Virus record (IMG/VR): IMGVR_UViG_3300037041_002705
Span: 62,001 to 126,000 of that record
DNA length: 64,000 bases
Strand: one strand, 5' to 3'
Source: a virus
Shown here: positions 1 through 64,000 of the stretch, piece by piece
How positions within the stretch are numbered: the first letter of the stretch is position 1
Layout of the letters: the number at the start of each line of letters is the position of its first letter
Notes under the pieces: model-generated
What the model was told of the DNA's origin: nothing
Databases searched by the model: none
The model's input: the letters and a program-made list of their open reading frames with translations, nothing else
Position numbers and translations under genes: made by a program

Positions 1-2
1 AA

Positions 3-9
3 ATATATA
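3..9 (+). promoter_or_regulatory. Late-promoter-like ATATATA motif
   Basis: ATATATA followed by CGGC and then the ATG of the collagen-like fibre gene. The same 14-base block, motif plus CGGC plus ATG, recurs at 20740. By analogy with T4 late promoters (TATAAATA at about -10) transcription would begin at or next to the start codon. The function is inferred from recurrence at operon starts. Confidence 0.5.
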
Positions 10-13
10 CGGC

Positions 14-1675
14 ATGTTAACACCAGAAGAAAAGAGCGACCTCTCATACAAACAGCTTAATGCCTCCAAGGTTTCAACAAACACGAGGCTTTTGCCATTT
101 GAAGAGTCAAACCAGTCAGACCTTATAGTGTTTCCAGAGAACATCTGGACGAATGCAAAGGAAATACCAACATCAGGTCCTACCGGATACAATCCATTGT
201 ACCCGACAGGAACGGGTGCAACAACTGGAACCTCATACGTCTATTCAAGCGCCACTGGTCCTTGGGTCACTAAGAAATGGGTCTACCATCCTCTTGCGTA
301 TGAGCTTGGTTCAAACTATGCTTTTCGTAATACATCAGAGCCAGTCCTAAACATAATGGACTTCAATATGTTTGGTCCTGAGTATGAGGTATCATTGTAC
401 TACAAAGATGGTGCGACATTCATAGAGATACCGTTTGGACTTGGAGACTGGGTCGTGAATCATTATTCCGGCGTTGTTACGTTCTATGGTGACCTCCCAG
501 ATGGTGTCGGCGTTACTGGAAATCTTGGAGATCTTTACATAACAGCATACACTTATGAAGGACCTTTTGGTGTTACTGCAGGTGCAGGACCGCAAGGACC
601 AACAGGACCTGCGGGAGGACCAACAGGAGACACGGGTGCAGCCGGATCGCAAGGACCGCAAGGAAACCAAGGAAATATTGGGCCTGTCGGCCCTCCTGGA
701 TCTGCTGGTTCTGGGGGAATACAAGGCCTCCAGGGACTCCAGGGACTCCAAGGACTCCAAGGTGGAGATGGCGCCCAGGGTTTACAAGGTTCAGCCGGTG
801 TAAGAGGATACCAAGGACTTCAGGGGCAAGCAGGCCCGCAAGGTCTTCAAGGCTTTGGCCTTCAAGGAAATCAAGGCATTCAAGGCCTCCAAGGCCTTCA
901 AGGTAATCAAGGTAATCAAGGACGTCAAGGTTCTTTGGGTCCAACCGGACCTGCCGGTGACGCTTCTAGTTTTACTGGGCCCCAAGGAAACCAAGGAACA
1001 CAAGGCGCACAAGGTGCACAAGGAAGACAAGGAAACCAAGGTGTTCAGGGTGCACAAGGCACACAAGGATCACAGGGGGCACAAGGAAGGCAAGGTCCTC
1101 AGGGAACACAAGGAAATCAAGGTTCTCAAGGAACACAGGGGGCTCAAGGTGCACAAGGCAACCAAGGCCCTCAGGGAACACAAGGGGCTCAAGGTTCTCA
1201 AGGAACACAGGGGGCTCAAGGTGCACAAGGCAACCAAGGCCCTCAGGGAACACAAGGGGCTCAAGGTTCTCAAGGAACACAGGGGGCTCAAGGGGCACAA
1301 GGCAACCAAGGGCCTCAGGGCAACCAAGGCCCACAAGGACCTGATGGGCCAACTGGAACATGTCCATGCCCAACAAAACCAGTTTATCAAGCAGTTGGGC
1401 CTGTTTCTATATCTGGCTCAACAACATACACGCTTGATTCAAATAATGCAAACGAGGTTCTCTTCTATGGTGCGTCATCTTCAGGATTCACTGTTGATTA
1501 TACACTTTCAAGCAATCCTCCTTCTGGAGAAGCATACGTGTATACAATAGCAAATGTCGGTGGAAATTCATTTACGGTCACGGTAAACACGGGTGAATCA
1601 ACAACTCTTGCGGCAAAGAGAACGCTCGTAATTTACGAGAGCTCAACCTCCATGTTCTCCATACTAACATCATAA
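14..1675 (+). CDS. Collagen-like virion fibre protein
   Basis: Probable trimeric fibre or head appendage. The first ~180 residues are not collagen-like. Residues ~192-447 are a nearly unbroken Gly-X-Y tract in which Gln fills most Y positions (GPQ, GTQ, GAQ, GNQ). A TGTCPCP hinge and a ~100-residue beta-rich C-terminal domain follow. Gly-X-Y tracts are known to form triple-helical stalks in phage fibres, and the C-terminal domain would be the tip; receptor binding is inferred. Three perfect or near-perfect 72-bp repeats lie in the stalk. The ATG at 14 is preferred because an ATATATA motif ends four bases before it, but the frame stays open to the window edge, so an upstream extension cannot be excluded. 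The next gene starts two bases after the stop, which suggests a fibre operon. Confidence 0.85.
   Translation: MLTPEEKSDLSYKQLNASKVSTNTRLLPFEESNQSDLIVFPENIWTNAKEIPTSGPTGYNPLYPTGTGATTGTSYVYSSATGPWVTKKWVYHPLAYELGSNYAFRNTSEPVLNIMDFNMFGPEYEVSLYYKDGATFIEIPFGLGDWVVNHYSGVVTFYGDLPDGVGVTGNLGDLYITAYTYEGPFGVTAGAGPQGPTGPAGGPTGDTGAAGSQGPQGNQGNIGPVGPPGSAGSGGIQGLQGLQGLQGLQGGDGAQGLQGSAGVRGYQGLQGQAGPQGLQGFGLQGNQGIQGLQGLQGNQGNQGRQGSLGPTGPAGDASSFTGPQGNQGTQGAQGAQGRQGNQGVQGAQGTQGSQGAQGRQGPQGTQGNQGSQGTQGAQGAQGNQGPQGTQGAQGSQGTQGAQGAQGNQGPQGTQGAQGSQGTQGAQGAQGNQGPQGNQGPQGPDGPTGTCPCPTKPVYQAVGPVSISGSTTYTLDSNNANEVLFYGASSSGFTVDYTLSSNPPSGEAYVYTIANVGGNSFTVTVNTGESTTLAAKRTLVIYESSTSMFSILTS
1121..1336 (+). repeat. Three tandem 72-bp repeats in collagen stalk
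   Basis: Units start at 1121, 1193 and 1265. Each encodes eight Gly-X-Gln triplets in the order GSQ, GTQ, GAQ, GAQ, GNQ, GPQ, GTQ, GAQ; the third unit diverges in its last two triplets. Near identity at DNA level, including synonymous positions, points to recent duplication and a length-variable stalk. Confidence 0.9.
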
Positions 1676-1677
1676 TC

Positions 1678-2202
1678 ATGGCAGTTCAAGAACCATTATA
1701 TTGGGTGAATGGGGTTCCAGTGTATCCCAACCAAGTTTCCTATGTGACTCAACAGGTTGATGATACTCCTGATACCATAGATGTAACTGGGGATCTTCTT
1801 ATAAACTCCTTGACTTTTGATAATCCTCTAGACGTAGAGATAAAGAGCGGCCTTCCTCCTTATGAGGTAGCAACAAGTGGCACGTCCTACATATCACTTA
1901 CTGCAGACCAAGAGGTTACGGTCATATACAATGTTGATAACTTTGAAATAACATTTGACATTGCGCAGCCTCCTGCAAAACTTCTGCTTGTCATGTTTTC
2001 TTCTGGAATAATAGGAGGGGGTCTTAAGATAGTTGCAAACCAACTTCTTGGGGCAGGAACAGGATCCATACTTCTGAAAGATGATGATGACATTATAGTT
2101 GATCCAACCGATGTAAATGGATACAACAGAGCATCATTGCTTTTTGTCTCTGACGGTCTAAATTGGATAGAGCTAAGTAGATTTTTGTATACAGCACAAT
2201 GA
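1678..2202 (+). CDS. Small fibre/appendage protein
   Basis: 174 residues, family not recognised. It lies between two fibre-type proteins and overlaps the next gene by four bases (ATGA), so it is probably translated with them. The N-terminus (WVNGVPVYPNQVSYVTQ) and the rest look beta-rich, with no signal peptide or membrane segment. The C-terminal ~90 residues share a pattern with the ends of the 2199 and 37723 proteins: a glycine-containing strand pair, then a strand with an aromatic pair (LNWIELSR). This is typical of small beta-sandwich tips on phage fibres. Virion role is inferred from context; an accessory fibre subunit is the best guess. Confidence 0.6.
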   Translation: MAVQEPLYWVNGVPVYPNQVSYVTQQVDDTPDTIDVTGDLLINSLTFDNPLDVEIKSGLPPYEVATSGTSYISLTADQEVTVIYNVDNFEITFDIAQPPAKLLLVMFSSGIIGGGLKIVANQLLGAGTGSILLKDDDDIIVDPTDVNGYNRASLLFVSDGLNWIELSRFLYTAQ

Positions 2203-4910
2203 TAGCAAAGATTCCATCCTTAAGGATAACAGCTGCGCATAGTTATATGGTCGACTACCCATCTGGCGACTATACTCTATTTAGCCAATCCCTTAATGAA
2301 ACATCCCAGTTTGCATTTAGTGATGTTCCAATATATGAGAACAGCATTCCTGCCGCATATGGTAGGTGGTATCTGTTTGATGACAACGGCCTTACCAATA
2401 ACCTCATATATGACGTAAACCACAATGGGCGTTATCATCTCTATTTCAAGGGTCTGAAATATCTGTCAAACATATCAGACCTTTGGTATATGAACTCGAT
2501 ATTGGTTGGGTACAATAACAATCCAAATCCAATATTTGGAAAGAACATATCGGCAGTATCGCTGCAGTCCTTTGCAAACATAAACCTTGCAGTCGATGCA
2601 GCATACCTATCAATGGATTCAATAAAGCCAGCAGGAAAGACTCTGGACGAGGGGCTGTTTGAATCGACTGATGTGGGAATAAGGCTTGTGATGTTTGTTG
2701 ATAAGCTAGATCTTGTGAACAGAACTGTTGGAACAACAACGATAAAAAATCTACAGTTCCACTTCACAATCAAAGCATACCTAATTGATCCTTCTCTTGG
2801 AGGGCAATACCAAGACTTTACGACCACGTCTCTTCTTGGTCAAAAGAGCTTCTACTACGAACAGACGGTTCCAACATATGTAAGATCAAACTTTGCAACA
2901 AAGAATTCACTGAAGACAGGATGGGGACATTTCATATACCCCTTGACGACGAATGATACAACTGCTATAACCTATGTACAGCTAAGCGATGTTATAAAGA
3001 CTGTTTACAACGCAATGATATTTGCACAATCAACCGACAACGTATCATTGAGGGTAAACTCAACAGGTCTTCTTTCCTGGCTAAATACAGATATAACACT
3101 GAAGAATGCGGCAGATGCATACACGCCTTCATCGGTCACGACAAACCAGCCAACAATCCCGGCATTTGGGTTTACGGAAGCAAATGTTCTAAAAGACTGG
3201 CTTGCTGCAATTTCTGCCCAAGCGACCGTCAAGGGCAGCCCATCGGCAGACTTCCTGTTGAGCTATGATAACATATATTGGGAACCCCTGTCCGATCTTT
3301 ACACTGGAGATGTATACTCAAACAGCCCTGCAATATTCATGACTAGGCTGACTACATACTACCAAGGAACTGGACAAAGCCCAATAGATGAGCCCGGAAA
3401 CTTTGAAAACCCAGGAGGGTTCATAAAGTCAAGGAGAAAGTACTTCTTATCGAATCTGATACAGTATGTTGCAAGCAAGTCATCTGTTGATAAAAATCAG
3501 ATATCCCCGTATCTTGAAACAGCAAACCCCGAGAGGTTCCTTGGATCAAAGTTTTTTCCATTTTACAAGTTCAAACAGTATAAGAACAACACATCCGGAA
3601 AGGAGCTACTCGATCTGATAACAGTTCCATTTTCGTCTTCTGAGACTGCAACAAACATCATTGAGTGTGAAACTTCAACTGAAATAAAAAAGGTTGTACC
3701 CGATTCGGTCAATCAGTATAGAAGGAAGATAATAACAAAGCCAGATCTGCTTCCAAGCTCTCTTGGATCAACGACAACCGAAAAGATCAACACAATTGGA
3801 TACGTTCAATATGTGAACAACGATGGAACGTCTGAAAACATACAATTGAATCTGAGCGCAGGAACATCGAGAAGAGAAGTGTTTGCATTTCTTACATGGA
3901 TATACCTTGCTCCAAGCATAATTGGTGAGACTGCACAGTGGACAAAGGGTGGAAGATACTTCACATATGCAAGAGATCTTGAGACCAAGCTGTGGCTTGG
4001 TTATAATGGAAACCGCTGGTCGGAGTATGGAATCTGTGAAATAATCAACTCTGGGATGTATGATACTCCAGAGCTTGCATACAGAGCATACAAAAGAGTT
4101 ATTGAAAAGATCTATGTTTACTCTGACCCATCTCCATCCAATCCTGAATGGAAGGACTTCTACAAATGTCTTCCATCAACAGAGACAATAGAAGAGACAA
4201 CTGAGTATTGCGATCCTTCACCATCTCCCGATGGAAGACAGGTCATAAAAAGAATAAAGAAACAGCGAGTTTCCACAACGGCTGCCGGGGTAAAAACAAA
4301 TGTTGGAAACCCAACGTATGACTACCCTATAACCACCGTCATTCTCAAGAACCAATCACAGATAATAAATGGGACGACCATACTTGGAGACAGGACCATA
4401 GTGTACAAGGAGTGTGGTGAATTCTCTAACACATTTACCCCATATCCTGTTTCACCAACAGGACCGGTCATAAAGACTGGGCCCGGAGGAAACAAGAAGA
4501 GAGAGGTTGATCTTTCACTTGAGGATTTTGTAAATCCTGCCGTGTTTAAGGTAAACACGGTGGTCCTAAGCCCATCAGCATACCCCATACCACTTGTCCT
4601 GGGCGATACGTATTATAAGATAGACTTTGACCCAGATGACGTGGGCGATGAATCATCAGACTATACGATAAGACTATTCCCTGGTAAAAGGGGACAGGTT
4701 TTAATACTGGAAATAAACACCATTGGAACACCATACAAGGGCGTCCAACTCATAAATGCAGACCTTCTAGCAAACAATAAATCATCTCAGAGGACATACA
4801 TCTCAACAGATGTTTGGGGAGATGGCAATGGAAGCCCAGTCAGATCGTATCTCTTTCTTCTTTATGATGGAAATGACTGGATAGAATTTCTGAGACGGGA
4901 TATATACTAG
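2199..4910 (+). CDS. Large virion structural/fibre protein
   Basis: 903 residues without a recognised family. The composition is rich in Tyr, Asn, Ser and Thr, as in phage fibre and baseplate proteins, with no transmembrane segments. The last ~110 residues form a distinct module ending SYLFLLYDGNDWIEF, resembling the end of the upstream 174-residue protein (LLFVSDGLNWIELSR). The gene overlaps its neighbour by four bases and lies in the fibre operon begun at 14. A small Pro- and Cys-containing linker (STETIEETTEYCDPSPSPDG) near residue 670 separates the body from the terminal part. A host-contacting fibre subunit or its baseplate attachment is inferred from position and composition only. Confidence 0.6.
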   Translation: MIAKIPSLRITAAHSYMVDYPSGDYTLFSQSLNETSQFAFSDVPIYENSIPAAYGRWYLFDDNGLTNNLIYDVNHNGRYHLYFKGLKYLSNISDLWYMNSILVGYNNNPNPIFGKNISAVSLQSFANINLAVDAAYLSMDSIKPAGKTLDEGLFESTDVGIRLVMFVDKLDLVNRTVGTTTIKNLQFHFTIKAYLIDPSLGGQYQDFTTTSLLGQKSFYYEQTVPTYVRSNFATKNSLKTGWGHFIYPLTTNDTTAITYVQLSDVIKTVYNAMIFAQSTDNVSLRVNSTGLLSWLNTDITLKNAADAYTPSSVTTNQPTIPAFGFTEANVLKDWLAAISAQATVKGSPSADFLLSYDNIYWEPLSDLYTGDVYSNSPAIFMTRLTTYYQGTGQSPIDEPGNFENPGGFIKSRRKYFLSNLIQYVASKSSVDKNQISPYLETANPERFLGSKFFPFYKFKQYKNNTSGKELLDLITVPFSSSETATNIIECETSTEIKKVVPDSVNQYRRKIITKPDLLPSSLGSTTTEKINTIGYVQYVNNDGTSENIQLNLSAGTSRREVFAFLTWIYLAPSIIGETAQWTKGGRYFTYARDLETKLWLGYNGNRWSEYGICEIINSGMYDTPELAYRAYKRVIEKIYVYSDPSPSNPEWKDFYKCLPSTETIEETTEYCDPSPSPDGRQVIKRIKKQRVSTTAAGVKTNVGNPTYDYPITTVILKNQSQIINGTTILGDRTIVYKECGEFSNTFTPYPVSPTGPVIKTGPGGNKKREVDLSLEDFVNPAVFKVNTVVLSPSAYPIPLVLGDTYYKIDFDPDDVGDESSDYTIRLFPGKRGQVLILEINTIGTPYKGVQLINADLLANNKSSQRTYISTDVWGDGNGSPVRSYLFLLYDGNDWIEFLRRDIY
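4900..4906 (+). promoter_or_regulatory. Late-promoter-like ATATATA motif
   Basis: ATATATAC lies at the end of the 2199 gene, 22 bases before the ATG at 4929. It overlaps the last codons and would give the small-gene group 4929-5857 its own start site. Confidence 0.4.
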
Positions 4911-4928
4911 AATCAAAATTAGATCAAT

Positions 4929-5132
4929 ATGGTAAAGAAGTTTGAACAATGGATAAATGAGTCCCTTCATTCTGGAGTCCCTGTTGACTTCTTCAAGAAG
5001 ATACACCAGTATTCAAAGAAGAGGCCACTGGACATACAGGCGGACATAACAGATGATCTTGTGAACAATGATCTCGAAGACGTTTCACATCACTTCTATG
5101 ATCTTGGAACGAATCCACCAGAGGAGGACTAA
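4929..5132 (+). CDS. Small protein with capsid-targeting-like N-terminus
   Basis: 67 residues, family not recognised. The first 12 residues, MVKKFEQWINES, match the layout of the T4 capsid targeting sequence (ten residues, basic-aromatic, ending hydrophobic-x-Glu), which the gp21 protease removes from internal head proteins. Cleavage would fall between Glu11 and Ser12. The same I-N-E-S arrangement is found at residues 10-13 of the 15083 gene product. The remainder is charged and mostly helical, with an acidic end (PPEED). An encapsidated or scaffold-associated protein is inferred. A late-type motif lies 22 bases upstream and the next gene starts four bases after the stop. Confidence 0.6.
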   Translation: MVKKFEQWINESLHSGVPVDFFKKIHQYSKKRPLDIQADITDDLVNNDLEDVSHHFYDLGTNPPEED

Positions 5133-5136
5133 TTAA

Positions 5137-5634
5137 ATGTCATCACTAACATCAGGGACGTTTCCCTTTCAGACATCCTCACAGGATGCGTATTCCAATT
5201 ATGAGAACCCTGCCTTTAGAATAAGGATAAGGGACATCCGTGATACTGGCGTCCAAGCTGTAGATGACTACAATGATGTCGATTATTCAAAACAGCTCAA
5301 CATAGGCGAAACAGTAATTGGAAAATCTGCTGACGGGAAGTCTGAAGAGCTTCATAAGGGTGTGATCACAAAGATTGCAACCGATGAGAAGGGGAATCAA
5401 GCAACTGTCACCATAAGATCCAGCAAGAATGAAGAGATAAACCTGAACCCTGATACGGTTGTAAAGGTGCAGGACAAAGGTGATGTATCAGACATAGAGC
5501 TTCTTGGGTACCACGATAACTTCTATGTACCAGGACCTGCAAAAAACATGGTTGAGCCACAGAAGATCACCGGTGAATCTGTGGATAATTCACGAAGAAT
5601 AAAAACATTTTCAGAGTTTAAGAATGGGTTGTAA
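5137..5634 (+). CDS. Hypothetical protein with CTS-like C-terminus
   Basis: 165 residues, no family recognised. Residues ~45-110 look like a small beta-barrel or SH3/KOW-like fold (GETVIGKSADG, then alternating strands to NPDTVVKVQ); the fold reading is tentative. The last residues, RIKTFSEFKNGL, resemble the KTFxEF core of capsid-targeting sequences but sit at the C-terminus. A GGAGG stretch lies about a dozen bases before the ATG, inside the end of the previous gene. The stop overlaps the next gene by 11 bases. A head-associated role is possible given the flanking small genes. Confidence 0.5.
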   Translation: MSSLTSGTFPFQTSSQDAYSNYENPAFRIRIRDIRDTGVQAVDDYNDVDYSKQLNIGETVIGKSADGKSEELHKGVITKIATDEKGNQATVTIRSSKNEEINLNPDTVVKVQDKGDVSDIELLGYHDNFYVPGPAKNMVEPQKITGESVDNSRRIKTFSEFKNGL

Positions 5635-5857
5635 CTGTAAGAAGAAGAACCTCGTATCAACAGTGGTCGAGAAGGTGCAAGAGAAGCTCACGACCATAAC
5701 TGTTTCCGATGCAGTGTACAATGACAGACTGAACACGTGTCAGAGATGCACGTTCTATAGCGCAGAGTCAATGTCTCCTAGGTGCCTTCAATGTGGCTGC
5801 TTCTTGGATGCAAAGGCAAGATTGAGCGATGCTAAATGCCCTCTAGATAAATGGTAG
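5624..5857 (+). CDS. Small Cys-rich zinc-ribbon-like protein
   Basis: 77 residues. The N-terminus MGCNCKKKN is followed by two CxxC-type knuckles, CQRC and CLQCGC, and a further CP near the end, giving enough ligands for one or two metal sites. The pattern resembles short phage and bacterial zinc-ribbon proteins of the DUF6171 type, which have no established function. No DNA-binding element is apparent. It overlaps the preceding gene by 11 bases and converges on the minus-strand gene, overlapping its end by 26 bases. A structural zinc site in a small adaptor is the most that can be inferred. Confidence 0.6.
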   Translation: MGCNCKKKNLVSTVVEKVQEKLTTITVSDAVYNDRLNTCQRCTFYSAESMSPRCLQCGCFLDAKARLSDAKCPLDKW

Positions 5858-7094
5858 GAAGAGATATTCTTACATCATCATGGTCTAGATAAGACCATGC
5901 TGGCAGATTCTTCCTCTCTATCCATATGTGTTTTGCCCTCACACCCAATGCATTAGAAAGCCAATACCCACCGCTATTAAAACACACATATTGTTTTGCA
6001 CTGTATATTATGTCGGCCCATTCTTGAATAGAGGATGGGCTTATTTCTTTTGTTTCAGGGAGCACTGATGAATTAGTTGACAATATGTAGTCAGGCACTA
6101 TCCCGTTCATTTCCAACATGGATCTAAACTTGTTTGGATCTATTAGGGTAAGATCTATAGTCTTTGCTCCTGCATCAATTATAACAGAGTCTCTTAGATT
6201 GTCTATCACATTCGGCTTATAGTAGCATTCTGGAACATTGCCCCTAGTGCCATTATCAAGATCATGGAGCAACATGATGCTATCCATCAAATTTAATGAC
6301 GGCTGTATGTTGTTCCACTTGTCCATCACCCTGTTCATCTGAATCGATGAGTATGTCCCAGGAAGATCTGTGAATCCATCAACGTATGGGTTTGTTCCCC
6401 ACACTAGCTCTGCGTATCCGCTCCCCTTATACTTATTCTTGTTTGAGATCAGAACAGTCTTGAACTTTCCGCTCTCTTTTGCTATCCTTGGTATGTGGCT
6501 GAAAACAAGATTATCTCCTAGGCCATCATAGCCGTCAGGGAGCTGTATGACCAATGTGTCTGTCTTTTGGACGGTCTTTGCTTTGACAAATTCAAGGCCT
6601 GCATTGTTGAAGAACCTGGAGTATAGGTGGTTGTGCTCAGCCTTTCGTGTGTCATAATATGCTGGGTTTCCATGTCTCGTCAGGCTAGCCAGCAGTTCTT
6701 CAGAATCATTGAACCTTGATTGGCTCATGTAGATGTCTATGAGTATCTCATGCGGGACCTCAAAGTACTTGTCTGCTTCATACCTTATGCATCTGTGTAT
6801 CTTCTCACACTGATTGGCAAGCTTTAGAAAATGCACTGCTTGGTCAAAACTCCCAATTGCATAGTAATGGCTTCCTATATCACACAGTGCCTCTGCTCTT
6901 CCTGGGAATATCTCGTGTGCCTTCATGAAAGATTCCAATGGATCTTTTCCAGACATTGACTGACACCTTCCCAGAAGAATAAGAGACCAGTAGACAAACC
7001 TTGCGTCTTCATTGGTTTCAGATATTTCCTTAAACATTGGAAGACATTCTTGATATCTTCCCTTATCAAAGAGTTCGTATGCGTCGTAGAACAT
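5832..7094 (-). CDS. TPR-containing glycosyltransferase-like protein
   Basis: 420 residues. The N-terminal ~150 residues are helical TPR-like units (ELFDKGRYQECLPMF; a second unit around IGSFDQAVHFLKLA). The C-terminal part looks like a GT-B glycosyltransferase of the heptosyltransferase/GT9 type: a glycine loop GYDGLGDNLVFS at the start and a sugar-nucleotide region QYVCFNSGGYWLSNALG near the end. Related TPR-GT fusions transfer sugars to proteins or surface glycans; the acceptor here is unknown. It is the only minus-strand gene between 1 and 14.4 kb and it overlaps the convergent Cys-rich gene by 26 bases. The start ATG coincides with the ATATATA motif used in the other direction, so its own promoter is unclear. 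Confidence 0.7.
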   Translation of the reverse strand: MFYDAYELFDKGRYQECLPMFKEISETNEDARFVYWSLILLGRCQSMSGKDPLESFMKAHEIFPGRAEALCDIGSHYYAIGSFDQAVHFLKLANQCEKIHRCIRYEADKYFEVPHEILIDIYMSQSRFNDSEELLASLTRHGNPAYYDTRKAEHNHLYSRFFNNAGLEFVKAKTVQKTDTLVIQLPDGYDGLGDNLVFSHIPRIAKESGKFKTVLISNKNKYKGSGYAELVWGTNPYVDGFTDLPGTYSSIQMNRVMDKWNNIQPSLNLMDSIMLLHDLDNGTRGNVPECYYKPNVIDNLRDSVIIDAGAKTIDLTLIDPNKFRSMLEMNGIVPDYILSTNSSVLPETKEISPSSIQEWADIIYSAKQYVCFNSGGYWLSNALGVRAKHIWIERKNLPAWSYLDHDDVRISLPTIYLEGI

Positions 7095-7099
7095 ATATA
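7093..7099 (+). promoter_or_regulatory. Late-promoter-like ATATATA motif between divergent genes
   Basis: The near-palindromic motif overlaps the start codon of the minus-strand gene and lies 42 bases before the plus-strand ATG at 7142. It most likely serves the plus strand; firing leftward would begin transcription inside the minus-strand gene. Confidence 0.35.
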
Positions 7100-7141
7100 G
7101 GTTATAATTGGGTATTGTTGTTTTAGCACGGAAAAAGGCAA

Positions 7142-7408
7142 ATGTTAATGAATAAATTCAGACCAACGAAGGCCCACATAGTGTATGGAGAGCTGCTAAA
7201 AAGGCCAGATCTGATAGAAATAGATTCATTCAGAGAATCACCTGCATCGAGGGAAACCATCATAAAGATTGGTGATAAGAAGATCATAATGTATTGCATA
7301 ACAGATTGGGTAAACTATCCGCTCGTCTTTTTCAGCGACATGGAATTCAATCTCATCGATAACGCAAAATTTCTAAGAATGGCAGGAAAGTATGTTAAAC
7401 TTAAATGA
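7142..7408 (+). CDS. Small hypothetical protein
   Basis: 88 residues, no family recognised. It looks like a compact alpha/beta protein (ETIIKIGDKKIIMYCITDW) with no motif, signal or membrane segment. It is the first gene of the group 7142-9783, preceded by AAGG at a normal ribosome-binding distance, and overlaps the AAA ATPase gene by 17 bases. The overlap suggests coupled translation, so an adaptor or partner of the ATPase is possible, but nothing in the sequence proves it. Confidence 0.5.
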   Translation: MLMNKFRPTKAHIVYGELLKRPDLIEIDSFRESPASRETIIKIGDKKIIMYCITDWVNYPLVFFSDMEFNLIDNAKFLRMAGKYVKLK

Positions 7409-8627
7409 TGTTCCATATCTAGGGCTGCACGGAAACCGGTCCGGCGTGTTCAACCTGAACGCTTCTAGCTATCTCTCAAGGGTCCATGGAAAGCCTGCAT
7501 CTTCCATAGTAAAGAAGTGCACATTGAGCCCAGAAAAGTTTAGAGAGTTTGCGCGTGAAAATGGACTTTCTTGCATGTCATCCTATTCATATTCCATGAT
7601 TGACGACACGACAAGCGAAGAGAAATTTATTGACTTTGTGTCGAACAACATCAGAAAGGATTATGTGATTGACTGCTCAACCACAGAAACCTATGCAAAC
7701 GCAGACAATAGTATAGTCGTACAAGTCACCATGAAGGAATACTCTCTTAAGACAGATGATGGCCACAAGCTCATCGTTGAAGTCGACAACACAGAGGTTG
7801 CATTCTTGGAAAAAGACAGAGAGTTCTGTGAAGGCCTATCAAACAGAATAATTCAGACGTGCTACCAAAGGGCAAGCCAGTTCATCGATGAGGATTCTCC
7901 GATCATTGGAATAATAGGATCAACGCCGGAAGGAATGTACGTCAAGGAGTATAATCTTGGAAAGGGCGCAAAGAACCTTTCTGACAAAGAGCTAGACATC
8001 CACTATGGAGACGGTTTCTCTGACTTCCACACAAAGCTGACGTCTCTTCTAAAGTCAGACAGCAAAGGCCTGATAATATTCCACGGACAGCCTGGAACTG
8101 GAAAGACGTACTACATAAGGATGCTTCTTAAGGACCTTGTAAAGAGTAAAAAGAATGTCCTCTATGTGCCATCAAACTTCATTGATTCATTCCTTGATCC
8201 AAGCTTCATAACATTCCTGTCTGATTGGATCCTTGAACAGAACAACCCAACAATAATTCTCCTTGAGGATGCTGAGTGTCTCGTTGAGAGCCGTGATTCT
8301 GGCGTCAGAAGCCTTGGCATATCAAACCTTCTGAACATAACAGATGGTATTCTCAATGACATATTGGGCACACAGATAATACTGACATTCAACACAAACC
8401 TTGACTACATAGACTCTGCTCTTCTTAGGCCTGAGAGGCTTCTTGCAAGAAAAGAGTTTACAAACCTAAGTAAGGAAGAGTCATCAAGGCTGATTGAACA
8501 CTTGGGAATAGACCACGATGCTGGCAATGACATGTCTCTTGCTGACATCTATTCACTAAAGAACAACAGGACTGTTCTGTATCACAACATAAAGGAAAAG
8601 AAGTCTAAGGTGGGGTTTGTCATATGA
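7392..8627 (+). CDS. AAA-family ATPase
   Basis: 411 residues. A ~200-residue N-terminal region of unknown fold precedes an AAA module: Walker A GQPGTGKTYY near residue 233, Walker B TIILLEDAE near 287, sensor-1-like LTFNTN near 332, and an arginine-finger-type LLRPERL after it. The arrangement recalls BCS1-like and other classical AAA proteins that remodel protein complexes as hexamers. The substrate is unknown; assembly of virion or replication complexes would both fit. It is flanked by overlapping genes on both sides (17 bases upstream, four bases into the kinase gene), so the three are likely one transcript. Confidence 0.8.
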   Translation: MLNLNDVPYLGLHGNRSGVFNLNASSYLSRVHGKPASSIVKKCTLSPEKFREFARENGLSCMSSYSYSMIDDTTSEEKFIDFVSNNIRKDYVIDCSTTETYANADNSIVVQVTMKEYSLKTDDGHKLIVEVDNTEVAFLEKDREFCEGLSNRIIQTCYQRASQFIDEDSPIIGIIGSTPEGMYVKEYNLGKGAKNLSDKELDIHYGDGFSDFHTKLTSLLKSDSKGLIIFHGQPGTGKTYYIRMLLKDLVKSKKNVLYVPSNFIDSFLDPSFITFLSDWILEQNNPTIILLEDAECLVESRDSGVRSLGISNLLNITDGILNDILGTQIILTFNTNLDYIDSALLRPERLLARKEFTNLSKEESSRLIEHLGIDHDAGNDMSLADIYSLKNNRTVLYHNIKEKKSKVGFVI

Positions 8628-9136
8628 GAAAAATAGTGCTGTGCGGGGCTTCATGTTCAGGAAAAACCACAATAAAACAGAACCTTGTTGATAAAGGTTT
8701 TAAGCCTGGTATTTCTTACACAACCCGTGAAATAAGAGAGGGTGAAATAGATGGGGTTGATTATAGATTTGTATCAAAGGAAACGTTTTCTGACCTCATA
8801 AGTAAAGGTGCATTCTTTGAATACGATGATACATTCGATGATTACTACGGAACCTCAAATGATGATTTTGAGAACTGTGATGTTTTCATACTAACGCCAA
8901 AGGCCATAGAAAAATTGAAGACAACAGGGCTCATATCAAAATGCGTAATCGTTTATCTTATGGCACCGATACATGTAAGAATAAAAAGGGCGACAGAGCG
9001 CGGTGATTCCATTGGAAAGATGCTACATAGGATATCAAATGATTCTGCTGCATTTGCTGGGTTCACAGATTATGACCTTGCGATTGAGACAAAAGAAGGA
9101 AACATGGAAGAAGTCATAAACATAATACATCAATAA
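8624..9136 (+). CDS. Guanylate kinase-like nucleotide kinase
   Basis: 170 residues, the usual size for guanylate kinase or slightly short. P-loop GASCSGKTT is at residues 8-16. The GMP-binding block follows as SYTTREIREGEIDGVDYRFV, and the LID-type arginines as HVRIKRATERGD. These are the family hallmarks, so phosphorylation of (d)GMP with ATP is expected. In T4 a different-fold kinase (gp1) phosphorylates dGMP, dTMP and hydroxymethyl-dCMP; a similar broadened role here, alongside the hydroxymethylase-like enzyme at 17234, is speculation. It overlaps the ATPase gene by four bases, and the next gene starts at its last base. Confidence 0.8.
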   Translation: MRKIVLCGASCSGKTTIKQNLVDKGFKPGISYTTREIREGEIDGVDYRFVSKETFSDLISKGAFFEYDDTFDDYYGTSNDDFENCDVFILTPKAIEKLKTTGLISKCVIVYLMAPIHVRIKRATERGDSIGKMLHRISNDSAAFAGFTDYDLAIETKEGNMEEVINIIHQ

Positions 9137-9783
9137 TGAAAAACCCACAGCTTCCAACAGTTGCAGTAATAACTCCAACATACAAGAGGGCAACGAAGAT
9201 AATTGATAGGTGTGTTAGGTCCGTTCAGGGACAGACATACAATGGTCCTGTTATGCACATAATATGTTCTGATGGCCCAGAAGAGGAACATGTAAGAGAG
9301 TACGTTGATTCATTGAATGACCCAGGAGTAATTTATGTGTCAACCGGTGAAAACACGAACTCCTATGGAGGAGGCGTTAGGGAGTATGTTCTTACAAATT
9401 ATATAGAGCCCTTTGAGTATTCCAACATAGAGTACCTTGTTCACATGGATGATGACAACGTCCTTTTTCCACACTTCATAGAAGATAATGTGAATGCCCT
9501 TGAGGCAAACCCGGACAAGGCATTCTCGATATGTAAGATACTCCATCTGGGACCTCTTCCGCAACACCTTGGCCCTGCACCACAAGTCATAAATGGTGTG
9601 CCACCAGTGTTCCAGAACATAGATACACTCCAAGTTGTGGTTCGACGTGAAGCAATGCTACAATGCAGATGGAACACATTCTCTGGCGAACAGGGGTACT
9701 ATAACGATGGATACACATATGATCGTTTGGGAAAGATGTTTGAATGGGTTGAAATACCAGAGCTTTTAGCAGTTCACATCTAG
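9136..9783 (+). CDS. GT-A glycosyltransferase (family 2-like)
   Basis: 215 residues. The N-terminus PTVAVITPTYKRATKI and the metal/nucleotide-sugar site YLVHMDDDNVLF identify a GT-A fold, close to family 2. It is shorter than typical family 2 enzymes and seems to be a minimal catalytic domain with no membrane anchor, so a soluble enzyme acting on protein or DNA in the cytoplasm is likely. Donor and acceptor cannot be read from sequence. It follows the guanylate kinase-like gene with a one-base overlap and ends just before the lysozyme promoter motif. Confidence 0.8.
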   Translation: MKNPQLPTVAVITPTYKRATKIIDRCVRSVQGQTYNGPVMHIICSDGPEEEHVREYVDSLNDPGVIYVSTGENTNSYGGGVREYVLTNYIEPFEYSNIEYLVHMDDDNVLFPHFIEDNVNALEANPDKAFSICKILHLGPLPQHLGPAPQVINGVPPVFQNIDTLQVVVRREAMLQCRWNTFSGEQGYYNDGYTYDRLGKMFEWVEIPELLAVHI

Positions 9784-9789
9784 GCAGTG

Positions 9790-9796
9790 ATATATA
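9790..9796 (+). promoter_or_regulatory. Late-promoter-like ATATATA motif
   Basis: ATATATAGG lies five bases before the ATG at 9802. This argues that the endolysin starts at 9802 and not at the in-frame GTG at 9787, which would place the motif inside the coding region. Confidence 0.5.
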
Positions 9797-9801
9797 GGTT
9801 C

Positions 9802-10629
9802 ATGAGGACCTTAATCCTGGAAAAAGCAACAGAGATAACGTACTACGTTCCATTTTCACGTTCATTCAATGTGTTGATGGATGGCTTTTCCACAAGAGAA
9901 ATAGATGACATAAGAGCCCTTCTTTCTGGATCACAACCAAAGAATTCAGACCTCTATTCAACACAGATAACATTTGATAGAGATGCCTTAGTCTCCATGC
10001 TTAGCACGGGAAAAAAGGATCTTGGATCTGCAGTAGATTCAATTGAGATAAGAACAAACATTGATACTGATCCAGTAACGGATGATGTTGCAGAAATAAT
10101 CTCATCAAAGATAAACAACCAAATATCCCTGAGAAAAAAGGCACAGTCGACAGCTGCTCAAGATAACAACCCAGTTCTTTCTGAGCCATCAGATGCAGCA
10201 AAGCTTTCCGTTTCACAGAGGCTCGTTGACATGATAAAGGGATTTGAAGGGTTTAGACAATATCCTTACACATGTCCTGGAGGAGCGTTGACCATAGGAT
10301 ATGGAACAACAATGAAGCCTGGCCAGTACACATCAATGACAAAGGAACAAGCAGAGGCTCTACTAAGAAGATCCATATCTGGGTTTGAGAAATCTGTAAA
10401 GAGTTTGGTCAAGGTTCCATTAAGCCAAAACCAATATGAGGCCCTTGTTTCGTTCACATATAATGTCGGCGCTGGTGCATTAAAGAGAAGCACACTACTC
10501 AGTAAGCTAAATGCTGGAGACTACCAAGGCGCAGCCGATGAACTACTAAGATTTACAAAATCAAAAGGAAAGGTTCTTCAGGGGCTTGTCAAAAGAAGAG
10601 AAAAAGAGCGCGCGCTCTTTCTAGCATAA
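9802..10629 (+). CDS. Endolysin: GH24 lysozyme with N-terminal extension
   Basis: 275 residues from ATG 9802; a GTG at 9787 would add five. The C-terminal ~145 residues are a phage lysozyme. The catalytic spacing is Glu-8-Cys-5-Thr, read in FEGFRQYPYTC then LTIGYGTT, which is the P21-like variant with Cys in place of T4 Asp20. It also has the usual ...ALVSFTYNVGAGAL block and C-terminal KRREKERALFLA. The enzyme cleaves peptidoglycan. The ~130-residue N-terminal region has no signal peptide, transmembrane segment or recognised cell-wall-binding fold and is unusual for a GH24 endolysin. Its place directly before the prohead protease, behind its own late-type motif, leaves open a virion-associated lysozyme instead of a free endolysin. 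Confidence 0.85.
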   Translation: MRTLILEKATEITYYVPFSRSFNVLMDGFSTREIDDIRALLSGSQPKNSDLYSTQITFDRDALVSMLSTGKKDLGSAVDSIEIRTNIDTDPVTDDVAEIISSKINNQISLRKKAQSTAAQDNNPVLSEPSDAAKLSVSQRLVDMIKGFEGFRQYPYTCPGGALTIGYGTTMKPGQYTSMTKEQAEALLRRSISGFEKSVKSLVKVPLSQNQYEALVSFTYNVGAGALKRSTLLSKLNAGDYQGAADELLRFTKSKGKVLQGLVKRREKERALFLA

Positions 10630-10646
10630 TTTTTCTAAAACAACTG

Positions 10647-10653
10647 ATATATA
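10647..10653 (+). promoter_or_regulatory. Late-promoter-like ATATATA motif for capsid operon
   Basis: ATATATAG sits 36 bases before the protease-scaffold ATG in an otherwise A-rich leader without a clear Shine-Dalgarno. No similar motif precedes the major capsid gene, so both genes are probably transcribed from here. Confidence 0.5.
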
Positions 10654-10689
10654 GCAAAGGGTTAGAATCCCTAACATAAAATAAAAATC

Positions 10690-12561
10690 ATGGATCAACA
10701 AGTTCTTCTAATACTTGAGAATTCTACTTCCATTCTTGAATCAAAGAGTGAAGGAAACGGAGATGTTGTTCTCGAGGGAATATTTGCCCAGTTCGGTGTT
10801 GTTAACAACAACGACAGGATCTATGAAGAGAATGAGTACCTTCCACATCTTGACTACTTGAATGATAAGATAAAGTCAAAGAGACTGATGGGAGAGCTCG
10901 ACCACCCAGATAAGTTTGATGTGTCTCTTCAGAAGGTTTCGCACATAATCGAAAATCTCGAATACGATAAGTCATCTAGGTGCCTCAAGGGAAAGGTAAG
11001 ACTGCTGAACACAGATGCTGGAATAACAGCAAGAAGGCTTGTTGAAGCCGGTGTTCCTCTCTCAATTTCTTCTAGGGCTGCAGGCGTTGTTGGTCCAGAC
11101 AAGAAGGTAAAGCTCAAGAAGATATTTACATATGACCTTGTTGCTGATCCTGGCTTTGAGAATGCACAACTCTCACTGGTGAATGAATCATTTGGATTCT
11201 CAGCCAAGTCAAACCTTCACATCTATGATGTTTCAGAGATGTATGATCCAAACTCGCTATTCCAAGACATTGAAAACAGAAAAGAACAAAAAAATAACAT
11301 GAATATGGGCTCACATCTAAAAGATGAAACGGTAAAGGTCTCTGAGCTCAACGAGTACTCAAAGCTTGTTAAGAATGAGATCGAACTGCTTGAGAAGAAG
11401 CTCTCTGGACTTATCAAAAAGGTCAATAAGCTTTCTTCAAATGAGGACACAGTTGCAAAGGTTATTGAATACACAAACTATGTAGCTGAAAAGCTCAATG
11501 GCACAATAAACTACTGCAACTATCTTTCAGAGAATGTTGACACAAACATCACAGCTGTCAACAAGCTGAAGAGCAAGGTTTCTGATACGATAGATTATTC
11601 AAACTACATTGCAGAAAGGCTCAACCTTTCTGATAGCTATCAGAACTATCTTGCAGAGAACCTGGACAAGAACATATCATTCTCAAACTATATTTCTGAG
11701 AAGCTCAATGAGAACATCAACTACAGCAACTACCTTGCAGAGAATCTGAACAGGGCAATTGAATTTGGTGATTACCTTGCAGAGAACCTGAATGACTCAA
11801 TCGGTTACTCAGAGTATCTTGGAGAGAACCTTGATCTTTCGATCAAGCACAATGATTACCTTGCAGAAGCAGTCAACAAGACTATCGGTTACACCGAGTA
11901 TGTTGCAGAGCAGACTGACAAGGCGATTCAGTATTCAGACTATGTGGTTGAATCAATCAACGAAAAGGAAAAAGTAATGAAGACAAAGAGGAAAGAAAAG
12001 AAGGCAGCAATGGTTGCTGGTGAAAATCTTTCCGAGAAGGTGAATCATTTGATATCAGAAGCCAAAAAAGAAAAGGTACAGGTATTGAATGAGTCTGCAA
12101 AGTTCCCATTCCTACGTCATCTTTCTCCAGAAAAGAGGAAGCAATTCATCGAACTGCCGGTGACTGAAAAAGAGATAGTCAACGAAGCCATGAGCAAGTC
12201 GATATTCTTCACAGAGAAGGACGTTGTAAACATTTGGGAATCCGCTCTCGCAGCCGCAACGGAGAGGAAGAATCTTCCAAAGTGGATCACAGAGATGCCA
12301 ACGGAGTACGCTCCTGTTTGGGAATCACTGTCACAGGAGAGCCGTCAACGTATAGCGTCTCAGGCCCAATACATAAAGCTTGATACGCCTTATCAGATCA
12401 GGAACTTCTGGGCCACAAGGCCAGATGTAGTCAACTTCAACGGCAACGTCACAGAGACGCTCAATGAGTCGGTCAATCCGTACACAACGATCGAAACTGT
12501 GAAGAACAGCAATTCCTCATACATCGAAAGTGTAAGGAAGAGCTTGATTGGTAAATTGTAA
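10690..12561 (+). CDS. 21: Prohead protease (gp21-like) fused to scaffold-like region
   Basis: 623 residues. Residues ~25-165 are a T4 gp21-type prohead protease (assemblin-like fold): GELDHP with catalytic His72, LSISSRAAG with Ser127 or Ser128, and a downstream SHIIENLEY. Residues 261-428 are twelve 14-residue coiled-coil repeats of the type YSNYLAENLNRAIE. The last ~195 residues are charged and helical, as in scaffold proteins such as T4 gp22. In T4 protease and scaffold are separate genes, so this is a fusion. Hydrophobic-N-E-S/A motifs at residues 163-167, 466-469, 497-500 and 591-594 look like self-cleavage sites; the first would release the protease domain. The next gene is the major capsid protein, 26 bases downstream. 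Confidence 0.85.
   Translation: MDQQVLLILENSTSILESKSEGNGDVVLEGIFAQFGVVNNNDRIYEENEYLPHLDYLNDKIKSKRLMGELDHPDKFDVSLQKVSHIIENLEYDKSSRCLKGKVRLLNTDAGITARRLVEAGVPLSISSRAAGVVGPDKKVKLKKIFTYDLVADPGFENAQLSLVNESFGFSAKSNLHIYDVSEMYDPNSLFQDIENRKEQKNNMNMGSHLKDETVKVSELNEYSKLVKNEIELLEKKLSGLIKKVNKLSSNEDTVAKVIEYTNYVAEKLNGTINYCNYLSENVDTNITAVNKLKSKVSDTIDYSNYIAERLNLSDSYQNYLAENLDKNISFSNYISEKLNENINYSNYLAENLNRAIEFGDYLAENLNDSIGYSEYLGENLDLSIKHNDYLAEAVNKTIGYTEYVAEQTDKAIQYSDYVVESINEKEKVMKTKRKEKKAAMVAGENLSEKVNHLISEAKKEKVQVLNESAKFPFLRHLSPEKRKQFIELPVTEKEIVNEAMSKSIFFTEKDVVNIWESALAAATERKNLPKWITEMPTEYAPVWESLSQESRQRIASQAQYIKLDTPYQIRNFWATRPDVVNFNGNVTETLNESVNPYTTIETVKNSNSSYIESVRKSLIGKL
11470..11973 (+). repeat. Twelve 42-bp degenerate coding repeats in scaffold region
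   Basis: Twelve consecutive 14-residue units occupy residues 261-428 of the protease-scaffold fusion, with consensus Y-S-N-Y-L-A-E-N-L-N-x-x-I-x. Each unit is two heptads with hydrophobic residues in register, so one long parallel coiled coil or helical rod is predicted. The third unit is the most divergent. DNA copies are degenerate, which points to an old array under selection. Confidence 0.85.
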
Positions 12562-12587
12562 AACAAAATTTCAAAAAAACACAAAAA

Positions 12588-14408
12588 ATGAATCTACAGC
12601 TTTTGAATGAAGCACAGATCATCAATGAGTGGACACCAATGCTCGAGTCAGTAGGCGTCAAGGACGGCTACAAGAAGAACTGGATGTCAAAGTACTGCCA
12701 CTATCATCAGATGAACGAAAGCTTCGTAAACGAATCTTTCCAAGGCACAGGCCTTGCACAGCTTATCAATGTTCCTGGTCAAGGACCAGTAAACATGGGT
12801 ACAGCAATGACGACACCTGCAAACTTCTACAACACATCGTACCAAGGATCAGGTGATAAGTTCCCATCGCTTCTTCCGCTTGCAATCCAGGTTGCAGCAA
12901 AGACGGTTGGTTTTGACATCGTTTCTGTTATCCCGATGCCAGGTCCAACAGGCATCCTTCCTTACCTTGACTACATCTATGCAGGCGGTAAGGTTGATCT
13001 TGATGGCACAACAAACTCAAATGCTACACAGCCTTTGATGATCAGCATTGCAGCTACATCGGTCTACGATGATCCAACAGTTGGTGACACATACTATGCT
13101 GCACCTCTTCAGGCTGCTGCAGACACATCAAGCGCAACAGGTTACTCTGTAACTCTTGCTGCTGACGTTGCTGCAAAGCTTATCTATGTTGGTAAGTCAT
13201 TTGTAACAGGTGATCTTATCTTCCGTGTTACATCAACAGGCAACGTTTCTTCAGCTGGTGCTTACACAGCAGGTGCAGACACGAACACAGTAACGATTGC
13301 TCAAGTTTTTGATGTAGGCTCAGGCAACACATTCTCATCTATCCTTGGTGAAGCTAGCACAAACACTGCAAGCGATGAAGCATATGCTTCAGCAAACGGT
13401 ACAACGGCTAGCCCATTCCGCCCAGGTTATGTGAGCGCCCTTGAGAACCACATCTATGGCTTCTCAGGTGCAGGTGCAAATGACACAAACACTTGGAACG
13501 GTCCATTCACAGATGGTACAAAGGCATACGATCCAATGAGCAGGGGCACAGGTGAAGAAACCTACCCACGCGCAATGGGCATCCAGACGTTCACAAAGAA
13601 CGTACAAGCTGGTACATTCCAGGTAACGATCAGCGTAACAACTGAGCAGATCCAGGACATGAACCGCCAGTTCGGTATCGATATCCTTGCGATGGCAGAA
13701 GGCGTACTTGTTAATGAGGTATCTCAGTCAATCAACAAGCACATCCTTTCACGCGCATTCGCTCTTGGATGGCAGAATAACTATGATGTTTATCAGACAC
13801 AAGGCTTCACACTGAACCTTTCGCTTGATCCAACACAGACAGCTTCTGCAACATCGTCATCGTACATCGGCAAGACAAACGGAGCTCTTACATGGAATAA
13901 CAACATTCCAGCGTATGCAGATTACGGAAACTTCGAGAACCTCTCGACAGCACAACAGCGCATCGTCAGCAAGATCCACGCTGCTTCAAACCTCGTCCAC
14001 ACACGTGGTCGTCGTGGCCCAGCGAACTTTGTTGTAACGAACGCTCAAGTTCTGTCAGCTCTTAACATCGTTAAGGGATTCTCGCTTGCTCCATTCGATA
14101 ACACGCTCAACCAGTCAAGCGGTCAGCTGTACCCAGCAGGCACGCTGTTTGGAATGACAGTATATGTTGATCCAAACATGACATGGAATGACACACGCGT
14201 TCTCGTTGGCCGTAAGGGTGCTGACATCGAGCCAGGCATCAAGTTCATGCCTTACCTCATGGCAGAGTCTATCAGCACAATCGCTGAAGGCACAATGTCA
14301 CCTAAGATTGCTGTCAAGAGCCGTTACGCTCTTGTTGAGGCTGGCTTCTATCCAGAAGCTCAGTACTATGCATTCTGGGTTGAAACACCTGCTGCAGGTA
14401 TCGTCTAA
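12588..14408 (+). CDS. 23: Major capsid protein (T4 gp23-like)
   Basis: 606 residues, HK97-fold capsid subunit of the T4 type. The gp23-typical block MPGPTGILPYLDYIYAGG is near residue 120, and TTEQIQDMNRQFGIDILA with a following long helix lies in the core. The N-terminal ~49 residues resemble a propeptide: MNESFVNESFQG at residues 42-53 offers cleavage after Glu44 or Glu49, compared with Glu65 in T4. No Shine-Dalgarno is present; the leader is nearly all A and C. Codon use differs sharply from neighbours: I saw no ATA for Ile and one AGG for Arg, with ATC, CGT and CGC used instead, which suggests selection for very high expression. A strong terminator follows. Confidence 0.95.
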   Translation: MNLQLLNEAQIINEWTPMLESVGVKDGYKKNWMSKYCHYHQMNESFVNESFQGTGLAQLINVPGQGPVNMGTAMTTPANFYNTSYQGSGDKFPSLLPLAIQVAAKTVGFDIVSVIPMPGPTGILPYLDYIYAGGKVDLDGTTNSNATQPLMISIAATSVYDDPTVGDTYYAAPLQAAADTSSATGYSVTLAADVAAKLIYVGKSFVTGDLIFRVTSTGNVSSAGAYTAGADTNTVTIAQVFDVGSGNTFSSILGEASTNTASDEAYASANGTTASPFRPGYVSALENHIYGFSGAGANDTNTWNGPFTDGTKAYDPMSRGTGEETYPRAMGIQTFTKNVQAGTFQVTISVTTEQIQDMNRQFGIDILAMAEGVLVNEVSQSINKHILSRAFALGWQNNYDVYQTQGFTLNLSLDPTQTASATSSSYIGKTNGALTWNNNIPAYADYGNFENLSTAQQRIVSKIHAASNLVHTRGRRGPANFVVTNAQVLSALNIVKGFSLAPFDNTLNQSSGQLYPAGTLFGMTVYVDPNMTWNDTRVLVGRKGADIEPGIKFMPYLMAESISTIAEGTMSPKIAVKSRYALVEAGFYPEAQYYAFWVETPAAGIV

Positions 14409-14433
14409 TCTAGAACAAAATCTAGGTAGTAAT

Positions 14434-14465
14434 AACCCCTCTGGTTCTCCAGAGGGGTTTTTTTA
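14434..14465 (+). terminator. Intrinsic terminator after capsid gene
   Basis: Perfect stem CCCCTCTGG / CCAGAGGGG (14436-14444 and 14449-14457) with loop TTCT and a seven-T tract. AA/TT flanks extend the stem by two pairs. It lies 25 bases after the capsid stop and ends the rightward head operon. Confidence 0.9.
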
Positions 14466-14500
14466 TTATGGGGGGATTGTGGATGACAACAACACAAAAT

Positions 14501-14526
14501 AAAAAAGGGAACCAAATGGCTCCCTT
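14501..14526 (-). terminator. Intrinsic terminator for the minus-strand pair
   Basis: On the minus strand GGGAGCC, loop ATTT, GGTTCCC (one G-U pair) is followed by six T and then ATTTT. On the plus strand the G-U becomes an A-C mismatch and no T tract follows, so it acts leftward, for the genes ending at 14551. Confidence 0.75.
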
Positions 14527-14550
14527 CTTGATTACTTATTGATGGTTCTT

Positions 14551-15069
14551 TTATGCCCTGTGCTTCATGTAGTCCCTGAGGGTTGAAAGGTAATCATCTG
14601 CAAGTGTCACCTTGCTCTGAATCCAATCTTCTATGGAATCAAGGCCTTCGACCATCTGTATGAGTTCTTCTGCATTCTCAATGATGTTCTTCAGTTGGTA
14701 CTGGATCATCTTTGATTCTGGCTCATGCGCTTCTGGTGCATCCGATCCTGTTGACCTCATAGGAGAGTGTGAAGTGACATGAACGATCTCTTCTTCTCCT
14801 TCTTCTGGGCCAAACTCCATCTCATCTTCTATTTCAAGCTCATCATCCTTTTCACTTAGGAATTGTTCAAATGTAGCAAGGTTTGACTCCTTGACCTTTG
14901 TTGGAAGGCCCTTGTGCTTTGTTGAAGCATACTTTTCTAGCTCCTTTTCAGACATGGACTTTGCAAGGTCCTTCACCTTTTGGCTGACCTTTGATGCAGG
15001 AACTTCACCCCTCTTGAAAGCAAGCGCTAGTCCCATTATCTTTTGTTGTTGTTGTGATCTTGCTGGCAT
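14551..15069 (-). CDS. DUF3008-like protein with acidic C-terminal part
   Basis: 172 residues from ATG 15069. A TTG at 15090 is in frame, but the family start is MPARSQxQQ, so the later start is preferred. The first ~55 residues (MPARSQQQQKIMGLALAFKR, then a segment ending STKHKGLP) match DUF3008, a small family common in T4-like and cyanophage genomes with no known role. A CTS-like piece, TFEQFLSE, follows near residue 75, then a strongly acidic stretch and a helical C-terminal domain with IENAEELIQMVEG and a second long helix. It is the second gene of a leftward pair, 13 bases from the upstream gene. A head-core or packaged protein is inferred. Confidence 0.65.
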   Translation of the reverse strand: MPARSQQQQKIMGLALAFKRGEVPASKVSQKVKDLAKSMSEKELEKYASTKHKGLPTKVKESNLATFEQFLSEKDDELEIEDEMEFGPEEGEEEIVHVTSHSPMRSTGSDAPEAHEPESKMIQYQLKNIIENAEELIQMVEGLDSIEDWIQSKVTLADDYLSTLRDYMKHRA

Positions 15070-15082
15070 ATGAAATGTTTTT

Positions 15083-15394
15083 TTATTCAAAAAATCTATC
15101 TAGGTCACCTTCGGTGTCAATAGAATTGAGTGATCTTCTCAGATTCCTCTTCTCGTAGTCCATCTCCTTTAGGATTTCGTCTCTTTCCTTTAGGAACCTT
15201 TCTACCTTCTGTTCTATCTGCTTCCTCTCCTTGCTTTCGATCTCGTGTTTACCGGCCTTATCAAAGAGTTCAATCACACTTCTCTGGATCTCCTGAAGCT
15301 CAAGCTCAAGCTTATGGACCTTGTTAAGCTCCTTAAGTGCCTTGTACCCCTCATTTGATTCATTTATGCTCTTGATCTCTAAAAAGGTTTTCAC
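15083..15394 (-). CDS. Coiled-coil protein with capsid-targeting-like N-terminus
   Basis: 103 residues with a GTG start. MKTFLEIKSINES at the N-terminus closely resembles the T4 capsid targeting sequence (MKTYQEFIAE), with predicted cleavage between Glu12 and Ser13. The rest is a highly charged continuous helix (ELELQEIQRSVIELF; KERDEILKEMDYEKRN), as in internal head or scaffold-core proteins. It is the first gene of the minus-strand pair, and an ATATATTA/TAATATAT motif lies about 16 bases upstream of the GTG. A core or internal head protein is inferred. A short unrelated coiled-coil protein that matches by chance cannot be excluded. Confidence 0.65.
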   Translation of the reverse strand: MKTFLEIKSINESNEGYKALKELNKVHKLELELQEIQRSVIELFDKAGKHEIESKERKQIEQKVERFLKERDEILKEMDYEKRNLRRSLNSIDTEGDLDRFFE

Positions 15395-15409
15395 AAAATA
15401 GAGTTTTTC

Positions 15410-15418
15410 TATATATTA
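15410..15418. promoter_or_regulatory. Bidirectional late-type motif between divergent genes
   Basis: TATATATTA on plus reads TAATATATA on minus. It lies five bases before the plus-strand ATG at 15424 and about 15 bases from the minus-strand GTG at 15394. Only 29 bases separate the two starts, so one symmetrical element could serve both genes. Confidence 0.4.
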
Positions 15419-15423
15419 GGCAT

Positions 15424-15855
15424 ATGAAAAAAACCTTTCGAGCCCCGGCAAGCCCATTCATGTACCGCCAGGAGGTCTACCAGGATGATCCCTGGAAGAT
15501 GCTATTGATATGCATGATGCTCAACCAGACCTGCTACAAACAGGTTGATAAGGTAAGGGATGCATTCTTTGATAGGTTTCCTACGCCGGAGGACCTGCTC
15601 GCTGCAACCGATGATGAGATCATACAAATAATACGCCCTCTTGGGTTCTACAACAGAAGAGCCAAACAATGGAAGAAGTTTTCAAAGGAGTGGCTGTCTT
15701 GGGATGGGTCCAATGTCACAGATCTTTCTGGCGTTGGAAAGTATGCGTCAGACTCCTGGAAGATATTTCAAGAAGGGGTGTACTCCATAACTGTTGAGGA
15801 TAAGGAGCTGAAGAAATACCTTCAGTGGATAAATGAAAGTGGATACAACAAATAA
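15424..15855 (+). CDS. MBD4-like HhH-GPD mismatch DNA glycosylase
   Basis: 143 residues, the size of an isolated glycosylase domain. It follows MBD4 in order: SPFMYRQEVYQDDPWKMLL (MBD4 has a similar start with HDPWKLLI), MMLNQTCYKQV, PTPEDLLAATDDEI, IIRPLGFYNRRAKQW, LSGVGKYASDSW (residues 101-112, helix-hairpin-helix) and VEDKELKKYLQWI, with catalytic Asp126. The Nth-type catalytic Lys position is Tyr107, so base excision without beta-lyase is expected. MBD4 removes T, U and 5-hydroxymethyluracil opposite G. It sits two genes before the hydroxymethylase-like enzyme, and a role in repairing deaminated modified cytosine is inferred. The C-terminal WINES is alignable with MBD4 and so is not read as a protease site. 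Confidence 0.85.
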   Translation: MKKTFRAPASPFMYRQEVYQDDPWKMLLICMMLNQTCYKQVDKVRDAFFDRFPTPEDLLAATDDEIIQIIRPLGFYNRRAKQWKKFSKEWLSWDGSNVTDLSGVGKYASDSWKIFQEGVYSITVEDKELKKYLQWINESGYNK

Positions 15856-15885
15856 CAATGCTAAAACAATGGAGATAGAACAGGC

Positions 15886-16152
15886 ATGAGCATACTATCA
15901 GAAGCAGATGGAATAGTAAACAACAGGTCTGAAGAAGCAGATCGCCAGTACGGCCCATTCAGCGAAGGCATGGAAAGGGCTGCCATGATATTCAATGGAA
16001 TGACTGGTCTTGATCTTGGAGCAGAACACATGTTCAAGGCACTTGTTGCCCTAAAGCTTTCAAGAGAAAGCTACAGGCACAAGAGGGACAACCTTCTTGA
16101 CGCTGTTGCATACATACAGGGCCTTGAGAACTACATAAATGAGAGGTCGTAA
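15886..16152 (+). CDS. DUF6378-like phage protein
   Basis: 88 residues. The layout resembles DUF6378: an N-terminal helix with NRSEEADRQYGPF, a central segment with AAMIFNGMTG, then KLSRESYRHKRDNLLDAVAYIQ. That family occurs widely in phage genomes next to nucleotide or DNA metabolism genes and has no established activity. No catalytic motif is claimed. The stop overlaps the SGNH-like gene by one base, and 30 bases separate it from the glycosylase, so the three probably share a transcript. Confidence 0.65.
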   Translation: MSILSEADGIVNNRSEEADRQYGPFSEGMERAAMIFNGMTGLDLGAEHMFKALVALKLSRESYRHKRDNLLDAVAYIQGLENYINERS

Positions 16153-17231
16153 TGGCGTTGGCGATATATGACATCCTAAGCAACCTACGAGGAAAAAGGA
16201 TTGCAATTGATGATGTCGTAACAACATATAGCCCAAAGAAGGAATCTCATAAGTCTTCTTGGCCATATCTTCTCAGTTCACAACTAAGAAGCGTCGGACT
16301 GATGTCGGATGTTCTGGCAAAGAATGATGACATCAACAGGTATGATGTTTGGTTGATATCGCTTCCAATGGAGTTCCAAGGAACTTTCAACCTCTTTGGC
16401 GGCGCAAATGAAGAGACTGCTTTGAGGATAAAGAGGCTATCCCAGTTCAAGGGTCAGATCTACATACTCAATCAGGACATGCCAGACATCGGAGCCTTTG
16501 TAAATTCAAGGATGAATGCTGCATGCGATGAATGGAAGCAGCTCGATCCAAGCCTCTATACAGATATATCAAACAGAATAGAGAGGGTCGATCTCACACT
16601 CGACAGCGATACATTCATATATGGCGACAGCCATTCTGTATCGGTCTATGAGCCAGGTGCAAACATAAGCAGGAACGACGGTCAGACGCTCCATGGATTC
16701 CTTAAGAAGAAGGATTCCTTTTTGTATCCTCCTGGAACAAAGAGGGTTGTTCTTTATATGGGAAACATTGATGTGCGGCACCATATCTTTCGTCAGGAAG
16801 ATCCCATGGGCTCTCTTCGTGATCTTACAAAGAGGTATGTTGAGTTTGCAAAGGAGCTGAAGGATGTCCATGGCATGGAGTATGTTGGCCTCGTTGACCT
16901 GCTTCCTGTTGAGCACGAGGGAAGAAAGATACCAAAGACCGGTTGGTACAAGGGAACTCCATTCTTTGGAACAAGGCAACAGAGGGCAGATGCGGTCAAG
17001 GAATTCAATAAGCTCCTCAACGAGCTTTCTTATGACTATGACTACGATGTCATCTCTTGGCCAAAGGACTGGTATGTATTGGACCCGGACAAGTATGCCG
17101 CACAATACATGGAAAGGCCAGGATCCGTTCATCTTTCAAGATCTGCATACCAGTATGACTTTGAGACCGGTATAAAGAACAAAAAGATGAGGACATCCGT
17201 CCTATTTTTTGATATAACTGGGAGCGTTTAA
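16152..17231 (+). CDS. SGNH-hydrolase-like protein
   Basis: 359 residues. A Rossmann-like N-terminal ~140 residues precede an SGNH-type core: GDSH (Gly158 to His161) as block I with a Ser nucleophile, GNID (204-207) as block III in place of GxND, and SVHLS around His327 as block V. The usual DxxH is not obvious, since no Asp lies three before His327, so catalytic competence is uncertain. Family members deacylate lipids, carbohydrates or peptidoglycan. No signal peptide is present, so it would act in the cytoplasm or in the virion. It lies between the DUF6378-like and hydroxymethylase-like genes, two bases from the latter. A carbohydrate de-O-acetylase working with the glycosyltransferases is speculation. 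Confidence 0.6.
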   Translation: MALAIYDILSNLRGKRIAIDDVVTTYSPKKESHKSSWPYLLSSQLRSVGLMSDVLAKNDDINRYDVWLISLPMEFQGTFNLFGGANEETALRIKRLSQFKGQIYILNQDMPDIGAFVNSRMNAACDEWKQLDPSLYTDISNRIERVDLTLDSDTFIYGDSHSVSVYEPGANISRNDGQTLHGFLKKKDSFLYPPGTKRVVLYMGNIDVRHHIFRQEDPMGSLRDLTKRYVEFAKELKDVHGMEYVGLVDLLPVEHEGRKIPKTGWYKGTPFFGTRQQRADAVKEFNKLLNELSYDYDYDVISWPKDWYVLDPDKYAAQYMERPGSVHLSRSAYQYDFETGIKNKKMRTSVLFFDITGSV

Positions 17232-17233
17232 CA

Positions 17234-18094
17234 GTGTATAAAGAATCTATGACGAAGACCATAAACAGTGAAGTCCTTTCCCTTCTATCAAAGATGGAAA
17301 GGGAAGATTCGCCAAGAGGGCTCAAGGTTGTTGAAGAATATCTGACGACCCTTGAGTTCAATCCTCTCTATCCAATGATGAACTTTGAAAACAAGGCATT
17401 CAATTGGAAGTACTTTGTAGGAGAGCTATGGTGGTACCTTACACAAGAGACCACGATTGACAAGATCAATAACTTCTCTAGCTTCTGGAAGACCCTTACC
17501 GTTGATGAGAGGATCAACTCAAACTATGGGTATGTGATGTTGTCAAGGCAACACAATCAATTCAAGTGGGCGCTTGATGCCCTTGTAAGAGATAAGTCAA
17601 CGAGACAGGCCATAATGGTGTTCAACACGCCGGCATACCAAAAGGAAGGTGTCAAGGACTTTGTATGTACAATGTATGTCAATTTCTGGATAAGAGACAA
17701 CAAGTTGAACATGAAGGTCCAGATGAGATCCAATGACATATTCTATGGCCTTCAGTACGATGCACCGTTCTTCTCGGTCGTGTATCAATCGATGTACCTT
17801 GAGCTGATCAAGAAGTATGAGGATCTAGAGATAGGAACCTATTACCACTGCTCAGATAACTCACACTACTACGAAAGACACTTTCCTCTTGTTGAGAAGC
17901 TTAAGCAAGAACAGCCAAACCCAGAAAGAGAGATTGAAATGAGGATCACACGACCTGTGTTTGATTCCTCTGAATCAGGAATTAGTAAGAATGCCATGGA
18001 GTTTGTTGATTACATGGAACAGATCCATGACTTCTCGATCTTTAACACATATGATTACATAGAAATATTTCACAAATTTTTTGTAGAGGAATAA
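17234..18094 (+). CDS. 42: Deoxycytidylate hydroxymethylase-like enzyme (thymidylate synthase fold)
   Basis: 286 residues from GTG 17234; an ATG at 17249 is an alternative. It keeps the thymidylate synthase order: GELWWYLTQETTI (folate-side Glu), NSNYGYVM, catalytic Cys145 in DFVCTMYVNF, RSNDIF (Arg165, Ser166, Asp168) and GLQYDAPFF. The register matches E. coli ThyA minus one, so Asp176 occupies the Asn177 position. Asn there selects dUMP, while Asp is the known mark of dCMP hydroxymethylases such as T4 gp42. The product would be 5-hydroxymethyl-dCMP for phage DNA. The His that follows the catalytic Cys in ThyA is Thr here. Thymidylate synthase or another pyrimidine methylase remains possible. 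The next gene starts at the last base of this one. Confidence 0.75.
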   Translation: MYKESMTKTINSEVLSLLSKMEREDSPRGLKVVEEYLTTLEFNPLYPMMNFENKAFNWKYFVGELWWYLTQETTIDKINNFSSFWKTLTVDERINSNYGYVMLSRQHNQFKWALDALVRDKSTRQAIMVFNTPAYQKEGVKDFVCTMYVNFWIRDNKLNMKVQMRSNDIFYGLQYDAPFFSVVYQSMYLELIKKYEDLEIGTYYHCSDNSHYYERHFPLVEKLKQEQPNPEREIEMRITRPVFDSSESGISKNAMEFVDYMEQIHDFSIFNTYDYIEIFHKFFVEE

Positions 18095-18342
18095 TGGAAG
18101 CGACAGAACAAACAACAGAAACTGCGCAGGAGCGCCAACAAACGCCTGCTTATGTCATCGATGATCCAGCAAAGGCGATCAATGTTCTTGTGAATGCAGC
18201 AGAACATGCACAGCGTCTTGGTGCTTACAGCATGCAAGAAGCAAAGATCATCTATGATGCAATTGTATTCTTCAGGCCTGATAGGTCAGTTGAAGCAGTA
18301 AATGCTGCAGCGGCCCAAGAGGAGCAGCAACAGCAGGCTTAA
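18094..18342 (+). CDS. Small hypothetical protein, codon-optimised
   Basis: 82 residues, no family. A Gln/Glu-rich N-terminus (TEQTTETAQERQQT) and an Ala/Gln-rich C-terminus ending EEQQQQA flank a helical core (AEHAQRLGAYSMQEAKII). Codon use resembles the major capsid gene: ATC for Ile with no ATA, and CGC and CGT among the Arg codons. That suggests an abundant product. The start overlaps the hydroxymethylase-like gene by one base, and the next gene begins three bases after the stop. Abundance could mean a structural or DNA-associated role, but the function is not known. Confidence 0.55.
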   Translation: MEATEQTTETAQERQQTPAYVIDDPAKAINVLVNAAEHAQRLGAYSMQEAKIIYDAIVFFRPDRSVEAVNAAAAQEEQQQQA

Positions 18343-18344
18343 CA

Positions 18345-19064
18345 ATGAAAAGGTGCCTTGTCATAGCGACCGTTGCTGAGGGCGGATTCTACAACGATCT
18401 TCCTTTGGGGTCGGATGCTGAGGCATCACGCACTTTTGATCTCATAAAGATAAACTTCAATCCTGTTGGGTTTTCTAGGGAATCCATAAACCATAGCCAT
18501 CAACCATGGTACCAAGAAGATGTAGGATTCAAACACCACATCTACAAGAGGCTGATAGAAAAACTGAATCTTCTTGATAGATATGACTGGATCTGGATGC
18601 CTGACTACGATGTCCATCTTGAACAGTCAGAGATTGAGAGGATGTTTAAGATCGCACAGGAATACAACCTGAACATCTGTCAGCCTTCTCTTACGCATGA
18701 TAGCTACCATAGCTTTCCTTTTGTACTGAACGATCCAACAAAGTTCATGAGGTACACAAACTACGTTGAGATCATGTGCCCGCTGTTCAAGACAGAAGCG
18801 CTGAAGAAGGTCCTTTGGACATTTACCATCACACACTCTGGTTGGGCACAGGATTTTCTTTGGGCAAGGGATCTCAACTATGAAAGGCTTGCAATCATTG
18901 ATGATGTACAGGCAAAACATGTCAAACCAGTTGAGAGCCAATATTGGCAGCTTCCAAATGGATTAAATGCTGATCAGGAGCTTGACATGGCAATAAAATT
19001 GTTTGGTCTTCAAAAGGAAATGTTCTGGCCTAAAGCAATAGGAGGAATAGATCGATGGACATAA
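18345..19064 (+). CDS. DUF707-like glycosyltransferase
   Basis: 239 residues. The DUF707 pattern is followed: DRYDWIWMPDYDVHL (paired acidic residues in the metal site), LNICQPSLTHDSYHS, YVEIMCPLFKTEALKK and HSGWAQDFLWARDL, then an AIIDDVQAKH segment. DUF707 proteins are GT-A-like transferases of unknown donor, found in plants and bacteria. No signal or membrane helix is present. It follows the hydroxymethylase-like gene and the small abundant protein; a role in modifying hydroxymethylated DNA or a virion glycan is an inference from position only. It overlaps the following gene by 10 bases. Confidence 0.7.
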   Translation: MKRCLVIATVAEGGFYNDLPLGSDAEASRTFDLIKINFNPVGFSRESINHSHQPWYQEDVGFKHHIYKRLIEKLNLLDRYDWIWMPDYDVHLEQSEIERMFKIAQEYNLNICQPSLTHDSYHSFPFVLNDPTKFMRYTNYVEIMCPLFKTEALKKVLWTFTITHSGWAQDFLWARDLNYERLAIIDDVQAKHVKPVESQYWQLPNGLNADQELDMAIKLFGLQKEMFWPKAIGGIDRWT

Positions 19065-19366
19065 ACTACAACATGGAGGATGACCTTGATTGGACGAATG
19101 CAGAGGTCATAGAACTGCACCCAAAGGGATGGAAGCCGGTGAGTGTCAGTTTCATAGATTCATACCCCTTTGTTTTTTGGAGGCTGAACAACATCCAAAA
19201 GAACTTTAGATCAAACTCAGATCTTGTTTCAAGGAAAGGCGTCAATGAATTCTTTTCTGATAGTCTTGCTTCCATGAAGCTTCTTGTTATGCATTCATTG
19301 GATGGTATGCCAGAAGAAAGAAAGAAATTTTACAAAGAAAATATATTGGAGCTCTTTGATGAATAA
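19055..19366 (+). CDS. Hypothetical protein
   Basis: 103 residues, no family recognised. It has an acidic N-terminus (NMEDDLDWTNAEVIEL), a beta-rich middle (SVSFIDSYPFVFWRLN) and a helical C-terminus. It overlaps the DUF707-like gene by 10 bases and the next gene by eight, so it is translationally coupled to both. No domain, signal or membrane segment supports a function. Confidence 0.45.
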   Translation: MDINYNMEDDLDWTNAEVIELHPKGWKPVSVSFIDSYPFVFWRLNNIQKNFRSNSDLVSRKGVNEFFSDSLASMKLLVMHSLDGMPEERKKFYKENILELFDE

Positions 19367-19958
19367 TCAATACCTACAATGGCTCTCAGGTCCAAAAAGG
19401 GGAGAAGTAGAGACTGCTGAGATGATGCAGGATGGACAGACGTTTGAGGACGTTGTCATCGTTTCAGGCGGAGGAAAAATCCCAATGTCAAAGATAGGAA
19501 AGGACTTCATAATACTTCCAGCTGCAAATGCAGCATTGAGTCAGATAGACCTCGATGTGATGTATCCGAAGCCAAACCCAAAGCAGAACAGAAGGGCTGA
19601 CCAAAAGCAAAGACGGCAGGAGGCGCCTGCTGTGCAGACTGACCATGTAAGCATACTTGGGTTTGATCCTTCCAACGATTCCCCTTCTGAGCCTCGCGTC
19701 CAGGAGAGACAAAGACCTAAGAAGCATTCTAGCTTTGCCACAGACCTTTTAACACGGGCAAAAAAGAATGATACAAAGATAACACTCGAACTACAGGTAG
19801 AAATGCCATCATCAGCATTCTTCTCGATGATGAATGAGACTTTTGAGGAATCAACGGTAAATGAAGTGATAGATATAATCATTGACTCAATTGACCAGGA
19901 AGCACTAAGAAATTCAATGAAGCAAAGCATAATCAAATTTTATGGAGGACAGAAGTGA
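19359..19958 (+). CDS. Hypothetical protein, two-part
   Basis: 199 residues from ATG 19359. The frame is open 25 codons further upstream, but that would deepen the overlap and the extension reads as non-coding. The N-terminal ~70 residues are beta-rich (VVIVSGGGKIPMSKIGKDF), followed by a Pro/Gln/Arg-rich linker (~70-125) and a C-terminal helical domain (LLTRAKKNDTKITLELQVE, then acidic helices). A similar end occurs in hypothetical proteins of other T4-like phages as I recall them, without known function. The stop overlaps the next gene's GTG. Confidence 0.5.
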   Translation: MNNQYLQWLSGPKRGEVETAEMMQDGQTFEDVVIVSGGGKIPMSKIGKDFIILPAANAALSQIDLDVMYPKPNPKQNRRADQKQRRQEAPAVQTDHVSILGFDPSNDSPSEPRVQERQRPKKHSSFATDLLTRAKKNDTKITLELQVEMPSSAFFSMMNETFEESTVNEVIDIIIDSIDQEALRNSMKQSIIKFYGGQK

Positions 19959-20356
19959 CAGAAGACAACCAGCAAAATGAACAGCAATCAGAAGAAGTAA
20001 ACACACAGGATGCCCCTGAGCTTAATGATGGATTCGGTGCAATACCAAACATTACGTTCAACAGGAAGTTCAGACGTGCAATGCTCAAGCAGAGCGGATA
20101 CGTTAAGCTGAAGAACAAGCTTGGATACAAGGACTGGTTTGAGAATGTGAAGAACAATATCCAAAACGGAAAGCAACTTCATGCGACAAACACCGAAGAT
20201 TTCATACGTCGTGCAAAAGAGCGAATGGAGAAATCAAACGAATCTCTCGCTGGGTTCCTTCTTGAAAAGGGATATACAGAAGAACAGGCAGGAGAAGTTA
20301 TAGAGAGGAACATGGAGATCCATGAAAGGATTTCTATGAAAAAGATAAAGCCATGA
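19955..20356 (+). CDS. Hypothetical protein, basic with acidic N-terminus
   Basis: 133 residues with a GTG start overlapping the previous stop by four bases. An acidic, disordered-looking start (TEDNQQNEQQSEEVNTQD) leads into a basic helical stretch (FNRKFRRAMLKQSGYVKLK) and a C-terminal domain with a helical FLLEKGYTEEQAGEVIERN segment. Its arginine codons include several CGT, unlike most neighbours. The acidic-then-basic layout resembles small nucleic-acid or tail-chaperone proteins, but I cannot assign a family. Confidence 0.45.
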   Translation: MTEDNQQNEQQSEEVNTQDAPELNDGFGAIPNITFNRKFRRAMLKQSGYVKLKNKLGYKDWFENVKNNIQNGKQLHATNTEDFIRRAKERMEKSNESLAGFLLEKGYTEEQAGEVIERNMEIHERISMKKIKP

Positions 20357-20712
20357 ATTTTGTCTTTTCAAGAGAGAAGGTAAACCTTCCAAAGTATGCA
20401 TCCGGTTCGAAGCCATATGTCATTGATGTCAATAAGCTTCTTCTCAGGATAAAGAACAGAGATACCGATGGGATGGTCAATACATCAATATACCTGATGA
20501 ACCTTGTTCTTCAGGAAGAGTTTGAGTTTGCCATAAAGAAGAGGAAGACCTGCATATACTACATAAACCCTTCCATTTCCCTGGATACGATAAAGAACAT
20601 AAAGAAGGCTCTGCCTTCCATGGATATAACCATAAAGAAGTACTTCTTGGTCGATGACGACTCTCTAAAAAAGCTACACAAACACGTTGATCAAGTGATC
20701 AAACCAAGATAA
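20353..20712 (+). CDS. Hypothetical protein, last gene before terminator
   Basis: 119 residues, basic alpha/beta protein (KKRKTCIYYINPSISLDTIK, MDITIKKYFLVDDD). No family recognised and no signal or membrane segment. It overlaps the upstream gene by four bases, and its stop is embedded in the 20-bp palindrome at 20711 that ends this transcript. Confidence 0.45.
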   Translation: MNFVFSREKVNLPKYASGSKPYVIDVNKLLLRIKNRDTDGMVNTSIYLMNLVLQEEFEFAIKKRKTCIYYINPSISLDTIKNIKKALPSMDITIKKYFLVDDDSLKKLHKHVDQVIKPR

Positions 20713-20738
20713 AGGCGCATATGCGCCTTTTCTTTTTT
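20711..20738 (+). terminator. Palindromic terminator AAAGGCGCATATGCGCCTTT
   Basis: A perfect 20-bp inverted repeat with a GC-rich stem, followed by TCTTTTTT. It starts inside the TAA of the 20353 gene and ends two bases before the ATATATA motif of the next operon. It is symmetrical, but only the plus strand has the T tract. Confidence 0.8.
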
Positions 20739-20739
20739 G

Positions 20740-20746
20740 ATATATA
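20740..20746 (+). promoter_or_regulatory. Late-promoter-like ATATATA motif
   Basis: ATATATACGGC then ATG at 20751, the same block as at 3-16. It is the first signal of the neck-baseplate operon and directly follows the terminator. Confidence 0.55.
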
Positions 20747-20750
20747 CGGC

Positions 20751-21482
20751 ATGGTAAAAGATCAACTCATAGAGCTTGTGCAGGATGAAATAACAGCTTC
20801 CGGTGCAATTTCAACATCAATTGGCATAAAGGAGATTGACAGGATCATAAACGATGCAGCAAGGTGGTTCTTCCAGAACTACCAGTATGCAGTCGAGACC
20901 GTCTACTACATCCTTCCTAGGTCAACGTTTGATTCCGTTTGGAAGTCAAACAGAAGGCAGATCGTCCTTCCTGACTGCGTTGTGAGCGTCCTTGATGTCA
21001 AGGAGATGAAGTCTGCAAACTTCTTTGGTATGGTCGACCAGGACATAACAGAGAACCGCCTGATTGCGGCAGAGCTTTACCTAGCCCCGTTTGGTAGCGA
21101 TGATCTCGTGTACAGAACGGCCCAGTATGCATACTATGACCTTACACGTGCATACTTCCTAGAACGAATACAATACGAATACAACCAGAACACACACCAC
21201 CTAACGCTGCTTGGACGAAATCCAAAGTATGATGTTTCCTGTAGGGTCATGACAAAGATACCAGAGCAGAGCCTGTATGACGATCCCCTCTTCATTGATT
21301 ATGTAAAGGGAAAGGCGCTTGTATCGATGGCACGCGTGTACTCTTTCATAAACTTCAACCTTCCAGGAGGGGCACAGATAAACGCATCTATATTTGAGAG
21401 CCAAGGCCAGGCAATGGTGGACAAGGTTCTAGAGAAGATAGACTCTGATAACGTACCAGACTACTTCGTACAGATACACTAA
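20751..21482 (+). CDS. Putative neck/head-tail connector protein
   Basis: 243 residues from ATG 20751. An upstream in-frame ATG at 20721 lies inside the terminator stem and is rejected. The protein is soluble and aromatic-rich. Near the C-terminus the block KGKALVSMARVYSFINF followed by LPGGAQINASIFESQGQ resembles the end of T4 gp14-type neck and connector proteins (LPGG, then Asn and a helix). The function would be to seal the head after packaging and join it to the tail. Its place just before the gp25-like gene supports a neck or baseplate role. The family assignment rests on one short region and is uncertain. Confidence 0.5.
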   Translation: MVKDQLIELVQDEITASGAISTSIGIKEIDRIINDAARWFFQNYQYAVETVYYILPRSTFDSVWKSNRRQIVLPDCVVSVLDVKEMKSANFFGMVDQDITENRLIAAELYLAPFGSDDLVYRTAQYAYYDLTRAYFLERIQYEYNQNTHHLTLLGRNPKYDVSCRVMTKIPEQSLYDDPLFIDYVKGKALVSMARVYSFINFNLPGGAQINASIFESQGQAMVDKVLEKIDSDNVPDYFVQIH

Positions 21483-21488
21483 TAACAT

Positions 21489-21851
21489 ATGCTTAGGGAC
21501 ATCTATCTCAGAAATGAAGACGATCCAAAGTATGTGGCAAACAAGATGGAGGAGAATGATAACATCCAAGATCTTGTTGAGCAGCTAAAGATGCTCTTTG
21601 CCACATCACCAGGTGAAGTCATCGCTTATCCATACTACGGTCTGAACCTCGAGGACATGCTGTTTGAGTTTGATTTTGATCAGGACCAAATACGTCAAGA
21701 GATAGACCGCCAGTACTTTGAGTACATAAAGCCATACTTCCCAGGAATAAACGTTGAAATTGATGTTTATGTTTCTGAGGGCGAGGTATCAAGGACAATG
21801 ATCATTGATGTGTACATCAATCAAATTCTAAACTTTCAGGTGATAACATGA
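21489..21851 (+). CDS. 25: Baseplate wedge protein, gp25-like
   Basis: 120 residues, typical length for the GPW/gp25 family. The hallmark stretch reads LVEQLKMLFATSPGEVIAYP, then YYGLNLEDMLFEFD, as in T4 gp25, which forms part of the baseplate wedge and resembles a lysozyme fold without activity. It overlaps the next gene by four bases, so both are probably translationally coupled. It gives the strongest positional anchor for the baseplate module. Confidence 0.85.
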   Translation: MLRDIYLRNEDDPKYVANKMEENDNIQDLVEQLKMLFATSPGEVIAYPYYGLNLEDMLFEFDFDQDQIRQEIDRQYFEYIKPYFPGINVEIDVYVSEGEVSRTMIIDVYINQILNFQVIT

Positions 21852-24457
21852 GCATATTTGCAGATGCATTAAAATTGTCCCTTCCACCTAACCCTACCAG
21901 TATGATAGAGGGACAAGTTACCTCTACCATCACATCAGGAATTGTGTTTGGGTCCGATCCTGCACTCACGCTCAAGACGACTGTCAACAATGTTCTTGGA
22001 GTAGATCCAACTACAGCAAACACATTAGGTCCAAACTTTGATAGGTTTTCTGTTCTTGAGTTCCCTCAGCCATTTGGAGTTGTTGGAAACCTCTTTCAAT
22101 CTGGACAGGATCTGGTTCCAATTGCAAGAATATCATCAAACTTTGGTGGCACCTTCATAGGTGATGAGCTAACACAGATAAATGTTGCAAACTTGTTGGA
22201 GAATCCAGGAGCAGAGCTTTCAACATTTGCAAACAACCTCTCACGAGGTCTTGCAAACCAAGCAAGGCAGCAGGGAAACTCCATAGCAAGAAGCGTTGTC
22301 CAAGATATAAAGGATGTTTTTAGAGGCGCTGTAAATTCTCTATTGGATCCAGCGGCAGCAAAAACAACAAACCTTGGCGTTGTTGATTCTCGTCTGACGT
22401 ATGCATTCTATGGGCCGCTTGATGCAAACAAGAAGTATTCCAAGGGGCAGCCAAGCCCCCAGGTAGGACTTGCTGCAACTGGCGTTGTATCGGTTCCAAC
22501 AATCACCCCTTCTCAACCGGTGGGATTTCAGGGCGTTGAGCCTATAACAAACCCGCATTACGTCTTCAGGCTAAACACAGTTGCAAACGGAATGTCGTCT
22601 GGCGATGATGGCGCAGCACAGTCAAGGCTTCTTCTTGATAAAGAAGCAAGAATGGGTCTATCGACCGTTGGAAAGAAGGAGGTCACGCTTTCGGCAATTC
22701 TTGGAAGGTTTGGTGGGTTCTCCCAATCAAACCCAACTCCATACAGAGCGGCAGATTTTCTGTGGCTAAAATACTACAACAGGATACCGCTGACAAGGAT
22801 GATAACGCTCAGGCGTTACATGTTTCCAATACAGGACAACCTGACAAGGAGCCCGTACTTTGGAGGAGGAACAGGAAAGCGTGGATCGTGGAGGGTAAAG
22901 GGCTGGGCAAACAACCCAATATCACAGATGGTCACGTATTTTGGCGGAGAAACCGGAAACGACCTCAGTACAATACTAAAGATATCAGTTGCATCAAAGT
23001 GGGAAGATACCACGGGTTCGAAGGTCAACGACATTCAGCTCTTCTCTGGTCAGCCGGTTGATGCAATAAGCATGTTTGATTCAAGCCGTGTTGCAAAACT
23101 GACTGCTGGCATAGCAAACCTCGGGCTTTCCATCCCTGGAAACGCCGTTACTTCAGCACTTGGAGGAGCTGGAAACTTGGGAGGTAGATTCTTTGAAAAC
23201 ATCAAGTCCGTTGCACAAAAAAATAACATCGATGCATCTACCCTTGCAGCAGGTGTTTTGGCATATGTTGGCGTCATAGACAAAAGCAGGTTTTCTGGGA
23301 TACAGAGCTACCTAGATCTGTTCAATCCATACGCGCAGGGTGGCTACCTGTCGGATCTTTACAGAGAGCCCTACAACAGAATCCTATCAACACAGAAAAG
23401 GGTTCCTGGTTTGACTGGGGGCGTCATGGGAGACGGCCTGGTTAACATTAAGTTTGAATACTCTCTAAAGGCAATAGGCCACATAAATGCCAAGGCTGCA
23501 ATGCTTGACATAATGGCAAACATCCTTGCAACCACCCACTACAGAGGAAACTTCTGGGGAGGAGAGGCAAGGTTCTACCTCAACAAAGGAATATTCCCTC
23601 TATTGGATGAAAGGCAGACGATTGAATTTGTTAAGATGATATGGTCAGGAAACTTTGATGGCGCCACGCAGACTTTTGAGACAATCATAAAGGAGGCATT
23701 TGGAAACCAGCTTCCAACGGTTGATGCCATAAAGGGCCTTCTTGCCATACGCGACTCAAACGTACAAACACCAAAGAATGCGGGTGATGTCCAAAACAAC
23801 AGGGTTGCTGGAGGGGGCGGTACAGGAGTCACCGCAGCCGAAGCAGCTGCAGCCGCATCCGCAGGAATTCCTGACAAGCTGAAGGACATAGCAGCCATAG
23901 ACCTTCTTTCGGGCTTGTTTGGCCTGACTGATGGAGGAGGAAATGCATCAATACCTTCATTCCAGGCATTGAGGACAGGGGCGCCCGTAGGGGAGTGGCA
24001 TCTGACTGTAGGAAATCCGTTTAAGCCAATTGCTGTGATAGGAAACCTCATATGTGAGGGCGTTGACATAGCTTTCAACAATGAACTTGGCCCTGATGAC
24101 TTCCCAACAGAGATGACTGCTACCGTCAAGCTTAAGCCAGGAATGTCCAGGGCAAACCAGGACGTTGAGTCCGTCTTTAATGATGGATTTGGCCCTCTCT
24201 ACATACCTAAGCCTGACCTGTTTGAAGGAGGCAAGGGGCTTGATCAGGTGCAAGAGGAGATATCAAAGCAGGTTGCAAGAGGCGGAATATTTGATTTCAT
24301 GGGCCTTGTTCCAGAATCTACGGTTGAGTCACTATCAAACTTCTTTAAGGTGGCATCAAACACTGATACCGATCTTCCTTCTCCACACATAGCAAGGCCC
24401 GATCAAGTCAGAACTGATGATCCCAAAGCAAATGTAAACAATGTGGGCTCTAGATGA
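21848..24457 (+). CDS. Large baseplate/tail structural protein
   Basis: 869 residues, family not firmly recognised. The central part has conserved-looking structural blocks (DFLWLKYYNRIPLTRMITL; KFEYSLKAIGHINAKAAML). The region near residue 750 reads GVDIAFNNELGPDDFPTEMT followed by VKLKPGMSR and a VFNDGFGPLYIP tail, a pattern I associate with T4-like baseplate and tail-tube-cap proteins. Low-complexity Gly/Ala and Ser linkers (~650) divide it. It lies between gp25-like and hub genes and is translationally coupled to both sides (four-base overlaps), so a baseplate core role is inferred. Confidence 0.6.
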   Translation: MSIFADALKLSLPPNPTSMIEGQVTSTITSGIVFGSDPALTLKTTVNNVLGVDPTTANTLGPNFDRFSVLEFPQPFGVVGNLFQSGQDLVPIARISSNFGGTFIGDELTQINVANLLENPGAELSTFANNLSRGLANQARQQGNSIARSVVQDIKDVFRGAVNSLLDPAAAKTTNLGVVDSRLTYAFYGPLDANKKYSKGQPSPQVGLAATGVVSVPTITPSQPVGFQGVEPITNPHYVFRLNTVANGMSSGDDGAAQSRLLLDKEARMGLSTVGKKEVTLSAILGRFGGFSQSNPTPYRAADFLWLKYYNRIPLTRMITLRRYMFPIQDNLTRSPYFGGGTGKRGSWRVKGWANNPISQMVTYFGGETGNDLSTILKISVASKWEDTTGSKVNDIQLFSGQPVDAISMFDSSRVAKLTAGIANLGLSIPGNAVTSALGGAGNLGGRFFENIKSVAQKNNIDASTLAAGVLAYVGVIDKSRFSGIQSYLDLFNPYAQGGYLSDLYREPYNRILSTQKRVPGLTGGVMGDGLVNIKFEYSLKAIGHINAKAAMLDIMANILATTHYRGNFWGGEARFYLNKGIFPLLDERQTIEFVKMIWSGNFDGATQTFETIIKEAFGNQLPTVDAIKGLLAIRDSNVQTPKNAGDVQNNRVAGGGGTGVTAAEAAAAASAGIPDKLKDIAAIDLLSGLFGLTDGGGNASIPSFQALRTGAPVGEWHLTVGNPFKPIAVIGNLICEGVDIAFNNELGPDDFPTEMTATVKLKPGMSRANQDVESVFNDGFGPLYIPKPDLFEGGKGLDQVQEEISKQVARGGIFDFMGLVPESTVESLSNFFKVASNTDTDLPSPHIARPDQVRTDDPKANVNNVGSR

Positions 24458-25071
24458 TGAAACCGATCGCATCCATAGACTTCAGCATAAATTCAACATG
24501 CATCACAGTGCTGTCTGAAGATGGATACCATTGGCATCACTTTGGGCGTGAAAAGACTTCATACTTCGATCTTGGAAGCGATGGATTCACAAGGCATCTT
24601 TTTCCAAAGAGGGTCAAAGGAGAGGACTACTGTTCAACAGAACGTGCAAAGCTCATCGATGCTGAGGTGTTTTGTTCAGCAATAGTTGATGTTCTTAAGG
24701 ACAACGGCATCTCTTCAGTTGCGTTTGAGGGCCATTCGTTCAACAGCAAAGGAAACAGCCTTCTTGAGCTTGTGTCATACCAATTCCTTCTAAGGAATAT
24801 GTTGAAGGCAGGTCTTTCTATACCACCTGAAAGCATGTTCTTCTATCCTCCAATAACAGTTAAGGCTTTTGCCGGAGGAGCAAAGTTCAAAAAGAAGGAC
24901 ATGTTGGAAAGGTTCATTGAGGTCCAAGATCCAATGCTCCATAAGAATCCGGTGTTCATCAGGATAAAGGATTCAATGGATAAGGTTCTAAAGGGCGAAG
25001 ACGTCGTAAAGCCAGTAGATGACCTTGTGGATTCCTATTGGATAGTCAAAAAATTGCAGCAAGATGTTTGA
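24454..25071 (+). CDS. RuvC-like endonuclease/resolvase
   Basis: 205 residues with a RuvC/RNase H-like fold. Candidate acidic residues are Asp9 in SIDFSINSTCI, Glu92 in SVAFEGHSF, and Asp190 and Asp193 in VDDLVDSYWIV. This is the D-E-D-D arrangement of Holliday-junction resolvases of the RuvC superfamily. T4 uses an unrelated enzyme (gp49) to resolve branched DNA before packaging, so this protein may be its functional replacement. It is buried among baseplate genes, overlapping the previous gene by four bases and the next by eight. Structure-specific activity is inferred from motifs. Confidence 0.7.
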   Translation: MMKPIASIDFSINSTCITVLSEDGYHWHHFGREKTSYFDLGSDGFTRHLFPKRVKGEDYCSTERAKLIDAEVFCSAIVDVLKDNGISSVAFEGHSFNSKGNSLLELVSYQFLLRNMLKAGLSIPPESMFFYPPITVKAFAGGAKFKKKDMLERFIEVQDPMLHKNPVFIRIKDSMDKVLKGEDVVKPVDDLVDSYWIVKKLQQDV

Positions 25072-25672
25072 TTCGTTTATTCTTTCCAGAAAGCCTGAAA
25101 AGACAGAACAGGGGACGATGCAGAGGGTTGTTGACATAGCTGCAAGAACCCTAAAGTCCATAAATGCAAGGATGCAAACGATCGCAAAGGTCGTTGATGG
25201 GGAACAGGCAAGGCCTGATCTTGTGTCACTTCGCGTGTATGGCGAGGACACATACCAGGACCAGATATGCAAGATGAATGGCATATCCAACCCATACTCC
25301 CTAAACATCGATGATGTCCTCGTGATACCAAACACTGTGTCGTTTTCCAGAGAGGTACAAGTAGAGAGCGAGCCCGTTCCAAGTGAGGTTCCCATTGACT
25401 TTAGGATAAACTTCAAGGACATAAACAAGAACCCAAACCAAGAAACAGCGATACAAAAGTTCAACCAGTCCTTTGAGAAGGGTGTCGATCAGCTGAAAGA
25501 GGACGGAAGCGGGCTTCCTCCTAGCGTTGCAGATTTTGGCGACAAGCAGTTTCTGATAAGAGGCGGCGAAGTGATATTTGCACCAAACATAGGAAAGTGC
25601 ATAACCAATGAGAGCAACCCAATAAGCAAGGGAGAACTCCTTGCCAGGCTGATCAAAAATCGAATAGTTTAA
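25064..25672 (+). CDS. 53: LysM-containing baseplate protein, gp53-like
   Basis: 202 residues. The middle carries a LysM-like motif: RPDLVSLRVYGEDTYQDQIC followed by KMNGISNPYSLNIDDVLVIP. LysM in tail proteins is usual in T4 gp53, a baseplate wedge component, where it serves as an assembly module. A basic N-terminal helix precedes it, and a Pro/Asn-rich linker and a C-terminal module follow. The gene overlaps the RuvC-like gene by eight bases and is followed without gap by the hub-like gene. Confidence 0.65.
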   Translation: MFDSFILSRKPEKTEQGTMQRVVDIAARTLKSINARMQTIAKVVDGEQARPDLVSLRVYGEDTYQDQICKMNGISNPYSLNIDDVLVIPNTVSFSREVQVESEPVPSEVPIDFRINFKDINKNPNQETAIQKFNQSFEKGVDQLKEDGSGLPPSVADFGDKQFLIRGGEVIFAPNIGKCITNESNPISKGELLARLIKNRIV

Positions 25673-27088
25673 TTGTTAGACCAGGTAAACATAAAAGAGA
25701 AGGTAAAGGCAAAGCTTAACCTTGTTACGCTTTCAGCTCCATCCGAAAGATTAGGAACAGGTGGTCCGCAGGGCTATACGACTGCGCTCGTTGGCCAAGC
25801 ATACCCATATGTTGTCATAAACGGAAAGGAGATACCTCCTACGCTTCTTGGAAGGCTTGAGATAGATTGCATGGGATTCATGCCGAAGCTCTTCATGACG
25901 ATGAGCCTCATGGGTGGAAAGGTCGATTTCTTCAAGAGGATATTTCCAAGGGCAGGAGACATTGTATCGATATTTCTAAGGTCTCCAAACGATAACATCA
26001 AGCCGATAAGAAATGACTATCAGATAGTCACCGTTGACTACCTTGGAAGCCAATACCAGGGTGACGTTGGCGAGTCCTTCATAAGGATAACAGCAAGGTT
26101 GTATGTGCCAAACTTCTATTCACAGAAGACGTTCTCTCTAGAGGGAACAGGCTATGAGGTTCTAAAGAAGATCTGCGAAGAGCTAGAGATAGGATTTGCA
26201 TCAAACGTTGATGGCACCGATGATGCAATGAAATGGATGACCGTTGGAAACTATGAGAGCTTCATCAATAATGTCACAAGACACATGTGGCAGGATGAAA
26301 ACAGCTTCTTCACAACGTTCATAGACTTTTACTACAACCTGAATGTTGTGAATGTCAACAGGCAGTTTACATATGCACCTGATGGACAGCCAGGGGTGAT
26401 AAGTGACATAAACATACGAGTCCCAAGCAAGAATACAACATTCGAGAAGGAGCTTGATGTTTTTGCACTCACGAACGACCTCAGAACGATGTCGTTCAAC
26501 AACTACATCTCAAGGTTTAACGTCATAAACAATGCGTCTCTCATAACATACAAGGAAGGCGTATCAAAGGACTATTCGCTGTATGACTTTTCATCAAAGA
26601 CCGTCGTCTTCGATAGGGTTACGCCACTATCAACGGCGGATGCCCCTCAGGATGTTACGCCTGTCCACCTCAATCTCTCGACTGGCCTTCAACCTTCAAG
26701 GACCTGGCTTGGGCTGCAATACTCATCTCCGATAGGCAACGTTCACAAGAACTACAACTTTGCTGAAATGTTAAACACATTCAATCTCATGGAGATAGAA
26801 AAGATGATGTTGGAAGCAAGCCTCATGAATCCAAACCTCTTCATTCACCGTGGGCAAAGGGTTCCAGTTCTCCTGTTCAACTACGGAGATAACATCGATT
26901 CGATATCAACAACAGATCCTAAGTATGACATGACGGACAGGACTCATTCTGTCCTTAATTCATTCCTTAGCGATTTTTATTATGTAAAGGGTCATAAGAT
27001 AGTTTATGATCCTGGACAACAGATAGGATTTTCACAGGTGATATACCTCTCAAAGAGGGAGTGGGTATCATCACCAGCAAGACAGTAA
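25673..27088 (+). CDS. Putative baseplate hub protein (gp27/gpD-like)
   Basis: 471 residues from a TTG directly after the previous stop; no earlier ATG is available. The arrangement suits hub proteins of the late-control-D/gp27 superfamily: an N-terminal beta-rich domain (PPTLLGRLEIDCMGFMPKLF), then GDIVSIFLRSP and a middle SFIRITARLYVPNFYSQKTF, with FINNVTRHMWQDENSF in the following helical segment. Such proteins form the trimer that holds the spike. The nearby gp5-like spike supports this. Sequence identity to any family member could not be tested. It ends 20 bases before the glycosyltransferase. Confidence 0.55.
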   Translation: MLDQVNIKEKVKAKLNLVTLSAPSERLGTGGPQGYTTALVGQAYPYVVINGKEIPPTLLGRLEIDCMGFMPKLFMTMSLMGGKVDFFKRIFPRAGDIVSIFLRSPNDNIKPIRNDYQIVTVDYLGSQYQGDVGESFIRITARLYVPNFYSQKTFSLEGTGYEVLKKICEELEIGFASNVDGTDDAMKWMTVGNYESFINNVTRHMWQDENSFFTTFIDFYYNLNVVNVNRQFTYAPDGQPGVISDINIRVPSKNTTFEKELDVFALTNDLRTMSFNNYISRFNVINNASLITYKEGVSKDYSLYDFSSKTVVFDRVTPLSTADAPQDVTPVHLNLSTGLQPSRTWLGLQYSSPIGNVHKNYNFAEMLNTFNLMEIEKMMLEASLMNPNLFIHRGQRVPVLLFNYGDNIDSISTTDPKYDMTDRTHSVLNSFLSDFYYVKGHKIVYDPGQQIGFSQVIYLSKREWVSSPARQ

Positions 27089-27108
27089 ACTAATAAAGGA
27101 ACAGAAAA

Positions 27109-28344
27109 GTGCCAATCACACCAGTCGTTGCAATATTTTCAAAGGACCCTTCAAAGATTCAAGACATAAAGCTCAAGTCTAGCAGTTACATAGATTGGGA
27201 GTCACATGATTTTGAGTGTCACTTCTTTTCAGACACAGATGATCTGAACAGTGTGATAACCAAGTTGAACCCTGCCGTTTTCATAACAACAGGAAACAGT
27301 TCAGACTATGGTCAATTGTTCAATGCACCATACAGCGTCAGAAGAAAATGGATACATGTCGATGAATACGATGCAAATCCTGTAATAGGCGACAATGCAT
27401 ACACGTGCTTCATAGACTCATCATTGAATGTCGAAAAGAACCTTGCAGATCCTCTTGTTAGCTGCTTCACGCCAACATACAGGACTGGAAACAGGATATA
27501 TCGCGTCTTTGCATCACTTCAGGCACAGAGGCATAAGAACTGGGAATGGGTGATGTATGATGATTCAAACGATGGAGGAAAAACGTATGACATGCTTCTT
27601 GAGCTTGCCCAGCAGGATCACAGGATAAAGGTATTCAGAGGCCCAAAGCCTAGCGGCATGATTGGTGAGGTAAAGAGGTATGCAGCAGGACTCTGCACAG
27701 GAAAGTATCTTGTTGAGCTTGATCATGATGACGTCCTCACATATTGGGCACTTGACCACGTGGTCTCTGGTTTCAATGAGTATCCAGAAGGAAAGTTTCT
27801 GTACACAGATGCATCAGAGGTCTTTGAGACCGGTGGATGCGTGAACTACGGATCGTTCTGGGGCTTTGGATATGGAAGGCATTATGAAGCACACTACAAT
27901 GGTGCAGTATACACGTGTGAAACTGCTCCTATAAACCCAAAGACTATCAGGCACATAGTTGCCGCTCCTAACCACATCAGGGCATGGGAGTCTGATTTCT
28001 ACTTCAGCATAGGCGGACACAACCCACGTCTCCACATAGCTGATGACTACGAACTCGTCGTCCGGAGCTTCCTGAAGACCAGGTTCATACACGTCCCAAG
28101 GCTCTGCTACCTGCAGTACATGAACAGCGGTGGTAACAACACACAGGAGCCAAGGCGCCCTGAGATACAACGTGCAGTAAGATACATATCATCATACTAC
28201 GACAAGATGATACACGACAGGTTCGTCGAGCTTGGGTTCGATGACTTTGTCTGGGATGAAGAGCAACAGAGGTCAAACATGGCAATTCCAAACCCAGAGG
28301 AGACCCCAGATGCTGCGCTTATCACAAAATTTCAGGATCAATGA
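27109..28344 (+). CDS. Family 2 glycosyltransferase with N-terminal extension
   Basis: 411 residues from a GTG. A ~115-residue N-terminal domain of unknown type (PAVFITTGNSSDYGQLFNAP) precedes a GT2 catalytic domain: LVSCFTPTYRTGNRIYRVF, then GEVKRYAAGLCTGKYLVELD with DHDD as the metal site. A HIADDYELVVRSF block follows, as in GT2 acceptor sites. No membrane segment is present. It lies inside the baseplate operon and overlaps the next gene by four bases, so glycosylation of a virion protein is a reasonable inference, unproven. Confidence 0.8.
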   Translation: MPITPVVAIFSKDPSKIQDIKLKSSSYIDWESHDFECHFFSDTDDLNSVITKLNPAVFITTGNSSDYGQLFNAPYSVRRKWIHVDEYDANPVIGDNAYTCFIDSSLNVEKNLADPLVSCFTPTYRTGNRIYRVFASLQAQRHKNWEWVMYDDSNDGGKTYDMLLELAQQDHRIKVFRGPKPSGMIGEVKRYAAGLCTGKYLVELDHDDVLTYWALDHVVSGFNEYPEGKFLYTDASEVFETGGCVNYGSFWGFGYGRHYEAHYNGAVYTCETAPINPKTIRHIVAAPNHIRAWESDFYFSIGGHNPRLHIADDYELVVRSFLKTRFIHVPRLCYLQYMNSGGNNTQEPRRPEIQRAVRYISSYYDKMIHDRFVELGFDDFVWDEEQQRSNMAIPNPEETPDAALITKFQDQ

Positions 28345-30005
28345 GCAGTGGCCTTTTCAGTGTAGGACGTTTGGACAGGAAGTTCATCTATGAATCTTCC
28401 GGAAATCCCAATGAAAGGAAACTAAAGTACAACGATCCATCGTTTGTGACCTTTAGGATACTCTTTGACTTTGATCCCATAGTATCAAATGATGAGGTCA
28501 TGCAAGGCCTTCTCCTTAATGAATCCAGGGATGAAAGCGCTGTTAGCTATCTCAGAAGGATGGGAGAACAGGAAAGAGCCCAGGCATTGAAGGAGTTTAC
28601 ATGGCTCCTTGAAAGAATAACAAATGACTTCCCTTGGTTCTTCAAAACCATATCAGGTATTGATGGCCTCTGGAAATGGGGGTTCATGAATGCTGATGGA
28701 ACTTCCACACAATCAGCACCGGTTGATCTAAGTGTCAGTTGTTACGAGACCGTTGATCTTAGGATGACTGCACTTGCTGACCTTTACAGAAAGGCAACAA
28801 GGGATAGAAGGTACTTCAGAGACCTTTTGACTCTTGATAAGAAGAGGTTCAACATGACGGTTCTTGTCGGAGAGGCAAGAAACCTGAGGACCTTTGTTGA
28901 ATCAAACACAACAGAATGGCTGAACCACGTTTCAACTGTTGCATTTAGGTGCCTTGATTGTGAGTTTGATTTCTCTGGAATTGCTCCTGCCTCATTGGAC
29001 GCATCTGAAGCACCGTCTCAGCTTACACCATCGTTTGGCATAAAGGTCCATAGGGTCCAGGAAACAAATTCATACCTTCTCTTGGATTACATGTTAGGTG
29101 AGATAAAGAGAGACCTCGTCATAAAGCAGGGAGGAAGTGGAGCTGAAGTAAACCAGGACACTGACATAACGAACTACAGGTCTCTGCTTGCACCTTTTGT
29201 GAGGTCGTATGAAGGAAACTACAACCAGGTCCTGTTGGACTTAGGAAGGAATGTATCGCAGAACTTCCTAAACCAGCTTACATTCACAACAGGAGACAGG
29301 CGTTCGTCTCTTACATACCCAGACCTTGATAGGCTAAATAAGCAACAGTTGGATGGCATAACAAAGGAGGCAGAGCTTTCTGCTCTTGCATCATCACTTT
29401 TAAGAACATCCATACAGACAGCAAACATCACAGAAAATATATCGCTCATAGATTTTGGTCGTCCGACTGTTAACACAGACATACCAGAATCGGTAGATCT
29501 TTCTCCACCAAATGTGGCAGAGGATGGAACAAAAATAGGAGATGAAGTGGCAAACCAAATAGATTTTAGAAGACCAAAGGTAGAGACAGAACTATCAGAT
29601 TTCTCACTGACAAAACCAGGTGTCGCAACAGAATTGGATCAAAATGTTGGACTTGTAAAACCTACTGTTCAGAAAGAACTATCTGATGCAGTGAATCTTA
29701 CAAGCCCTACAGTAAACACCGATCAGGGAAGTGGAATAGATCTTAGGGCGCCAGTGGTTCAAAGCGATCTGGACAACAATGTTGGATTCATACAACCTAC
29801 CGTTACAACTTCATTGGACCAAAATGTCCAGTTTGAAAGGCCTACTGTTGAAACCACGATAGATCAAACCCTTTCGTTTGGAAGGCCGACTGTTGCAACA
29901 AGCGTTGACAACAACATAGCATTTGTAAAACCGACAGTGCTTGGCGACATGCCAGACAGCATAGCATTTGAAAAACCAAAGGTAGAAGATGACTTTGGAT
30001 CTTAA
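28341..30005 (+). CDS. Baseplate/tail structural protein with C-terminal 15-residue repeats
   Basis: 554 residues. The first ~370 form a globular domain of unknown family with RITNDFPWFFKTI and a mixed alpha/beta continuation. From residue 372 the chain is about twelve 15-residue repeats of the form F-x-x-P-T-V-x-T-x-x-D-x-N-x-x, for example FGRPTVATSVDNNIA. The array ends at the stop codon and may form a rod or binding strip along the tail. Its end overlaps the spike gene by 17 bases in another frame. A baseplate adaptor or tail-tip role is inferred from position only. Confidence 0.6.
   Translation: MSSGLFSVGRLDRKFIYESSGNPNERKLKYNDPSFVTFRILFDFDPIVSNDEVMQGLLLNESRDESAVSYLRRMGEQERAQALKEFTWLLERITNDFPWFFKTISGIDGLWKWGFMNADGTSTQSAPVDLSVSCYETVDLRMTALADLYRKATRDRRYFRDLLTLDKKRFNMTVLVGEARNLRTFVESNTTEWLNHVSTVAFRCLDCEFDFSGIAPASLDASEAPSQLTPSFGIKVHRVQETNSYLLLDYMLGEIKRDLVIKQGGSGAEVNQDTDITNYRSLLAPFVRSYEGNYNQVLLDLGRNVSQNFLNQLTFTTGDRRSSLTYPDLDRLNKQQLDGITKEAELSALASSLLRTSIQTANITENISLIDFGRPTVNTDIPESVDLSPPNVAEDGTKIGDEVANQIDFRRPKVETELSDFSLTKPGVATELDQNVGLVKPTVQKELSDAVNLTSPTVNTDQGSGIDLRAPVVQSDLDNNVGFIQPTVTTSLDQNVQFERPTVETTIDQTLSFGRPTVATSVDNNIAFVKPTVLGDMPDSIAFEKPKVEDDFGS
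29454..30002 (+). repeat. About twelve degenerate 45-bp coding repeats
   Basis: Consecutive 15-residue units from residue 372 to the end of the 28341 protein, with consensus hydrophobic-x-x-P-T-V and a later D-x-N. Proline and valine positions are the most conserved. The second unit is lengthened and the last is shortened. Degenerate DNA indicates an old, selected array. Confidence 0.8.
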
Positions 30006-30717
30006 GAAGGACTACATTGGGTTTGTCGTGGACTCAAATGATCCTGAGCGCCTTGGCAGGTGTAAAATCAGGGTCCTTGGAGTGTATGATAACATAACCG
30101 ATGCAGATCTTCCATGGGCGTTCTACCAGGGAAGCAATGTCTTTGCTGGAGGTGAGAGCCTAGGAGGGGGAAACATATCAATCCCGAAGCTTGGTACTGC
30201 AGTAAAGGTTGTCTTCATGAACGAAGACATACACAACCCGATATGGTGTTCAATCGTGCACCTCAATGACAAACTCAGAAGAGAGTTGGCAGAGAGCTAT
30301 GCAGATTCACACGTCATAGTATACGATGAGGACCAAGACCTTAAGGTGTGGTTCACACCATCGAATGGCATGCAGGTCTACTACAAGGACAGCAGCATAT
30401 CAATAAATCCTGATCAGTCAATCCTCATAGACCATAAGGAGAGCCAATCAAACATTGAATTGAAGGCAGGTCAGATAACGGTGAACGCAAGGAGCAAGGT
30501 TGAAGTCAACTCTCCAAACGTCCATGTCAACGGTGGCCTTACCGAGCTAGGCACATCTCCACAGTTCTCTGTTCTGTTAGGCGAGGTCCTTCTGGCTGCA
30601 TTGGACACGCTTGCAGCAACAGTGGATCTAAAATGGCCACCATCTCCTGGCGTTGCAACCGCAACCATGCAACAGGCAAGATCTGCTCTTTCAAAGACAG
30701 TCAAAACAACTGCATGA
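29989..30717 (+). CDS. 5: Baseplate spike protein, gp5/gpV-like
   Basis: 242 residues. The N-terminal domain has the OB-fold signature of VgrG/gpV/gp5 proteins: YIGFVVDSNDPERLGRCKIR, LPWA, then IPKLGTAVKVVFMNED. The rest has short repetitive beta-strand elements (IELKAGQITVNARSKVEVNS) of a spike helix. No lysozyme domain is included, unlike T4 gp5, so the tail-tip lysozyme, if any, is elsewhere. The start lies inside the end of the previous gene. The next gene begins with a GTG eleven bases after the stop. Confidence 0.8.
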   Translation: MTLDLKKDYIGFVVDSNDPERLGRCKIRVLGVYDNITDADLPWAFYQGSNVFAGGESLGGGNISIPKLGTAVKVVFMNEDIHNPIWCSIVHLNDKLRRELAESYADSHVIVYDEDQDLKVWFTPSNGMQVYYKDSSISINPDQSILIDHKESQSNIELKAGQITVNARSKVEVNSPNVHVNGGLTELGTSPQFSVLLGEVLLAALDTLAATVDLKWPPSPGVATATMQQARSALSKTVKTTA

Positions 30718-30728
30718 GGTGAACACCT

Positions 30729-33431
30729 GTGATAAACTTTAACCAAATAACACAATGGTTCAATTCCATATTCAGGCTTACAGGTCAAGTTCAACCCATC
30801 ATCGACCAGATTAAAAAGGGAACGAAGACAAAGACCCTTGATGGCATTCAATTCATAGATTTTGAAGAGCCTTCTCTATCAAACATACAACAGCTTAACA
30901 AAATACTCAGAGACAACGGTCTTGAAGAGATAGATGAAGAACTGCTAACGCCATCGCTTCTCAACATAGAAGAGGTCCTACAGAGGATGCAAAAGGAGTT
31001 CACAGAAGAGGAACTTGCAAAGGCAGTAGAAGAACCAATAATCATTGAACAGACTCCTGATTTTAGGCCAATAGAGATAGACCTTGCAGATGTTTGTGCG
31101 CCTTCACAGACAGAGGAGACACCAGAATTCAGTGAAAAGGAACTATTGGATGCAGCGTGCGAAGTCCTGCCTCCTGTTCCTGATGCAGTAACCGAAATCA
31201 AACAGGTCCCAACCAACCAGCCAAAAGAAAATCTACAGCTTGACGATGCTAAGCTTCCAACGCCATCAGATGATCTATTTGATCAGCTTGTGCAGGAGGC
31301 AAGGAACACAACAGAGTCAGACATATTCCCAAAGAATGGGCCAGACTGCATAAAAAAGATGCAGGAGGTTGCAAAGAGCGTCCAGGAGAAGGTCAACAGG
31401 TATGCGGATGTAAAGAACAAGATACAGGAGATACAGCTTGACTATTACTACGAGAGCATAGCAAATTCATACTACCAATCATTCCTTGATGGATACGGAG
31501 AGGTTAATAGGCTTAAAGAGGAGCTGGGCAACATTTCTGGTTTAACGGATGAGAAATCCAGAGCCAGGGCAAATGAAATACAGAAGAAGCTTCTTTCAGT
31601 ATCAAAGGACTATGATTTTGCATCAGATAAATCTGATGTTCAAAAGAAGATGGAAGAGATCATTTGGTCCTTTAGCAACCAGTTTGACATAGAGATAGAT
31701 AGCGGGTTTCTTGGGCTCTTTGAGTCATCGCCTTTGGTAAAGATAAACAAGGACAAAACGCCCCTGTCTGGAAAGATAAAGGACATACCAGATGAGCTCA
31801 TACGATACCTTGACTCCGTACAGAAAGAGAACTCTGATTCTGCAGAGAAGATAACAACACAGGCAAAGAAGACAGAAAAGGACCTCGATGAAGCGTTTCT
31901 TAACACTGTTGCATCTGTGAAGTACTACTCATTTGCTTTTGGCCTCAATCAGTTCATCGAGAACGAATCGATAGAACAAGACTTCAAGGATGAAGCAGAG
32001 GTGCACAAGAAGGCAGAGGAGGAACTTTCAAAGAAGTATCTTGATCTAAAGGAACAGGAGAGAAAGACACAGGAAGAAATAGACAACATAAACAAGCAGG
32101 TCTCATCTGATCTTGCAAACATGAACTGTAAGTCCAAGGAGGTTCCAGCAAAGGTCGAGGCAGGCAAGGACCTAAACTTCAAGAATGTCAGCAAGAACCC
32201 AACCATATTCGATTATGCATGGTGGCTGAAGTTTTCAGGCCTTGCGACCCTTGTTAACCTGGTTCCTGTGCACTGGCCGGTCGGTCTGCTTATACCAACT
32301 CCTACTGGACTAATAAAGATCCCATTTCCTATAATATGGTTTCCGATATTTGTTGCACCAACAGACAAATTGATAGCTGTCCTGTTCATAGGACAGTGCG
32401 GCGTTCTTCCATGCCCATACCTCTTCTTACAACACTTTCTTCCTATTCCAATAGGACCTTTTCAGTCCAACAATCCATACTTTGCAGCAGCAATAGGAGG
32501 CCCTGTAAACATCAGCAACCATGAACCTCTTCCACCAAACTCTCTTCCAAAGTTTGATCTGGTGTTTGCCGCACTGAATTCCATACTTGATGGCTTTAGA
32601 AACGGTGTTACTGTTGACTTTAACGCCCTTGTCACAGAGGTACAGAACCAGCTTGAAGATGTACAAAATTCTGCACAGCGGTATCTAGCACTTTCACAGA
32701 AAGACATAAACTCAATAATACAGAATGCAAAGAACCAGGCAACGCAGGCAGTAACATCTGCAAAACAGACAGCTGAGGCTGCAATAAAGCAGGCACAGGA
32801 AGAAGGCCAACGCATGATAGAGGCAGCAAAACAGAGGTACCAAGACGCAAATGCACTTGCCGAAGCAACACTAACAATAACGAGGGGCGTGCAAGAGAAT
32901 ATAAATGCCGCAGCCAAAATGATAGAGGACGCAAGAAGGCTTGCGGCAGATATAACATTCAACGCAGATGCACAAGCAGAAGCACTGAGGAGGGCCGCAG
33001 AAGATACTGTAAAGGGGATAATACAGAATGGAAAACAGCTGTATGAACAGAAGCTTCAAGAGATAGAACAGTTAGAGCAACAATACGATGAAACAGTAAA
33101 AACTCTGAGAGAATTGATTGATAAAATAAGTGTCCCAACAATAGACCTTGGAGCGATAAACCTATCGGTTCTTTTATCCTCGTACACTCTTGCTTTGGGA
33201 TCTTTGAAAGCATTGGCAGCAGACCTTTCTCCAAAGGCAATCCAATTTGGATTTCCAACGGAGATAAGTCCGCAGTTTGCTGCTTCTCTTCCGATATTTC
33301 AGGATGAACTTCCTCCATGGGAGAGACTTTCACTCCTGAACATACCCCTTCTCTTCTTCCTTTGGAAGTGGTGTAAGTCTGGAAAGTTTGTAGGTGGGTT
33401 TCTTCCTGAGAGCATATTTGGTCCTATTTAA
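30729..33431 (+). CDS. Large coiled-coil tail protein with hydrophobic segment
   Basis: 900 residues from GTG 30729. An N-terminal acidic region is followed by long helices (~220-470), then a hydrophobic stretch ~505-590 rich in Pro, Phe and Ile (LIKIPFPIIWFPIFVAP), and another long coiled coil ~650-800 (AKQTAEAAIKQAQEEGQRMI). Long helices with an embedded hydrophobic region are usual in tape-measure and injection proteins. No other tape-measure candidate lies in the window, so a tape-measure/hub role like T4 gp29 is possible, though T4 gp29 is smaller. The gene follows the spike and precedes a promoter motif. Confidence 0.55.
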   Translation: MINFNQITQWFNSIFRLTGQVQPIIDQIKKGTKTKTLDGIQFIDFEEPSLSNIQQLNKILRDNGLEEIDEELLTPSLLNIEEVLQRMQKEFTEEELAKAVEEPIIIEQTPDFRPIEIDLADVCAPSQTEETPEFSEKELLDAACEVLPPVPDAVTEIKQVPTNQPKENLQLDDAKLPTPSDDLFDQLVQEARNTTESDIFPKNGPDCIKKMQEVAKSVQEKVNRYADVKNKIQEIQLDYYYESIANSYYQSFLDGYGEVNRLKEELGNISGLTDEKSRARANEIQKKLLSVSKDYDFASDKSDVQKKMEEIIWSFSNQFDIEIDSGFLGLFESSPLVKINKDKTPLSGKIKDIPDELIRYLDSVQKENSDSAEKITTQAKKTEKDLDEAFLNTVASVKYYSFAFGLNQFIENESIEQDFKDEAEVHKKAEEELSKKYLDLKEQERKTQEEIDNINKQVSSDLANMNCKSKEVPAKVEAGKDLNFKNVSKNPTIFDYAWWLKFSGLATLVNLVPVHWPVGLLIPTPTGLIKIPFPIIWFPIFVAPTDKLIAVLFIGQCGVLPCPYLFLQHFLPIPIGPFQSNNPYFAAAIGGPVNISNHEPLPPNSLPKFDLVFAALNSILDGFRNGVTVDFNALVTEVQNQLEDVQNSAQRYLALSQKDINSIIQNAKNQATQAVTSAKQTAEAAIKQAQEEGQRMIEAAKQRYQDANALAEATLTITRGVQENINAAAKMIEDARRLAADITFNADAQAEALRRAAEDTVKGIIQNGKQLYEQKLQEIEQLEQQYDETVKTLRELIDKISVPTIDLGAINLSVLLSSYTLALGSLKALAADLSPKAIQFGFPTEISPQFAASLPIFQDELPPWERLSLLNIPLLFFLWKWCKSGKFVGGFLPESIFGPI

Positions 33432-33452
33432 CAGATGGCAATAAAAACGACG

Positions 33453-33459
33453 ATATATA
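33453..33459 (+). promoter_or_regulatory. Late-promoter-like ATATATA motif
   Basis: ATATATAG lies 35 bases before the ATG of the S1-domain gene. GAGG with a five-base spacer before that ATG is one of the clearer Shine-Dalgarno-like sites in the window. Confidence 0.5.
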
Positions 33460-33494
33460 GCAATATTTGATCAACCTTTAATTATGAGGATTTC

Positions 33495-34631
33495 ATGATT
33501 TTTAATTCAAGAGTCTTTTCGATCTACGAGAATTTTCAACATCCTGTCGATGATGCGACATATTTTGACATGGTGTCAAAAAATTCTAGCGAAGATGTAC
33601 ATAAGACCGTTTCTGCGGGCCAAGTTTTCCAAGTAAACACCGCAACGCTTCTTTCTGATAACATGCTCATCGTCTCTGGGCCTTTCTCTCCTTCGATAAT
33701 GGTGAAGATGAGCAAGGAAAAGGATTTTCTAAAGAGCGTTTCAATGACCGCAGAGGAGCTTATAGGGTCAATATCGGAAAACAATTCATATCACGTCAAG
33801 ATCGTATCAACAGAGTCTGGTCTTAGAGGAAGCTTCTATGAGGCACAGAAGGACGTCCTTCGTAAGGAGTTCTTTGAACAGCTGAGAAATCCTTCAAAGG
33901 TCTATGATGCAAAGATCATGGAGAAGAACAGAGGTGGATACTTTGTCAACGTCTATGGCGTCGATGCATTCCTACCTGGATCGCTTGCAAGTGCAAACAA
34001 GATCATAAACTTTGAGGCTTTCCTAGGAAAGACTGTAAAGGTTATGTTGGATTCATACGTAAACGAAAGCGATACGTTCATAGTATCAAACAAGCGATAC
34101 ATTGAGCACATCATGCCAACGTTGATTGACAACTTTGATATGTCGGTTATGTATGAGGGAACTGTCACAGGTACAATACAGTCTGGAATATTCATTGAGT
34201 TCAATGAGATAATGACAGGCCTTCTTTCGCAGAATGACATGGATCAACAGACACTGAATCTCTTTAAGACCGGTCAGGTTCGACCAGGCGACAAGATCAA
34301 CATATGGGTCCGTGACATAATCCCGCCAAAGAACTTCATCCTTACACAGAACTCAACAGAGACGATGATATCAAGGCTTGCTGATCTTGCAAACATCATT
34401 GAGTCTGAAAACAGTGATGTTGCAATGAATGCTAAGGTTCTTTCGATAAAGGGATCTTATGTTACCCTTGAGTTCAATGGGGTCATGACAACGATATCAA
34501 TGAAGGGACAGTTTGGACAGAACAACAGGCTTAAGATCGGTGGAATGATAAAGATAAGGATAAGCTCTGTTGAGCCAAAGCGAAACAGGGTTTTGGCAAC
34601 CATAATAAACGAAAATGAACCAGAGAACTAA
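33495..34631 (+). CDS. Multi-S1-domain RNA-binding protein
   Basis: 378 residues. Three S1 (OB-fold) domains are readable: ~137-205 (YDAKIMEKNRGGYFVNVYG, then VDAFLPGS), ~219-290 (YEGTVTGTIQSGIFIEF) and ~310-373 (NAKVLSIKGSYVTLEFNG). The first ~130 residues look like a degenerate further module. The GGxxVxxxGxxxFLPGS pattern is the bacterial ribosomal S1 signature. S1 helps ribosomes start on mRNAs with weak Shine-Dalgarno sequences, and many leaders here are A-rich or very short, so a role in late phage translation is inferred. It is preceded by a late-type motif and overlaps the amidoligase-like gene by 17 bases. An RNA-decay or structural role is possible. Confidence 0.75.
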   Translation: MIFNSRVFSIYENFQHPVDDATYFDMVSKNSSEDVHKTVSAGQVFQVNTATLLSDNMLIVSGPFSPSIMVKMSKEKDFLKSVSMTAEELIGSISENNSYHVKIVSTESGLRGSFYEAQKDVLRKEFFEQLRNPSKVYDAKIMEKNRGGYFVNVYGVDAFLPGSLASANKIINFEAFLGKTVKVMLDSYVNESDTFIVSNKRYIEHIMPTLIDNFDMSVMYEGTVTGTIQSGIFIEFNEIMTGLLSQNDMDQQTLNLFKTGQVRPGDKINIWVRDIIPPKNFILTQNSTETMISRLADLANIIESENSDVAMNAKVLSIKGSYVTLEFNGVMTTISMKGQFGQNNRLKIGGMIKIRISSVEPKRNRVLATIINENEPEN

Positions 34632-35958
34632 AGAATTTCTGAACAAGAATGAGATCTTGAACTCGGCCCTCATAGGGTTCGAGTTCGAGTTCTTTTCTAA
34701 TAAGAAGTTCCCAACAGTGGCGGCAGAAATGTCTAGCCTTCTTGGAAAGAAGGTTGTGCCAGCATACAAGATGAATGCAAAGGGAGAAAAGATCCCTGGT
34801 GCCCACACTGATGTTCAAGTAGACTACAACAACTACAAACTGGAGCATGATTTTTCTGGAGGAAGGGCCATGATGGAACTCGTCACTGGCCCTACTCCTT
34901 TTTTTGAAGCGAAGATAATACTTGCAAAGGTCCTTAATTGGATAAAGCAAAACGGCAAAACCAATGATCGTTCCGGCATACACATAAACATAAGCTTCAA
35001 CAGGTTTACCACACCAAACAACAACATTGATATATCAGCGTTGGATGTTCTTAAGCTTGTCCTGACGTTTGACGAAGACTACATCTATGAGAGGTTTCCT
35101 GACAGAAGGAACAATGTTTTTGCGCGATCGGTAGACTATGTGCTCCCAAACAATCTGTTTAGCTTCAATGACAACATCAAGAACATAAACAGATCAAGCT
35201 TTACAGTACCACATGAAAAGTACTTTGGTTTCAACTTTTCAAAGCTTGCAAACGGCTACCTTGAGATGAGGTATCTTGGAGGTAAGGACTATGAGGACAA
35301 GATAGTTGAGATACTTGAGTGTATGGACTATGCAACCCTCACAATCTATGACTGTCTTGCAAATGGAAACTATACCGAAGAAAACCTTTCAAGGCTCAGA
35401 AACAGGCTAGCAGAGCACAAGAAGTTCATAAATGGGATGGTGAACCACAAGGTCTTCTCCGTTTTTTACAAGGACATTGAGGTATATGTTGACCTAAAGA
35501 ACACAGATCAGCTCCTGTCAACATACTGGGAAGAGTACAGAAACGTGCTTTTTGATCTGATATATAGGAATGGGTTGAAGTCTGGGCATATCAACTTGGA
35601 CATAGATCTGCATAGGTATCAGGTAAAGGATGGAGTTTTCAAGAAGCCATGGGGGCTTGCATTCTATGATCTGGTGGACTGTAAGCTAAAGAATTCAATA
35701 GTTGATCAATGCACCCTCATAGGATGCAAGATCTCGTCTTCTCAGCTATACTTCTGTGAGATCATTCTTGATAATACTATCAATGATTCCAAGATAAAAT
35801 CCAGCTACATAAAGACCCTTGACAATAGATTCTCAAACTGCTACATAGACAATCTTCCCCATAATGTAAAGGGTGATATTGTGAATTGCATAATAAGGAG
35901 CGGTGGGATATCTGATTTGACTACAATTGATGATAAGACGACTGTTGTTGGTGTGTAA
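34615..35958 (+). CDS. Amidoligase-like enzyme with beta-helix-like C-terminus
   Basis: 447 residues. Putative amidoligases (glutamine-synthetase-like COOH-NH2 ligases) carry an acidic GxExE opening, a D-S/G-E block and a GxHxHxS block. Here these read IGFEFEFF (Glu23, Glu25), HDFSGGRAMMELVTGP (Asp79, Glu88) and SGIHINISF (His123). The middle is helical. From ~350 a repetitive stretch of short strands with cysteines (CTLIGCKISSSQLYFCEIIL) looks like a right-handed beta-helix. Family members form amide bonds on proteins or small peptides and often sit beside peptide or ATP-grasp genes; the substrate here is not known. The ATG is inside the S1 gene, so the two are coupled. Modification of a virion protein is speculation. 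Confidence 0.65.
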   Translation: MNQRTKEFLNKNEILNSALIGFEFEFFSNKKFPTVAAEMSSLLGKKVVPAYKMNAKGEKIPGAHTDVQVDYNNYKLEHDFSGGRAMMELVTGPTPFFEAKIILAKVLNWIKQNGKTNDRSGIHINISFNRFTTPNNNIDISALDVLKLVLTFDEDYIYERFPDRRNNVFARSVDYVLPNNLFSFNDNIKNINRSSFTVPHEKYFGFNFSKLANGYLEMRYLGGKDYEDKIVEILECMDYATLTIYDCLANGNYTEENLSRLRNRLAEHKKFINGMVNHKVFSVFYKDIEVYVDLKNTDQLLSTYWEEYRNVLFDLIYRNGLKSGHINLDIDLHRYQVKDGVFKKPWGLAFYDLVDCKLKNSIVDQCTLIGCKISSSQLYFCEIILDNTINDSKIKSSYIKTLDNRFSNCYIDNLPHNVKGDIVNCIIRSGGISDLTTIDDKTTVVGV

Positions 35959-35971
35959 AAATTAAAGAAGA

Positions 35972-37693
35972 TTGAACGAACTCCTAAATAAGATAAGCGT
36001 ACTGTTCTCTCAGATATACAGTGACGCCAGAACGTACTTCTCAAACGCATACTCGCAATCAGGGTCTGTGTTTGGTCCTTCTTCTGCGTATGGACAGCTT
36101 CTAACAGCAATATCTGCATTCACACAAAGGGTCTTCTTTTACATCGAAGACAGCATAACAGAGCTTAACATATACACAGCAACAAGGAGAAGCTCGGTCT
36201 ATGGCCTTGCACGTCTTGCTGGCCACAATCCAACAAGGGCAATTGGTGCAACCGGCGACATAAACCTGACGTTTACAGGCGAAACAATACAGGCAGCAAA
36301 CAATCAGGTCGTCATACCAAACTTTACAACGATACAGTGCATAAACAATGGTCTGTATTACACCATACTTGCCCCAAGAGAAGAGATAAGGATGAACATA
36401 GGACAGAGGAATTCTGTTAAGGTGAAGATGGTTCAAGGAAAGATTGAGTCCCAGACGTTTACAGGAACAGGAGAGTCTCTTCAGACGTTCAATGCATTTG
36501 TCAAGAACAACAATAACATAGACAACTTTTATGTGAATGTCTACGTCAATGGAGAAGAATACACAATATATGATAGCTTCTATGACATGCCACTCGGTGC
36601 ATCAGGATGCCTCGTAAGGACCTCTCTGAACAACGGAATAGATGTCATATTTGGAAACACACAGTATGGAAAGATCCCAGACTCTGGTGCAACAATTGTG
36701 GTTCAGTATCTTGTGACAGATGGAGCATATGGAAACATCATAGATTTCACAGAAAAGGCACAGTTCAAGTTTGTTGATCAGGTCTTTGATGCAGTTGGAA
36801 ACACAATCGATGTCAACAATGGGATAAACATATCCCTTGCTTCAAGGGTCATCCTTGGGTCCTTTCCTGAGCCAATTGAACTGACGAAGATAATAGCACC
36901 AAAGGTCTCCAGATCTCTCGTTCTTGCTAGACCTGAGAATTACGTATATTTTCTACAAAGGCTTAACTACTTCTCGATAGTTGACGCTTTTGATACGTTT
37001 GGAGATGATTATCTTGAAGATGATAATGTCGTATACGTCTATCTGGTTCCAGAGATACAGAAGAGGCTGAAGACAAATGAGAACTACTTCACGGTCAATG
37101 TAGAGAAGTTTACACTTTTTGATGATGAGGTGAAGAAGATCAGGGATTACGTTCAAGAATCCGGGTCAATGCTTGTGACGTCTGAGATGCGTATACTTCG
37201 CCCAGTCATAAAGAGGTATGTCCTCAACATAAGCCTGGTGGTGTTTGACAATGTTTCCATTGACCTTCTAAAGTCAGAGGTTGTGGCAAAGTTGAATGAA
37301 TACCTGCTGTCATTCGTCAGAAGGGATAGGATCCCACAGAGTGATATTGTTGCAATACTTGAGGGCATCAATGGAATTGATTCTGTGAACGTCAGATTCA
37401 TGTGTGAAGAAAACGAAAAGATAAAGAGCGAGTGGCTTCAAAAGCTCACAACTGCTCCAAACACTCCTGAGCCTGCTGATGTCGGCCTTGATAGCCAAGG
37501 AGACATAATAATAGGAAAGGGAGAGCTTCCTCTTGTCAGGGGAGGATGGTATGACCGGTATGGAAACTACTTCAACGATACAGTTGACTTTGCAGTTCCA
37601 TGCTCTGTGAACATCGAGATAAAGGAAGTACTAACGCAGTCAATCTATAACAAGCTTGCGATAGACAAGATAAAGAAATTAAAATCCAGTTAA
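35972..37693 (+). CDS. 6: Baseplate wedge protein, gp6/gpJ-like
   Basis: 573 residues from a TTG with AAGAAG just before it. The N-terminal helical part AISAFTQRVFFYIEDSITEL followed by LARLAGHNPTRAIGATGDIN matches the gp6/J family opening. The later YVQESGSMLVTSEMRILRPV and the C-terminal LNISLVVFDNVSIDLLKSEV strand-helix are the typical end. T4 gp6 dimers form the iris of the baseplate. The protein has the expected size and lies after the spike and S1 region. A late-type motif separates it from the next fibre gene. Confidence 0.8.
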   Translation: MNELLNKISVLFSQIYSDARTYFSNAYSQSGSVFGPSSAYGQLLTAISAFTQRVFFYIEDSITELNIYTATRRSSVYGLARLAGHNPTRAIGATGDINLTFTGETIQAANNQVVIPNFTTIQCINNGLYYTILAPREEIRMNIGQRNSVKVKMVQGKIESQTFTGTGESLQTFNAFVKNNNNIDNFYVNVYVNGEEYTIYDSFYDMPLGASGCLVRTSLNNGIDVIFGNTQYGKIPDSGATIVVQYLVTDGAYGNIIDFTEKAQFKFVDQVFDAVGNTIDVNNGINISLASRVILGSFPEPIELTKIIAPKVSRSLVLARPENYVYFLQRLNYFSIVDAFDTFGDDYLEDDNVVYVYLVPEIQKRLKTNENYFTVNVEKFTLFDDEVKKIRDYVQESGSMLVTSEMRILRPVIKRYVLNISLVVFDNVSIDLLKSEVVAKLNEYLLSFVRRDRIPQSDIVAILEGINGIDSVNVRFMCEENEKIKSEWLQKLTTAPNTPEPADVGLDSQGDIIIGKGELPLVRGGWYDRYGNYFNDTVDFAVPCSVNIEIKEVLTQSIYNKLAIDKIKKLKSS

Positions 37694-37698
37694 GGCAA

Positions 37699-37705
37699 AT
37701 ATATA
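37699..37705 (+). promoter_or_regulatory. Late-promoter-like ATATATA motif
   Basis: ATATATAC lies 17 bases before ATG 37723, with GAGGT between motif and start as a Shine-Dalgarno-like site. It opens the fibre and giant-protein group. Confidence 0.5.
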
Positions 37706-37722
37706 CAAAAATTGAGGTAAAA

Positions 37723-38544
37723 ATGGCAGTAACCATAACAGAAATACTCGAAACGGATGAGATTGCAGCATCCAGAGTCACGTTAAACAATAACTTCTCA
37801 GCCCTAAAATCTGCGGTTGATACTATAACAGACACATACCTAGATACAGCAACTGGGGATCTTACTGTCAATTCTGCAACAATACAGAAGCTATCAACCG
37901 ATCCTATAACAACGATAGGTCTTCAGGTTGAAAACTCAGCAGATGTAGATGGTAACATGGGAGTTGGCCAGACGCTTACAACAAATGCACTTGTTGTTAC
38001 GAATGGAATCACAGTATCTGGCGGAAACATAAGCCTGACTAACTCAGCAAACAAGATATCATCTACTGGTGGTCTTTCTGTTGCTGGTTCGGTTGTTCAG
38101 ACTGGTTTCTCAAGTGCATTCACGCCTGCATACGATGAGGCATCTTATGCGACTGTGTCAGGAACAACTGGAAATCTTGTGACTGCGGGTTCTAGCGTGT
38201 TCCTTCTTCAATGGACGAGCGCATATGATCCTGCAAACACGGCCGATGGATACATCATCAAGGATGTTAGGCTTCCAAACACAGGAGACATTGGTCAGAG
38301 GATCACAATAGTTACAACATTGGATTCTGATGTGACAAACACAGATGGCCACTATCTAATGGCTCCAGTAGGTGGAACGATCCTTGGCGTTGATAGCTCG
38401 ACTGTTGGAAATCAAGGAATTCTCATATGCAACAATGACTCATCTATCGGTTCAAACCTCTTAAACACTTGCGTTGAACTTGCATGGACAGGGTCACAGT
38501 GGCTAATACTCAACCTCTACGGTGCAACAATAGAAACAATGTAA
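37723..38544 (+). CDS. Fibre-like structural protein
   Basis: 273 residues. The N-terminal segment ends SRVTLNNNFSALKSAVDTI, the familiar attachment peptide of phage tail fibres and baseplate appendages. The middle is repetitive with short strands and Gly/Ser/Thr (LVVTNGITVSGGNISLTNSA). A C-terminal beta domain ends VELAWTGSQWLILNLYG, similar in form to the ends of the 1678 and 2199 proteins. A short fibre or head/tail decoration role is inferred. A late-type motif and GAGGT precede the start, and the stop overlaps the next gene by one base. Confidence 0.65.
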   Translation: MAVTITEILETDEIAASRVTLNNNFSALKSAVDTITDTYLDTATGDLTVNSATIQKLSTDPITTIGLQVENSADVDGNMGVGQTLTTNALVVTNGITVSGGNISLTNSANKISSTGGLSVAGSVVQTGFSSAFTPAYDEASYATVSGTTGNLVTAGSSVFLLQWTSAYDPANTADGYIIKDVRLPNTGDIGQRITIVTTLDSDVTNTDGHYLMAPVGGTILGVDSSTVGNQGILICNNDSSIGSNLLNTCVELAWTGSQWLILNLYGATIETM

Positions 38545-38921
38545 TGAAGAACCTCCTCAGGTACAGAGAGATGCTAAGTGAATCATACGATGCAGCTCGA
38601 ATCTTTTTTGTGGACACTGGAAAGATACCAGGGGATGTCTTCAACACAATTGCATATGTTGATCCAACCGTTGAAAAGATCTATCTACATGCTATGTGCA
38701 CCTGGTACATTGAGAACCAGGCTGAAATAGAGGTATTGAAAGACTTCTTCAGAAGGTTCAATCTACTCGTAAAGAGCGGAGACATAAAGGATCCAGACAT
38801 ATCAAGATTTTCAAACTTTGCTGAGTTTCAAGACGAAGTTAAGCAAGCGGAACTGACTGGGCTACAGAGCAAAAAGATCTACGAGTTTCCAGGAAAATTC
38901 CCTAATGACTACAACCGTTAA
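38544..38921 (+). CDS. Small helical protein with CTS-like N-terminus
   Basis: 125 residues from ATG 38544. The frame is open upstream, but the later ATG overlaps the previous stop by one base. MKNLLRYREMLSES at the N-terminus resembles the capsid-targeting pattern, with predicted cleavage after Glu13, although it is less clear than in the 4929 and 15083 products. The rest is helical (YIENQAEIEVLKDFFRRF). Its location between fibre and giant baseplate genes argues for a tail role instead of a head role. No family is recognised. Confidence 0.45.
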   Translation: MKNLLRYREMLSESYDAARIFFVDTGKIPGDVFNTIAYVDPTVEKIYLHAMCTWYIENQAEIEVLKDFFRRFNLLVKSGDIKDPDISRFSNFAEFQDEVKQAELTGLQSKKIYEFPGKFPNDYNR

Positions 38922-38932
38922 ATCAAACTAAT

Positions 38933-41900
38933 ATGCTTATAGAGGTAGGTCGCCACCTTAAGTTTTTTGATAAAGAAGGTAACGAACTTAATCTCACTCG
39001 TGCGTACGGTGTGTGGTACGGGATGCTCTACTTCCCTAGAGTTTCCACTTCATTATATGAAGTACAACACATCTTCATTGCCGAGCAGGTTAAGTACGAG
39101 TACAGCTTCACCCAATCAATAAACATCAACACTCTCCCGGTTGGGCTGAGTGGCCTCGTTACGCTTGATGTAAATGCAGATCCAAGCGATGTTGAGCTTC
39201 TTGACAGGATATACTATCCTGGCCAACAGGTCACTGTTGTTGACACGTCAAATTCAGAAAACTACTTCATAGGATCTGTACAGGGATACAATCCGGTAGA
39301 TGGATCTTTGAACCTTAGGGTGACATCAAAGTTTGGCACAGGTACCGTTAGCACATGGAAGATAGAAGCATACGTCTATACATTCCCTAGAGGAGCAGAC
39401 AACTCCTACTTCACAGTAAAATGGAGAGAGGACGTTGCATCTGACAATGTGTTCCTTTTCAATGCAGACACAGGAGGCGACTATCCTGTCATAAAGAAGA
39501 TGGAATATCTTGAGGAGCTGTTGGACAATGGATCCTCGGATGAAATAGAAGGGGTCACATTCTCTGGAGGAGAACCAGTAGCCGTCGATCCGGATGCAAC
39601 AATGTACCGGATAATAGAAGATGGAACTGACATAGACTCAAAGGTCATGCAGCTGAATCTTGCGCTCTTCTCTGAAGAGGAGTCAAGGTATGCAAGAACG
39701 CTTGAGGTATACTACACAAACCTCAGCCCAATAGCAGATACATTCAGGGACACCTTTGTTGGAACTGGGTTAAACAATCAAAACTACATCATTGATGTTG
39801 ATGATTCATTCAACCTCAACAACTACTACTTCAATGTTTATGTGGCACAGCCACAGTCAGGGTTCCAGATAGAATCAACATCGGTCGTCACTCCTGGATC
39901 AATGACGATAGACTTTTCATCAAAGAGAAGCTTTGAAAACGAAAAGCGCCTTCAGACTGGCGGAACAATAGCAATAATAAGGAACAACGATCCATCATCA
40001 ACGTTCTTCTGTACGGTGGTTAGCAGCAACTACAACCCATCGACTGATACGATGACGATAGACATAGAGGATAACACACTCTTCGGATCCATTGCAGACT
40101 TCTCCACGTATAAAGTTCTGATCAATGATCAGCAGCTTGCACCGATGGAGGTTGTTGATAACATAACAGACTACAACCCTGGAGAGATGGTTGTAAATCT
40201 AAAGAAGACAGTATCTTCTGAGTTCAATGCACTCTTTGGTAACAGCAAGAATGGATATGTTCCTCCTGCTGCATCATGCATTGTTGTTGAATGGAATCTC
40301 ATAGAAGATCTTCAGAAGGTTGCTGAGATTGCAGTCTACGGAGAGGTTGAAGGAGAGGATGAACGGTTCAAGCTCATCCTTGACAACTTTGGCCGTGACA
40401 TAGTATCTGAGGTCGGTCCTGTGTTTAGAAACGCAGACGTCAATGAGGGCCTTCCTGACTACCAGCTTGTGAACGAAAAGAGAAAAGAACTTCTTGCAGC
40501 AGGCGATGAGATATTCCCATACACCGGTTCATACCGAGGGTTCATAAATGCAATCAAGTTCTTTGGCTATGGCGATCTTCGACTAAAGGAATACTGGAAG
40601 AACGTAGACATCACGTCTCCTCTGTATGGAAAGTACAATCAGATAGAGGTACCACTAAATCTCAAAGACATAAACAGCGACGGACTTGTCCCAAGCCAGG
40701 TTTGGAAGAAGACAAGCAAGTTCAGCCTTGTTTACGATATAAATGAACTGACAGGAACATACGATGAGTATGGCGAGCCTATAACCCAGGACTCCTTCCA
40801 GTTCACAAACGAAGAGGTTCTCATAAAGCTCTTCTCGTTAAAGAACGTCCTCAAGAAGTACTTCCTTCCACTGAATGCAAGGATCGTGGACATAACAGGA
40901 GAGGGCATATACTTTGACACATATGCAACAGAGTCTTGGCTAACCCAGAACCACTACATAGTGTCATCTCCTGATTACCTTGACATAAAGTTCACTGTAG
41001 AGCCAAAGATAGCATACATAGACGATCAGGACACGCCATACAAGAAGGTCAATCCTGTTGGTGAAGGCCTCTCAATACAGGAGCTTTCGGCATACAGCAT
41101 ATCTGATCTTGGAAACTATGAGCTATCAAGCTTTTATGTGAACAAGAATGCACCGACGTTCCTCGAGAGCGGCGTACAGAAGATAGGAGCAAAGGTCACA
41201 TGCACAGCAGATACATTCAAGCTGTACTGGAAGGACATGACAATGTCGTGGAACAAGCTCCAAGAATCTGAGAGTGCCATCGCAGGAAGCCAATTCACAT
41301 GGGCTGGAGTTGCAGATGGTGATGCATATGAAATGGAATGGAGGGTAAATTCAACTGGAGGAGCAAGGCCTTTCAACTATGCAAAGAGGGGCAAAGTTTC
41401 AGATCTGACAACGCATGACGTCATAGTCCCATATGAAGGCACATACGATGTTGAGCTTGCATACTATCTAACAAGCAGCGGTGTTCAATCAAAGCTCATG
41501 AGGAGCGCATTCGTTGCAAGCATGAAGTCGTCCAACCTCGTTGGTTTCTACAGGGCATCAAACACGGTTGATACATGGAACCAGATATATGGAACATGGG
41601 AAGAAGGAAGCTGGTCTTGGGCAACAAGAAACCAAGGCGTTCTTAGGCCTACTGTAAAGAGGCGTCTTGCATCAAGGGCATTCCCTCAAAGATTCAAGAA
41701 CACAACATGGCAGCAATCAGTCATAAGATGGGCAGACATAAGCTCAACTAGATATTTCGACCAAGATTTTCTTGATGAAGTAGAGAATGCTCAGATAGCA
41801 GACATAGACTATGATCTAAAAACGGTTTATCTGTTTGGGAACTACTACAAACCAGATACAAGCGCAAGGACTGCATTGACAAAGGGGCAACTTGTTGTCT

Positions 41901-43972
41901 TCAAAGGCCCAGAATCAAGAACATCCACAAACGTCCTTAGCTACAATTCAGCAACAAAGACGCTTGTTGTAGAGGGAGAATACCAGCCTTCTACAATAAA
42001 TGGAAAGCTCATATCGATAATATCAAGGGTTCTGTTGGACTCACTCACGTTCAATGCAATAAGCCCAGAGATAAGTGAGGCTGGATACTATCCAAAGTAT
42101 CGTGTTGAGCTCGATGGAGACCTTACTGCATGGATACGAACCGGTCTCAGTGTTGAGGTTTTGTTGAACGGCGATGCAGAGTTTTCTGATGCAATAGTTA
42201 CGAAGAGCTCATACGACATAACAACAAACAAGACGACTATTGAGTTTAAGACAACGGACAGAAGGTACTCAAACTTCAACATAGCAACATCCCAGACAGG
42301 AGGAGAAATAATATCAACAGAGACCGGATGCTCTTTGAGGTACTTCAACTTCTCATCAAGGCTAACGCCAGGTTCAACTATTGCATACAATGGAAGAACA
42401 TCAATATTCTTCAATGATCTTGATAAGACGCTGTCAAAGCTTCCAGATCCTTCAACAAATGATGTCCTTGCATACTGGGGCAACGTCAGCGCAGACGTGT
42501 CCTTCTATGTGTCAGATGTATACTTTGATGGATCATACACAAATGTCGTTCTTGAGGATCCAAAGGCCCTCCTTCCAAAGATAGACACAAGCTATTCGAT
42601 AGACTTCTCAGAGTTCGATGTTGACTATGCTGGAAAATGGGCTGGAATACTTCCGGTAAACAAGTGGTCGTCGTTGACTGGCCAGTGGAAGGATGTGTTC
42701 TCAAGGACATGGGGGTCTTTTGATTACCATCCAAGCTACACATGTGGTTTCATAATAAACACTGTTGCTCCTGGTGGTTCAATAAGAATAAATGATGGAG
42801 AGCTCTTTGAGTTTCCTAACGACACGTACATGACAATGGGTGATGCTCTTGAGGCATTAAAGACATCCCAGATTGAAGAGATCTCAAGGTTCAACTATAC
42901 GATTGCCATCTACAACGAAACGATGGGCATACTCAGGGTCCTTCCTGATCCAGTATCAAGCGACTGGCCATACTACACATCGATAAGCTATGAAGTGAAC
43001 GATGGCTACTTCTTAAATAGTGATTCTACTGGATCGTCGGTCGGTGCAACGGTCAACTTTGATTTTGATAAAGACATATCAAGCCTTCCTTACTTTGAGC
43101 CAGGTAACACAATAAAGATAGTAAAGAAGGACAATAGTGAGACTATAGAAGTTGTCATATCTTCTCTCGGCGCAGAGTTTAATTCAGTCGGAGAGATAGT
43201 CATAAACATAGAGGACAGCATAGAGTACTCAGCGATAGCAGACTACACAGACTACAGGGTGTTCTTTACTCCTTGGGGCCAAATACCTGAAACACTTGTG
43301 TATGACTCAACTGCAACTCCTCCTAGAGAGGTCTATGTTCCTCCTACATACATCATACTTGCAACGGCAAAGGTGCCAGGTGTAAGCGCCCTTGGCTACA
43401 TAGAGTTTGATGGAGGGGTCACAGGAATATACAGAGACTTCCCTACAAGGTCACACACATACCCAGTATATGACTTCAGGAAGTACAGGGACACTGATAA
43501 CATCGGCGACTACGACCCAAGAGAGGAATCAAACTACCGAGGATGGGAAGAAGGTGGCTCAACGTTCCCTCCTGTGAAGTACTTTGATACATGCAACGGA
43601 AACCTCCCTGCTCTCATGAGGTCGCAGTACGGACCATATTTGAATGGAAGCTTTGGTTGGAATGAGACATACATAGGATATGATCATGTTGACGCACTTA
43701 CATTCTCAACAGTGTTCTTTAATCTTGCAAACTGTAAGATATCAGGCGTTGTTGATGTCATATGGAAGCTCATTGATTCAGAGTCTGGCGTCTTGTTGTT
43801 AAAGACAAAGAACCCATACTTTGTATGGACGTTCAATTCAACAGGAAACTTTGATGTTGAGGCAGAGGTGATAGACCTAAATGGAAACACAAAGACGGTA
43901 AGAAAGAAGGGATTCGTCAGGGTGTTTGATTCTTTTGAAACATTACAATTTGAAGGATGTCCAGTCAACTAA
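38933..43972 (+). CDS. Giant baseplate/tail structural protein
   Basis: 1679 residues, no transmembrane segments. The middle (~530-680) contains SYRGFINAIKFFGYGDLRL and a following NEEVLIKLFSLKNVLKKYF, blocks I associate with large baseplate wedge proteins, for which T4 gp7 is the nearest position-equivalent. Many beta-rich modules follow, and the last ~60 residues (IWKLIDSESG, then NPYFVWTFNSTGNFDVEAEV) look like a PKD/Ig-like domain. Position after gp6-like and before more giant proteins matches a gp7-type wedge arm or peripheral fibre network. Assignment is by context and composition. Confidence 0.5.
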   Translation: MLIEVGRHLKFFDKEGNELNLTRAYGVWYGMLYFPRVSTSLYEVQHIFIAEQVKYEYSFTQSININTLPVGLSGLVTLDVNADPSDVELLDRIYYPGQQVTVVDTSNSENYFIGSVQGYNPVDGSLNLRVTSKFGTGTVSTWKIEAYVYTFPRGADNSYFTVKWREDVASDNVFLFNADTGGDYPVIKKMEYLEELLDNGSSDEIEGVTFSGGEPVAVDPDATMYRIIEDGTDIDSKVMQLNLALFSEEESRYARTLEVYYTNLSPIADTFRDTFVGTGLNNQNYIIDVDDSFNLNNYYFNVYVAQPQSGFQIESTSVVTPGSMTIDFSSKRSFENEKRLQTGGTIAIIRNNDPSSTFFCTVVSSNYNPSTDTMTIDIEDNTLFGSIADFSTYKVLINDQQLAPMEVVDNITDYNPGEMVVNLKKTVSSEFNALFGNSKNGYVPPAASCIVVEWNLIEDLQKVAEIAVYGEVEGEDERFKLILDNFGRDIVSEVGPVFRNADVNEGLPDYQLVNEKRKELLAAGDEIFPYTGSYRGFINAIKFFGYGDLRLKEYWKNVDITSPLYGKYNQIEVPLNLKDINSDGLVPSQVWKKTSKFSLVYDINELTGTYDEYGEPITQDSFQFTNEEVLIKLFSLKNVLKKYFLPLNARIVDITGEGIYFDTYATESWLTQNHYIVSSPDYLDIKFTVEPKIAYIDDQDTPYKKVNPVGEGLSIQELSAYSISDLGNYELSSFYVNKNAPTFLESGVQKIGAKVTCTADTFKLYWKDMTMSWNKLQESESAIAGSQFTWAGVADGDAYEMEWRVNSTGGARPFNYAKRGKVSDLTTHDVIVPYEGTYDVELAYYLTSSGVQSKLMRSAFVASMKSSNLVGFYRASNTVDTWNQIYGTWEEGSWSWATRNQGVLRPTVKRRLASRAFPQRFKNTTWQQSVIRWADISSTRYFDQDFLDEVENAQIADIDYDLKTVYLFGNYYKPDTSARTALTKGQLVVFKGPESRTSTNVLSYNSATKTLVVEGEYQPSTINGKLISIISRVLLDSLTFNAISPEISEAGYYPKYRVELDGDLTAWIRTGLSVEVLLNGDAEFSDAIVTKSSYDITTNKTTIEFKTTDRRYSNFNIATSQTGGEIISTETGCSLRYFNFSSRLTPGSTIAYNGRTSIFFNDLDKTLSKLPDPSTNDVLAYWGNVSADVSFYVSDVYFDGSYTNVVLEDPKALLPKIDTSYSIDFSEFDVDYAGKWAGILPVNKWSSLTGQWKDVFSRTWGSFDYHPSYTCGFIINTVAPGGSIRINDGELFEFPNDTYMTMGDALEALKTSQIEEISRFNYTIAIYNETMGILRVLPDPVSSDWPYYTSISYEVNDGYFLNSDSTGSSVGATVNFDFDKDISSLPYFEPGNTIKIVKKDNSETIEVVISSLGAEFNSVGEIVINIEDSIEYSAIADYTDYRVFFTPWGQIPETLVYDSTATPPREVYVPPTYIILATAKVPGVSALGYIEFDGGVTGIYRDFPTRSHTYPVYDFRKYRDTDNIGDYDPREESNYRGWEEGGSTFPPVKYFDTCNGNLPALMRSQYGPYLNGSFGWNETYIGYDHVDALTFSTVFFNLANCKISGVVDVIWKLIDSESGVLLLKTKNPYFVWTFNSTGNFDVEAEVIDLNGNTKTVRKKGFVRVFDSFETLQFEGCPVN

Positions 43973-46203
43973 CATGCAAGGATCCGTTTGGGTACAACCC
44001 AGGCCTTGAGGATGGAAATGCCTCTGGGCCTTCTCCTGTTTCAAACTCAAATGCAACAATTTGGTATTCAAACCTTGGCGATATAGTAAGCATATCAAAG
44101 ACGATAACAATAGATTCAGTCTTTGCATCATTTACATTGAACCAACAGGGTGGAAACTATTCCGTCAGTGGATACCTTTATGAGATATGGCTAGATGGGT
44201 TTGTTAACAATGGAGGAGATGGAAACATTCTAAATGGCAGCCATTGGCTGTTCCTTGTTAACAGTCTGACCCTTGACTGCTATGATCTTGTGGTTGTTGA
44301 CACCCAAGACGTTGATGATCCAACAGAAGGAAACATCACAAAGGTGCTTGTTGCTGACCCAACATACTCAGAGGTTCTTTCAAAGTATGTTGATGCAATA
44401 CAGCAGGGATATCAGGTATACACAATATCAACAACTCCTTTGACAGAGTATGCAAATAGAGGAGTTTTCAGGCTTGACAATGACATAAGCAGGAAGGTAA
44501 ACTTCAATGCAAAGGATCTTTCTCTCATAATAGATGAACCACTTTTGTCATACACAAGCGCTGGAAGCCTCTGGATAGATTCTCCAGAGAGCGTGTTGTC
44601 GTATCCTCAACTCACGCAAGGAAACAGCCTTAGGCTGCAGAAAAGGGACAACAGGGATTCAGGTTTTGAGGTCGTGATAAATGGCACGCCAACATACAGA
44701 GGACAAATAAACGATGTCACGCCAGGGGATCTGTTCTACTCAATATTCTTTGTCAGCTCATCCGTTGGGTTTACCGTCGGATCAGACAATGAGGGATCTC
44801 CTGTCATACTAAAAACTTCAGATTCAGGCACCACATGGGACATCGTGACGCCTGATGAAATGAACACAACTCCAAGGGCAGTTGCATTCATAACGACGCC
44901 AAACTCACAATCCATGTACACAGGGTTTACTGTCGGAAACTCTGGTGCCATATTCAAGACCGTAGACACAGGAGACACATGGGAAGAAGTGACATCAAAT
45001 TCTACAGAGAACCTGTATGGCATATCAATCTACGATGAGGATAACATTTGGGTTGTTGGATCAAACGGTGAGGTTCTTTATGGCACATCAGAAGGTGATA
45101 CGTGGGCTGTTCAGTCAAGCGGTATCTCAGAGAATCTAAACTCAGTGTCATTCATTGATGATAATACAGGATGGGCCGTTGGAAACTCAGGAACAGTGAT
45201 TGAGACAGAAGACGGTGGAACAACATGGACGGATAAGACTTCAGTTTCAGGCACAACAGAGGATCTCTATGGCGTGTTCTTCACCAGTGCAACAAGAGGA
45301 TATGCGTGCGGAAACGCAGGTACCATAATAAGGACAAACACGGATGGAGATTCTTGGACCACAAGAAACTCAGGAACCACAAACGCTTTGAGATCTGTCT
45401 ATTTCATAGGAAGCACCGGAATATGCGTAGGCACAAATGGAACGCTAACAAAGACAACAGATGGTGGTATAACATGGAATGCATCTGGAATAAGTGGCTA
45501 CGGAAGCCTATACTCTGTTCAGATGCTAAGCACAACAAACATTTGGTCGTCAGGAGATGATACCTACATAAAGAAGTCAACAAACGGCGGATCTTCATGG
45601 ACATCATCTATACCACCAAATACCCCATTGAACCTAACAAAGGTCAAGGCAGGAAACAAGATAAGCATGAGCCTTGTTCCTCCTTATCAGTTCAGCTACA
45701 AGAAGGGTGATGTTGTGTACGTTTCAAAGCAACTGATAGATGTTAAGTCAGGAAGCTATGGGATTGAATATGTTAAGGCGATAGTTCTTTCATTTAGTAA
45801 CGGCATTCTTGACCTGATGGTTTCGTTCAAACCAAACGGAGCATCAGCATCTGGGTCAAAATGGTACATTATTTCTGAGGTGGATCAAATAAATATACCG
45901 ATATCTTCAAACTACTACTTCTCACTTTTGAGCCCTTCTGAGATCTTGGAATATAATCTCCTGAACTGCATATTTTCTGTGCGTCTTCAGATAGTGGATA
46001 ACAAGAGATTCAATAGGTACGTATTCAGATACAAGCCGGACAATTCTTCGGCTTGGAAGTATGTTGAAACGACGGAAAGTAACACCATAATTGATAACGT
46101 ACTTCCAAATACGATCTTCAGTGAGGAGATAATGGGGTTCAATGATTCTACAGGAGACTACTGTGGATTCTCTGAATCTGGCACTTTTAACACGTTTTTC
46201 TGA
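43957..46203 (+). CDS. YCF48-like beta-propeller virion protein
   Basis: 748 residues. The first ~250 and last ~190 residues are beta-rich with no family recognised. Between them are seven Asp-box repeats: SDSGTTW, VDTGDTW, SEGDTW, EDGGTTW, NTDGDSW, TDGGITW and TNGGSSW, spaced about 40 residues apart. This is the YCF48/BNR-like propeller fold, one seven-bladed ring at 44.7-45.6 kb. Such propellers bind sugars or proteins; phage use suggests receptor binding or virion attachment, which is inferred. The start lies inside the end of the previous gene (16-base overlap). The next gene has its own late-type motif. Confidence 0.75.
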   Translation: MSSQLTCKDPFGYNPGLEDGNASGPSPVSNSNATIWYSNLGDIVSISKTITIDSVFASFTLNQQGGNYSVSGYLYEIWLDGFVNNGGDGNILNGSHWLFLVNSLTLDCYDLVVVDTQDVDDPTEGNITKVLVADPTYSEVLSKYVDAIQQGYQVYTISTTPLTEYANRGVFRLDNDISRKVNFNAKDLSLIIDEPLLSYTSAGSLWIDSPESVLSYPQLTQGNSLRLQKRDNRDSGFEVVINGTPTYRGQINDVTPGDLFYSIFFVSSSVGFTVGSDNEGSPVILKTSDSGTTWDIVTPDEMNTTPRAVAFITTPNSQSMYTGFTVGNSGAIFKTVDTGDTWEEVTSNSTENLYGISIYDEDNIWVVGSNGEVLYGTSEGDTWAVQSSGISENLNSVSFIDDNTGWAVGNSGTVIETEDGGTTWTDKTSVSGTTEDLYGVFFTSATRGYACGNAGTIIRTNTDGDSWTTRNSGTTNALRSVYFIGSTGICVGTNGTLTKTTDGGITWNASGISGYGSLYSVQMLSTTNIWSSGDDTYIKKSTNGGSSWTSSIPPNTPLNLTKVKAGNKISMSLVPPYQFSYKKGDVVYVSKQLIDVKSGSYGIEYVKAIVLSFSNGILDLMVSFKPNGASASGSKWYIISEVDQINIPISSNYYFSLLSPSEILEYNLLNCIFSVRLQIVDNKRFNRYVFRYKPDNSSAWKYVETTESNTIIDNVLPNTIFSEEIMGFNDSTGDYCGFSESGTFNTFF

Positions 46204-46206
46204 CAA

Positions 46207-46213
46207 ATATATA
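46207..46213 (+). promoter_or_regulatory. Late-promoter-like ATATATA motif
   Basis: ATATATAAAAC lies 10 bases before ATG 46224, in the 20 bases between the propeller stop and the next gene, without a clear Shine-Dalgarno. Confidence 0.5.
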
Positions 46214-46223
46214 AAACATAACC

Positions 46224-48365
46224 ATGGCAGTAGCACCATTCATACGACCGATAAGAGTACAGGGAGGAACGTTTTATACGTTCCCTTCTTGCGTTGAGGA
46301 CCTGAGCTTTACGTTTACGAACCCAAGCTATAACATCTCGTTCTCAAAGTTTGCTCTTCTCAACATACCGGACATTGCCGTCCCGAACGACAATGAGAAC
46401 TACATACAGCTTAGATCGGTTCCTGGTGCATTCTCAAAGGTTTATGACACATCAAACGATCCAAACATTGCATTTGCTGAATCATTTCAGAATTATGCAT
46501 TGAACCTGGAGACATTGATTGTCAGCGACCCAAACTACGATTCAACAAAGCTGCCAACGGTATCAGAGAGGGTCTTCTTCAAATGGTTGAAGGAGGTTGG
46601 GGCATTGAGGTTCAGAGAAGCAAACTCGACAGAGACTGCAACAAACAACACAAATGTAGGACAGAGGTTTGTTGAAGAGGATGAGACATCGATCTATTCA
46701 AGGGTGATAAAATATGTTGGCGACATTGACATAACAAACACGTCAAAGTTCCAAGGAAACACACAGGCAGAGATCTACATCCACATACCAACAGAAACAG
46801 GAAGTTCTCCGTATGTTCTTCTCAAGAGCGAGACAAAGGACCTTAACTACGCTGCAAATGCAGTGTTTCAGTACCAAGCAACGGATCCTGTAGATTCTGT
46901 CTACATATCTGGAAGAACATCAACCGACACACAGCCTGCAGGGTTGGACTTCAGAGCATACTATGATTCTGAAGGTGCGTATTCTGAGCCAACGTATCAG
47001 CTCGCAAAGATGGACTCTGGTGGCAACTACGTCAATGATGAATGGTGGTGGTCGTTCCCAAGCGACAACTCGTACTTCCTTGAGCCAACAAGGCTCAATG
47101 ATCCAAGGAATGATGATCTCAGGATAACAGGAATTGGTGCTGAAGCAGGAGAAGACATATACTTTAGAAGGAACAGGCTGGATGGAATTGGAATCGATTT
47201 CTCCCTTCCTAGCTATCAACAGGCAGTTCAAGAGAATGCAATAAACGCATGGCAGCAGTTCAATGTGACAACAGGAAGCGTCACGTTTGATTTCAATGCT
47301 GTTCTCGTTTATTATGACATTGTCTCGCAATCAAACCCTGATGACAGGGCAACGAACCTGTATGGCGTTCTCTTCCTAGATGATGTGCAGCAGTCAACAG
47401 GCGGCGCATTCATTCCTAGGTACACAAAGTACAAGCCAAACAAGAACACCAACATCAATGGCAACTCTTATGGCTTCAGGATAAACCTAAGGCTCGATAC
47501 GAACGTTGAGGACACATCCGTCCAGGCAAGCATCAATGACTACAACACGTTCTCGATGCAGCTGTTCAGTGATGCACTCACAGAGCTAAGAAACGCAAGC
47601 GATCTTCTTCTCACACAGATAGCTGATATATCAAACCTACAGACCCAGATAGATGATCTACAGGATCTGATGCTAACACAGTCTTCTGTTGATACACTTG
47701 ATGCAAGGGTCACTACGCTTGAGAATGAGTTCCTAACATCACAGGCATACTTTGCAAACTCAAAGTCTCTGGTTGAACTCATAAACAGGAACTACCAAGA
47801 GATACTCAACATATACAACAACAAGTCGAGTGTTGAGATCCAGTACAACACAGATGTTCTGAAAGCAGGACCTGGCATATCGATCCTCAAGCAGGGTGGA
47901 AACGTCTTCATAAACAACACAAGAGAAGGGTACAACTTCGATGCATCAAAGCCTTTCATAGACCTTGAGCAGTACAGCCAGACGCCTACCTCTTACAACT
48001 ATACAGCAAGTCTAACAACCGGAACAAACTATCTTCTGTTCAAGACCTTGAATGGCTCTGTGTTTGATCCAAACCTCGATCTTGTGCTTCTCATAGATGA
48101 TTCACAGAACGACTTTGAGACAGGCCAGGTCATAAAGGTCTGCTTCTCAACGCCTGTCAATCTTTTGAAGACATCGACGTTGTTTGACAGGAAGTTCACT
48201 ATACTTACCGATGCAGCAAACAGATCAGGCGCATCGTCTCCATACAGCGTTGTTGTTGGTTCATTCAATGCAAACAGCTTTGCGCTTTCAGGAAACACGC
48301 CATACTTTGAGATAGTTTGTTTGGACAAGAACACATTCACTTTCAACACAGAAAAAATTAGATAA
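46224..48365 (+). CDS. Virion structural protein with coiled coil
   Basis: 713 residues, family not recognised. A long beta-rich N-terminal half leads to a coiled coil around residues 440-540 (SDLLLTQIADISNLQTQIDD, then SVDTLDARVTTLENEF) that would trimerise the protein. A C-terminal domain follows. This layout is typical of trimeric fibres and whiskers. A late-type motif starts this transcript, and the next gene follows after one base, so it opens the group up to 64 kb. Fibre or baseplate-peripheral role is inferred. Confidence 0.6.
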   Translation: MAVAPFIRPIRVQGGTFYTFPSCVEDLSFTFTNPSYNISFSKFALLNIPDIAVPNDNENYIQLRSVPGAFSKVYDTSNDPNIAFAESFQNYALNLETLIVSDPNYDSTKLPTVSERVFFKWLKEVGALRFREANSTETATNNTNVGQRFVEEDETSIYSRVIKYVGDIDITNTSKFQGNTQAEIYIHIPTETGSSPYVLLKSETKDLNYAANAVFQYQATDPVDSVYISGRTSTDTQPAGLDFRAYYDSEGAYSEPTYQLAKMDSGGNYVNDEWWWSFPSDNSYFLEPTRLNDPRNDDLRITGIGAEAGEDIYFRRNRLDGIGIDFSLPSYQQAVQENAINAWQQFNVTTGSVTFDFNAVLVYYDIVSQSNPDDRATNLYGVLFLDDVQQSTGGAFIPRYTKYKPNKNTNINGNSYGFRINLRLDTNVEDTSVQASINDYNTFSMQLFSDALTELRNASDLLLTQIADISNLQTQIDDLQDLMLTQSSVDTLDARVTTLENEFLTSQAYFANSKSLVELINRNYQEILNIYNNKSSVEIQYNTDVLKAGPGISILKQGGNVFINNTREGYNFDASKPFIDLEQYSQTPTSYNYTASLTTGTNYLLFKTLNGSVFDPNLDLVLLIDDSQNDFETGQVIKVCFSTPVNLLKTSTLFDRKFTILTDAANRSGASSPYSVVVGSFNANSFALSGNTPYFEIVCLDKNTFTFNTEKIR

Positions 48366-48366
48366 C

Positions 48367-51300
48367 ATGTCTGCAGTATTCAATAGTTCAAACAGTTTCA
48401 TAGCAGAACTCACAAGGATCAACAAGAATGCAATAGAGATATTGAACACTCTTGCTCTTACTGCAAGCACGTCAAGCGAGTCTGTTGCGGTCCAGCTTAC
48501 GCTGGAAAACAGCCAAGTCTCAACGCTGACGATTCCTTCTCTTGGCTACATAAACAATGAGCTCAAGAGGCTGAACAACAACATAAATCAGCTTGCAGGA
48601 ATTGGACAAACAGATGTGTTGGTGCGACAGGAAGACGGCAGCTACCAGAAGGTCATAGCAGTGAACCTCAACCCTGCTCCAAGAAGGATAGATTCTCTGA
48701 CTGTTCCTGTTGACTTTGTTCCAAAGGACAACTACTTCTTCAATAATCTTGTGTCTCCGCAGATGGTCGTCAGGTTTGATCTGACCGGAAAGATAGACAC
48801 ATCCGTCAAGAAGGTCGTTGTCAGGAGGCTCATTCTTGATATAGACTCAGTTGATAAGCAGACAATATTCAATAACACATTCAAGAACAAGAGCAATCTT
48901 TCGTTTGATGATACGATCATCTTCCTGACAGACAGCATAATAAACTTCAACATCGATGATGAGACGATAGACCTTCCTCTTTCAACTCCTAGGTACTACG
49001 GAAACTTTACAGTAACGCAGATCCTTGAGCAAGTTGATGGACAGACTGGTGTTAGAAGGTATACATTTGCATCCCTCAGCTACACAGACAGCACGTCAAG
49101 GGTAAAGTCAAACCAGACACTAAAGCCAGGAGACGTGTTGGTTAAGGGTGCATCGACCTTTGCAGTACAGGAGATCGACCAGACAACAAACACGGTCACG
49201 CTCAAGAGACTTCAGGGAGAGGATGTCATAGCAATAGGAGTCGATGAGCTTGCAATACAGAGTGAGCTTTACAGCCCACAGATTGCATCTGTTCCGGTGA
49301 CGGTCGATGAGTATCAGATCATATTTGTAAAGCCTGTGTTTGACAACATATTATCTTCAGAATGGTCACCTGGCGTTGGCTTCTACAGCAGCGATCTTTT
49401 CTACCAGACTCCTGCAGGAAACGTTGGCATAACAGAGTTCTACAACACAAGGGTCGTTGACCTGAGTGAGGATCTTCTTGCCCAGGCAAGAGAGAAGAGG
49501 ATAAGCATACTCACAGGAACAAAGCCATCTCCGCCACAGATTCAGGTACAAAACTTTGTTGTGCAGAGGCTCAATGATCAGCTTGAGGGAATAAAGTCTG
49601 AGCAGGAGATCAACCAGATCTACAACCAGATACAGATAAACGATCGTACCATATCAAGCCTTACAACAGAAATAAACAAGATAAACTCAATACTGTCTTC
49701 CAATGCCAACCTATCCAATTCACAGGTGCAGTCATATGAGTCATCAAAGAAGAACCTACAGACGCAGGTTGATTCTCTGAACGAACAGAACTCTGGTCTG
49801 TTGACAAAGGCGCAGAACTTCTTGAACCAGAATCCAAACCTTTCAACATCAAAGGCAAAGTATTCTGTGTTTGGCTTCTGGCAGATACCTGCTGCAGTGA
49901 TATCTGCAAATGGCAAGAAGGAAGAGGTCGTTGCGTTCAGGGTGAGGTACCGCTACCTTCCAGTGAATGATTCGGTTGCATCAGCAAGAGAGATACCGTT
50001 CACAACAGACGGTGGAACAAGCACATCAGCATACTTCTCAAGGTATGAAGAGTTTGTAACAAAGCCAAGAACAAAGACTGTTCTTGCAGACGGAAATGTT
50101 GTTTGGACTCAGAGCGACATACAGAATCCAAACGAAGTAAACACACAGCAGCTAAACCTCTCAATAACGCAGGGCGAGAGGCTTGAGATACAGGTAGCAA
50201 GCATATCTGAGGCTGGATGGCCAGCAAATCCTCTTGAGAGCGATTTTTCATCAGGCATCATCGTTGACTTCCCAGATTCGTTGGTCAGCCCTGATCTGGA
50301 GAACCTTGTTAACTCAATACAGACGCGCCTTGCCCAACAGGGAATACAGGATACAATAACAAACATTGGAGTCACACAGCACCTTCAACAGGTACAGCAG
50401 GTAGGAAGTTCATACCTTGCGCACTCTGGTGATTCGATCTACTACTCTCTTAGTGGATCGTCGCTTGTGACAATAAACCAAAAGATCAAGGAGCTTGAGG
50501 ATAAGATAACTGCACTTCAGACAAAGATCGAAAGCGCAAAGGGAACGCTGCGAGTTCGCATCAAGGATCCTTTTGGAAACATCACAAATGTATCAAACGG
50601 AAGCGTGATAAAGGTGAACTCTGGATTCTACACAGAGGACATAAAGGCGGTGCCATCATCAGAGAGGATAGGCGCAATAATAACAAAGAGGTACGATGTC
50701 ATAATAGACAACACATCGGCAACGCCTCTGCAGCTCATATCACAGTTCCCAGGGCTTTTGACGGACCTTCTTCCTTCTGCTCCTGGAACAACATTCAAGG
50801 GAATACAAGTTCCTTCTGACTACGCACAGAAGCAGTACAACATAGTTCCAATAGGACTTGCAACTGCGCCTTCAAGAGGAAAGGCAAACTTCTATAGCAC
50901 TGATAATATTGCAATGCAACCTGTTCCTTTCCAATCAAGGCAACAAGCAAGCCAGTTCCTGTATGTGCGAAATGTTTCAATAAATGGATCCAACAGGTAC
51001 TTCACAGAGGCAACAGCAAATCCATCTACTCCTGTGAATTCAGGAGCAGCAAATGCAAAGATATGGAACCAAACATTTGACACGAAGAACACATCAACGA
51101 TAAATGGAATCACATATCTCAAGCCATTAGGCGGTGGCGGCCTGAGCTCATTCTGTGTGAGCGTCGACCACCCAGCTGTAAAGTTTGTGAAGGTTGGAAC
51201 TGCAGCAACCGAACCTAGTCTGACGAACCTTCCTACTCTGTCAAACTACTTCAATTCAAAGGACCTAAACAATGCAAATGTGAGCAACCTTGCATCGAAT

Positions 51301-51807
51301 GCACCTTTCAGATATCCGCAGTTCTACCACGCATCAACTGTATCAGGAGCACCATCAAAGGATGCACCTGCACAACAGGCAAGGTACTTCCAGTTCTCAA
51401 ACACTGGAGACTGGCCATACCCAATGAAGCAGGCGTTCTACCAGAACGATAGGTACCTCATAGGAACCGGAACGGTTGGCTCTTATCTCTTCGTGGAATC
51501 TCCTAGCATGGAGACAATAAAGGTGAAGGGAACTGGACTTGACTCATTCTCTGAGCTTGATTTTGGTTCAGAGAACCAGATAATCGTCCCTGTGATATAC
51601 CAATACAGGATGGTTGACTACATAGAAAACGTTGGCGGAGCACCAAACTCATTGATAACAAACATCACATACACAAGAGGCCTTGGTCTTGACATATCGA
51701 TAAAGGGCGAGCCTACGTTCTCTTTTGACTTCATTGCAACTGCATCGTACACCGCAGAGACGGTTACACAGTATACAACAACAACCTTAACATCTTCATC
51801 TTCTTAA
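48367..51807 (+). CDS. Large virion structural protein with FN3-like domain
   Basis: 1146 residues. Coiled-coil segments are near ~405-490 (INQIYNQIQINDRTISSLTT; YESSKKNLQTQVDSLNEQN) and ~695-715. Between them, residues ~505-640 look like a fibronectin-III-type module (VVAFRVRYRYLPVNDS, then RLEIQVASISEAGWPAN). The beginning and end are beta-rich with a short Ser/Thr C-terminus. FN3 and coiled coils are common in phage tail-tip and fibre proteins. One base separates it from the upstream gene and the next starts immediately, so it is in one transcript with the giant genes. Role is inferred. Confidence 0.55.
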   Translation: MSAVFNSSNSFIAELTRINKNAIEILNTLALTASTSSESVAVQLTLENSQVSTLTIPSLGYINNELKRLNNNINQLAGIGQTDVLVRQEDGSYQKVIAVNLNPAPRRIDSLTVPVDFVPKDNYFFNNLVSPQMVVRFDLTGKIDTSVKKVVVRRLILDIDSVDKQTIFNNTFKNKSNLSFDDTIIFLTDSIINFNIDDETIDLPLSTPRYYGNFTVTQILEQVDGQTGVRRYTFASLSYTDSTSRVKSNQTLKPGDVLVKGASTFAVQEIDQTTNTVTLKRLQGEDVIAIGVDELAIQSELYSPQIASVPVTVDEYQIIFVKPVFDNILSSEWSPGVGFYSSDLFYQTPAGNVGITEFYNTRVVDLSEDLLAQAREKRISILTGTKPSPPQIQVQNFVVQRLNDQLEGIKSEQEINQIYNQIQINDRTISSLTTEINKINSILSSNANLSNSQVQSYESSKKNLQTQVDSLNEQNSGLLTKAQNFLNQNPNLSTSKAKYSVFGFWQIPAAVISANGKKEEVVAFRVRYRYLPVNDSVASAREIPFTTDGGTSTSAYFSRYEEFVTKPRTKTVLADGNVVWTQSDIQNPNEVNTQQLNLSITQGERLEIQVASISEAGWPANPLESDFSSGIIVDFPDSLVSPDLENLVNSIQTRLAQQGIQDTITNIGVTQHLQQVQQVGSSYLAHSGDSIYYSLSGSSLVTINQKIKELEDKITALQTKIESAKGTLRVRIKDPFGNITNVSNGSVIKVNSGFYTEDIKAVPSSERIGAIITKRYDVIIDNTSATPLQLISQFPGLLTDLLPSAPGTTFKGIQVPSDYAQKQYNIVPIGLATAPSRGKANFYSTDNIAMQPVPFQSRQQASQFLYVRNVSINGSNRYFTEATANPSTPVNSGAANAKIWNQTFDTKNTSTINGITYLKPLGGGGLSSFCVSVDHPAVKFVKVGTAATEPSLTNLPTLSNYFNSKDLNNANVSNLASNAPFRYPQFYHASTVSGAPSKDAPAQQARYFQFSNTGDWPYPMKQAFYQNDRYLIGTGTVGSYLFVESPSMETIKVKGTGLDSFSELDFGSENQIIVPVIYQYRMVDYIENVGGAPNSLITNITYTRGLGLDISIKGEPTFSFDFIATASYTAETVTQYTTTTLTSSSS

Positions 51808-51808
51808 A

Positions 51809-54800
51809 ATGAAAGTATACACCAACAAATTCAGTGACAGCTTCTATCTTCCGGTAACAAACAATTCATGCAGGGATGAGCTCGGATACCAGGCCACTGT
51901 CAATGACACATATGGCCTTTTGTCCATAGAGAATACTGTTGGTCCAGGTCCAAAGAGGGACGTATACATAACAGTCCCAAAAGTGCCAAGCAACTTAATT
52001 GCACAGGGCACGCTGTATGCAAAGAAGAGGGATTCAGGAGAGTACTATCTAGAGATAGAAGTACAGAATTCAATATTCAAGGTGTATGAGAACGGCAAGA
52101 GGTTCTACCTGTTCTACAGCGACGGTTCATACTCAGAGATATATGTGGACTTTATAGGATACGATGGAGAGTTTCCTGACTTTTTGATAGATCAAAAATC
52201 ACTAAAGAAGCTGCTAGGAAGTTCATCGCTTCCAACCACATCAACGCCCGTTCTCTTGAACAGCCCATACTCGATATCAACCGAGTTTGAAACAAGGAAC
52301 TTTCTTAAGATCAAAACCCTGACGACAGTTAAAGGTCAGCAGTCTGCATCTGTTACACTCAGAGGGCTACAGACGAATGGCCAGGTATTTGTTTATGATT
52401 TCATCATAGACCCAGTTGATCCTCCTGTTCATGCAACAGATCAGCCACCACTTGGGATAAAGAGCACGGAAACATCACAGCTTGCAAGATCCTTCATACC
52501 TGTTTCATCTGTTGTGACGCTCCAGGTAAATTCGGCAGGTGAGCTTTACATGGACAAGCTCTATTCAGGAAGCACAGCAGCTCAGGCTGGATACAGGAGA
52601 AGGTGCACAAACCTTGGGTTTGAGAAGGACCTTTCACGGTTCTGTTCATCGATCCCAAAGCCTTCTCTGTACTCATTCAATGAGGAGGATTTCAAAAGCT
52701 CAACACCTAACCTGTCTGACCAGTATTTCACAGATGTCAATGCAGGAGTATCCATAAACATTGAGACGGATGAGGGCTTCAGGTTCTTTGCTCCTCTATG
52801 GCTGAAGGATCGTGTTCCTTCATACTTTGCTATATTCCGAAGGAGCGCAACGAACAACAGCGAGGATCTTCTTGACGGTGCCAGCCTTGTAAAGCTAATT
52901 GATATACAGAAGACAGAGCTTGGACCTTATCTTAACAATCTCATGAAGAACGAAAACTTCATGAAGGCTCCGCTTGATGTTGCAATAGATCAGTCATATT
53001 CACTTAAGTGGAATGGCGTTTCTGTTGACAGTGGATACTGGATAACGCACACAGAATTCATAGGAATAGACATACAGGACGGTCTTTCTGATTTTGAGTT
53101 CAATGAGATACTCTCAGGCGGGTTCTCTAGAGGCTCTATAGTAAACCCGCAGTTTCTAAACATTGAGTTTCTCTTTGATGACAACGGGGCAAAGCTCTAT
53201 GATGTCAATCAGTACTTTGGAATGTACTGTGATGATGTTGAGCTCAGCAGGTTCATACCAAACGTAGATTCAACATCAACACTGTTCAGGCAGAATGAGA
53301 CCAGGGTTTCATCAAACACAGATTTCAACTCCTCTGTCATAAGCAACACAGAAGGAGTAAAGCTTGTTGTTGACCTGAATGCAACTCCAGATAGAAGCTT
53401 CAATGTTTCTGATCCATCAACGATGTTGGTGAATTCCATAAAGGTCTCATCCAGGTACAATGTATCAATCTCTGCAACAACACAATCTTCAAGGGCGCTA
53501 AGGATAACGTTCACGTCAGACTCTGACATAACGACAAAGTTTGTCCAGGGCAGCATCGTGAGGCTTGAGGATGAAAACAAAAACTTTGTTGCATATGTGA
53601 CAGTTGACTCATCATCCTATTCTTCTTTGGAAAAGAAGATGACGGTCAATTTTGTGGAAAATGACACATACTCAAAACTGGGACTAAACTATTGGATAAA
53701 CGTCTTTGACTTTTCTCCTGATCCATCGCCATCAATACATGGTAGAATGAGGTTTGACTGCCAGGACGTTTCGAAGTCCAGATGCATCATAATCTCAAAT
53801 GAGGATCTTCTAGGAAATCCTATAGAACAGTGGATCAGCTCCGTTGTTGATGTTGAATCAAAGTTCAGGGATTCCCTGGTTCTGTTTGATAAGTCATCTT
53901 CAGCATATGCCATACTCTTGGCAAGCAGCATCTCGACCGAACAAGACTACATAAAGGTCTTCTTTGATGTGTTAGAGGCAAAGGATCCATTTGTTGAGGG
54001 CGACGATGTGTTCATCAACATATCTGAGTATGATATTGATGGTGCAATACCAGGGCCTGCTGTGATAAACTCAAGCACAAGAAAGTTCCTCCTAAAGACA
54101 AAGAGCGATGCATACTCTGTAAAGTCATTTGACTTCTCAAACTATAAGAACTCTGTCGTTGGCATAGTTTCACTGGATTCAACGACGTTTAACCTTGGCT
54201 CAATAGTTGGAACAACATCATCGACCAACATACCGGTCGAAATTGTAGATGTTCCTTACACAGGAATAGGAATAAAGTTTCCATCAACTATCTCTGAATC
54301 TGTTTCATATGGCGACAGGATAACTGTGGAACAGAAGATAGGCTCATCGAAGAGAAGATGGTCGGTCATACGGTCTTCTGCGGATGGACCTCAGGTATCA
54401 AAGATTCCTGGTGCAGTCACTGAGATTTCAATCGTCCAAGAAACGTTTGTTTCAAATGATTCATACACTGGCTTTGAGATAGAGCCAGGCACATATTTCC
54501 CAGTTAGGTTTGACTCCTTTGAACTGGTCAACAGCACATCTGGACAGTCAAACATCACATTGGAATTCGTGTCCGCAGAGGAACAGGACAATGGAAATTA
54601 CCTGCTTACGTTTGCAAACAAGAACGTTGGAACAGACTATGAAGCGCTGAAGGTAACAATCCCTGACACGGACTTCACATACTTTAACTACACTCCAACA
54701 GATTCTCTAGAAACAGTTGTTGCTGTTGCATTCCAAAGGTTCATTGATTGTCCATTCAGGTCTGCAACAGGAAATGGAACGCTCTATCTGTACTCCCCTG

Positions 54801-57800
54801 TTTCACAGACAGATGTCTCAGTCGGCCTGTATTTTTCCTATGGAACGATAACACAGATGGAAATAAATGGGGCTTCATTGAAGCCTACATCCGTCACAAA
54901 GGATTCAACAACATTTTCTGCAGATTACTATGTGTATGACATAGAATCCCTGAAAGACAAGAGGCTTTACTCAATAGAACGACAGTTCCTCTCAAGCCTT
55001 GAAAATGGAACAAAGATACTCTCAAAGAGCGGAACACCATCAACTGTCTCACTTTGGAACAACAGATCATATGGGATTCCAAACATCAAATCTATAGTTG
55101 AGGACGGTGAAGAAATGGTCCTCATAAAGTTTGATGGTGACAATGAGCCAAGCCTCTTGAACGGAAGGCTTCAACTGGTAAACACAAACACAGTCTCACT
55201 GTCGCTTGTTTCATTCTATGATCTTATTGATCTTGACTTCTTTGAAGAGATACCGCTAAGGCTTGGATCTAATATTGATGGCTTCAACATGGCTTTCAGC
55301 TCCGACGCATCAATATTCTCACAAAAGCAAAAGACGATAAAGACCATAAACACCGCAACTGCATCAAGCAACCAAAAGACTTTGCTGCTGTCGGTTAACA
55401 TTGCTGAGAACATATATTCAGACTGGAAGAACTGGGATCCATCAAACAACCCAGACTTCTTGGCATATGGAACGCCAAGAGGAACAACTGTGCCATCTGA
55501 CACATTTCCTATCTCATGGAACCCTTCATATGGTTTCAAGATGCAGTATCTTAATCCAGAAGGAAAATGGGTTGATTACCCACTAAGCTATCCAACGGTA
55601 AAGATGGAGACGCCTGTGGTCAAGATGTACAGCGTTGTTCCTAGCAAAGATCCAATGTGGGAGATAACTTTCTCTGATCCTGCGCTTAGCCCAGAGTTTG
55701 ATTCTTCATTTGGCGATGTAAATGCAGTATTCAATGCCATGACATTGTACATGTATACCTCATCGTTTAGCGAGAGGCTCAGGGCATTCTCAGAGATAAA
55801 GAGGCTTGTTTCCTATTCTTTCAAGGAGCTGTCAAAGGAGAATGTAGAAGCATCCGATGATTCAGCGCTGTATGTACATAGGATTGTTTTATCAATAGAT
55901 GATGAGCACAGGGACTACAGATACATCGCAACATTTCCTGAAGGAACCTACACAGTAAAGGAAGAGGATGTTATTAGCGTCGTTGGCGGAAAGCCTGAGC
56001 AGGACAAGAAGCTAACGGGCGTTCCAAAGGAAAATGTCACATCCAATTTTGCTGCATCCCTGACGTCTTCCCAGAACAAAACAAGGATGAGCGCAGGAAG
56101 ATGGAAGAAGAGGAATGCAACAAACGTGGACTTCATGCCATATCTGATAAATGTTGATCCTCTCCTGCTTCCATACGACATGTTTGTCAATGGAACTGAG
56201 ACAGGTCTTTCAACAAGTGCTTTCTCTCTTGACTGGTACCTCATATCAGGATGGCCAAAGTTTGAGCCTCTCACGAATGTTAAGAACAACTATCAGTACA
56301 TTGGAAAGAGGGTCAACCTCGATGACCTTAAGTCTGTGGAGTATGACTACTTCACTGAATACCTGACAGTAGGCCACGGTGAAGAGACGTTCATAAATGG
56401 CTCTGAAAGGGAGAAGAAGTTTCTTTGGACTGCCATAGAGTCCGGGGCAAACGGGTACACAACGACATTTAAGGGAATTCCACTGCAGTTCACGTCTCCA
56501 AAGTTGAACATCAACGGAACCAGGTTTGCTGCAATACTCCAGATTGAAAACGATCTTGAAGTTCCAACAAAGACCACGCTTGTGTACAACCAGCAGTGGA
56601 ACTGCCTGACGCTCTTTGTTCAGATAAACATAGACTCATATTTCATAGATGGATCTATAGGACTTGAACAGCTGTATCAACTCAGAGTCAATCTGGCAAG
56701 GACCGATTCGTCTGCGCTTTATGGCCCAATGATTGTCTATGGCGCAGAGACGCTTTCTTTCAACAAGGTTGATAGAGCATACAACGAACAGGAGATTGTT
56801 GTAACAAACCAGCCAGTTCCATCTGACGACTACTACGAATACAACCAATACCAATACGACAAGATCACAACCATAAAGTACGATGAATCTGCAAAGGACA
56901 TTGAACTGTTTGGGGTCAGATATTTCCCAAATGTTGATTATCTCATATCTGGAACAATATTCTTTGGCACAAAGGATGAGATGACGATAAATCTCGTTGT
57001 TCCAAAGTCTAGGATCAGAGGCGTATTTGATCCTTCAATAGGCCGAGAGAGGATGTTCATAGATGGACTGTACGGCGATGATTTCTTTGCAGTTGTTGCA
57101 GACATAGATGGAGCGCCAATTGCAACCTATGCAAACTTTGTTTCCGCAAACACGATAACAATAGACGGCATCAGTTCAAACACAATGGTATACAATTCAA
57201 AGGTGTATGCAGTAGGCGACTGGCCAGTTTATAGAGAGCTTGTGAACGATGTGTCTGTTTCATCGATCATGTCAAGGATGGAATCATTTGATTTCGATGA
57301 TGTGCTCGTCTCAACGGATTCTTCTCTATCAAAGACGAATATGACCATGTCATATTTTAAGCCTCCTGTCATAAGACCTTCAAAGACGAAGAACGCATCC
57401 GTTGACGAATTTGGCAATGTATCTGTGCAAGAGAAGGAGAACACAATAAACCTGTTCAGGCTTGATGGCGGCTTTGAGCCTTCATACAAGAACATTGTAG
57501 GTTTTGCTGCTTCAGAGGATCTGTCAATAACAAAGCAGCTACTAAATTCCTTTAAGGGCTACAACACCCAGGTCATAGGTGTTAACCTGACAAACATATG
57601 GTACAGGCGTGTTTCCGATCAGGGCGTTAACAGCGGAAACATCAACATCAACGGAAACATACTCAGGGTCCCATATGCACTTGGAAGAAAGACGGCATCA
57701 CCACTTCTGAACGTATGGGCAGAAGACTTCTATAGCAAGGCTGCTGATAACTTCATAGATGTTCCAATTGAGGGAATACAGGATCCTAAGGACTACAAGT

Positions 57801-58282
57801 TCTTCCTTTCATCAAAGGTCATGTCTGTTCCATCCTTCTTTAGGACGTCAAACTATTCATTATTGGATTCATCTGTGCCTTCCAACCATGCAGATGCGTC
57901 TGTTTCTTACATAGCAGGTCAGACGAGGCTCACCATCCAGGTTGACTTTGAGAAGGTCATATCAGACCAGCTCTTCAATGCAGGGGTGTTTGAATTCTTT
58001 TCTTCTATATGGGACAGTCTTGAGACAAGTTTGAGCCCTTATGATATTTCGAAGGAATATATAGAAAGAAATCTCTTGGGCAGGTATAGTGTTGAAAGCA
58101 TAGATGTGTATCAAAGACCATCTGAAAGGACTGAAGTGGTGTCCACAATCGGAAGCCCTGAACTGGAAGGCTTTGTGTTTGACAACACCATAGGAATACA
58201 GACCAGCAGGTTCTTTGATTTCAGCATTCCAATAGATGGATCAAAACAAATAGTGCTTGCATTCAATATAAAACGAAGATAA
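51809..58282 (+). CDS. Very large virion structural protein
   Basis: 2157 residues, the largest in the window. It is beta-rich, aromatic and Ser/Asp/Asn-rich throughout, with no recognisable enzymatic motif, signal or membrane segment. The start AAAATGAAAGTATACACC has no clear Shine-Dalgarno. It lies between the FN3-containing and collagen-containing proteins, so it is a candidate long tail fibre or peripheral baseplate protein. T4 long fibre subunits are at most ~1300 residues, so this one is unusually big. An exact fold cannot be given from sequence alone. Confidence 0.5.
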   Translation: MKVYTNKFSDSFYLPVTNNSCRDELGYQATVNDTYGLLSIENTVGPGPKRDVYITVPKVPSNLIAQGTLYAKKRDSGEYYLEIEVQNSIFKVYENGKRFYLFYSDGSYSEIYVDFIGYDGEFPDFLIDQKSLKKLLGSSSLPTTSTPVLLNSPYSISTEFETRNFLKIKTLTTVKGQQSASVTLRGLQTNGQVFVYDFIIDPVDPPVHATDQPPLGIKSTETSQLARSFIPVSSVVTLQVNSAGELYMDKLYSGSTAAQAGYRRRCTNLGFEKDLSRFCSSIPKPSLYSFNEEDFKSSTPNLSDQYFTDVNAGVSINIETDEGFRFFAPLWLKDRVPSYFAIFRRSATNNSEDLLDGASLVKLIDIQKTELGPYLNNLMKNENFMKAPLDVAIDQSYSLKWNGVSVDSGYWITHTEFIGIDIQDGLSDFEFNEILSGGFSRGSIVNPQFLNIEFLFDDNGAKLYDVNQYFGMYCDDVELSRFIPNVDSTSTLFRQNETRVSSNTDFNSSVISNTEGVKLVVDLNATPDRSFNVSDPSTMLVNSIKVSSRYNVSISATTQSSRALRITFTSDSDITTKFVQGSIVRLEDENKNFVAYVTVDSSSYSSLEKKMTVNFVENDTYSKLGLNYWINVFDFSPDPSPSIHGRMRFDCQDVSKSRCIIISNEDLLGNPIEQWISSVVDVESKFRDSLVLFDKSSSAYAILLASSISTEQDYIKVFFDVLEAKDPFVEGDDVFINISEYDIDGAIPGPAVINSSTRKFLLKTKSDAYSVKSFDFSNYKNSVVGIVSLDSTTFNLGSIVGTTSSTNIPVEIVDVPYTGIGIKFPSTISESVSYGDRITVEQKIGSSKRRWSVIRSSADGPQVSKIPGAVTEISIVQETFVSNDSYTGFEIEPGTYFPVRFDSFELVNSTSGQSNITLEFVSAEEQDNGNYLLTFANKNVGTDYEALKVTIPDTDFTYFNYTPTDSLETVVAVAFQRFIDCPFRSATGNGTLYLYSPVSQTDVSVGLYFSYGTITQMEINGASLKPTSVTKDSTTFSADYYVYDIESLKDKRLYSIERQFLSSLENGTKILSKSGTPSTVSLWNNRSYGIPNIKSIVEDGEEMVLIKFDGDNEPSLLNGRLQLVNTNTVSLSLVSFYDLIDLDFFEEIPLRLGSNIDGFNMAFSSDASIFSQKQKTIKTINTATASSNQKTLLLSVNIAENIYSDWKNWDPSNNPDFLAYGTPRGTTVPSDTFPISWNPSYGFKMQYLNPEGKWVDYPLSYPTVKMETPVVKMYSVVPSKDPMWEITFSDPALSPEFDSSFGDVNAVFNAMTLYMYTSSFSERLRAFSEIKRLVSYSFKELSKENVEASDDSALYVHRIVLSIDDEHRDYRYIATFPEGTYTVKEEDVISVVGGKPEQDKKLTGVPKENVTSNFAASLTSSQNKTRMSAGRWKKRNATNVDFMPYLINVDPLLLPYDMFVNGTETGLSTSAFSLDWYLISGWPKFEPLTNVKNNYQYIGKRVNLDDLKSVEYDYFTEYLTVGHGEETFINGSEREKKFLWTAIESGANGYTTTFKGIPLQFTSPKLNINGTRFAAILQIENDLEVPTKTTLVYNQQWNCLTLFVQINIDSYFIDGSIGLEQLYQLRVNLARTDSSALYGPMIVYGAETLSFNKVDRAYNEQEIVVTNQPVPSDDYYEYNQYQYDKITTIKYDESAKDIELFGVRYFPNVDYLISGTIFFGTKDEMTINLVVPKSRIRGVFDPSIGRERMFIDGLYGDDFFAVVADIDGAPIATYANFVSANTITIDGISSNTMVYNSKVYAVGDWPVYRELVNDVSVSSIMSRMESFDFDDVLVSTDSSLSKTNMTMSYFKPPVIRPSKTKNASVDEFGNVSVQEKENTINLFRLDGGFEPSYKNIVGFAASEDLSITKQLLNSFKGYNTQVIGVNLTNIWYRRVSDQGVNSGNININGNILRVPYALGRKTASPLLNVWAEDFYSKAADNFIDVPIEGIQDPKDYKFFLSSKVMSVPSFFRTSNYSLLDSSVPSNHADASVSYIAGQTRLTIQVDFEKVISDQLFNAGVFEFFSSIWDSLETSLSPYDISKEYIERNLLGRYSVESIDVYQRPSERTEVVSTIGSPELEGFVFDNTIGIQTSRFFDFSIPIDGSKQIVLAFNIKRR

Positions 58283-58285
58283 GAT

Positions 58286-60916
58286 ATGTCAACAACCCCA
58301 ATAAATCTTCTGTTAGTACAGTCATCAGACGGCTTGGCTCAAGCGTTTGATAAGATAAACTATAACTTCGAACAGCTTGGCTTTGCTGGCGGCGGTCCTG
58401 CAGGAAAGAGGGGATTGACTGGCCTTCCTGGCATTTCAGGCCCTCCTGGACCTCCTGGACTTCCTGGTGCAAAGGGATCAAAGGGAGACAGAGGAAGCAG
58501 ATGGTACACCGGCAGCGGTGCTCCTGCAAGCAACCTTACGCCAACTCCAATAAATTCAGACCTTTACATAGATCTTGCAACATCTGATCTGTACCAGTAT
58601 CTTGGAACAGCAGGCATATGGAGCAAGATAGGGACGCTATCAAGCAGCACAACAGGTGCCGGTGGAGGAAACATCACATCTGATGGATTCTTCAAGAGAT
58701 CAACGACCGGAAACACAGTCTTAAACGTAGTTGCATCAAACACACTTCTCCTGACAACAAACATCTCCGAAGCAGAGACGTCAGGAAACATAGGCGGCGC
58801 ATACAAGCTTAAGGTGTTCAGCTCGGGAAACAACGCAAGGTTTGCTAACCAGTCGGCAAGGGAGACAAACACCGGATGGGATGCATATTCTGGCTACGTA
58901 TTTAGTTCAAATTGGAACGTTGGAACCCCAACAGAGGAGACTCTCCTTCTGCAGGGACTCAGGAATGCAGACTATGCAACGCATAAGCAGTACATAAACA
59001 TCATATCAGACAGAACCATCATAAACAAGCCAGGAGACCAAGGCGCTGGATACAATGGGCCTTACTTCCTTCTTGCGGCAGGCGTTTCTGACATATCAAC
59101 GGATACTCATACGTCTGGTCTCATCGGCGGCGTCGTTAGGTTCCTGTCTAACACAGATTCTAGTGGCACATTTACAGATGGATCATTCAGATGGAATGGA
59201 TCATCACAGAAGTTCCAGTATTTTGTCAGTGGCTCATGGGAGGACCTTTCACAGGATCCTATAACTCTTGATCCTACGCTCGGTGTGACCATAACTGCAG
59301 GTTCATCTGGCGTTGGTCAGGCTGTGGTAAACCTGACAAGCCCTAGCACATCGTTCTCTACGACATCTGTGACAATCAAAGCAGGTGCAAACATAAGCAT
59401 CGCAAACGTTGCCGGCGCGATATCCATATCGAGCACAGGAGGAACTGGCGGTCTTACTAACTCGTTTGCAAATGTCGTGATAACACCAGAGGGGCAATCT
59501 CCTTCAACACTCAGAGCAAGCGGCGAAGACACACTTAACCTGAACCTCACTGACGATTTTACAGCAAGCATCGATGGGGCAACTAAGACCCTAAACCTTG
59601 GGGTAAATCCAGCTGCATTTGCATCATACCCAACGCTGATGAACTTCTTGGGATCAAGGATATCATACTCATCAAACTGGCTGCATCCTTCAAACCAGCT
59701 GGCATTCCCAAACAAGCTCGGACCAAACGATCCGATGAAATGGGGCGCAGATTATCTGACAGTTGCACAGGACGCAGGAAGGTATGAACAGTTTGCAAAT
59801 GTTCTTGCTTCTGCATGGAGGCCAGACATAAATCCGGCAAAGGGAAGCAACCTTATAACATCTAGGATATCCGCATGGGGATGGCCACAGAGCCAGGCAT
59901 CTGATGCGTTTAAGTATCAGAAAGAGGTCATGTATGTGCCCCTCAGACAAAACAAGATCGGTGAGGGCGCAGTTGTTCCTACACAAAAGGTGGAATATGA
60001 CTTCACTGATTTTCAGTCTCCTGCTCCTGCTGTAAGCAACCTTACTGCAGGCGTTACAGTGTTGAATAGCTCTGCGGTTGCTGATACAGTAACAGGAAGG
60101 CCATATGCGCTTCCTATAATCCCAACTCGTTCTCCTGCGGTCCTGAATAAGATAAAGGCTGTCGCAAACAATGACAGTAAGATATCATTCTATCGCGTCT
60201 CAGTTGTTGCATACGGATACGTGAACACTGTCCTTGGATCGAACACATTGCTTTCACAGGCTCAGCAGTCTTACTTTACTGGAATAGGATCTCCTATTCC
60301 AATACACACTGCGGTTATGGTTTACGACTCTACAATACCTTGGAACCAGAGGCTTCCGTCTTCTGCTCCTGCATACCCGTTCTATTCATCGTACTACAAC
60401 AACACATCTGATGCAACATACTCATCTCCTGTTGTGTACTCATATCTTTCAACCCACACAAGGGAGTATGCGCCTGCGCAGTTCAATGAAGGGCTTCTTG
60501 GAAGCCAGGCCGTTGGCGCAGGACCAAATGCAATAAACCCTAACGCAGGAATAGACAATGACTACATCGCAATAAATGCACAAGGAGACAGGATATTCAC
60601 AAGCGGCGTGAACATAAACCAGGCCGCTGGCCAGTTTAATGGAGGAAACACAGTGTTCTGCAACCATATAATAAAGGTTGAGTCATCAGACATCATTCCA
60701 CTTAGGTTCAATGAGGTTGCAGAGGTTGCCTTCATCATGGAGAAGCAGATAGATGTGACATCAAACACGTTTTTCTCAACAACACCGGATTCAACAGTCT
60801 ATAATCCATTGAATGTTCCTGAAGGAAGCCCTCTTCTGAACCTAAAGGTTCTAAGGGCCGGAATAAACATGGTATACGCACACGTTAACTTTGAACTTAT
60901 AGGAGTAAAGGGATGA
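58286..60916 (+). CDS. Fibre protein with short collagen-like segment
   Basis: 876 residues. A short N-terminal attachment part (LAQAFDKINYNFEQLGFAGG) precedes a ~40-residue Gly-X-Y segment including GPPGPPGLPGAKGSKGD, shorter and more proline-rich than the tract of the 14-1675 protein. The rest is beta-rich and may be the fibre body and tip. The N-terminal pattern is shared with the 37723 protein. The final residues overlap the next gene by four bases. A receptor-binding fibre is inferred from architecture. Confidence 0.65.
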   Translation: MSTTPINLLLVQSSDGLAQAFDKINYNFEQLGFAGGGPAGKRGLTGLPGISGPPGPPGLPGAKGSKGDRGSRWYTGSGAPASNLTPTPINSDLYIDLATSDLYQYLGTAGIWSKIGTLSSSTTGAGGGNITSDGFFKRSTTGNTVLNVVASNTLLLTTNISEAETSGNIGGAYKLKVFSSGNNARFANQSARETNTGWDAYSGYVFSSNWNVGTPTEETLLLQGLRNADYATHKQYINIISDRTIINKPGDQGAGYNGPYFLLAAGVSDISTDTHTSGLIGGVVRFLSNTDSSGTFTDGSFRWNGSSQKFQYFVSGSWEDLSQDPITLDPTLGVTITAGSSGVGQAVVNLTSPSTSFSTTSVTIKAGANISIANVAGAISISSTGGTGGLTNSFANVVITPEGQSPSTLRASGEDTLNLNLTDDFTASIDGATKTLNLGVNPAAFASYPTLMNFLGSRISYSSNWLHPSNQLAFPNKLGPNDPMKWGADYLTVAQDAGRYEQFANVLASAWRPDINPAKGSNLITSRISAWGWPQSQASDAFKYQKEVMYVPLRQNKIGEGAVVPTQKVEYDFTDFQSPAPAVSNLTAGVTVLNSSAVADTVTGRPYALPIIPTRSPAVLNKIKAVANNDSKISFYRVSVVAYGYVNTVLGSNTLLSQAQQSYFTGIGSPIPIHTAVMVYDSTIPWNQRLPSSAPAYPFYSSYYNNTSDATYSSPVVYSYLSTHTREYAPAQFNEGLLGSQAVGAGPNAINPNAGIDNDYIAINAQGDRIFTSGVNINQAAGQFNGGNTVFCNHIIKVESSDIIPLRFNEVAEVAFIMEKQIDVTSNTFFSTTPDSTVYNPLNVPEGSPLLNLKVLRAGINMVYAHVNFELIGVKG

Positions 60917-61146
60917 CAAACGAAGAAACTCTAGAAGCAATGGATATAATAAGGGCTTATGAGTATCTGAACCAAGAACTACAGATGGCACTTGATTCGC
61001 TAACAGATCTACAAAAAAAGAAAGACAATCTCATAGAAAGGCTTGAAGGTCTCAAGATTCAAGAGTTGGATTTCATGTCGAGGTACAGAGAGAAGTATGG
61101 CGACAAGAACTTTTTGGAGGATCTAAATTTGGAGACACAACGATGA
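60913..61146 (+). CDS. Small coiled-coil protein
   Basis: 77 residues, nearly all helical and charged (LTDLQKKKDNLIERLEGLKI), with no signal. It overlaps the fibre gene and the membrane-protein gene by four bases each (ATGA), so the three are translationally coupled. Possible roles are a fibre chaperone or a partner of the following membrane protein; neither is shown by sequence. Confidence 0.5.
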   Translation: MTNEETLEAMDIIRAYEYLNQELQMALDSLTDLQKKKDNLIERLEGLKIQELDFMSRYREKYGDKNFLEDLNLETQR

Positions 61147-61883
61147 AGGAAAGACTCACGTACATAATCTCAATAGCTGTGTTGCTGGTTGCCCTTGCTT
61201 TGATGGCAAAGGACTGCTCTTCAAAGAATGAACTTCTGAATATGGCAAACCAAAATGCAGAAGCATTGATGGACTCAACGAGACTGACGAAAAACAAGCT
61301 CGACCAGGAGCAGTACGAGAAGAAGATATTCATGTCCGATGTCGAAACGCTAAAGAAACTGAATTCGGATCTAATCAAAGAGGCGGATGCACAAAGAGGA
61401 AACACCCGTGTCATAACAAAGATAGTCACAAAGGTTGTCTTTGATACGATAAGGATGGACAACAAGGTAGACAGGCTTGATGATTCAACGTTTGTCATAG
61501 GCTTTTCATACAAGAAAGACTTTGATAGTGTCAATTCAATGGCCTTCAATGGAAATGTCCCAACAGTCGTTTCAATCGAAGAAGGAAAGGTTTCACTGAA
61601 ATCGAATTCAACTACCATATCAGATATGTCAATGAGCATGAAGCTCTACACTGGTATCAAAGAAGAAGGAGGAACGTATAGCATATTTGCAAGGACGGAT
61701 TTTCCTGGTGTGAAGTTTGACCTGGATGGGGCTGTAATAGATCCGGAGAAGAGCTTCATCAACAAGAAGACGCCATTTTCTGTGATGCTCGGCGGCGGCA
61801 TCGGCTACGGCCTAACATCAAATGGAACGGGCGTGTTTCCAAGCGTCGGCGTGTTTGTCGGCATAAACTTATTTCATTTCTAA
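61143..61883 (+). CDS. Single-pass membrane protein with barrel-like C-terminus
   Basis: 246 residues. A hydrophobic segment at residues ~7-22 (IISIAVLLVALALMA) follows KER, so the N-terminus faces the cytoplasm and most of the chain is outside. The cysteine after it is not in a convincing lipobox. A coiled coil (~30-85) leads to a beta-rich domain ending PFSVMLGGGIGYGL and a final FHF, like outer-membrane strands. The layout resembles DUF6808/DUF6549-type proteins of Bacteroidota phages. Spanin-like cell-envelope fusion during lysis or host-envelope modification are possibilities, and the sequence cannot separate them. Confidence 0.55.
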   Translation: MKERLTYIISIAVLLVALALMAKDCSSKNELLNMANQNAEALMDSTRLTKNKLDQEQYEKKIFMSDVETLKKLNSDLIKEADAQRGNTRVITKIVTKVVFDTIRMDNKVDRLDDSTFVIGFSYKKDFDSVNSMAFNGNVPTVVSIEEGKVSLKSNSTTISDMSMSMKLYTGIKEEGGTYSIFARTDFPGVKFDLDGAVIDPEKSFINKKTPFSVMLGGGIGYGLTSNGTGVFPSVGVFVGINLFHF

Positions 61884-64000
61884 TGCCTAAGTCAAGACTA
61901 GTAAAGCTAAACGATTATGCTCTTCTGGAGCTGACGTATGAAGAATCAACCATAAACACCGATTCATCGGGGTTTACGATCATAGACAACACGATCCAGG
62001 CGTACCTTCAGGTCCTGAATGACAACAATTCAAGCAAGGCAACCGGAAATGTCCTGGATAGATCTTCTGTCCAGATAGGAACAAATCAGTGGGTGCGAAC
62101 CGAACAGGATGTTGCGATCCCGTATCTCAGCACTGATCAGAGGTTTGATGTCACAAGCTTGGCAACAGAGGCGCCATTGTTACAGTGGAACGTCACGTAT
62201 GACAGGGTAAGGGTTCACATACTTTCTGGATACACGTTTACTGCATCGAGCGGTTTTGTTCTTGAGACTTCGTATCCAGAGGCAAACGGAACGAAGAACA
62301 CCAGGGTTTCTTTGGAGACGTATGTTAACGGAGACGATTACATAGTCTTCAACACGCGCCCTCTTGTCATGAATGGTGCAAACTATGACAAGTACATAGA
62401 GTTCAAGATACCTTCGCTGTCTGACATGATAACGGAGTACAATGCAGCTGTCGACAAACAGGATGCAATTGCATACTACCTCACATCTGATAACAGTGGA
62501 TTTTTAACAGAAGGCCTGATTCGCTTTGACTTCTATGAGATAACAGAGGTCAACAACATCAATGGGTATGATTACCTTACGACTGGCGTTCCAACGTACG
62601 TCTCAGTAGAGCCACAGGATCAGTTCTCAAACCTTGCAGCGGTCATAACCCAGCAGGGAGACTACTTTGAGTACTACCCAACATGGGACGATGCCTTCAT
62701 TGCAGATTACATAGCAATACTAAATGAGACAAAGGGCAGGTACGTTGTCATACATGAGCTGACAGTGTCTGAGCAGATAGGATTCTCACAGATATACAGC
62801 AGCAGCAACGTCATACTGCAGACAAGTGACTTTGATCAGCCATCACTTTTCAAGCCAATACTTAAGAATGCTGACACTGCATTCTCGTTTTCGGTCGACT
62901 ACACAATGAGGCTCACGAATGAGACTGATGGCAGCCAGATAATAAGGACTGCATCTGTCACATCGTTTGAGCCTAAGAGGTTTGGAAAGAACTCCCTGAA
63001 GCTAAACGTCAGAGAGGATGTCATTCCTTACAAGGTCTACAACAAGGTCACAAATGGGCCTGTGTTCAACCTTCCAGTTTCAAAGCAGGACATAAGGATC
63101 CAGAGGATAATAGCACCTTCGTTCTATGAGAACAACAATGTTTCTGTTTCAACAGGAAAGATGTTCATAGACAAGGCAGGCCAGTTCATACCAGAGGACC
63201 TGTTTGAATGGGACATCATATTTGGTCAGACAGAAGCAATAGTCCTTGTCAGTCCGTTTGACAACTACTTCAAGTTCAATGTGTTTAGGGTCACTCCCGA
63301 TTCCATAGAATCATTGGATCTGTCAACTGCACAGGAGATAGACATCGTGTTTGAAACCACGTCTGGAAACAAATACAGGTACTCTCTGTACCAACCGTTT
63401 CCTACTGACCAAACGACGGTGACCAACCAGATAAATGACACAAAGAGCGGCAAGCTGATATTCAGGGTCCCCGCAAACGATTCAGCCAGGATGATAGATG
63501 ATCTTCCTGGAAAGTTCTACATCACTGTCAGAAACCAAAACATTGTAAAGGCCAGGGTTAGCCTTGACATTGCAAGCGATCTAAGAGGAAAAGAAGTAAC
63601 AATTCCTTTCCCTGATTGGTCGCAGAAGTCAAAGGATGACCTCATAACAGTTTACAGCAACCTCAAGCCATACACGATAGAGAAGAGGTACCTAGAGGTC
63701 ATAGAGGTTGTTCCAGACGGTCTTACCGGAGAAGAAACTGTTGTCTATAAGGGCAACGTTGATAAGATAGAGAACTACCAGACTGTGCTAGATAAGGTAG
63801 ATGAGCTAAGGAACAATTCTTTCCTTGCAAGGCTAAACTCTATAAAGGACAGAGAGGCTGTTCTAGATCAAACAACAAAGAACCTAAATGTACGTGAGGC
63901 TCAGCTAAACTCAAAGGAGTCAACGCTAAAGGCGCTTGAGACTGCACTCCTTGGGCAGCAACAGACGCTCCAGGAGCAAACAGATGCCCTTGAAGATCAG
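61883..64000 (+). CDS. Large structural protein, partial (runs off window)
   Basis: About 706 residues of an open frame from ATG 61883 (overlapping the previous stop) to the window end, with no stop seen, so it is truncated by the window edge and not by mutation. The N-terminus MPKSRLVKLNDYALLELTY starts a long beta-rich region. From ~640 the chain becomes a continuous coiled coil (QTTKNLNVREAQLNSKESTL) still going at the edge. Composition fits the preceding virion proteins. Role and full length cannot be judged; a trimeric fibre is the simplest reading. Confidence 0.7.
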   Translation, partial: MPKSRLVKLNDYALLELTYEESTINTDSSGFTIIDNTIQAYLQVLNDNNSSKATGNVLDRSSVQIGTNQWVRTEQDVAIPYLSTDQRFDVTSLATEAPLLQWNVTYDRVRVHILSGYTFTASSGFVLETSYPEANGTKNTRVSLETYVNGDDYIVFNTRPLVMNGANYDKYIEFKIPSLSDMITEYNAAVDKQDAIAYYLTSDNSGFLTEGLIRFDFYEITEVNNINGYDYLTTGVPTYVSVEPQDQFSNLAAVITQQGDYFEYYPTWDDAFIADYIAILNETKGRYVVIHELTVSEQIGFSQIYSSSNVILQTSDFDQPSLFKPILKNADTAFSFSVDYTMRLTNETDGSQIIRTASVTSFEPKRFGKNSLKLNVREDVIPYKVYNKVTNGPVFNLPVSKQDIRIQRIIAPSFYENNNVSVSTGKMFIDKAGQFIPEDLFEWDIIFGQTEAIVLVSPFDNYFKFNVFRVTPDSIESLDLSTAQEIDIVFETTSGNKYRYSLYQPFPTDQTTVTNQINDTKSGKLIFRVPANDSARMIDDLPGKFYITVRNQNIVKARVSLDIASDLRGKEVTIPFPDWSQKSKDDLITVYSNLKPYTIEKRYLEVIEVVPDGLTGEETVVYKGNVDKIENYQTVLDKVDELRNNSFLARLNSIKDREAVLDQTTKNLNVREAQLNSKESTLKALETALLGQQQTLQEQTDALEDQ

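Follow-up and report, generated by a model that had tools for sequence, protein, structure and literature searches.

The mutational cost of base modification in phages has been little studied: deamination turns 5-methylcytosine (5mC) into T and hydroxymethylcytosine (hmC) into hydroxymethyluracil (hmU), and neither product is uracil, the base for which ordinary uracil-DNA glycosylase is specialised. Mismatch repair enzymes are encoded beside cytosine C5-modifying enzymes in two known pairs, with Vsr adjoining Dcm and Mig.Mth adjoining M.MthTI. Human MBD4 uses D560 as its catalytic residue and reads the target base through V448, Q449, and Y540, and its structures have been solved with both T:G and hmU:G DNA (PMC12073362).

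Among phages, an Asn to Asp change at the specificity position of thymidylate synthase (TS) switches the substrate from dUMP to dCMP, and TS homologs with Asp177 mark modified-cytosine phages, including MetaGPA clusters that combine TS with a carbamoyltransferase (PMC8670742). The cytosine of phage Xp12 is 100% 5mC (PMC7653180). In 2022, gp65 of phage AXL1, reported elsewhere only in Xp12, was noted as an ENDO3c protein whose activity was unclear (PMC9206674).

The locus described here lies in a 64,000-nucleotide stretch of viral DNA (the window; positions 62,001 to 126,000 of IMG/VR record IMGVR_UViG_3300037041_002705), where a predicted MBD4-type glycosylase gene shares a gene run with a TS-fold enzyme resembling dCMP hydroxymethylase. 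Judged from sequence, the glycosylase would provide accessory repair of deaminated C5-modified cytosine, coupled to the cytosine-modifying TS, with a probability of roughly 0.6.

Organization and conservation of the gene run

The original prediction of six consecutive, overlapping or tightly spaced genes at 15424-19064 was confirmed, as all six open reading frames are present on one strand, with neighbours either overlapping by 1 base or lying 2-30 bases apart:

15424..15855, + strand: predicted MBD4-type (HhH-GPD) mismatch DNA glycosylase, 143 aa (HhH-GPD, 2.3e-12; phmmer match to 1ngn)
15886..16152, + strand: DUF6378 protein, 88 aa, all-helical (PF19905, 2.3e-8)
16152..17231, + strand: SGNH/GDSL-like protein, 359 aa, 1-base overlap with the DUF6378 gene (PF00657, 9.3e-4, below cut-off; PHROG 13881, 3e-57)
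17234..18094, + strand: TS-fold dCMP hydroxymethylase-like enzyme, likely ATG start at 17249 (TS family, 6.9e-21)
18094..18342, + strand: 82-aa protein with a Gln/Ala-rich C-terminus, 1-base overlap with the TS gene, 86% identical in contig L008; the only one of the six without any family
18345..19064, + strand: DUF707-like putative glycosyltransferase with a DYD motif (PF05212, 5e-6, just above cut-off, residues 75-120 only)

Gene order is kept in contigs L007-L010 up to the contig ends and is complete in L008, with proteins 67-98% identical. The run is under purifying selection, with dN/dS values, taken from comparisons with unsaturated dS only, of 0.07-0.11 for the glycosylase, 0.02-0.06 for DUF6378, 0.08-0.10 for the SGNH-like protein, 0.03 for the TS-fold enzyme, and 0.15 for the putative glycosyltransferase. 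The array extends past position 19064: the following gene begins at 19055, within the glycosyltransferase gene, and structural genes lie further on.

The MBD4-type glycosylase

The protein at 15424-15855 matches MBD4 (PDB 1ngn) over residues 3-139 with an E-value of 3.1e-23 and 85 bits (phmmer), compared with 4.9e-8 and 36 bits for the next-best family in the PDB. This whole-domain match and the retained catalytic Asp uphold the earlier MBD4-like assignment and rule out EndoIII and MutY, neither of which exceeds 36 bits. Residues corresponding to human D560 (Asp126, catalytic), Y540 (Tyr107), Q449 (Gln16), and L506 (Leu73) are kept, and Asp126 is invariant in eight phage proteins, the same column being invariant in 17. 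The term MBD4-type here denotes homology plus the catalytic Asp and does not imply identical mismatch reading.

The arginine finger of human MBD4, R468, is absent, with Gln35 at its position in this glycosylase and Gln or Leu in the phage relatives. Human R468 contacts the orphan G, and its replacement counts against the proposed repair role.

At least 600 viral stretches carry the MBD4-type signature, compared with six loci bearing nearly the same signature in ~85,000 prokaryote species, which suggests that the prokaryotic relatives of MBD4, a repair enzyme linked to cancer in mammals, are largely viral. A literature search found no earlier description of MBD4-type phage glycosylases.

It is highly improbable that the enzyme is a weapon against modified or mismatched DNA of the host or of rival phages, in the manner of bacterial Brig1 against T4. 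MBD4 is well established to require a mismatch opposite G and to spare intact cytosine and hmC, and an enzyme attacking intact modified DNA would hit the phage's own, even though DNA glycosylases that attack modified phage DNA are known in defence, as outlined in PMC11078745.

The TS-fold enzyme

The TS-fold enzyme has Cys145 as nucleophile and Asp176 at the dCMP-specificity position (position 177 of E. coli ThyA, otherwise Asn). Among PDB entries it matches T4 dCMP hydroxymethylase best (4.5e-19), with thymidylate synthases at 6e-10 or worse, and in a tree it clusters with gp42 of Aeromonas phage 31 (support 95/94). These three features bear out its initial description as dCMP hydroxymethylase-like. 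The phage encodes ThyX, and DHFR was not found in its genome, so the TS-fold enzyme would be dispensable for dTMP. The lack of an encoded DHF-recycling enzyme is as expected for a hydroxymethylase. Asp176, the presence of ThyX, and the absence of DHFR rule out ordinary thymidylate synthesis as the main role, and the enzyme is probably not the thymidylate synthase of this phage.

The enzyme might instead be a dCMP methylase, in which case the DNA would carry 5mC and the glycosylase would act on T:G. The AXL1/Xp12 group offers a precedent, with an Asp-type TS adjoining MBD4-like genes and, in Xp12, the only phage known for this, DNA whose cytosine is all 5mC. Nonetheless this is unlikely: the enzyme groups with the dCMP hydroxymethylase of phage 31 rather than with AXL1, the T4 hydroxymethylase is its closest structure, and the genome lacks the DHFR that AXL1-type clusters encode. 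A search of this phage also found no C5 DNA methylase that could account for 5mC.

Recurrence of the gene pair in other viruses

In the Bradleyvirinae AXL1, DoCa6, YB23, and Donnerlittchen, an unrelated lineage, the MBD4-type gene shares an operon with an Asp-type TS of different descent. In all four phages, the glycosylase is followed directly by NTP-PPase, TS (Asp), dCMP deaminase, and DHFR genes, and AXL1 gp65 is 32-34% identical to the glycosylase at 15424-15855. The link between Xp12 and an MBD4-type glycosylase rests on PMC9206674. Phage DLP4 has the AXL1-type cluster complete except for the glycosylase, and cyanophage S-TIM54 combines an Asp-type TS with a C5-methylase. Six further IMG/VR records, from five deep lineages, also have an Asp-type TS. 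No MBD4-like gene was found in phage 31 (T4-like, hmC), PTm1, or the LR756500 phage, all three of which have an Asp-type TS. Enterococcus matches (H9 and H10) were weak, had frame breaks, and were left out.

Among MBD4-positive IMG/VR records, 8 of 32 encode an Asp-type TS, compared with 1 of 44 random controls (Fisher p 0.003, at record level). Such a TS occurs in seven of nine deep lineages outside one marine clade. Glycosylase and TS genes are adjacent only in the clade of this phage and in Bradleyvirinae; elsewhere they lie from kilobases to more than 100 kb apart. The partner TSs fall in separate branches of the TS tree (gp42-like, AXL1-like, and others), so one inherited pair does not explain the association.

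In the marine clade, which is well supported, 17 of 18 long records have no detectable Asp-type TS, which means that the enzyme also serves without one. This clade and the absence of the glycosylase from phage 31 rule out universal coupling. Relatives L025 and L028 keep the glycosylase, with no TS on the short fragments examined.

The marine clade also lends weight to a more general role, in which the MBD4-like enzyme removes U or T mispaired with G in DNA of any kind, arising from polymerase errors or ordinary deamination, and proximity to TS reflects clustering of nucleotide metabolism genes. The continuation of the array into structural genes fits that explanation as well. It is nevertheless rather unlikely in view of the enrichment of Asp-type TS over controls, the adjacency of the two genes in two unrelated lineages, and the occurrence of an MBD4-type gene in the 5mC phage group.

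Linkage of glycosylase and TS in other genomes, the test set for the original prediction, is thus seen in two unrelated adjacent clusters and as enrichment, but is not universal. The accompanying claim that the pairing had not been described as a system agrees with the searchable literature, in which no such description was found, though the AXL1/Xp12 gene itself had been noted (PMC9206674).

Other genes of the run and the window

For the DUF6378 protein, a role as NTP-pyrophosphohydrolase is conjectural: hhalign gave no match to NMAD1 or to the AXL1 NTP-PPase from a shallow alignment of six near-identical sequences, and the AlphaFold model (pLDDT 70) had no PDB match, an absence that is uninformative.

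The SGNH-like protein contains GDSH, GNID, and SVH blocks that supply the S, G, N, H set. Its homologs occur in 43 phage records, all from T4-like Aeromonas/Stenotrophomonas phages or Tenacibaculum PTm1/PTm5, and in the hydroxymethylase-bearing Aeromonas phage 31 an SGNH-type domain is fused to a 5hmdU-DNA-kinase-like domain.

Capping of hmC by the DUF707-like protein, as first proposed, found no support. The AlphaFold model is uninterpretable (pLDDT 42), the family match spans 46 residues at 5e-6, and searches gave no credible PDB sequence match and no DNA-glycosylation relative, although five close relatives occur in IMG/VR. PDB matches to designed PPR proteins were discarded as repeat artefacts. 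Three other genes of the window were assigned to families:

8624..9136, + strand: guanylate-kinase-family nucleoside monophosphate kinase (PF00625, 4e-21; TIGR03263, 4.2e-24, below equivalog cut-off)
9136..9783, + strand: family 2 glycosyltransferase (PF00535, 1.9e-10)
27109..28344, + strand: family 2 glycosyltransferase (PF00535, 7.2e-14)

The kinase may phosphorylate hmdCMP, and the glycosyltransferase at 9136-9783 may likewise act in glycosylation of the DNA or the virion.

Proposed pathway and significance

As predicted from these genes, the TS-fold enzyme would produce 5-hydroxymethyl-dCMP, which would be phosphorylated and built into phage DNA as hmC. Hydrolytic deamination would then convert hmC to 5hmU opposite G, and residual C to U opposite G, and either mispair, if unrepaired, would give C-to-T mutations. 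The neighbouring glycosylase would flip out and excise the mispaired pyrimidine opposite G, leaving host AP endonuclease, polymerase, and ligase to finish the repair. T:G would be the substrate of this enzyme type in the 5mC phages of the AXL1/Xp12 group. If hmC is glycosylated, it would deaminate to glycosyl-hmU, a base that MBD4 is not known to remove, and this counts against the proposed repair.

A broader proposal is tentative, with the odds somewhat against it: phages with C5-modified cytosine may have repeatedly gained virus-enriched MBD4-type glycosylases as a dedicated deamination guard, which in this lineage would sit within an hmC module (DUF6378, SGNH, TS). The SGNH-like protein would then be an undescribed hmC-modifying or de-capping enzyme, a role suggested by the domain fusion in phage 31.

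If true, a phage MBD4-type guard would show that the cost of deamination is real and selected against, and it offers a testable explanation for the unassigned Xp12/AXL1 gene. Small phage glycosylases may also find use in 5mC/5hmC sequencing chemistry.

Comparison with known systems

The phage protein resembles the glycosylase domain of mammalian MBD4 over its whole length, keeping the catalytic Asp, the Gln and Tyr that read the base, and the Leu at the orphan G, but it is phage-encoded, lacks a methyl-CpG-binding domain, and has Gln or Leu in place of R468. AXL1 gp65 and the Xp12 ENDO3c protein (PMC9206674), whose MBD4-type identity was unrecognised by earlier authors, share the glycosylase type, an operon with an Asp-type TS, and 5mC (Xp12) or restriction-resistant (AXL1) DNA, whereas the AXL1-group TS belongs to another branch and is accompanied by DHFR and dCMP deaminase.

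With T4 gp42, the TS-fold enzyme shares the specificity Asp, the catalytic Cys, the SNYG motif, and the branch of phage 31 gp42. Unlike the T4-type arrangement, in which phage 31 has no MBD4-like gene, the TS of this phage sits in an array of structural genes. The MetaGPA clusters (PMC8670742) are similar in their Asp-type TS, which there co-occurs with PRA-PH and dCMP deaminase; they differ in having a carbamoyl cap, and the main text of that paper mentions no repair glycosylase.

By analogy, the locus may be likened to Vsr-Dcm and Mig.Mth-M.MthTI in placing a mismatch repair enzyme beside a cytosine C5-modifying enzyme. In those systems modification follows synthesis and occurs at sequence motifs, whereas here it is predicted to take place at the nucleotide level and would be expected at every cytosine.

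The six-gene run and its genome setting

The window covers bases 62001-126000 of a 133.7-kb virus record of IMG/VR, and all six genes of the original prediction are present on a single strand, each overlapping the next by 1 base or separated from it by 2-30 bases:

15424-15855, MBD4-type glycosylase
15886-16152, DUF6378 protein
16152-17231, SGNH-like protein
17234-18094, TS-fold enzyme
18094-18342, 82-amino-acid ORF
18345-19064, DUF707-like protein, putative glycosyltransferase

The order is complete in one relative, L008, and preserved up to the contig ends in relatives L007-L010, and dN/dS is low for all six genes wherever dS is measurable. The right edge of the run is no true end, as the next gene begins within the putative glycosyltransferase gene and the array goes on into structural genes. 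Opposite in direction, on the minus strand, lie a DUF3008 protein (14551-15090) and a coiled-coil-like ORF (15083-15394), with ∼30 bases between divergent start codons. The window also holds a structural-region ORF with collagen-like Gly-X-Y repeats (GPQG/NQG/TQG units; 14-1675), accompanied by long spurious ORFs in other frames, and a 447-amino-acid ORF (34615-35958) that has no Pfam match and seems to carry pentapeptide-type repeats toward its C-terminus. Signal peptides and a type IX-secretion-like C-terminus among the encoded proteins suggest that the host belongs to Bacteroidota.

The glycosylase and the TS-fold enzyme

Along its full length, the 143-amino-acid glycosylase resembles the MBD4 glycosylase domain (3e-23; next HhH-GPD family, 5e-8). 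By residue count from the alignment, Asp126 corresponds to human D560, and Gln16, Tyr107, and Leu73 to Q449, Y540, and L506, residues whose roles are described in human MBD4 (PMC12073362). In human MBD4, the arginine finger R468 contacts the orphan guanine; Gln35 takes its place in the window protein and Gln or Leu in related proteins, and the phage enzymes may therefore read mismatches somewhat differently.

The top solved-structure match of the TS-fold enzyme is T4 dCMP hydroxymethylase (4.5e-19), above all thymidylate synthases. The position deciding between dUMP and dCMP, Asn177 in E. coli ThyA (PMC8670742), is Asp in the window enzyme (Asp-type). In the tree it clusters with gp42 of Aeromonas phage 31 (95/94), apart from the Asn enzymes and from the enzyme of phage AXL1. 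The phage also encodes ThyX, dUTPase, ribonucleotide reductase, and a dCMP-deaminase-family gene, and no DHFR was found in its genome. Because hydroxymethylases do not oxidize folate, 5-hydroxymethylcytosine (hmC) would fit this phage better than 5-methylcytosine (5mC). Elsewhere in the genome is a DUF1599/NMAD1-like gene (G000:C1 29143-29523; E 6e-5, just under the cut-off).

Recurrence of the pair

The original prediction named a lack of recurrence of the pair in other genomes as one refutation; the pair does recur, in Bradleyvirinae operons and further lineages, and the core idea survives this check. Searching 50,697 INPHARED records with the window glycosylase gave eight convincing glycosylase-bearing records in two groups. 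In the Bradleyvirinae AXL1, DoCa6, YB23, and Donnerlittchen, the glycosylase lies directly upstream of an NTP-pyrophosphohydrolase, an Asp-type TS, a dCMP deaminase, and DHFR. Phage DLP4 has a matching cluster, with a 94% identical TS, that lacks the glycosylase, which is thus an optional addition. According to the AXL1 paper, AXL1 gp65 occurs otherwise only in Xp12 (PMC9206674), whose DNA contains 100% 5mC and no cytosine (PMC7653180). Cyanophage S-TIM54 carries an Asp-type TS (GVPLDMF) and, at another genome site, a C5-methylase gene.

Two profile scans of IMG/VR viral contigs found at least 600 MBD4-like stretches; among prokaryote genome contigs, the MBD4-type signature appeared at only six loci (L451-L456), all in marine MAGs, and within prokaryotic sequences the family appears mostly confined to viruses. 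In two marine contigs, L089 and L098, the MBD4-like gene is preceded by a row of five large paralogous ORFs.

Long records were searched for TS-fold genes and the specificity residue was read. An Asp-type TS was present in 8 of 32 MBD4-positive records (G000, G001, G005, G010, G018, G031, G033, and G043), compared with one (G077) of 44 long control records chosen by two arbitrary 14-mers, four of which had any TS-fold gene (Fisher p = 0.003 at record level, a guide and not an exact probability because records are related and often incomplete). MBD4-positive record G035 (L074) has an Asn-type TS, with a C5 DNA methylase in place of the Asp-type enzyme.

The glycosylase tree contains a supported clade of 18 rows, probably mostly marine judging from S-TIM54-like sequences, in which S-TIM54 alone carries an Asp-type TS, compared with seven of nine deep lineages outside the clade (lineage count fixed after the tree was seen). 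The partner TS enzymes are spread over several separate branches of their own tree, a pattern that favors repeated association over a single inherited block. Adjacency is confined to the window lineage and Bradleyvirinae, with kilobases to more than 100 kb separating the genes in other genomes. No MBD4-like gene was found in phage 31, PTm1, or the LR756500 phage, all with an Asp-type TS, and most records of the marine clade have the glycosylase without an Asp-type TS. Several lineages thus have a real coupling, one that is optional in either direction.

Other genes of the cluster

Extension of the pair to the whole cluster as one system, with the DUF707-like protein capping hmC, has not been borne out so far. 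That protein is at best a weak candidate for a glycosyltransferase, with a family match over 46 residues and an unusable predicted structure model; two family-2 glycosyltransferases (9136-9783 and 27109-28344) are equally good candidates for adding a cap. Fold comparison and shallow profile alignments linked DUF6378 to no NTP-pyrophosphohydrolase.

Within INPHARED, SGNH-like homologs are confined to T4-like phages of Aeromonas and Stenotrophomonas and to Tenacibaculum phages PTm1/PTm5. An Asp-type TS was read in phage 31 and PTm1, and a second TS-fold gene occupies the gp42-like position in phages 25 and IME13. In phage 31, which has a gp42-type enzyme, the SGNH-like domain is fused (L441 4013-6400) to a C-terminal region 41% identical to a separate gene of relative L028 (4259-5485), which stands alone near the SGNH gene and matches the 5hmdU-DNA-kinase helical domain (5.9e-8, above the cut-off). 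The glycosylase and DUF6378 genes adjoin the SGNH gene in L028. This distribution, the kinase-like fusion, and the L028 neighbors suggest that the SGNH-like protein has some part in hydroxymethylpyrimidine-DNA chemistry.

Proposed function and known parallels

The two enzyme identities, their key residues, their linkage, and its recurrence are read from sequence, and the most likely pathway runs as follows. The TS-fold enzyme would convert dCMP to hmdCMP, which would be phosphorylated, perhaps by a guanylate-kinase-like gene product (8624-9136), and incorporated into DNA. Spontaneous deamination would yield hmU opposite G, which the glycosylase would excise, leaving host repair to complete the process; in phages with 5mC, an enzyme of this type would excise T opposite G.

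The individual families are already known. In keeping with the original prediction, the literature searched yielded no description of the pairing as a system, nor apparently of an MBD4-type enzyme that recurrently guards phage cytosines modified at the nucleotide level. Vsr-Dcm and Mig.Mth-M.MthTI are known pairs that offer a functional parallel; the window pair would work alike, yet it belongs to neither.

Follow-up and report, generated by a model that had tools for sequence, protein, structure and literature searches.

The elements that meet in the locus described here are already known singly: glutamine synthetase (GS)-like phage amidoligases, pentapeptide-repeat proteins and the ribosomal protein S1 (rpS1) of huge phages. 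The pentapeptide helices of MfpA, Qnr and AlbG are binding surfaces. Members of the GS superfamily carry a GhExE motif on core strand 1, acidic residues on strands 2 and 3, an [HD]x[NH] motif on strand 4 and an Ex[RK]x2D motif on strand 6, together with two active-site arginines, one on strand 5 and one in the loop before it (PMC2588565). That an enzyme with the GS fold can modify proteins is known from the Pup ligase PafA (PMC2588565). For other phage amidoligases, the cell wall or small molecules have been put forward as targets (PMC10580990). Huge phages that encode rpS1 rarely have Shine-Dalgarno sites (PMC7162821).

The protein studied here is the 447 aa product of ORF 34615–35958 (+ strand, ATG start) of the window, the 64,000 nt stretch of DNA analysed, which belongs to a virus record of 133,673 bases. 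It has in common with the Amidoligase_2 (PF12224)/phrog_2443 phage amidoligases the GS fold, the order and type of the motifs and the fact of being phage-borne. Unlike them, it falls below detection by the profile, ends in a pentapeptide-repeat helix, is encoded in a baseplate operon beside a bS1 gene and has a clade of pseudoenzymes among its relatives. With PafA and other GS-superfamily ligases it shares the motifs of strands 1, 2, 3 and 4 and the ExR of strand 6 (PMC2588565); PafA also tolerates a Gln at the strand-4 His position (PMC2588565), as does the group of relatives termed class II below. However, there is no Pfam Pup-ligase match, Gly takes the place of the strand-6 Asp, and no Pup-like gene was seen beside the amidoligase of the window, the operon having no intergenic room at that point. 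The tail resembles AlbG, MfpA and QnrB1 in being a right-handed quadrilateral β-helix with strands spaced at about five residues, but, unlike them, it is a short domain attached to the C-terminus of an enzyme, and it scores below the Pfam curated cut-offs. The gene upstream is a bS1 homologue of the kind reported as rpS1 in huge phages; a search of the text of PMC7162821 found no mention of an amidoligase, and the fixed bS1–amidoligase pairing is described here. A full-length structural match, UniProt A0A6J5PQ40 from an uncultured Caudovirales phage, is unannotated and has no proposed function. No description of the enzyme–pentapeptide fusion, of its constant position in a baseplate operon next to bS1 or of the pseudoenzyme clade turned up in searches of open-licence papers.

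A predicted GS-fold ligase with intact catalytic motifs

The protein carries the motifs GFEFE (residues 21–25), HDFSGG...MMELVTGP (78–93), GIHINIS (121–127) and LEMR (216–219). The initial annotation, whose list did not include LEMR, had taken the order of the first three as that of GS-like COOH-NH2 ligases, a reading now borne out by motifs, strands and fold. The predicted catalytic domain covers approximately residues 18–318 (positions 34666–35568, + strand), as judged from DSSP assignment of an AlphaFold2 (AF2) model, conservation and the motif list of PMC2588565. The amidoligase-profile search proposed at that time succeeded for the relatives but not for the protein itself: Pfam Amidoligase_2 gave no match to the window protein at E ≤ 1, while 32 of 50 relatives matched at E ≤ 0.1 (best E = 6.1e-8). 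Relatives about 35–40% identical to it over the full length scored 33.0, 27.2, 27.1 and 22.9 bits, the curated gathering cut-off of PF12224 being 22 bits. Single-sequence hhalign against E. coli GshA returned nothing, and the sole phmmer match of the window protein in the PDB, CdiB, was a chance match. Weak Pfam matches to PRANC, DEK_C, IDO and Hemocyanin_N, each in a single family member, were likewise dismissed as chance. The link to the GS family is drawn from the Pfam matches of the relatives, the fold search and the motifs.

The AF2 model, built from 50 aligned relatives (the window protein and IMG/VR sequences only), reached a pLDDT of 91.5 and a pTM of 0.85. Foldseek against the PDB returned glutamine synthetase first (E = 2.5e-6), with bifunctional glutathione synthetase (2.2e-5), AlbG, matching the tail (4.9e-4), and gamma-GCS (5.7e-4) lower down; the TM-scores were low (0.25–0.3) because both domains were compared at once. 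Among viral models the best match was A0A6J5PQ40, over the full length (TM 0.86–0.88), followed by phage entries named ‘amidoligase enzyme’. The model showed core strands 1–4 and 6, and helices following both strand 3 and strand 6; strand 5 was not clearly resolved. Most of the superfamily motifs listed in PMC2588565 sit on the expected strands. Strand 1 (18–28) carries G21-F-E23-F-E25, whose G, E and E are invariant in the 99 distinct sequences of classes I and II (defined below). Strand 2 (73–78) runs into a turn with K75-x-E77-x-D79-x-SGG, in which D79 lies just past the strand and E77 is conserved in 96% of these sequences; strand 3 (86–90) carries E88, and strand 4 (121–128) carries H123-x-N125 in class I. 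On strand 6 (216–222), E217-x-R219 is invariant in classes I and II, and the superfamily Asp position is occupied by G222. R164 and K202, invariant in classes I and II and mostly lost in class III, are candidates for the two active-site arginine positions. At nine positions (E23, E25, D79, S81, G83, E88, K202, E217 and R219) conservation is 100% in the 99 homologues; since column identity averages 48% in the 50-member family alignment, this conservation is far beyond chance. Neither result that would have spoken against the initial annotation, a fold unrelated to glutamine synthetase or E, D and H residues out of place for a metal–ATP site, was obtained. These findings confirm the GS-like fold and motif order of the product of ORF 34615–35958, a predicted Amidoligase_2-like carboxylate–amine ligase.

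A pentapeptide-repeat-like tail

The C-terminal domain begins near residue 321 and comprises about 125 residues (approximately 321–447; positions 35575–35955, + strand). It was first reported as a Cys-containing β-helix-like tail of about 95 residues; the helix stands, as a right-handed quadrilateral one of pentapeptide-repeat type, while the length has been revised. In the AF2 model, short strands occur every five residues or so, and Foldseek matched the fold to AlbG, QnrB1 and MfpA. In addition, the tail of the family profile matched MfpA in hmmsearch (E = 7.8e-4), and Pentapeptide_4 was found in 12 of 50 relatives (best E = 5.9e-5), the pentapeptide Pfam scores reaching 15 bits against a curated cut-off of 38. 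The cysteines lie within short repeated units (CKLKN SIVDQ CTLIG CKISS SQLYF CEIIL), and we read them as putatively occupying the i-2 position of the pentapeptide repeat, where the small residue faces inwards, and not as a special Cys cluster.

Three classes of homologues, one of them a pseudoenzyme lineage

A set of 118 distinct homologues (117 from the collected loci plus the window protein) fell into three classes. Class I (n = 57, including the window protein) has H123-x-N125; class II (n = 42) has H123Q and mostly N125S; class III (n = 19) is one clade that has lost most catalytic residues. Nine motif residues are 96–100% conserved across classes I and II. In class III, E23, K75, E77, D79, S81, G83, H123 and R219 are kept in none of the 19 sequences; E88 survives in a single sequence, R164 in two and K202 in three. 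The residue at 219 is Asn in every case. Class III retains every one of the framework residues G21, F24, F26, E154, G205, G222, Y226, N327, D329 and Q336. Of the columns that hold superfamily motifs, together with those of the two arginine-finger candidates, 8/9 were lost, versus 14/36 of the other positions conserved in classes I and II (Fisher P = 0.009, a value that is only indicative since the columns were picked after the alignment was viewed). In a tree computed without the diagnostic columns, classes II and III each formed one clade (SH-aLRT 99 and 100), so a single change suffices for each.

Both domains persist in class III. Domain scores were 182–220 bits for the GS domain and 92–109 bits for the tail, and a model made from the class III alignment alone still matched GS (E = 1.4e-4) and AlbG (E = 7.7e-4). 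Four sequence pairs gave dN/dS values of 0.04–0.17, which indicates purifying selection. The bS1 gene lay upstream in all 18 class III loci with room for it, a count conditioned on a bS1-seeded search. Class III (loci L124, L136, L157 and 16 others) is a pseudoenzyme lineage in which the active site has been lost while both domains and the gene order have been kept under purifying selection. Since the protein is kept in place without its catalytic residues, catalysis cannot be its sole role.

Distribution and gene order

A single scan with a seven-member amidoligase alignment as the query identified at least 541 IMG/VR stretches that encode relatives. The gene was also present in six huge-phage records of a phage collection, including a 735-kb genome that is the largest phage genome in the reference set. 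A search for a bacterial origin gave only two MAG contigs, both probably of phage. The window itself contains T4-type structural genes, coding for a Gp23 major capsid protein and a Peptidase_S77 prohead protease, which identify its source as a T4-like large phage.

The usual order, fixed across relatives, is bS1, amidoligase, head–tail adaptor, gp25 and gp6. Among the best 80 loci per scan, close relatives included, bS1 was directly upstream of the amidoligase, often overlapping it, in 70 of the 72 amidoligase-seeded loci with enough flanking sequence; downstream, the adaptor was found in 58/61, gp25 in 56/61 and gp6 in 58/61. In the window, the adaptor (phrog_211; 20721–21482, + strand) and the gp25-like baseplate wedge gene (21489–21851, + strand) have moved about 13 kb upstream, so that the gp6-like wedge gene (35972–37693, + strand; phrog_219, E = 1.5e-27) directly follows the amidoligase, starting 13 bp after it. 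The same operon contains a gene for a gp5-like baseplate hub OB-fold protein (29989–30717, + strand; PF04717, E = 1.8e-6; phrog_430, E = 1.6e-16). The baseplate setting with a gp6-like gene next had been proposed from the sequence of the window, with co-occurrence in related phages as a check, and it now has the support of these counts.

The gene upstream (33495–34631, + strand) overlaps the amidoligase gene by 17 bp. The coupling to an ‘S1 protein’ described earlier therefore holds, and the identity of that protein can be made more precise: it is a phage homologue of ribosomal protein bS1, colinear with residues 19–346 of E. coli bS1 (domains D1–D4) and without D5–D6 (profile match to 30S ribosomal protein S1, E = 2.5e-61; hhalign probability 99.8). 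It is probably a translation factor. In most such large phages it sits inside the structural late operon, which is unexpected for a translation factor. A bS1-seeded search found the amidoligase downstream in 72 of 77 loci, with bS1 directly upstream in 66/67. The five loci without it are accounted for by a contig end (one), a copy elsewhere in the genome (one) and short contigs (three); the apparent absence at locus L118 was thus discarded, as its genome (G010) carries the amidoligase elsewhere. In the window, 10 of the 42 main ORFs are preceded by a Shine-Dalgarno-like motif (3.7 expected by shuffling), and many upstream regions are A-rich leaders; this suggests that initiation in this phage may be mostly independent of Shine-Dalgarno sites.

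Other features of the window and of related loci were observed by inspection. The Peptidase_S77 domain covers only residues 25–134 of the 623-aa product of 10690–12561, which suggests a putative protease–scaffold fusion. Two ORFs in the structural region (9136–9783 and 27109–28344) resemble family-2 glycosyltransferases on visual inspection; one of them belongs directly to the baseplate operon. Genes 125 and 124 of Salicola phage SCTP-2 (L008, 8993–12753) look like tandem amidoligase-like paralogues, with products starting MKFNQIKTNQINEG and MKFEHIKNNRTIQEG; these starts are reminiscent of T4 capsid-targeting N-termini. An N-terminal MK..F..FINE-like signature, which resembles the T4 capsid-targeting sequence, occurs in several genes near the megaphage amidoligases (L004–L007) and in window ORF 4929–5132 (MVKKFEQWINESLHSG).

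A possible role in tail assembly

The explanation that best fits these observations as a whole, to which we give a probability of about 0.45, is that the protein is a ligase acting on a late baseplate or tail protein and, beyond catalysis, serves in binding or scaffolding. Its expression would be late, as part of the baseplate/tail operon that these T4-like, very large phages carry; the class I enzyme would use ATP to activate a carboxylate and couple it to an amine on a late protein expressed alongside it, probably one from the baseplate or tail, during tail assembly. The pentapeptide-repeat β-helix may provide a docking or assembly surface, and the additional non-catalytic role would have outlived catalysis in class III. 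The invariance of the motifs in the 99 class I and II sequences argues for a predicted active, ATP-dependent ligase in the phage of the window, and the retention of class III argues for the second function.

Modification of a peptide or of the cell envelope, for instance in superinfection exclusion, with the place in the baseplate operon reflecting expression timing only, is unlikely. It would be in keeping with the amidoligase–glutamine amidotransferase pairs of phiEco32, proposed to modify the cell wall according to the passage of PMC10580990 that cites them, but a scan of neighbouring ORFs showed no glutamine amidotransferase, the link to the baseplate genes is highly stable, and the tail, with its pentapeptide repeats, presents a protein-like interface.

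The adjacency of bS1 raises another alternative, which we regard as improbable: by analogy with RimK acting on S6, the amidoligase could be a GS-fold modifier of phage bS1 or of host ribosomal proteins that retunes the translation of late mRNAs. Besides the pairing found in both seeded searches, all 14 amidoligase-positive large genomes tested carry bS1, and the few Shine-Dalgarno-like sites in the window match the report on huge phages (PMC7162821). The adjacency is, however, no stronger than that of gp6. Further, in four phages of 634–735 kb, which have many tail genes, bS1 and the amidoligase lie 50–440 kb apart, yet the amidoligase is within about 0.5–10 kb of tail or baseplate genes in all four. 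Genome G010 shows the opposite arrangement, the amidoligase standing alone while bS1 remains with gp25–gp6. None of 27 bS1 positions invariant in class I and II genomes was lost in the class III genomes, in which the amidoligase active site is gone. A corresponding search for substrate signatures found no class-specific residue loss in gp25. In gp6 it gave one weak column, in the adaptor four columns that are not diagnostic, and in w38933 several lost columns, the last from only five class III sequences. The separation in the megaphages and the intact bS1 positions both speak for action on the tail rather than on bS1, neither strongly. The separation concerns four megaphages only, with G010 pointing the other way, and class III represents a single loss event that cannot alone reveal a substrate.

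The protein could instead serve in every class as a structural or chaperone part of the baseplate and nothing more, with the class I and II residues binding ATP or metal and no ligation taking place. This would suit the retention of class III without an active site, the fixed place among wedge and adaptor genes and the binding surfaces formed by the helices of MfpA, Qnr and AlbG, but we hold it to be quite unlikely, as the full invariance on strands 1, 3 and 6 in 99 sequences is hard to explain without phosphotransfer chemistry.

A ligase acting on a late tail protein could also have a wider bearing. It is possible, if doubtful, that tail assembly in these phages generally includes a ligase that covalently modifies or crosslinks a baseplate or tail protein, with the pentapeptide arm as a scaffold and one lineage turned into a structural pseudoenzyme. 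To our knowledge, no enzyme-catalysed covalent maturation step has been described in contractile-tail assembly; if the amidoligase does act on the virion, it would bring an enzyme-catalysed covalent modification into that process. As the site occurs naturally in three states, intact, His-to-Gln and dead, the classes would offer a ready means of telling the catalytic role from the structural one. The tie between bS1 and a structural operon bears on how late genes are translated with few Shine-Dalgarno sites, and the amidoligase gene, conserved and hitherto without annotation, belongs to the baseplate operon across a very large group of huge phages.
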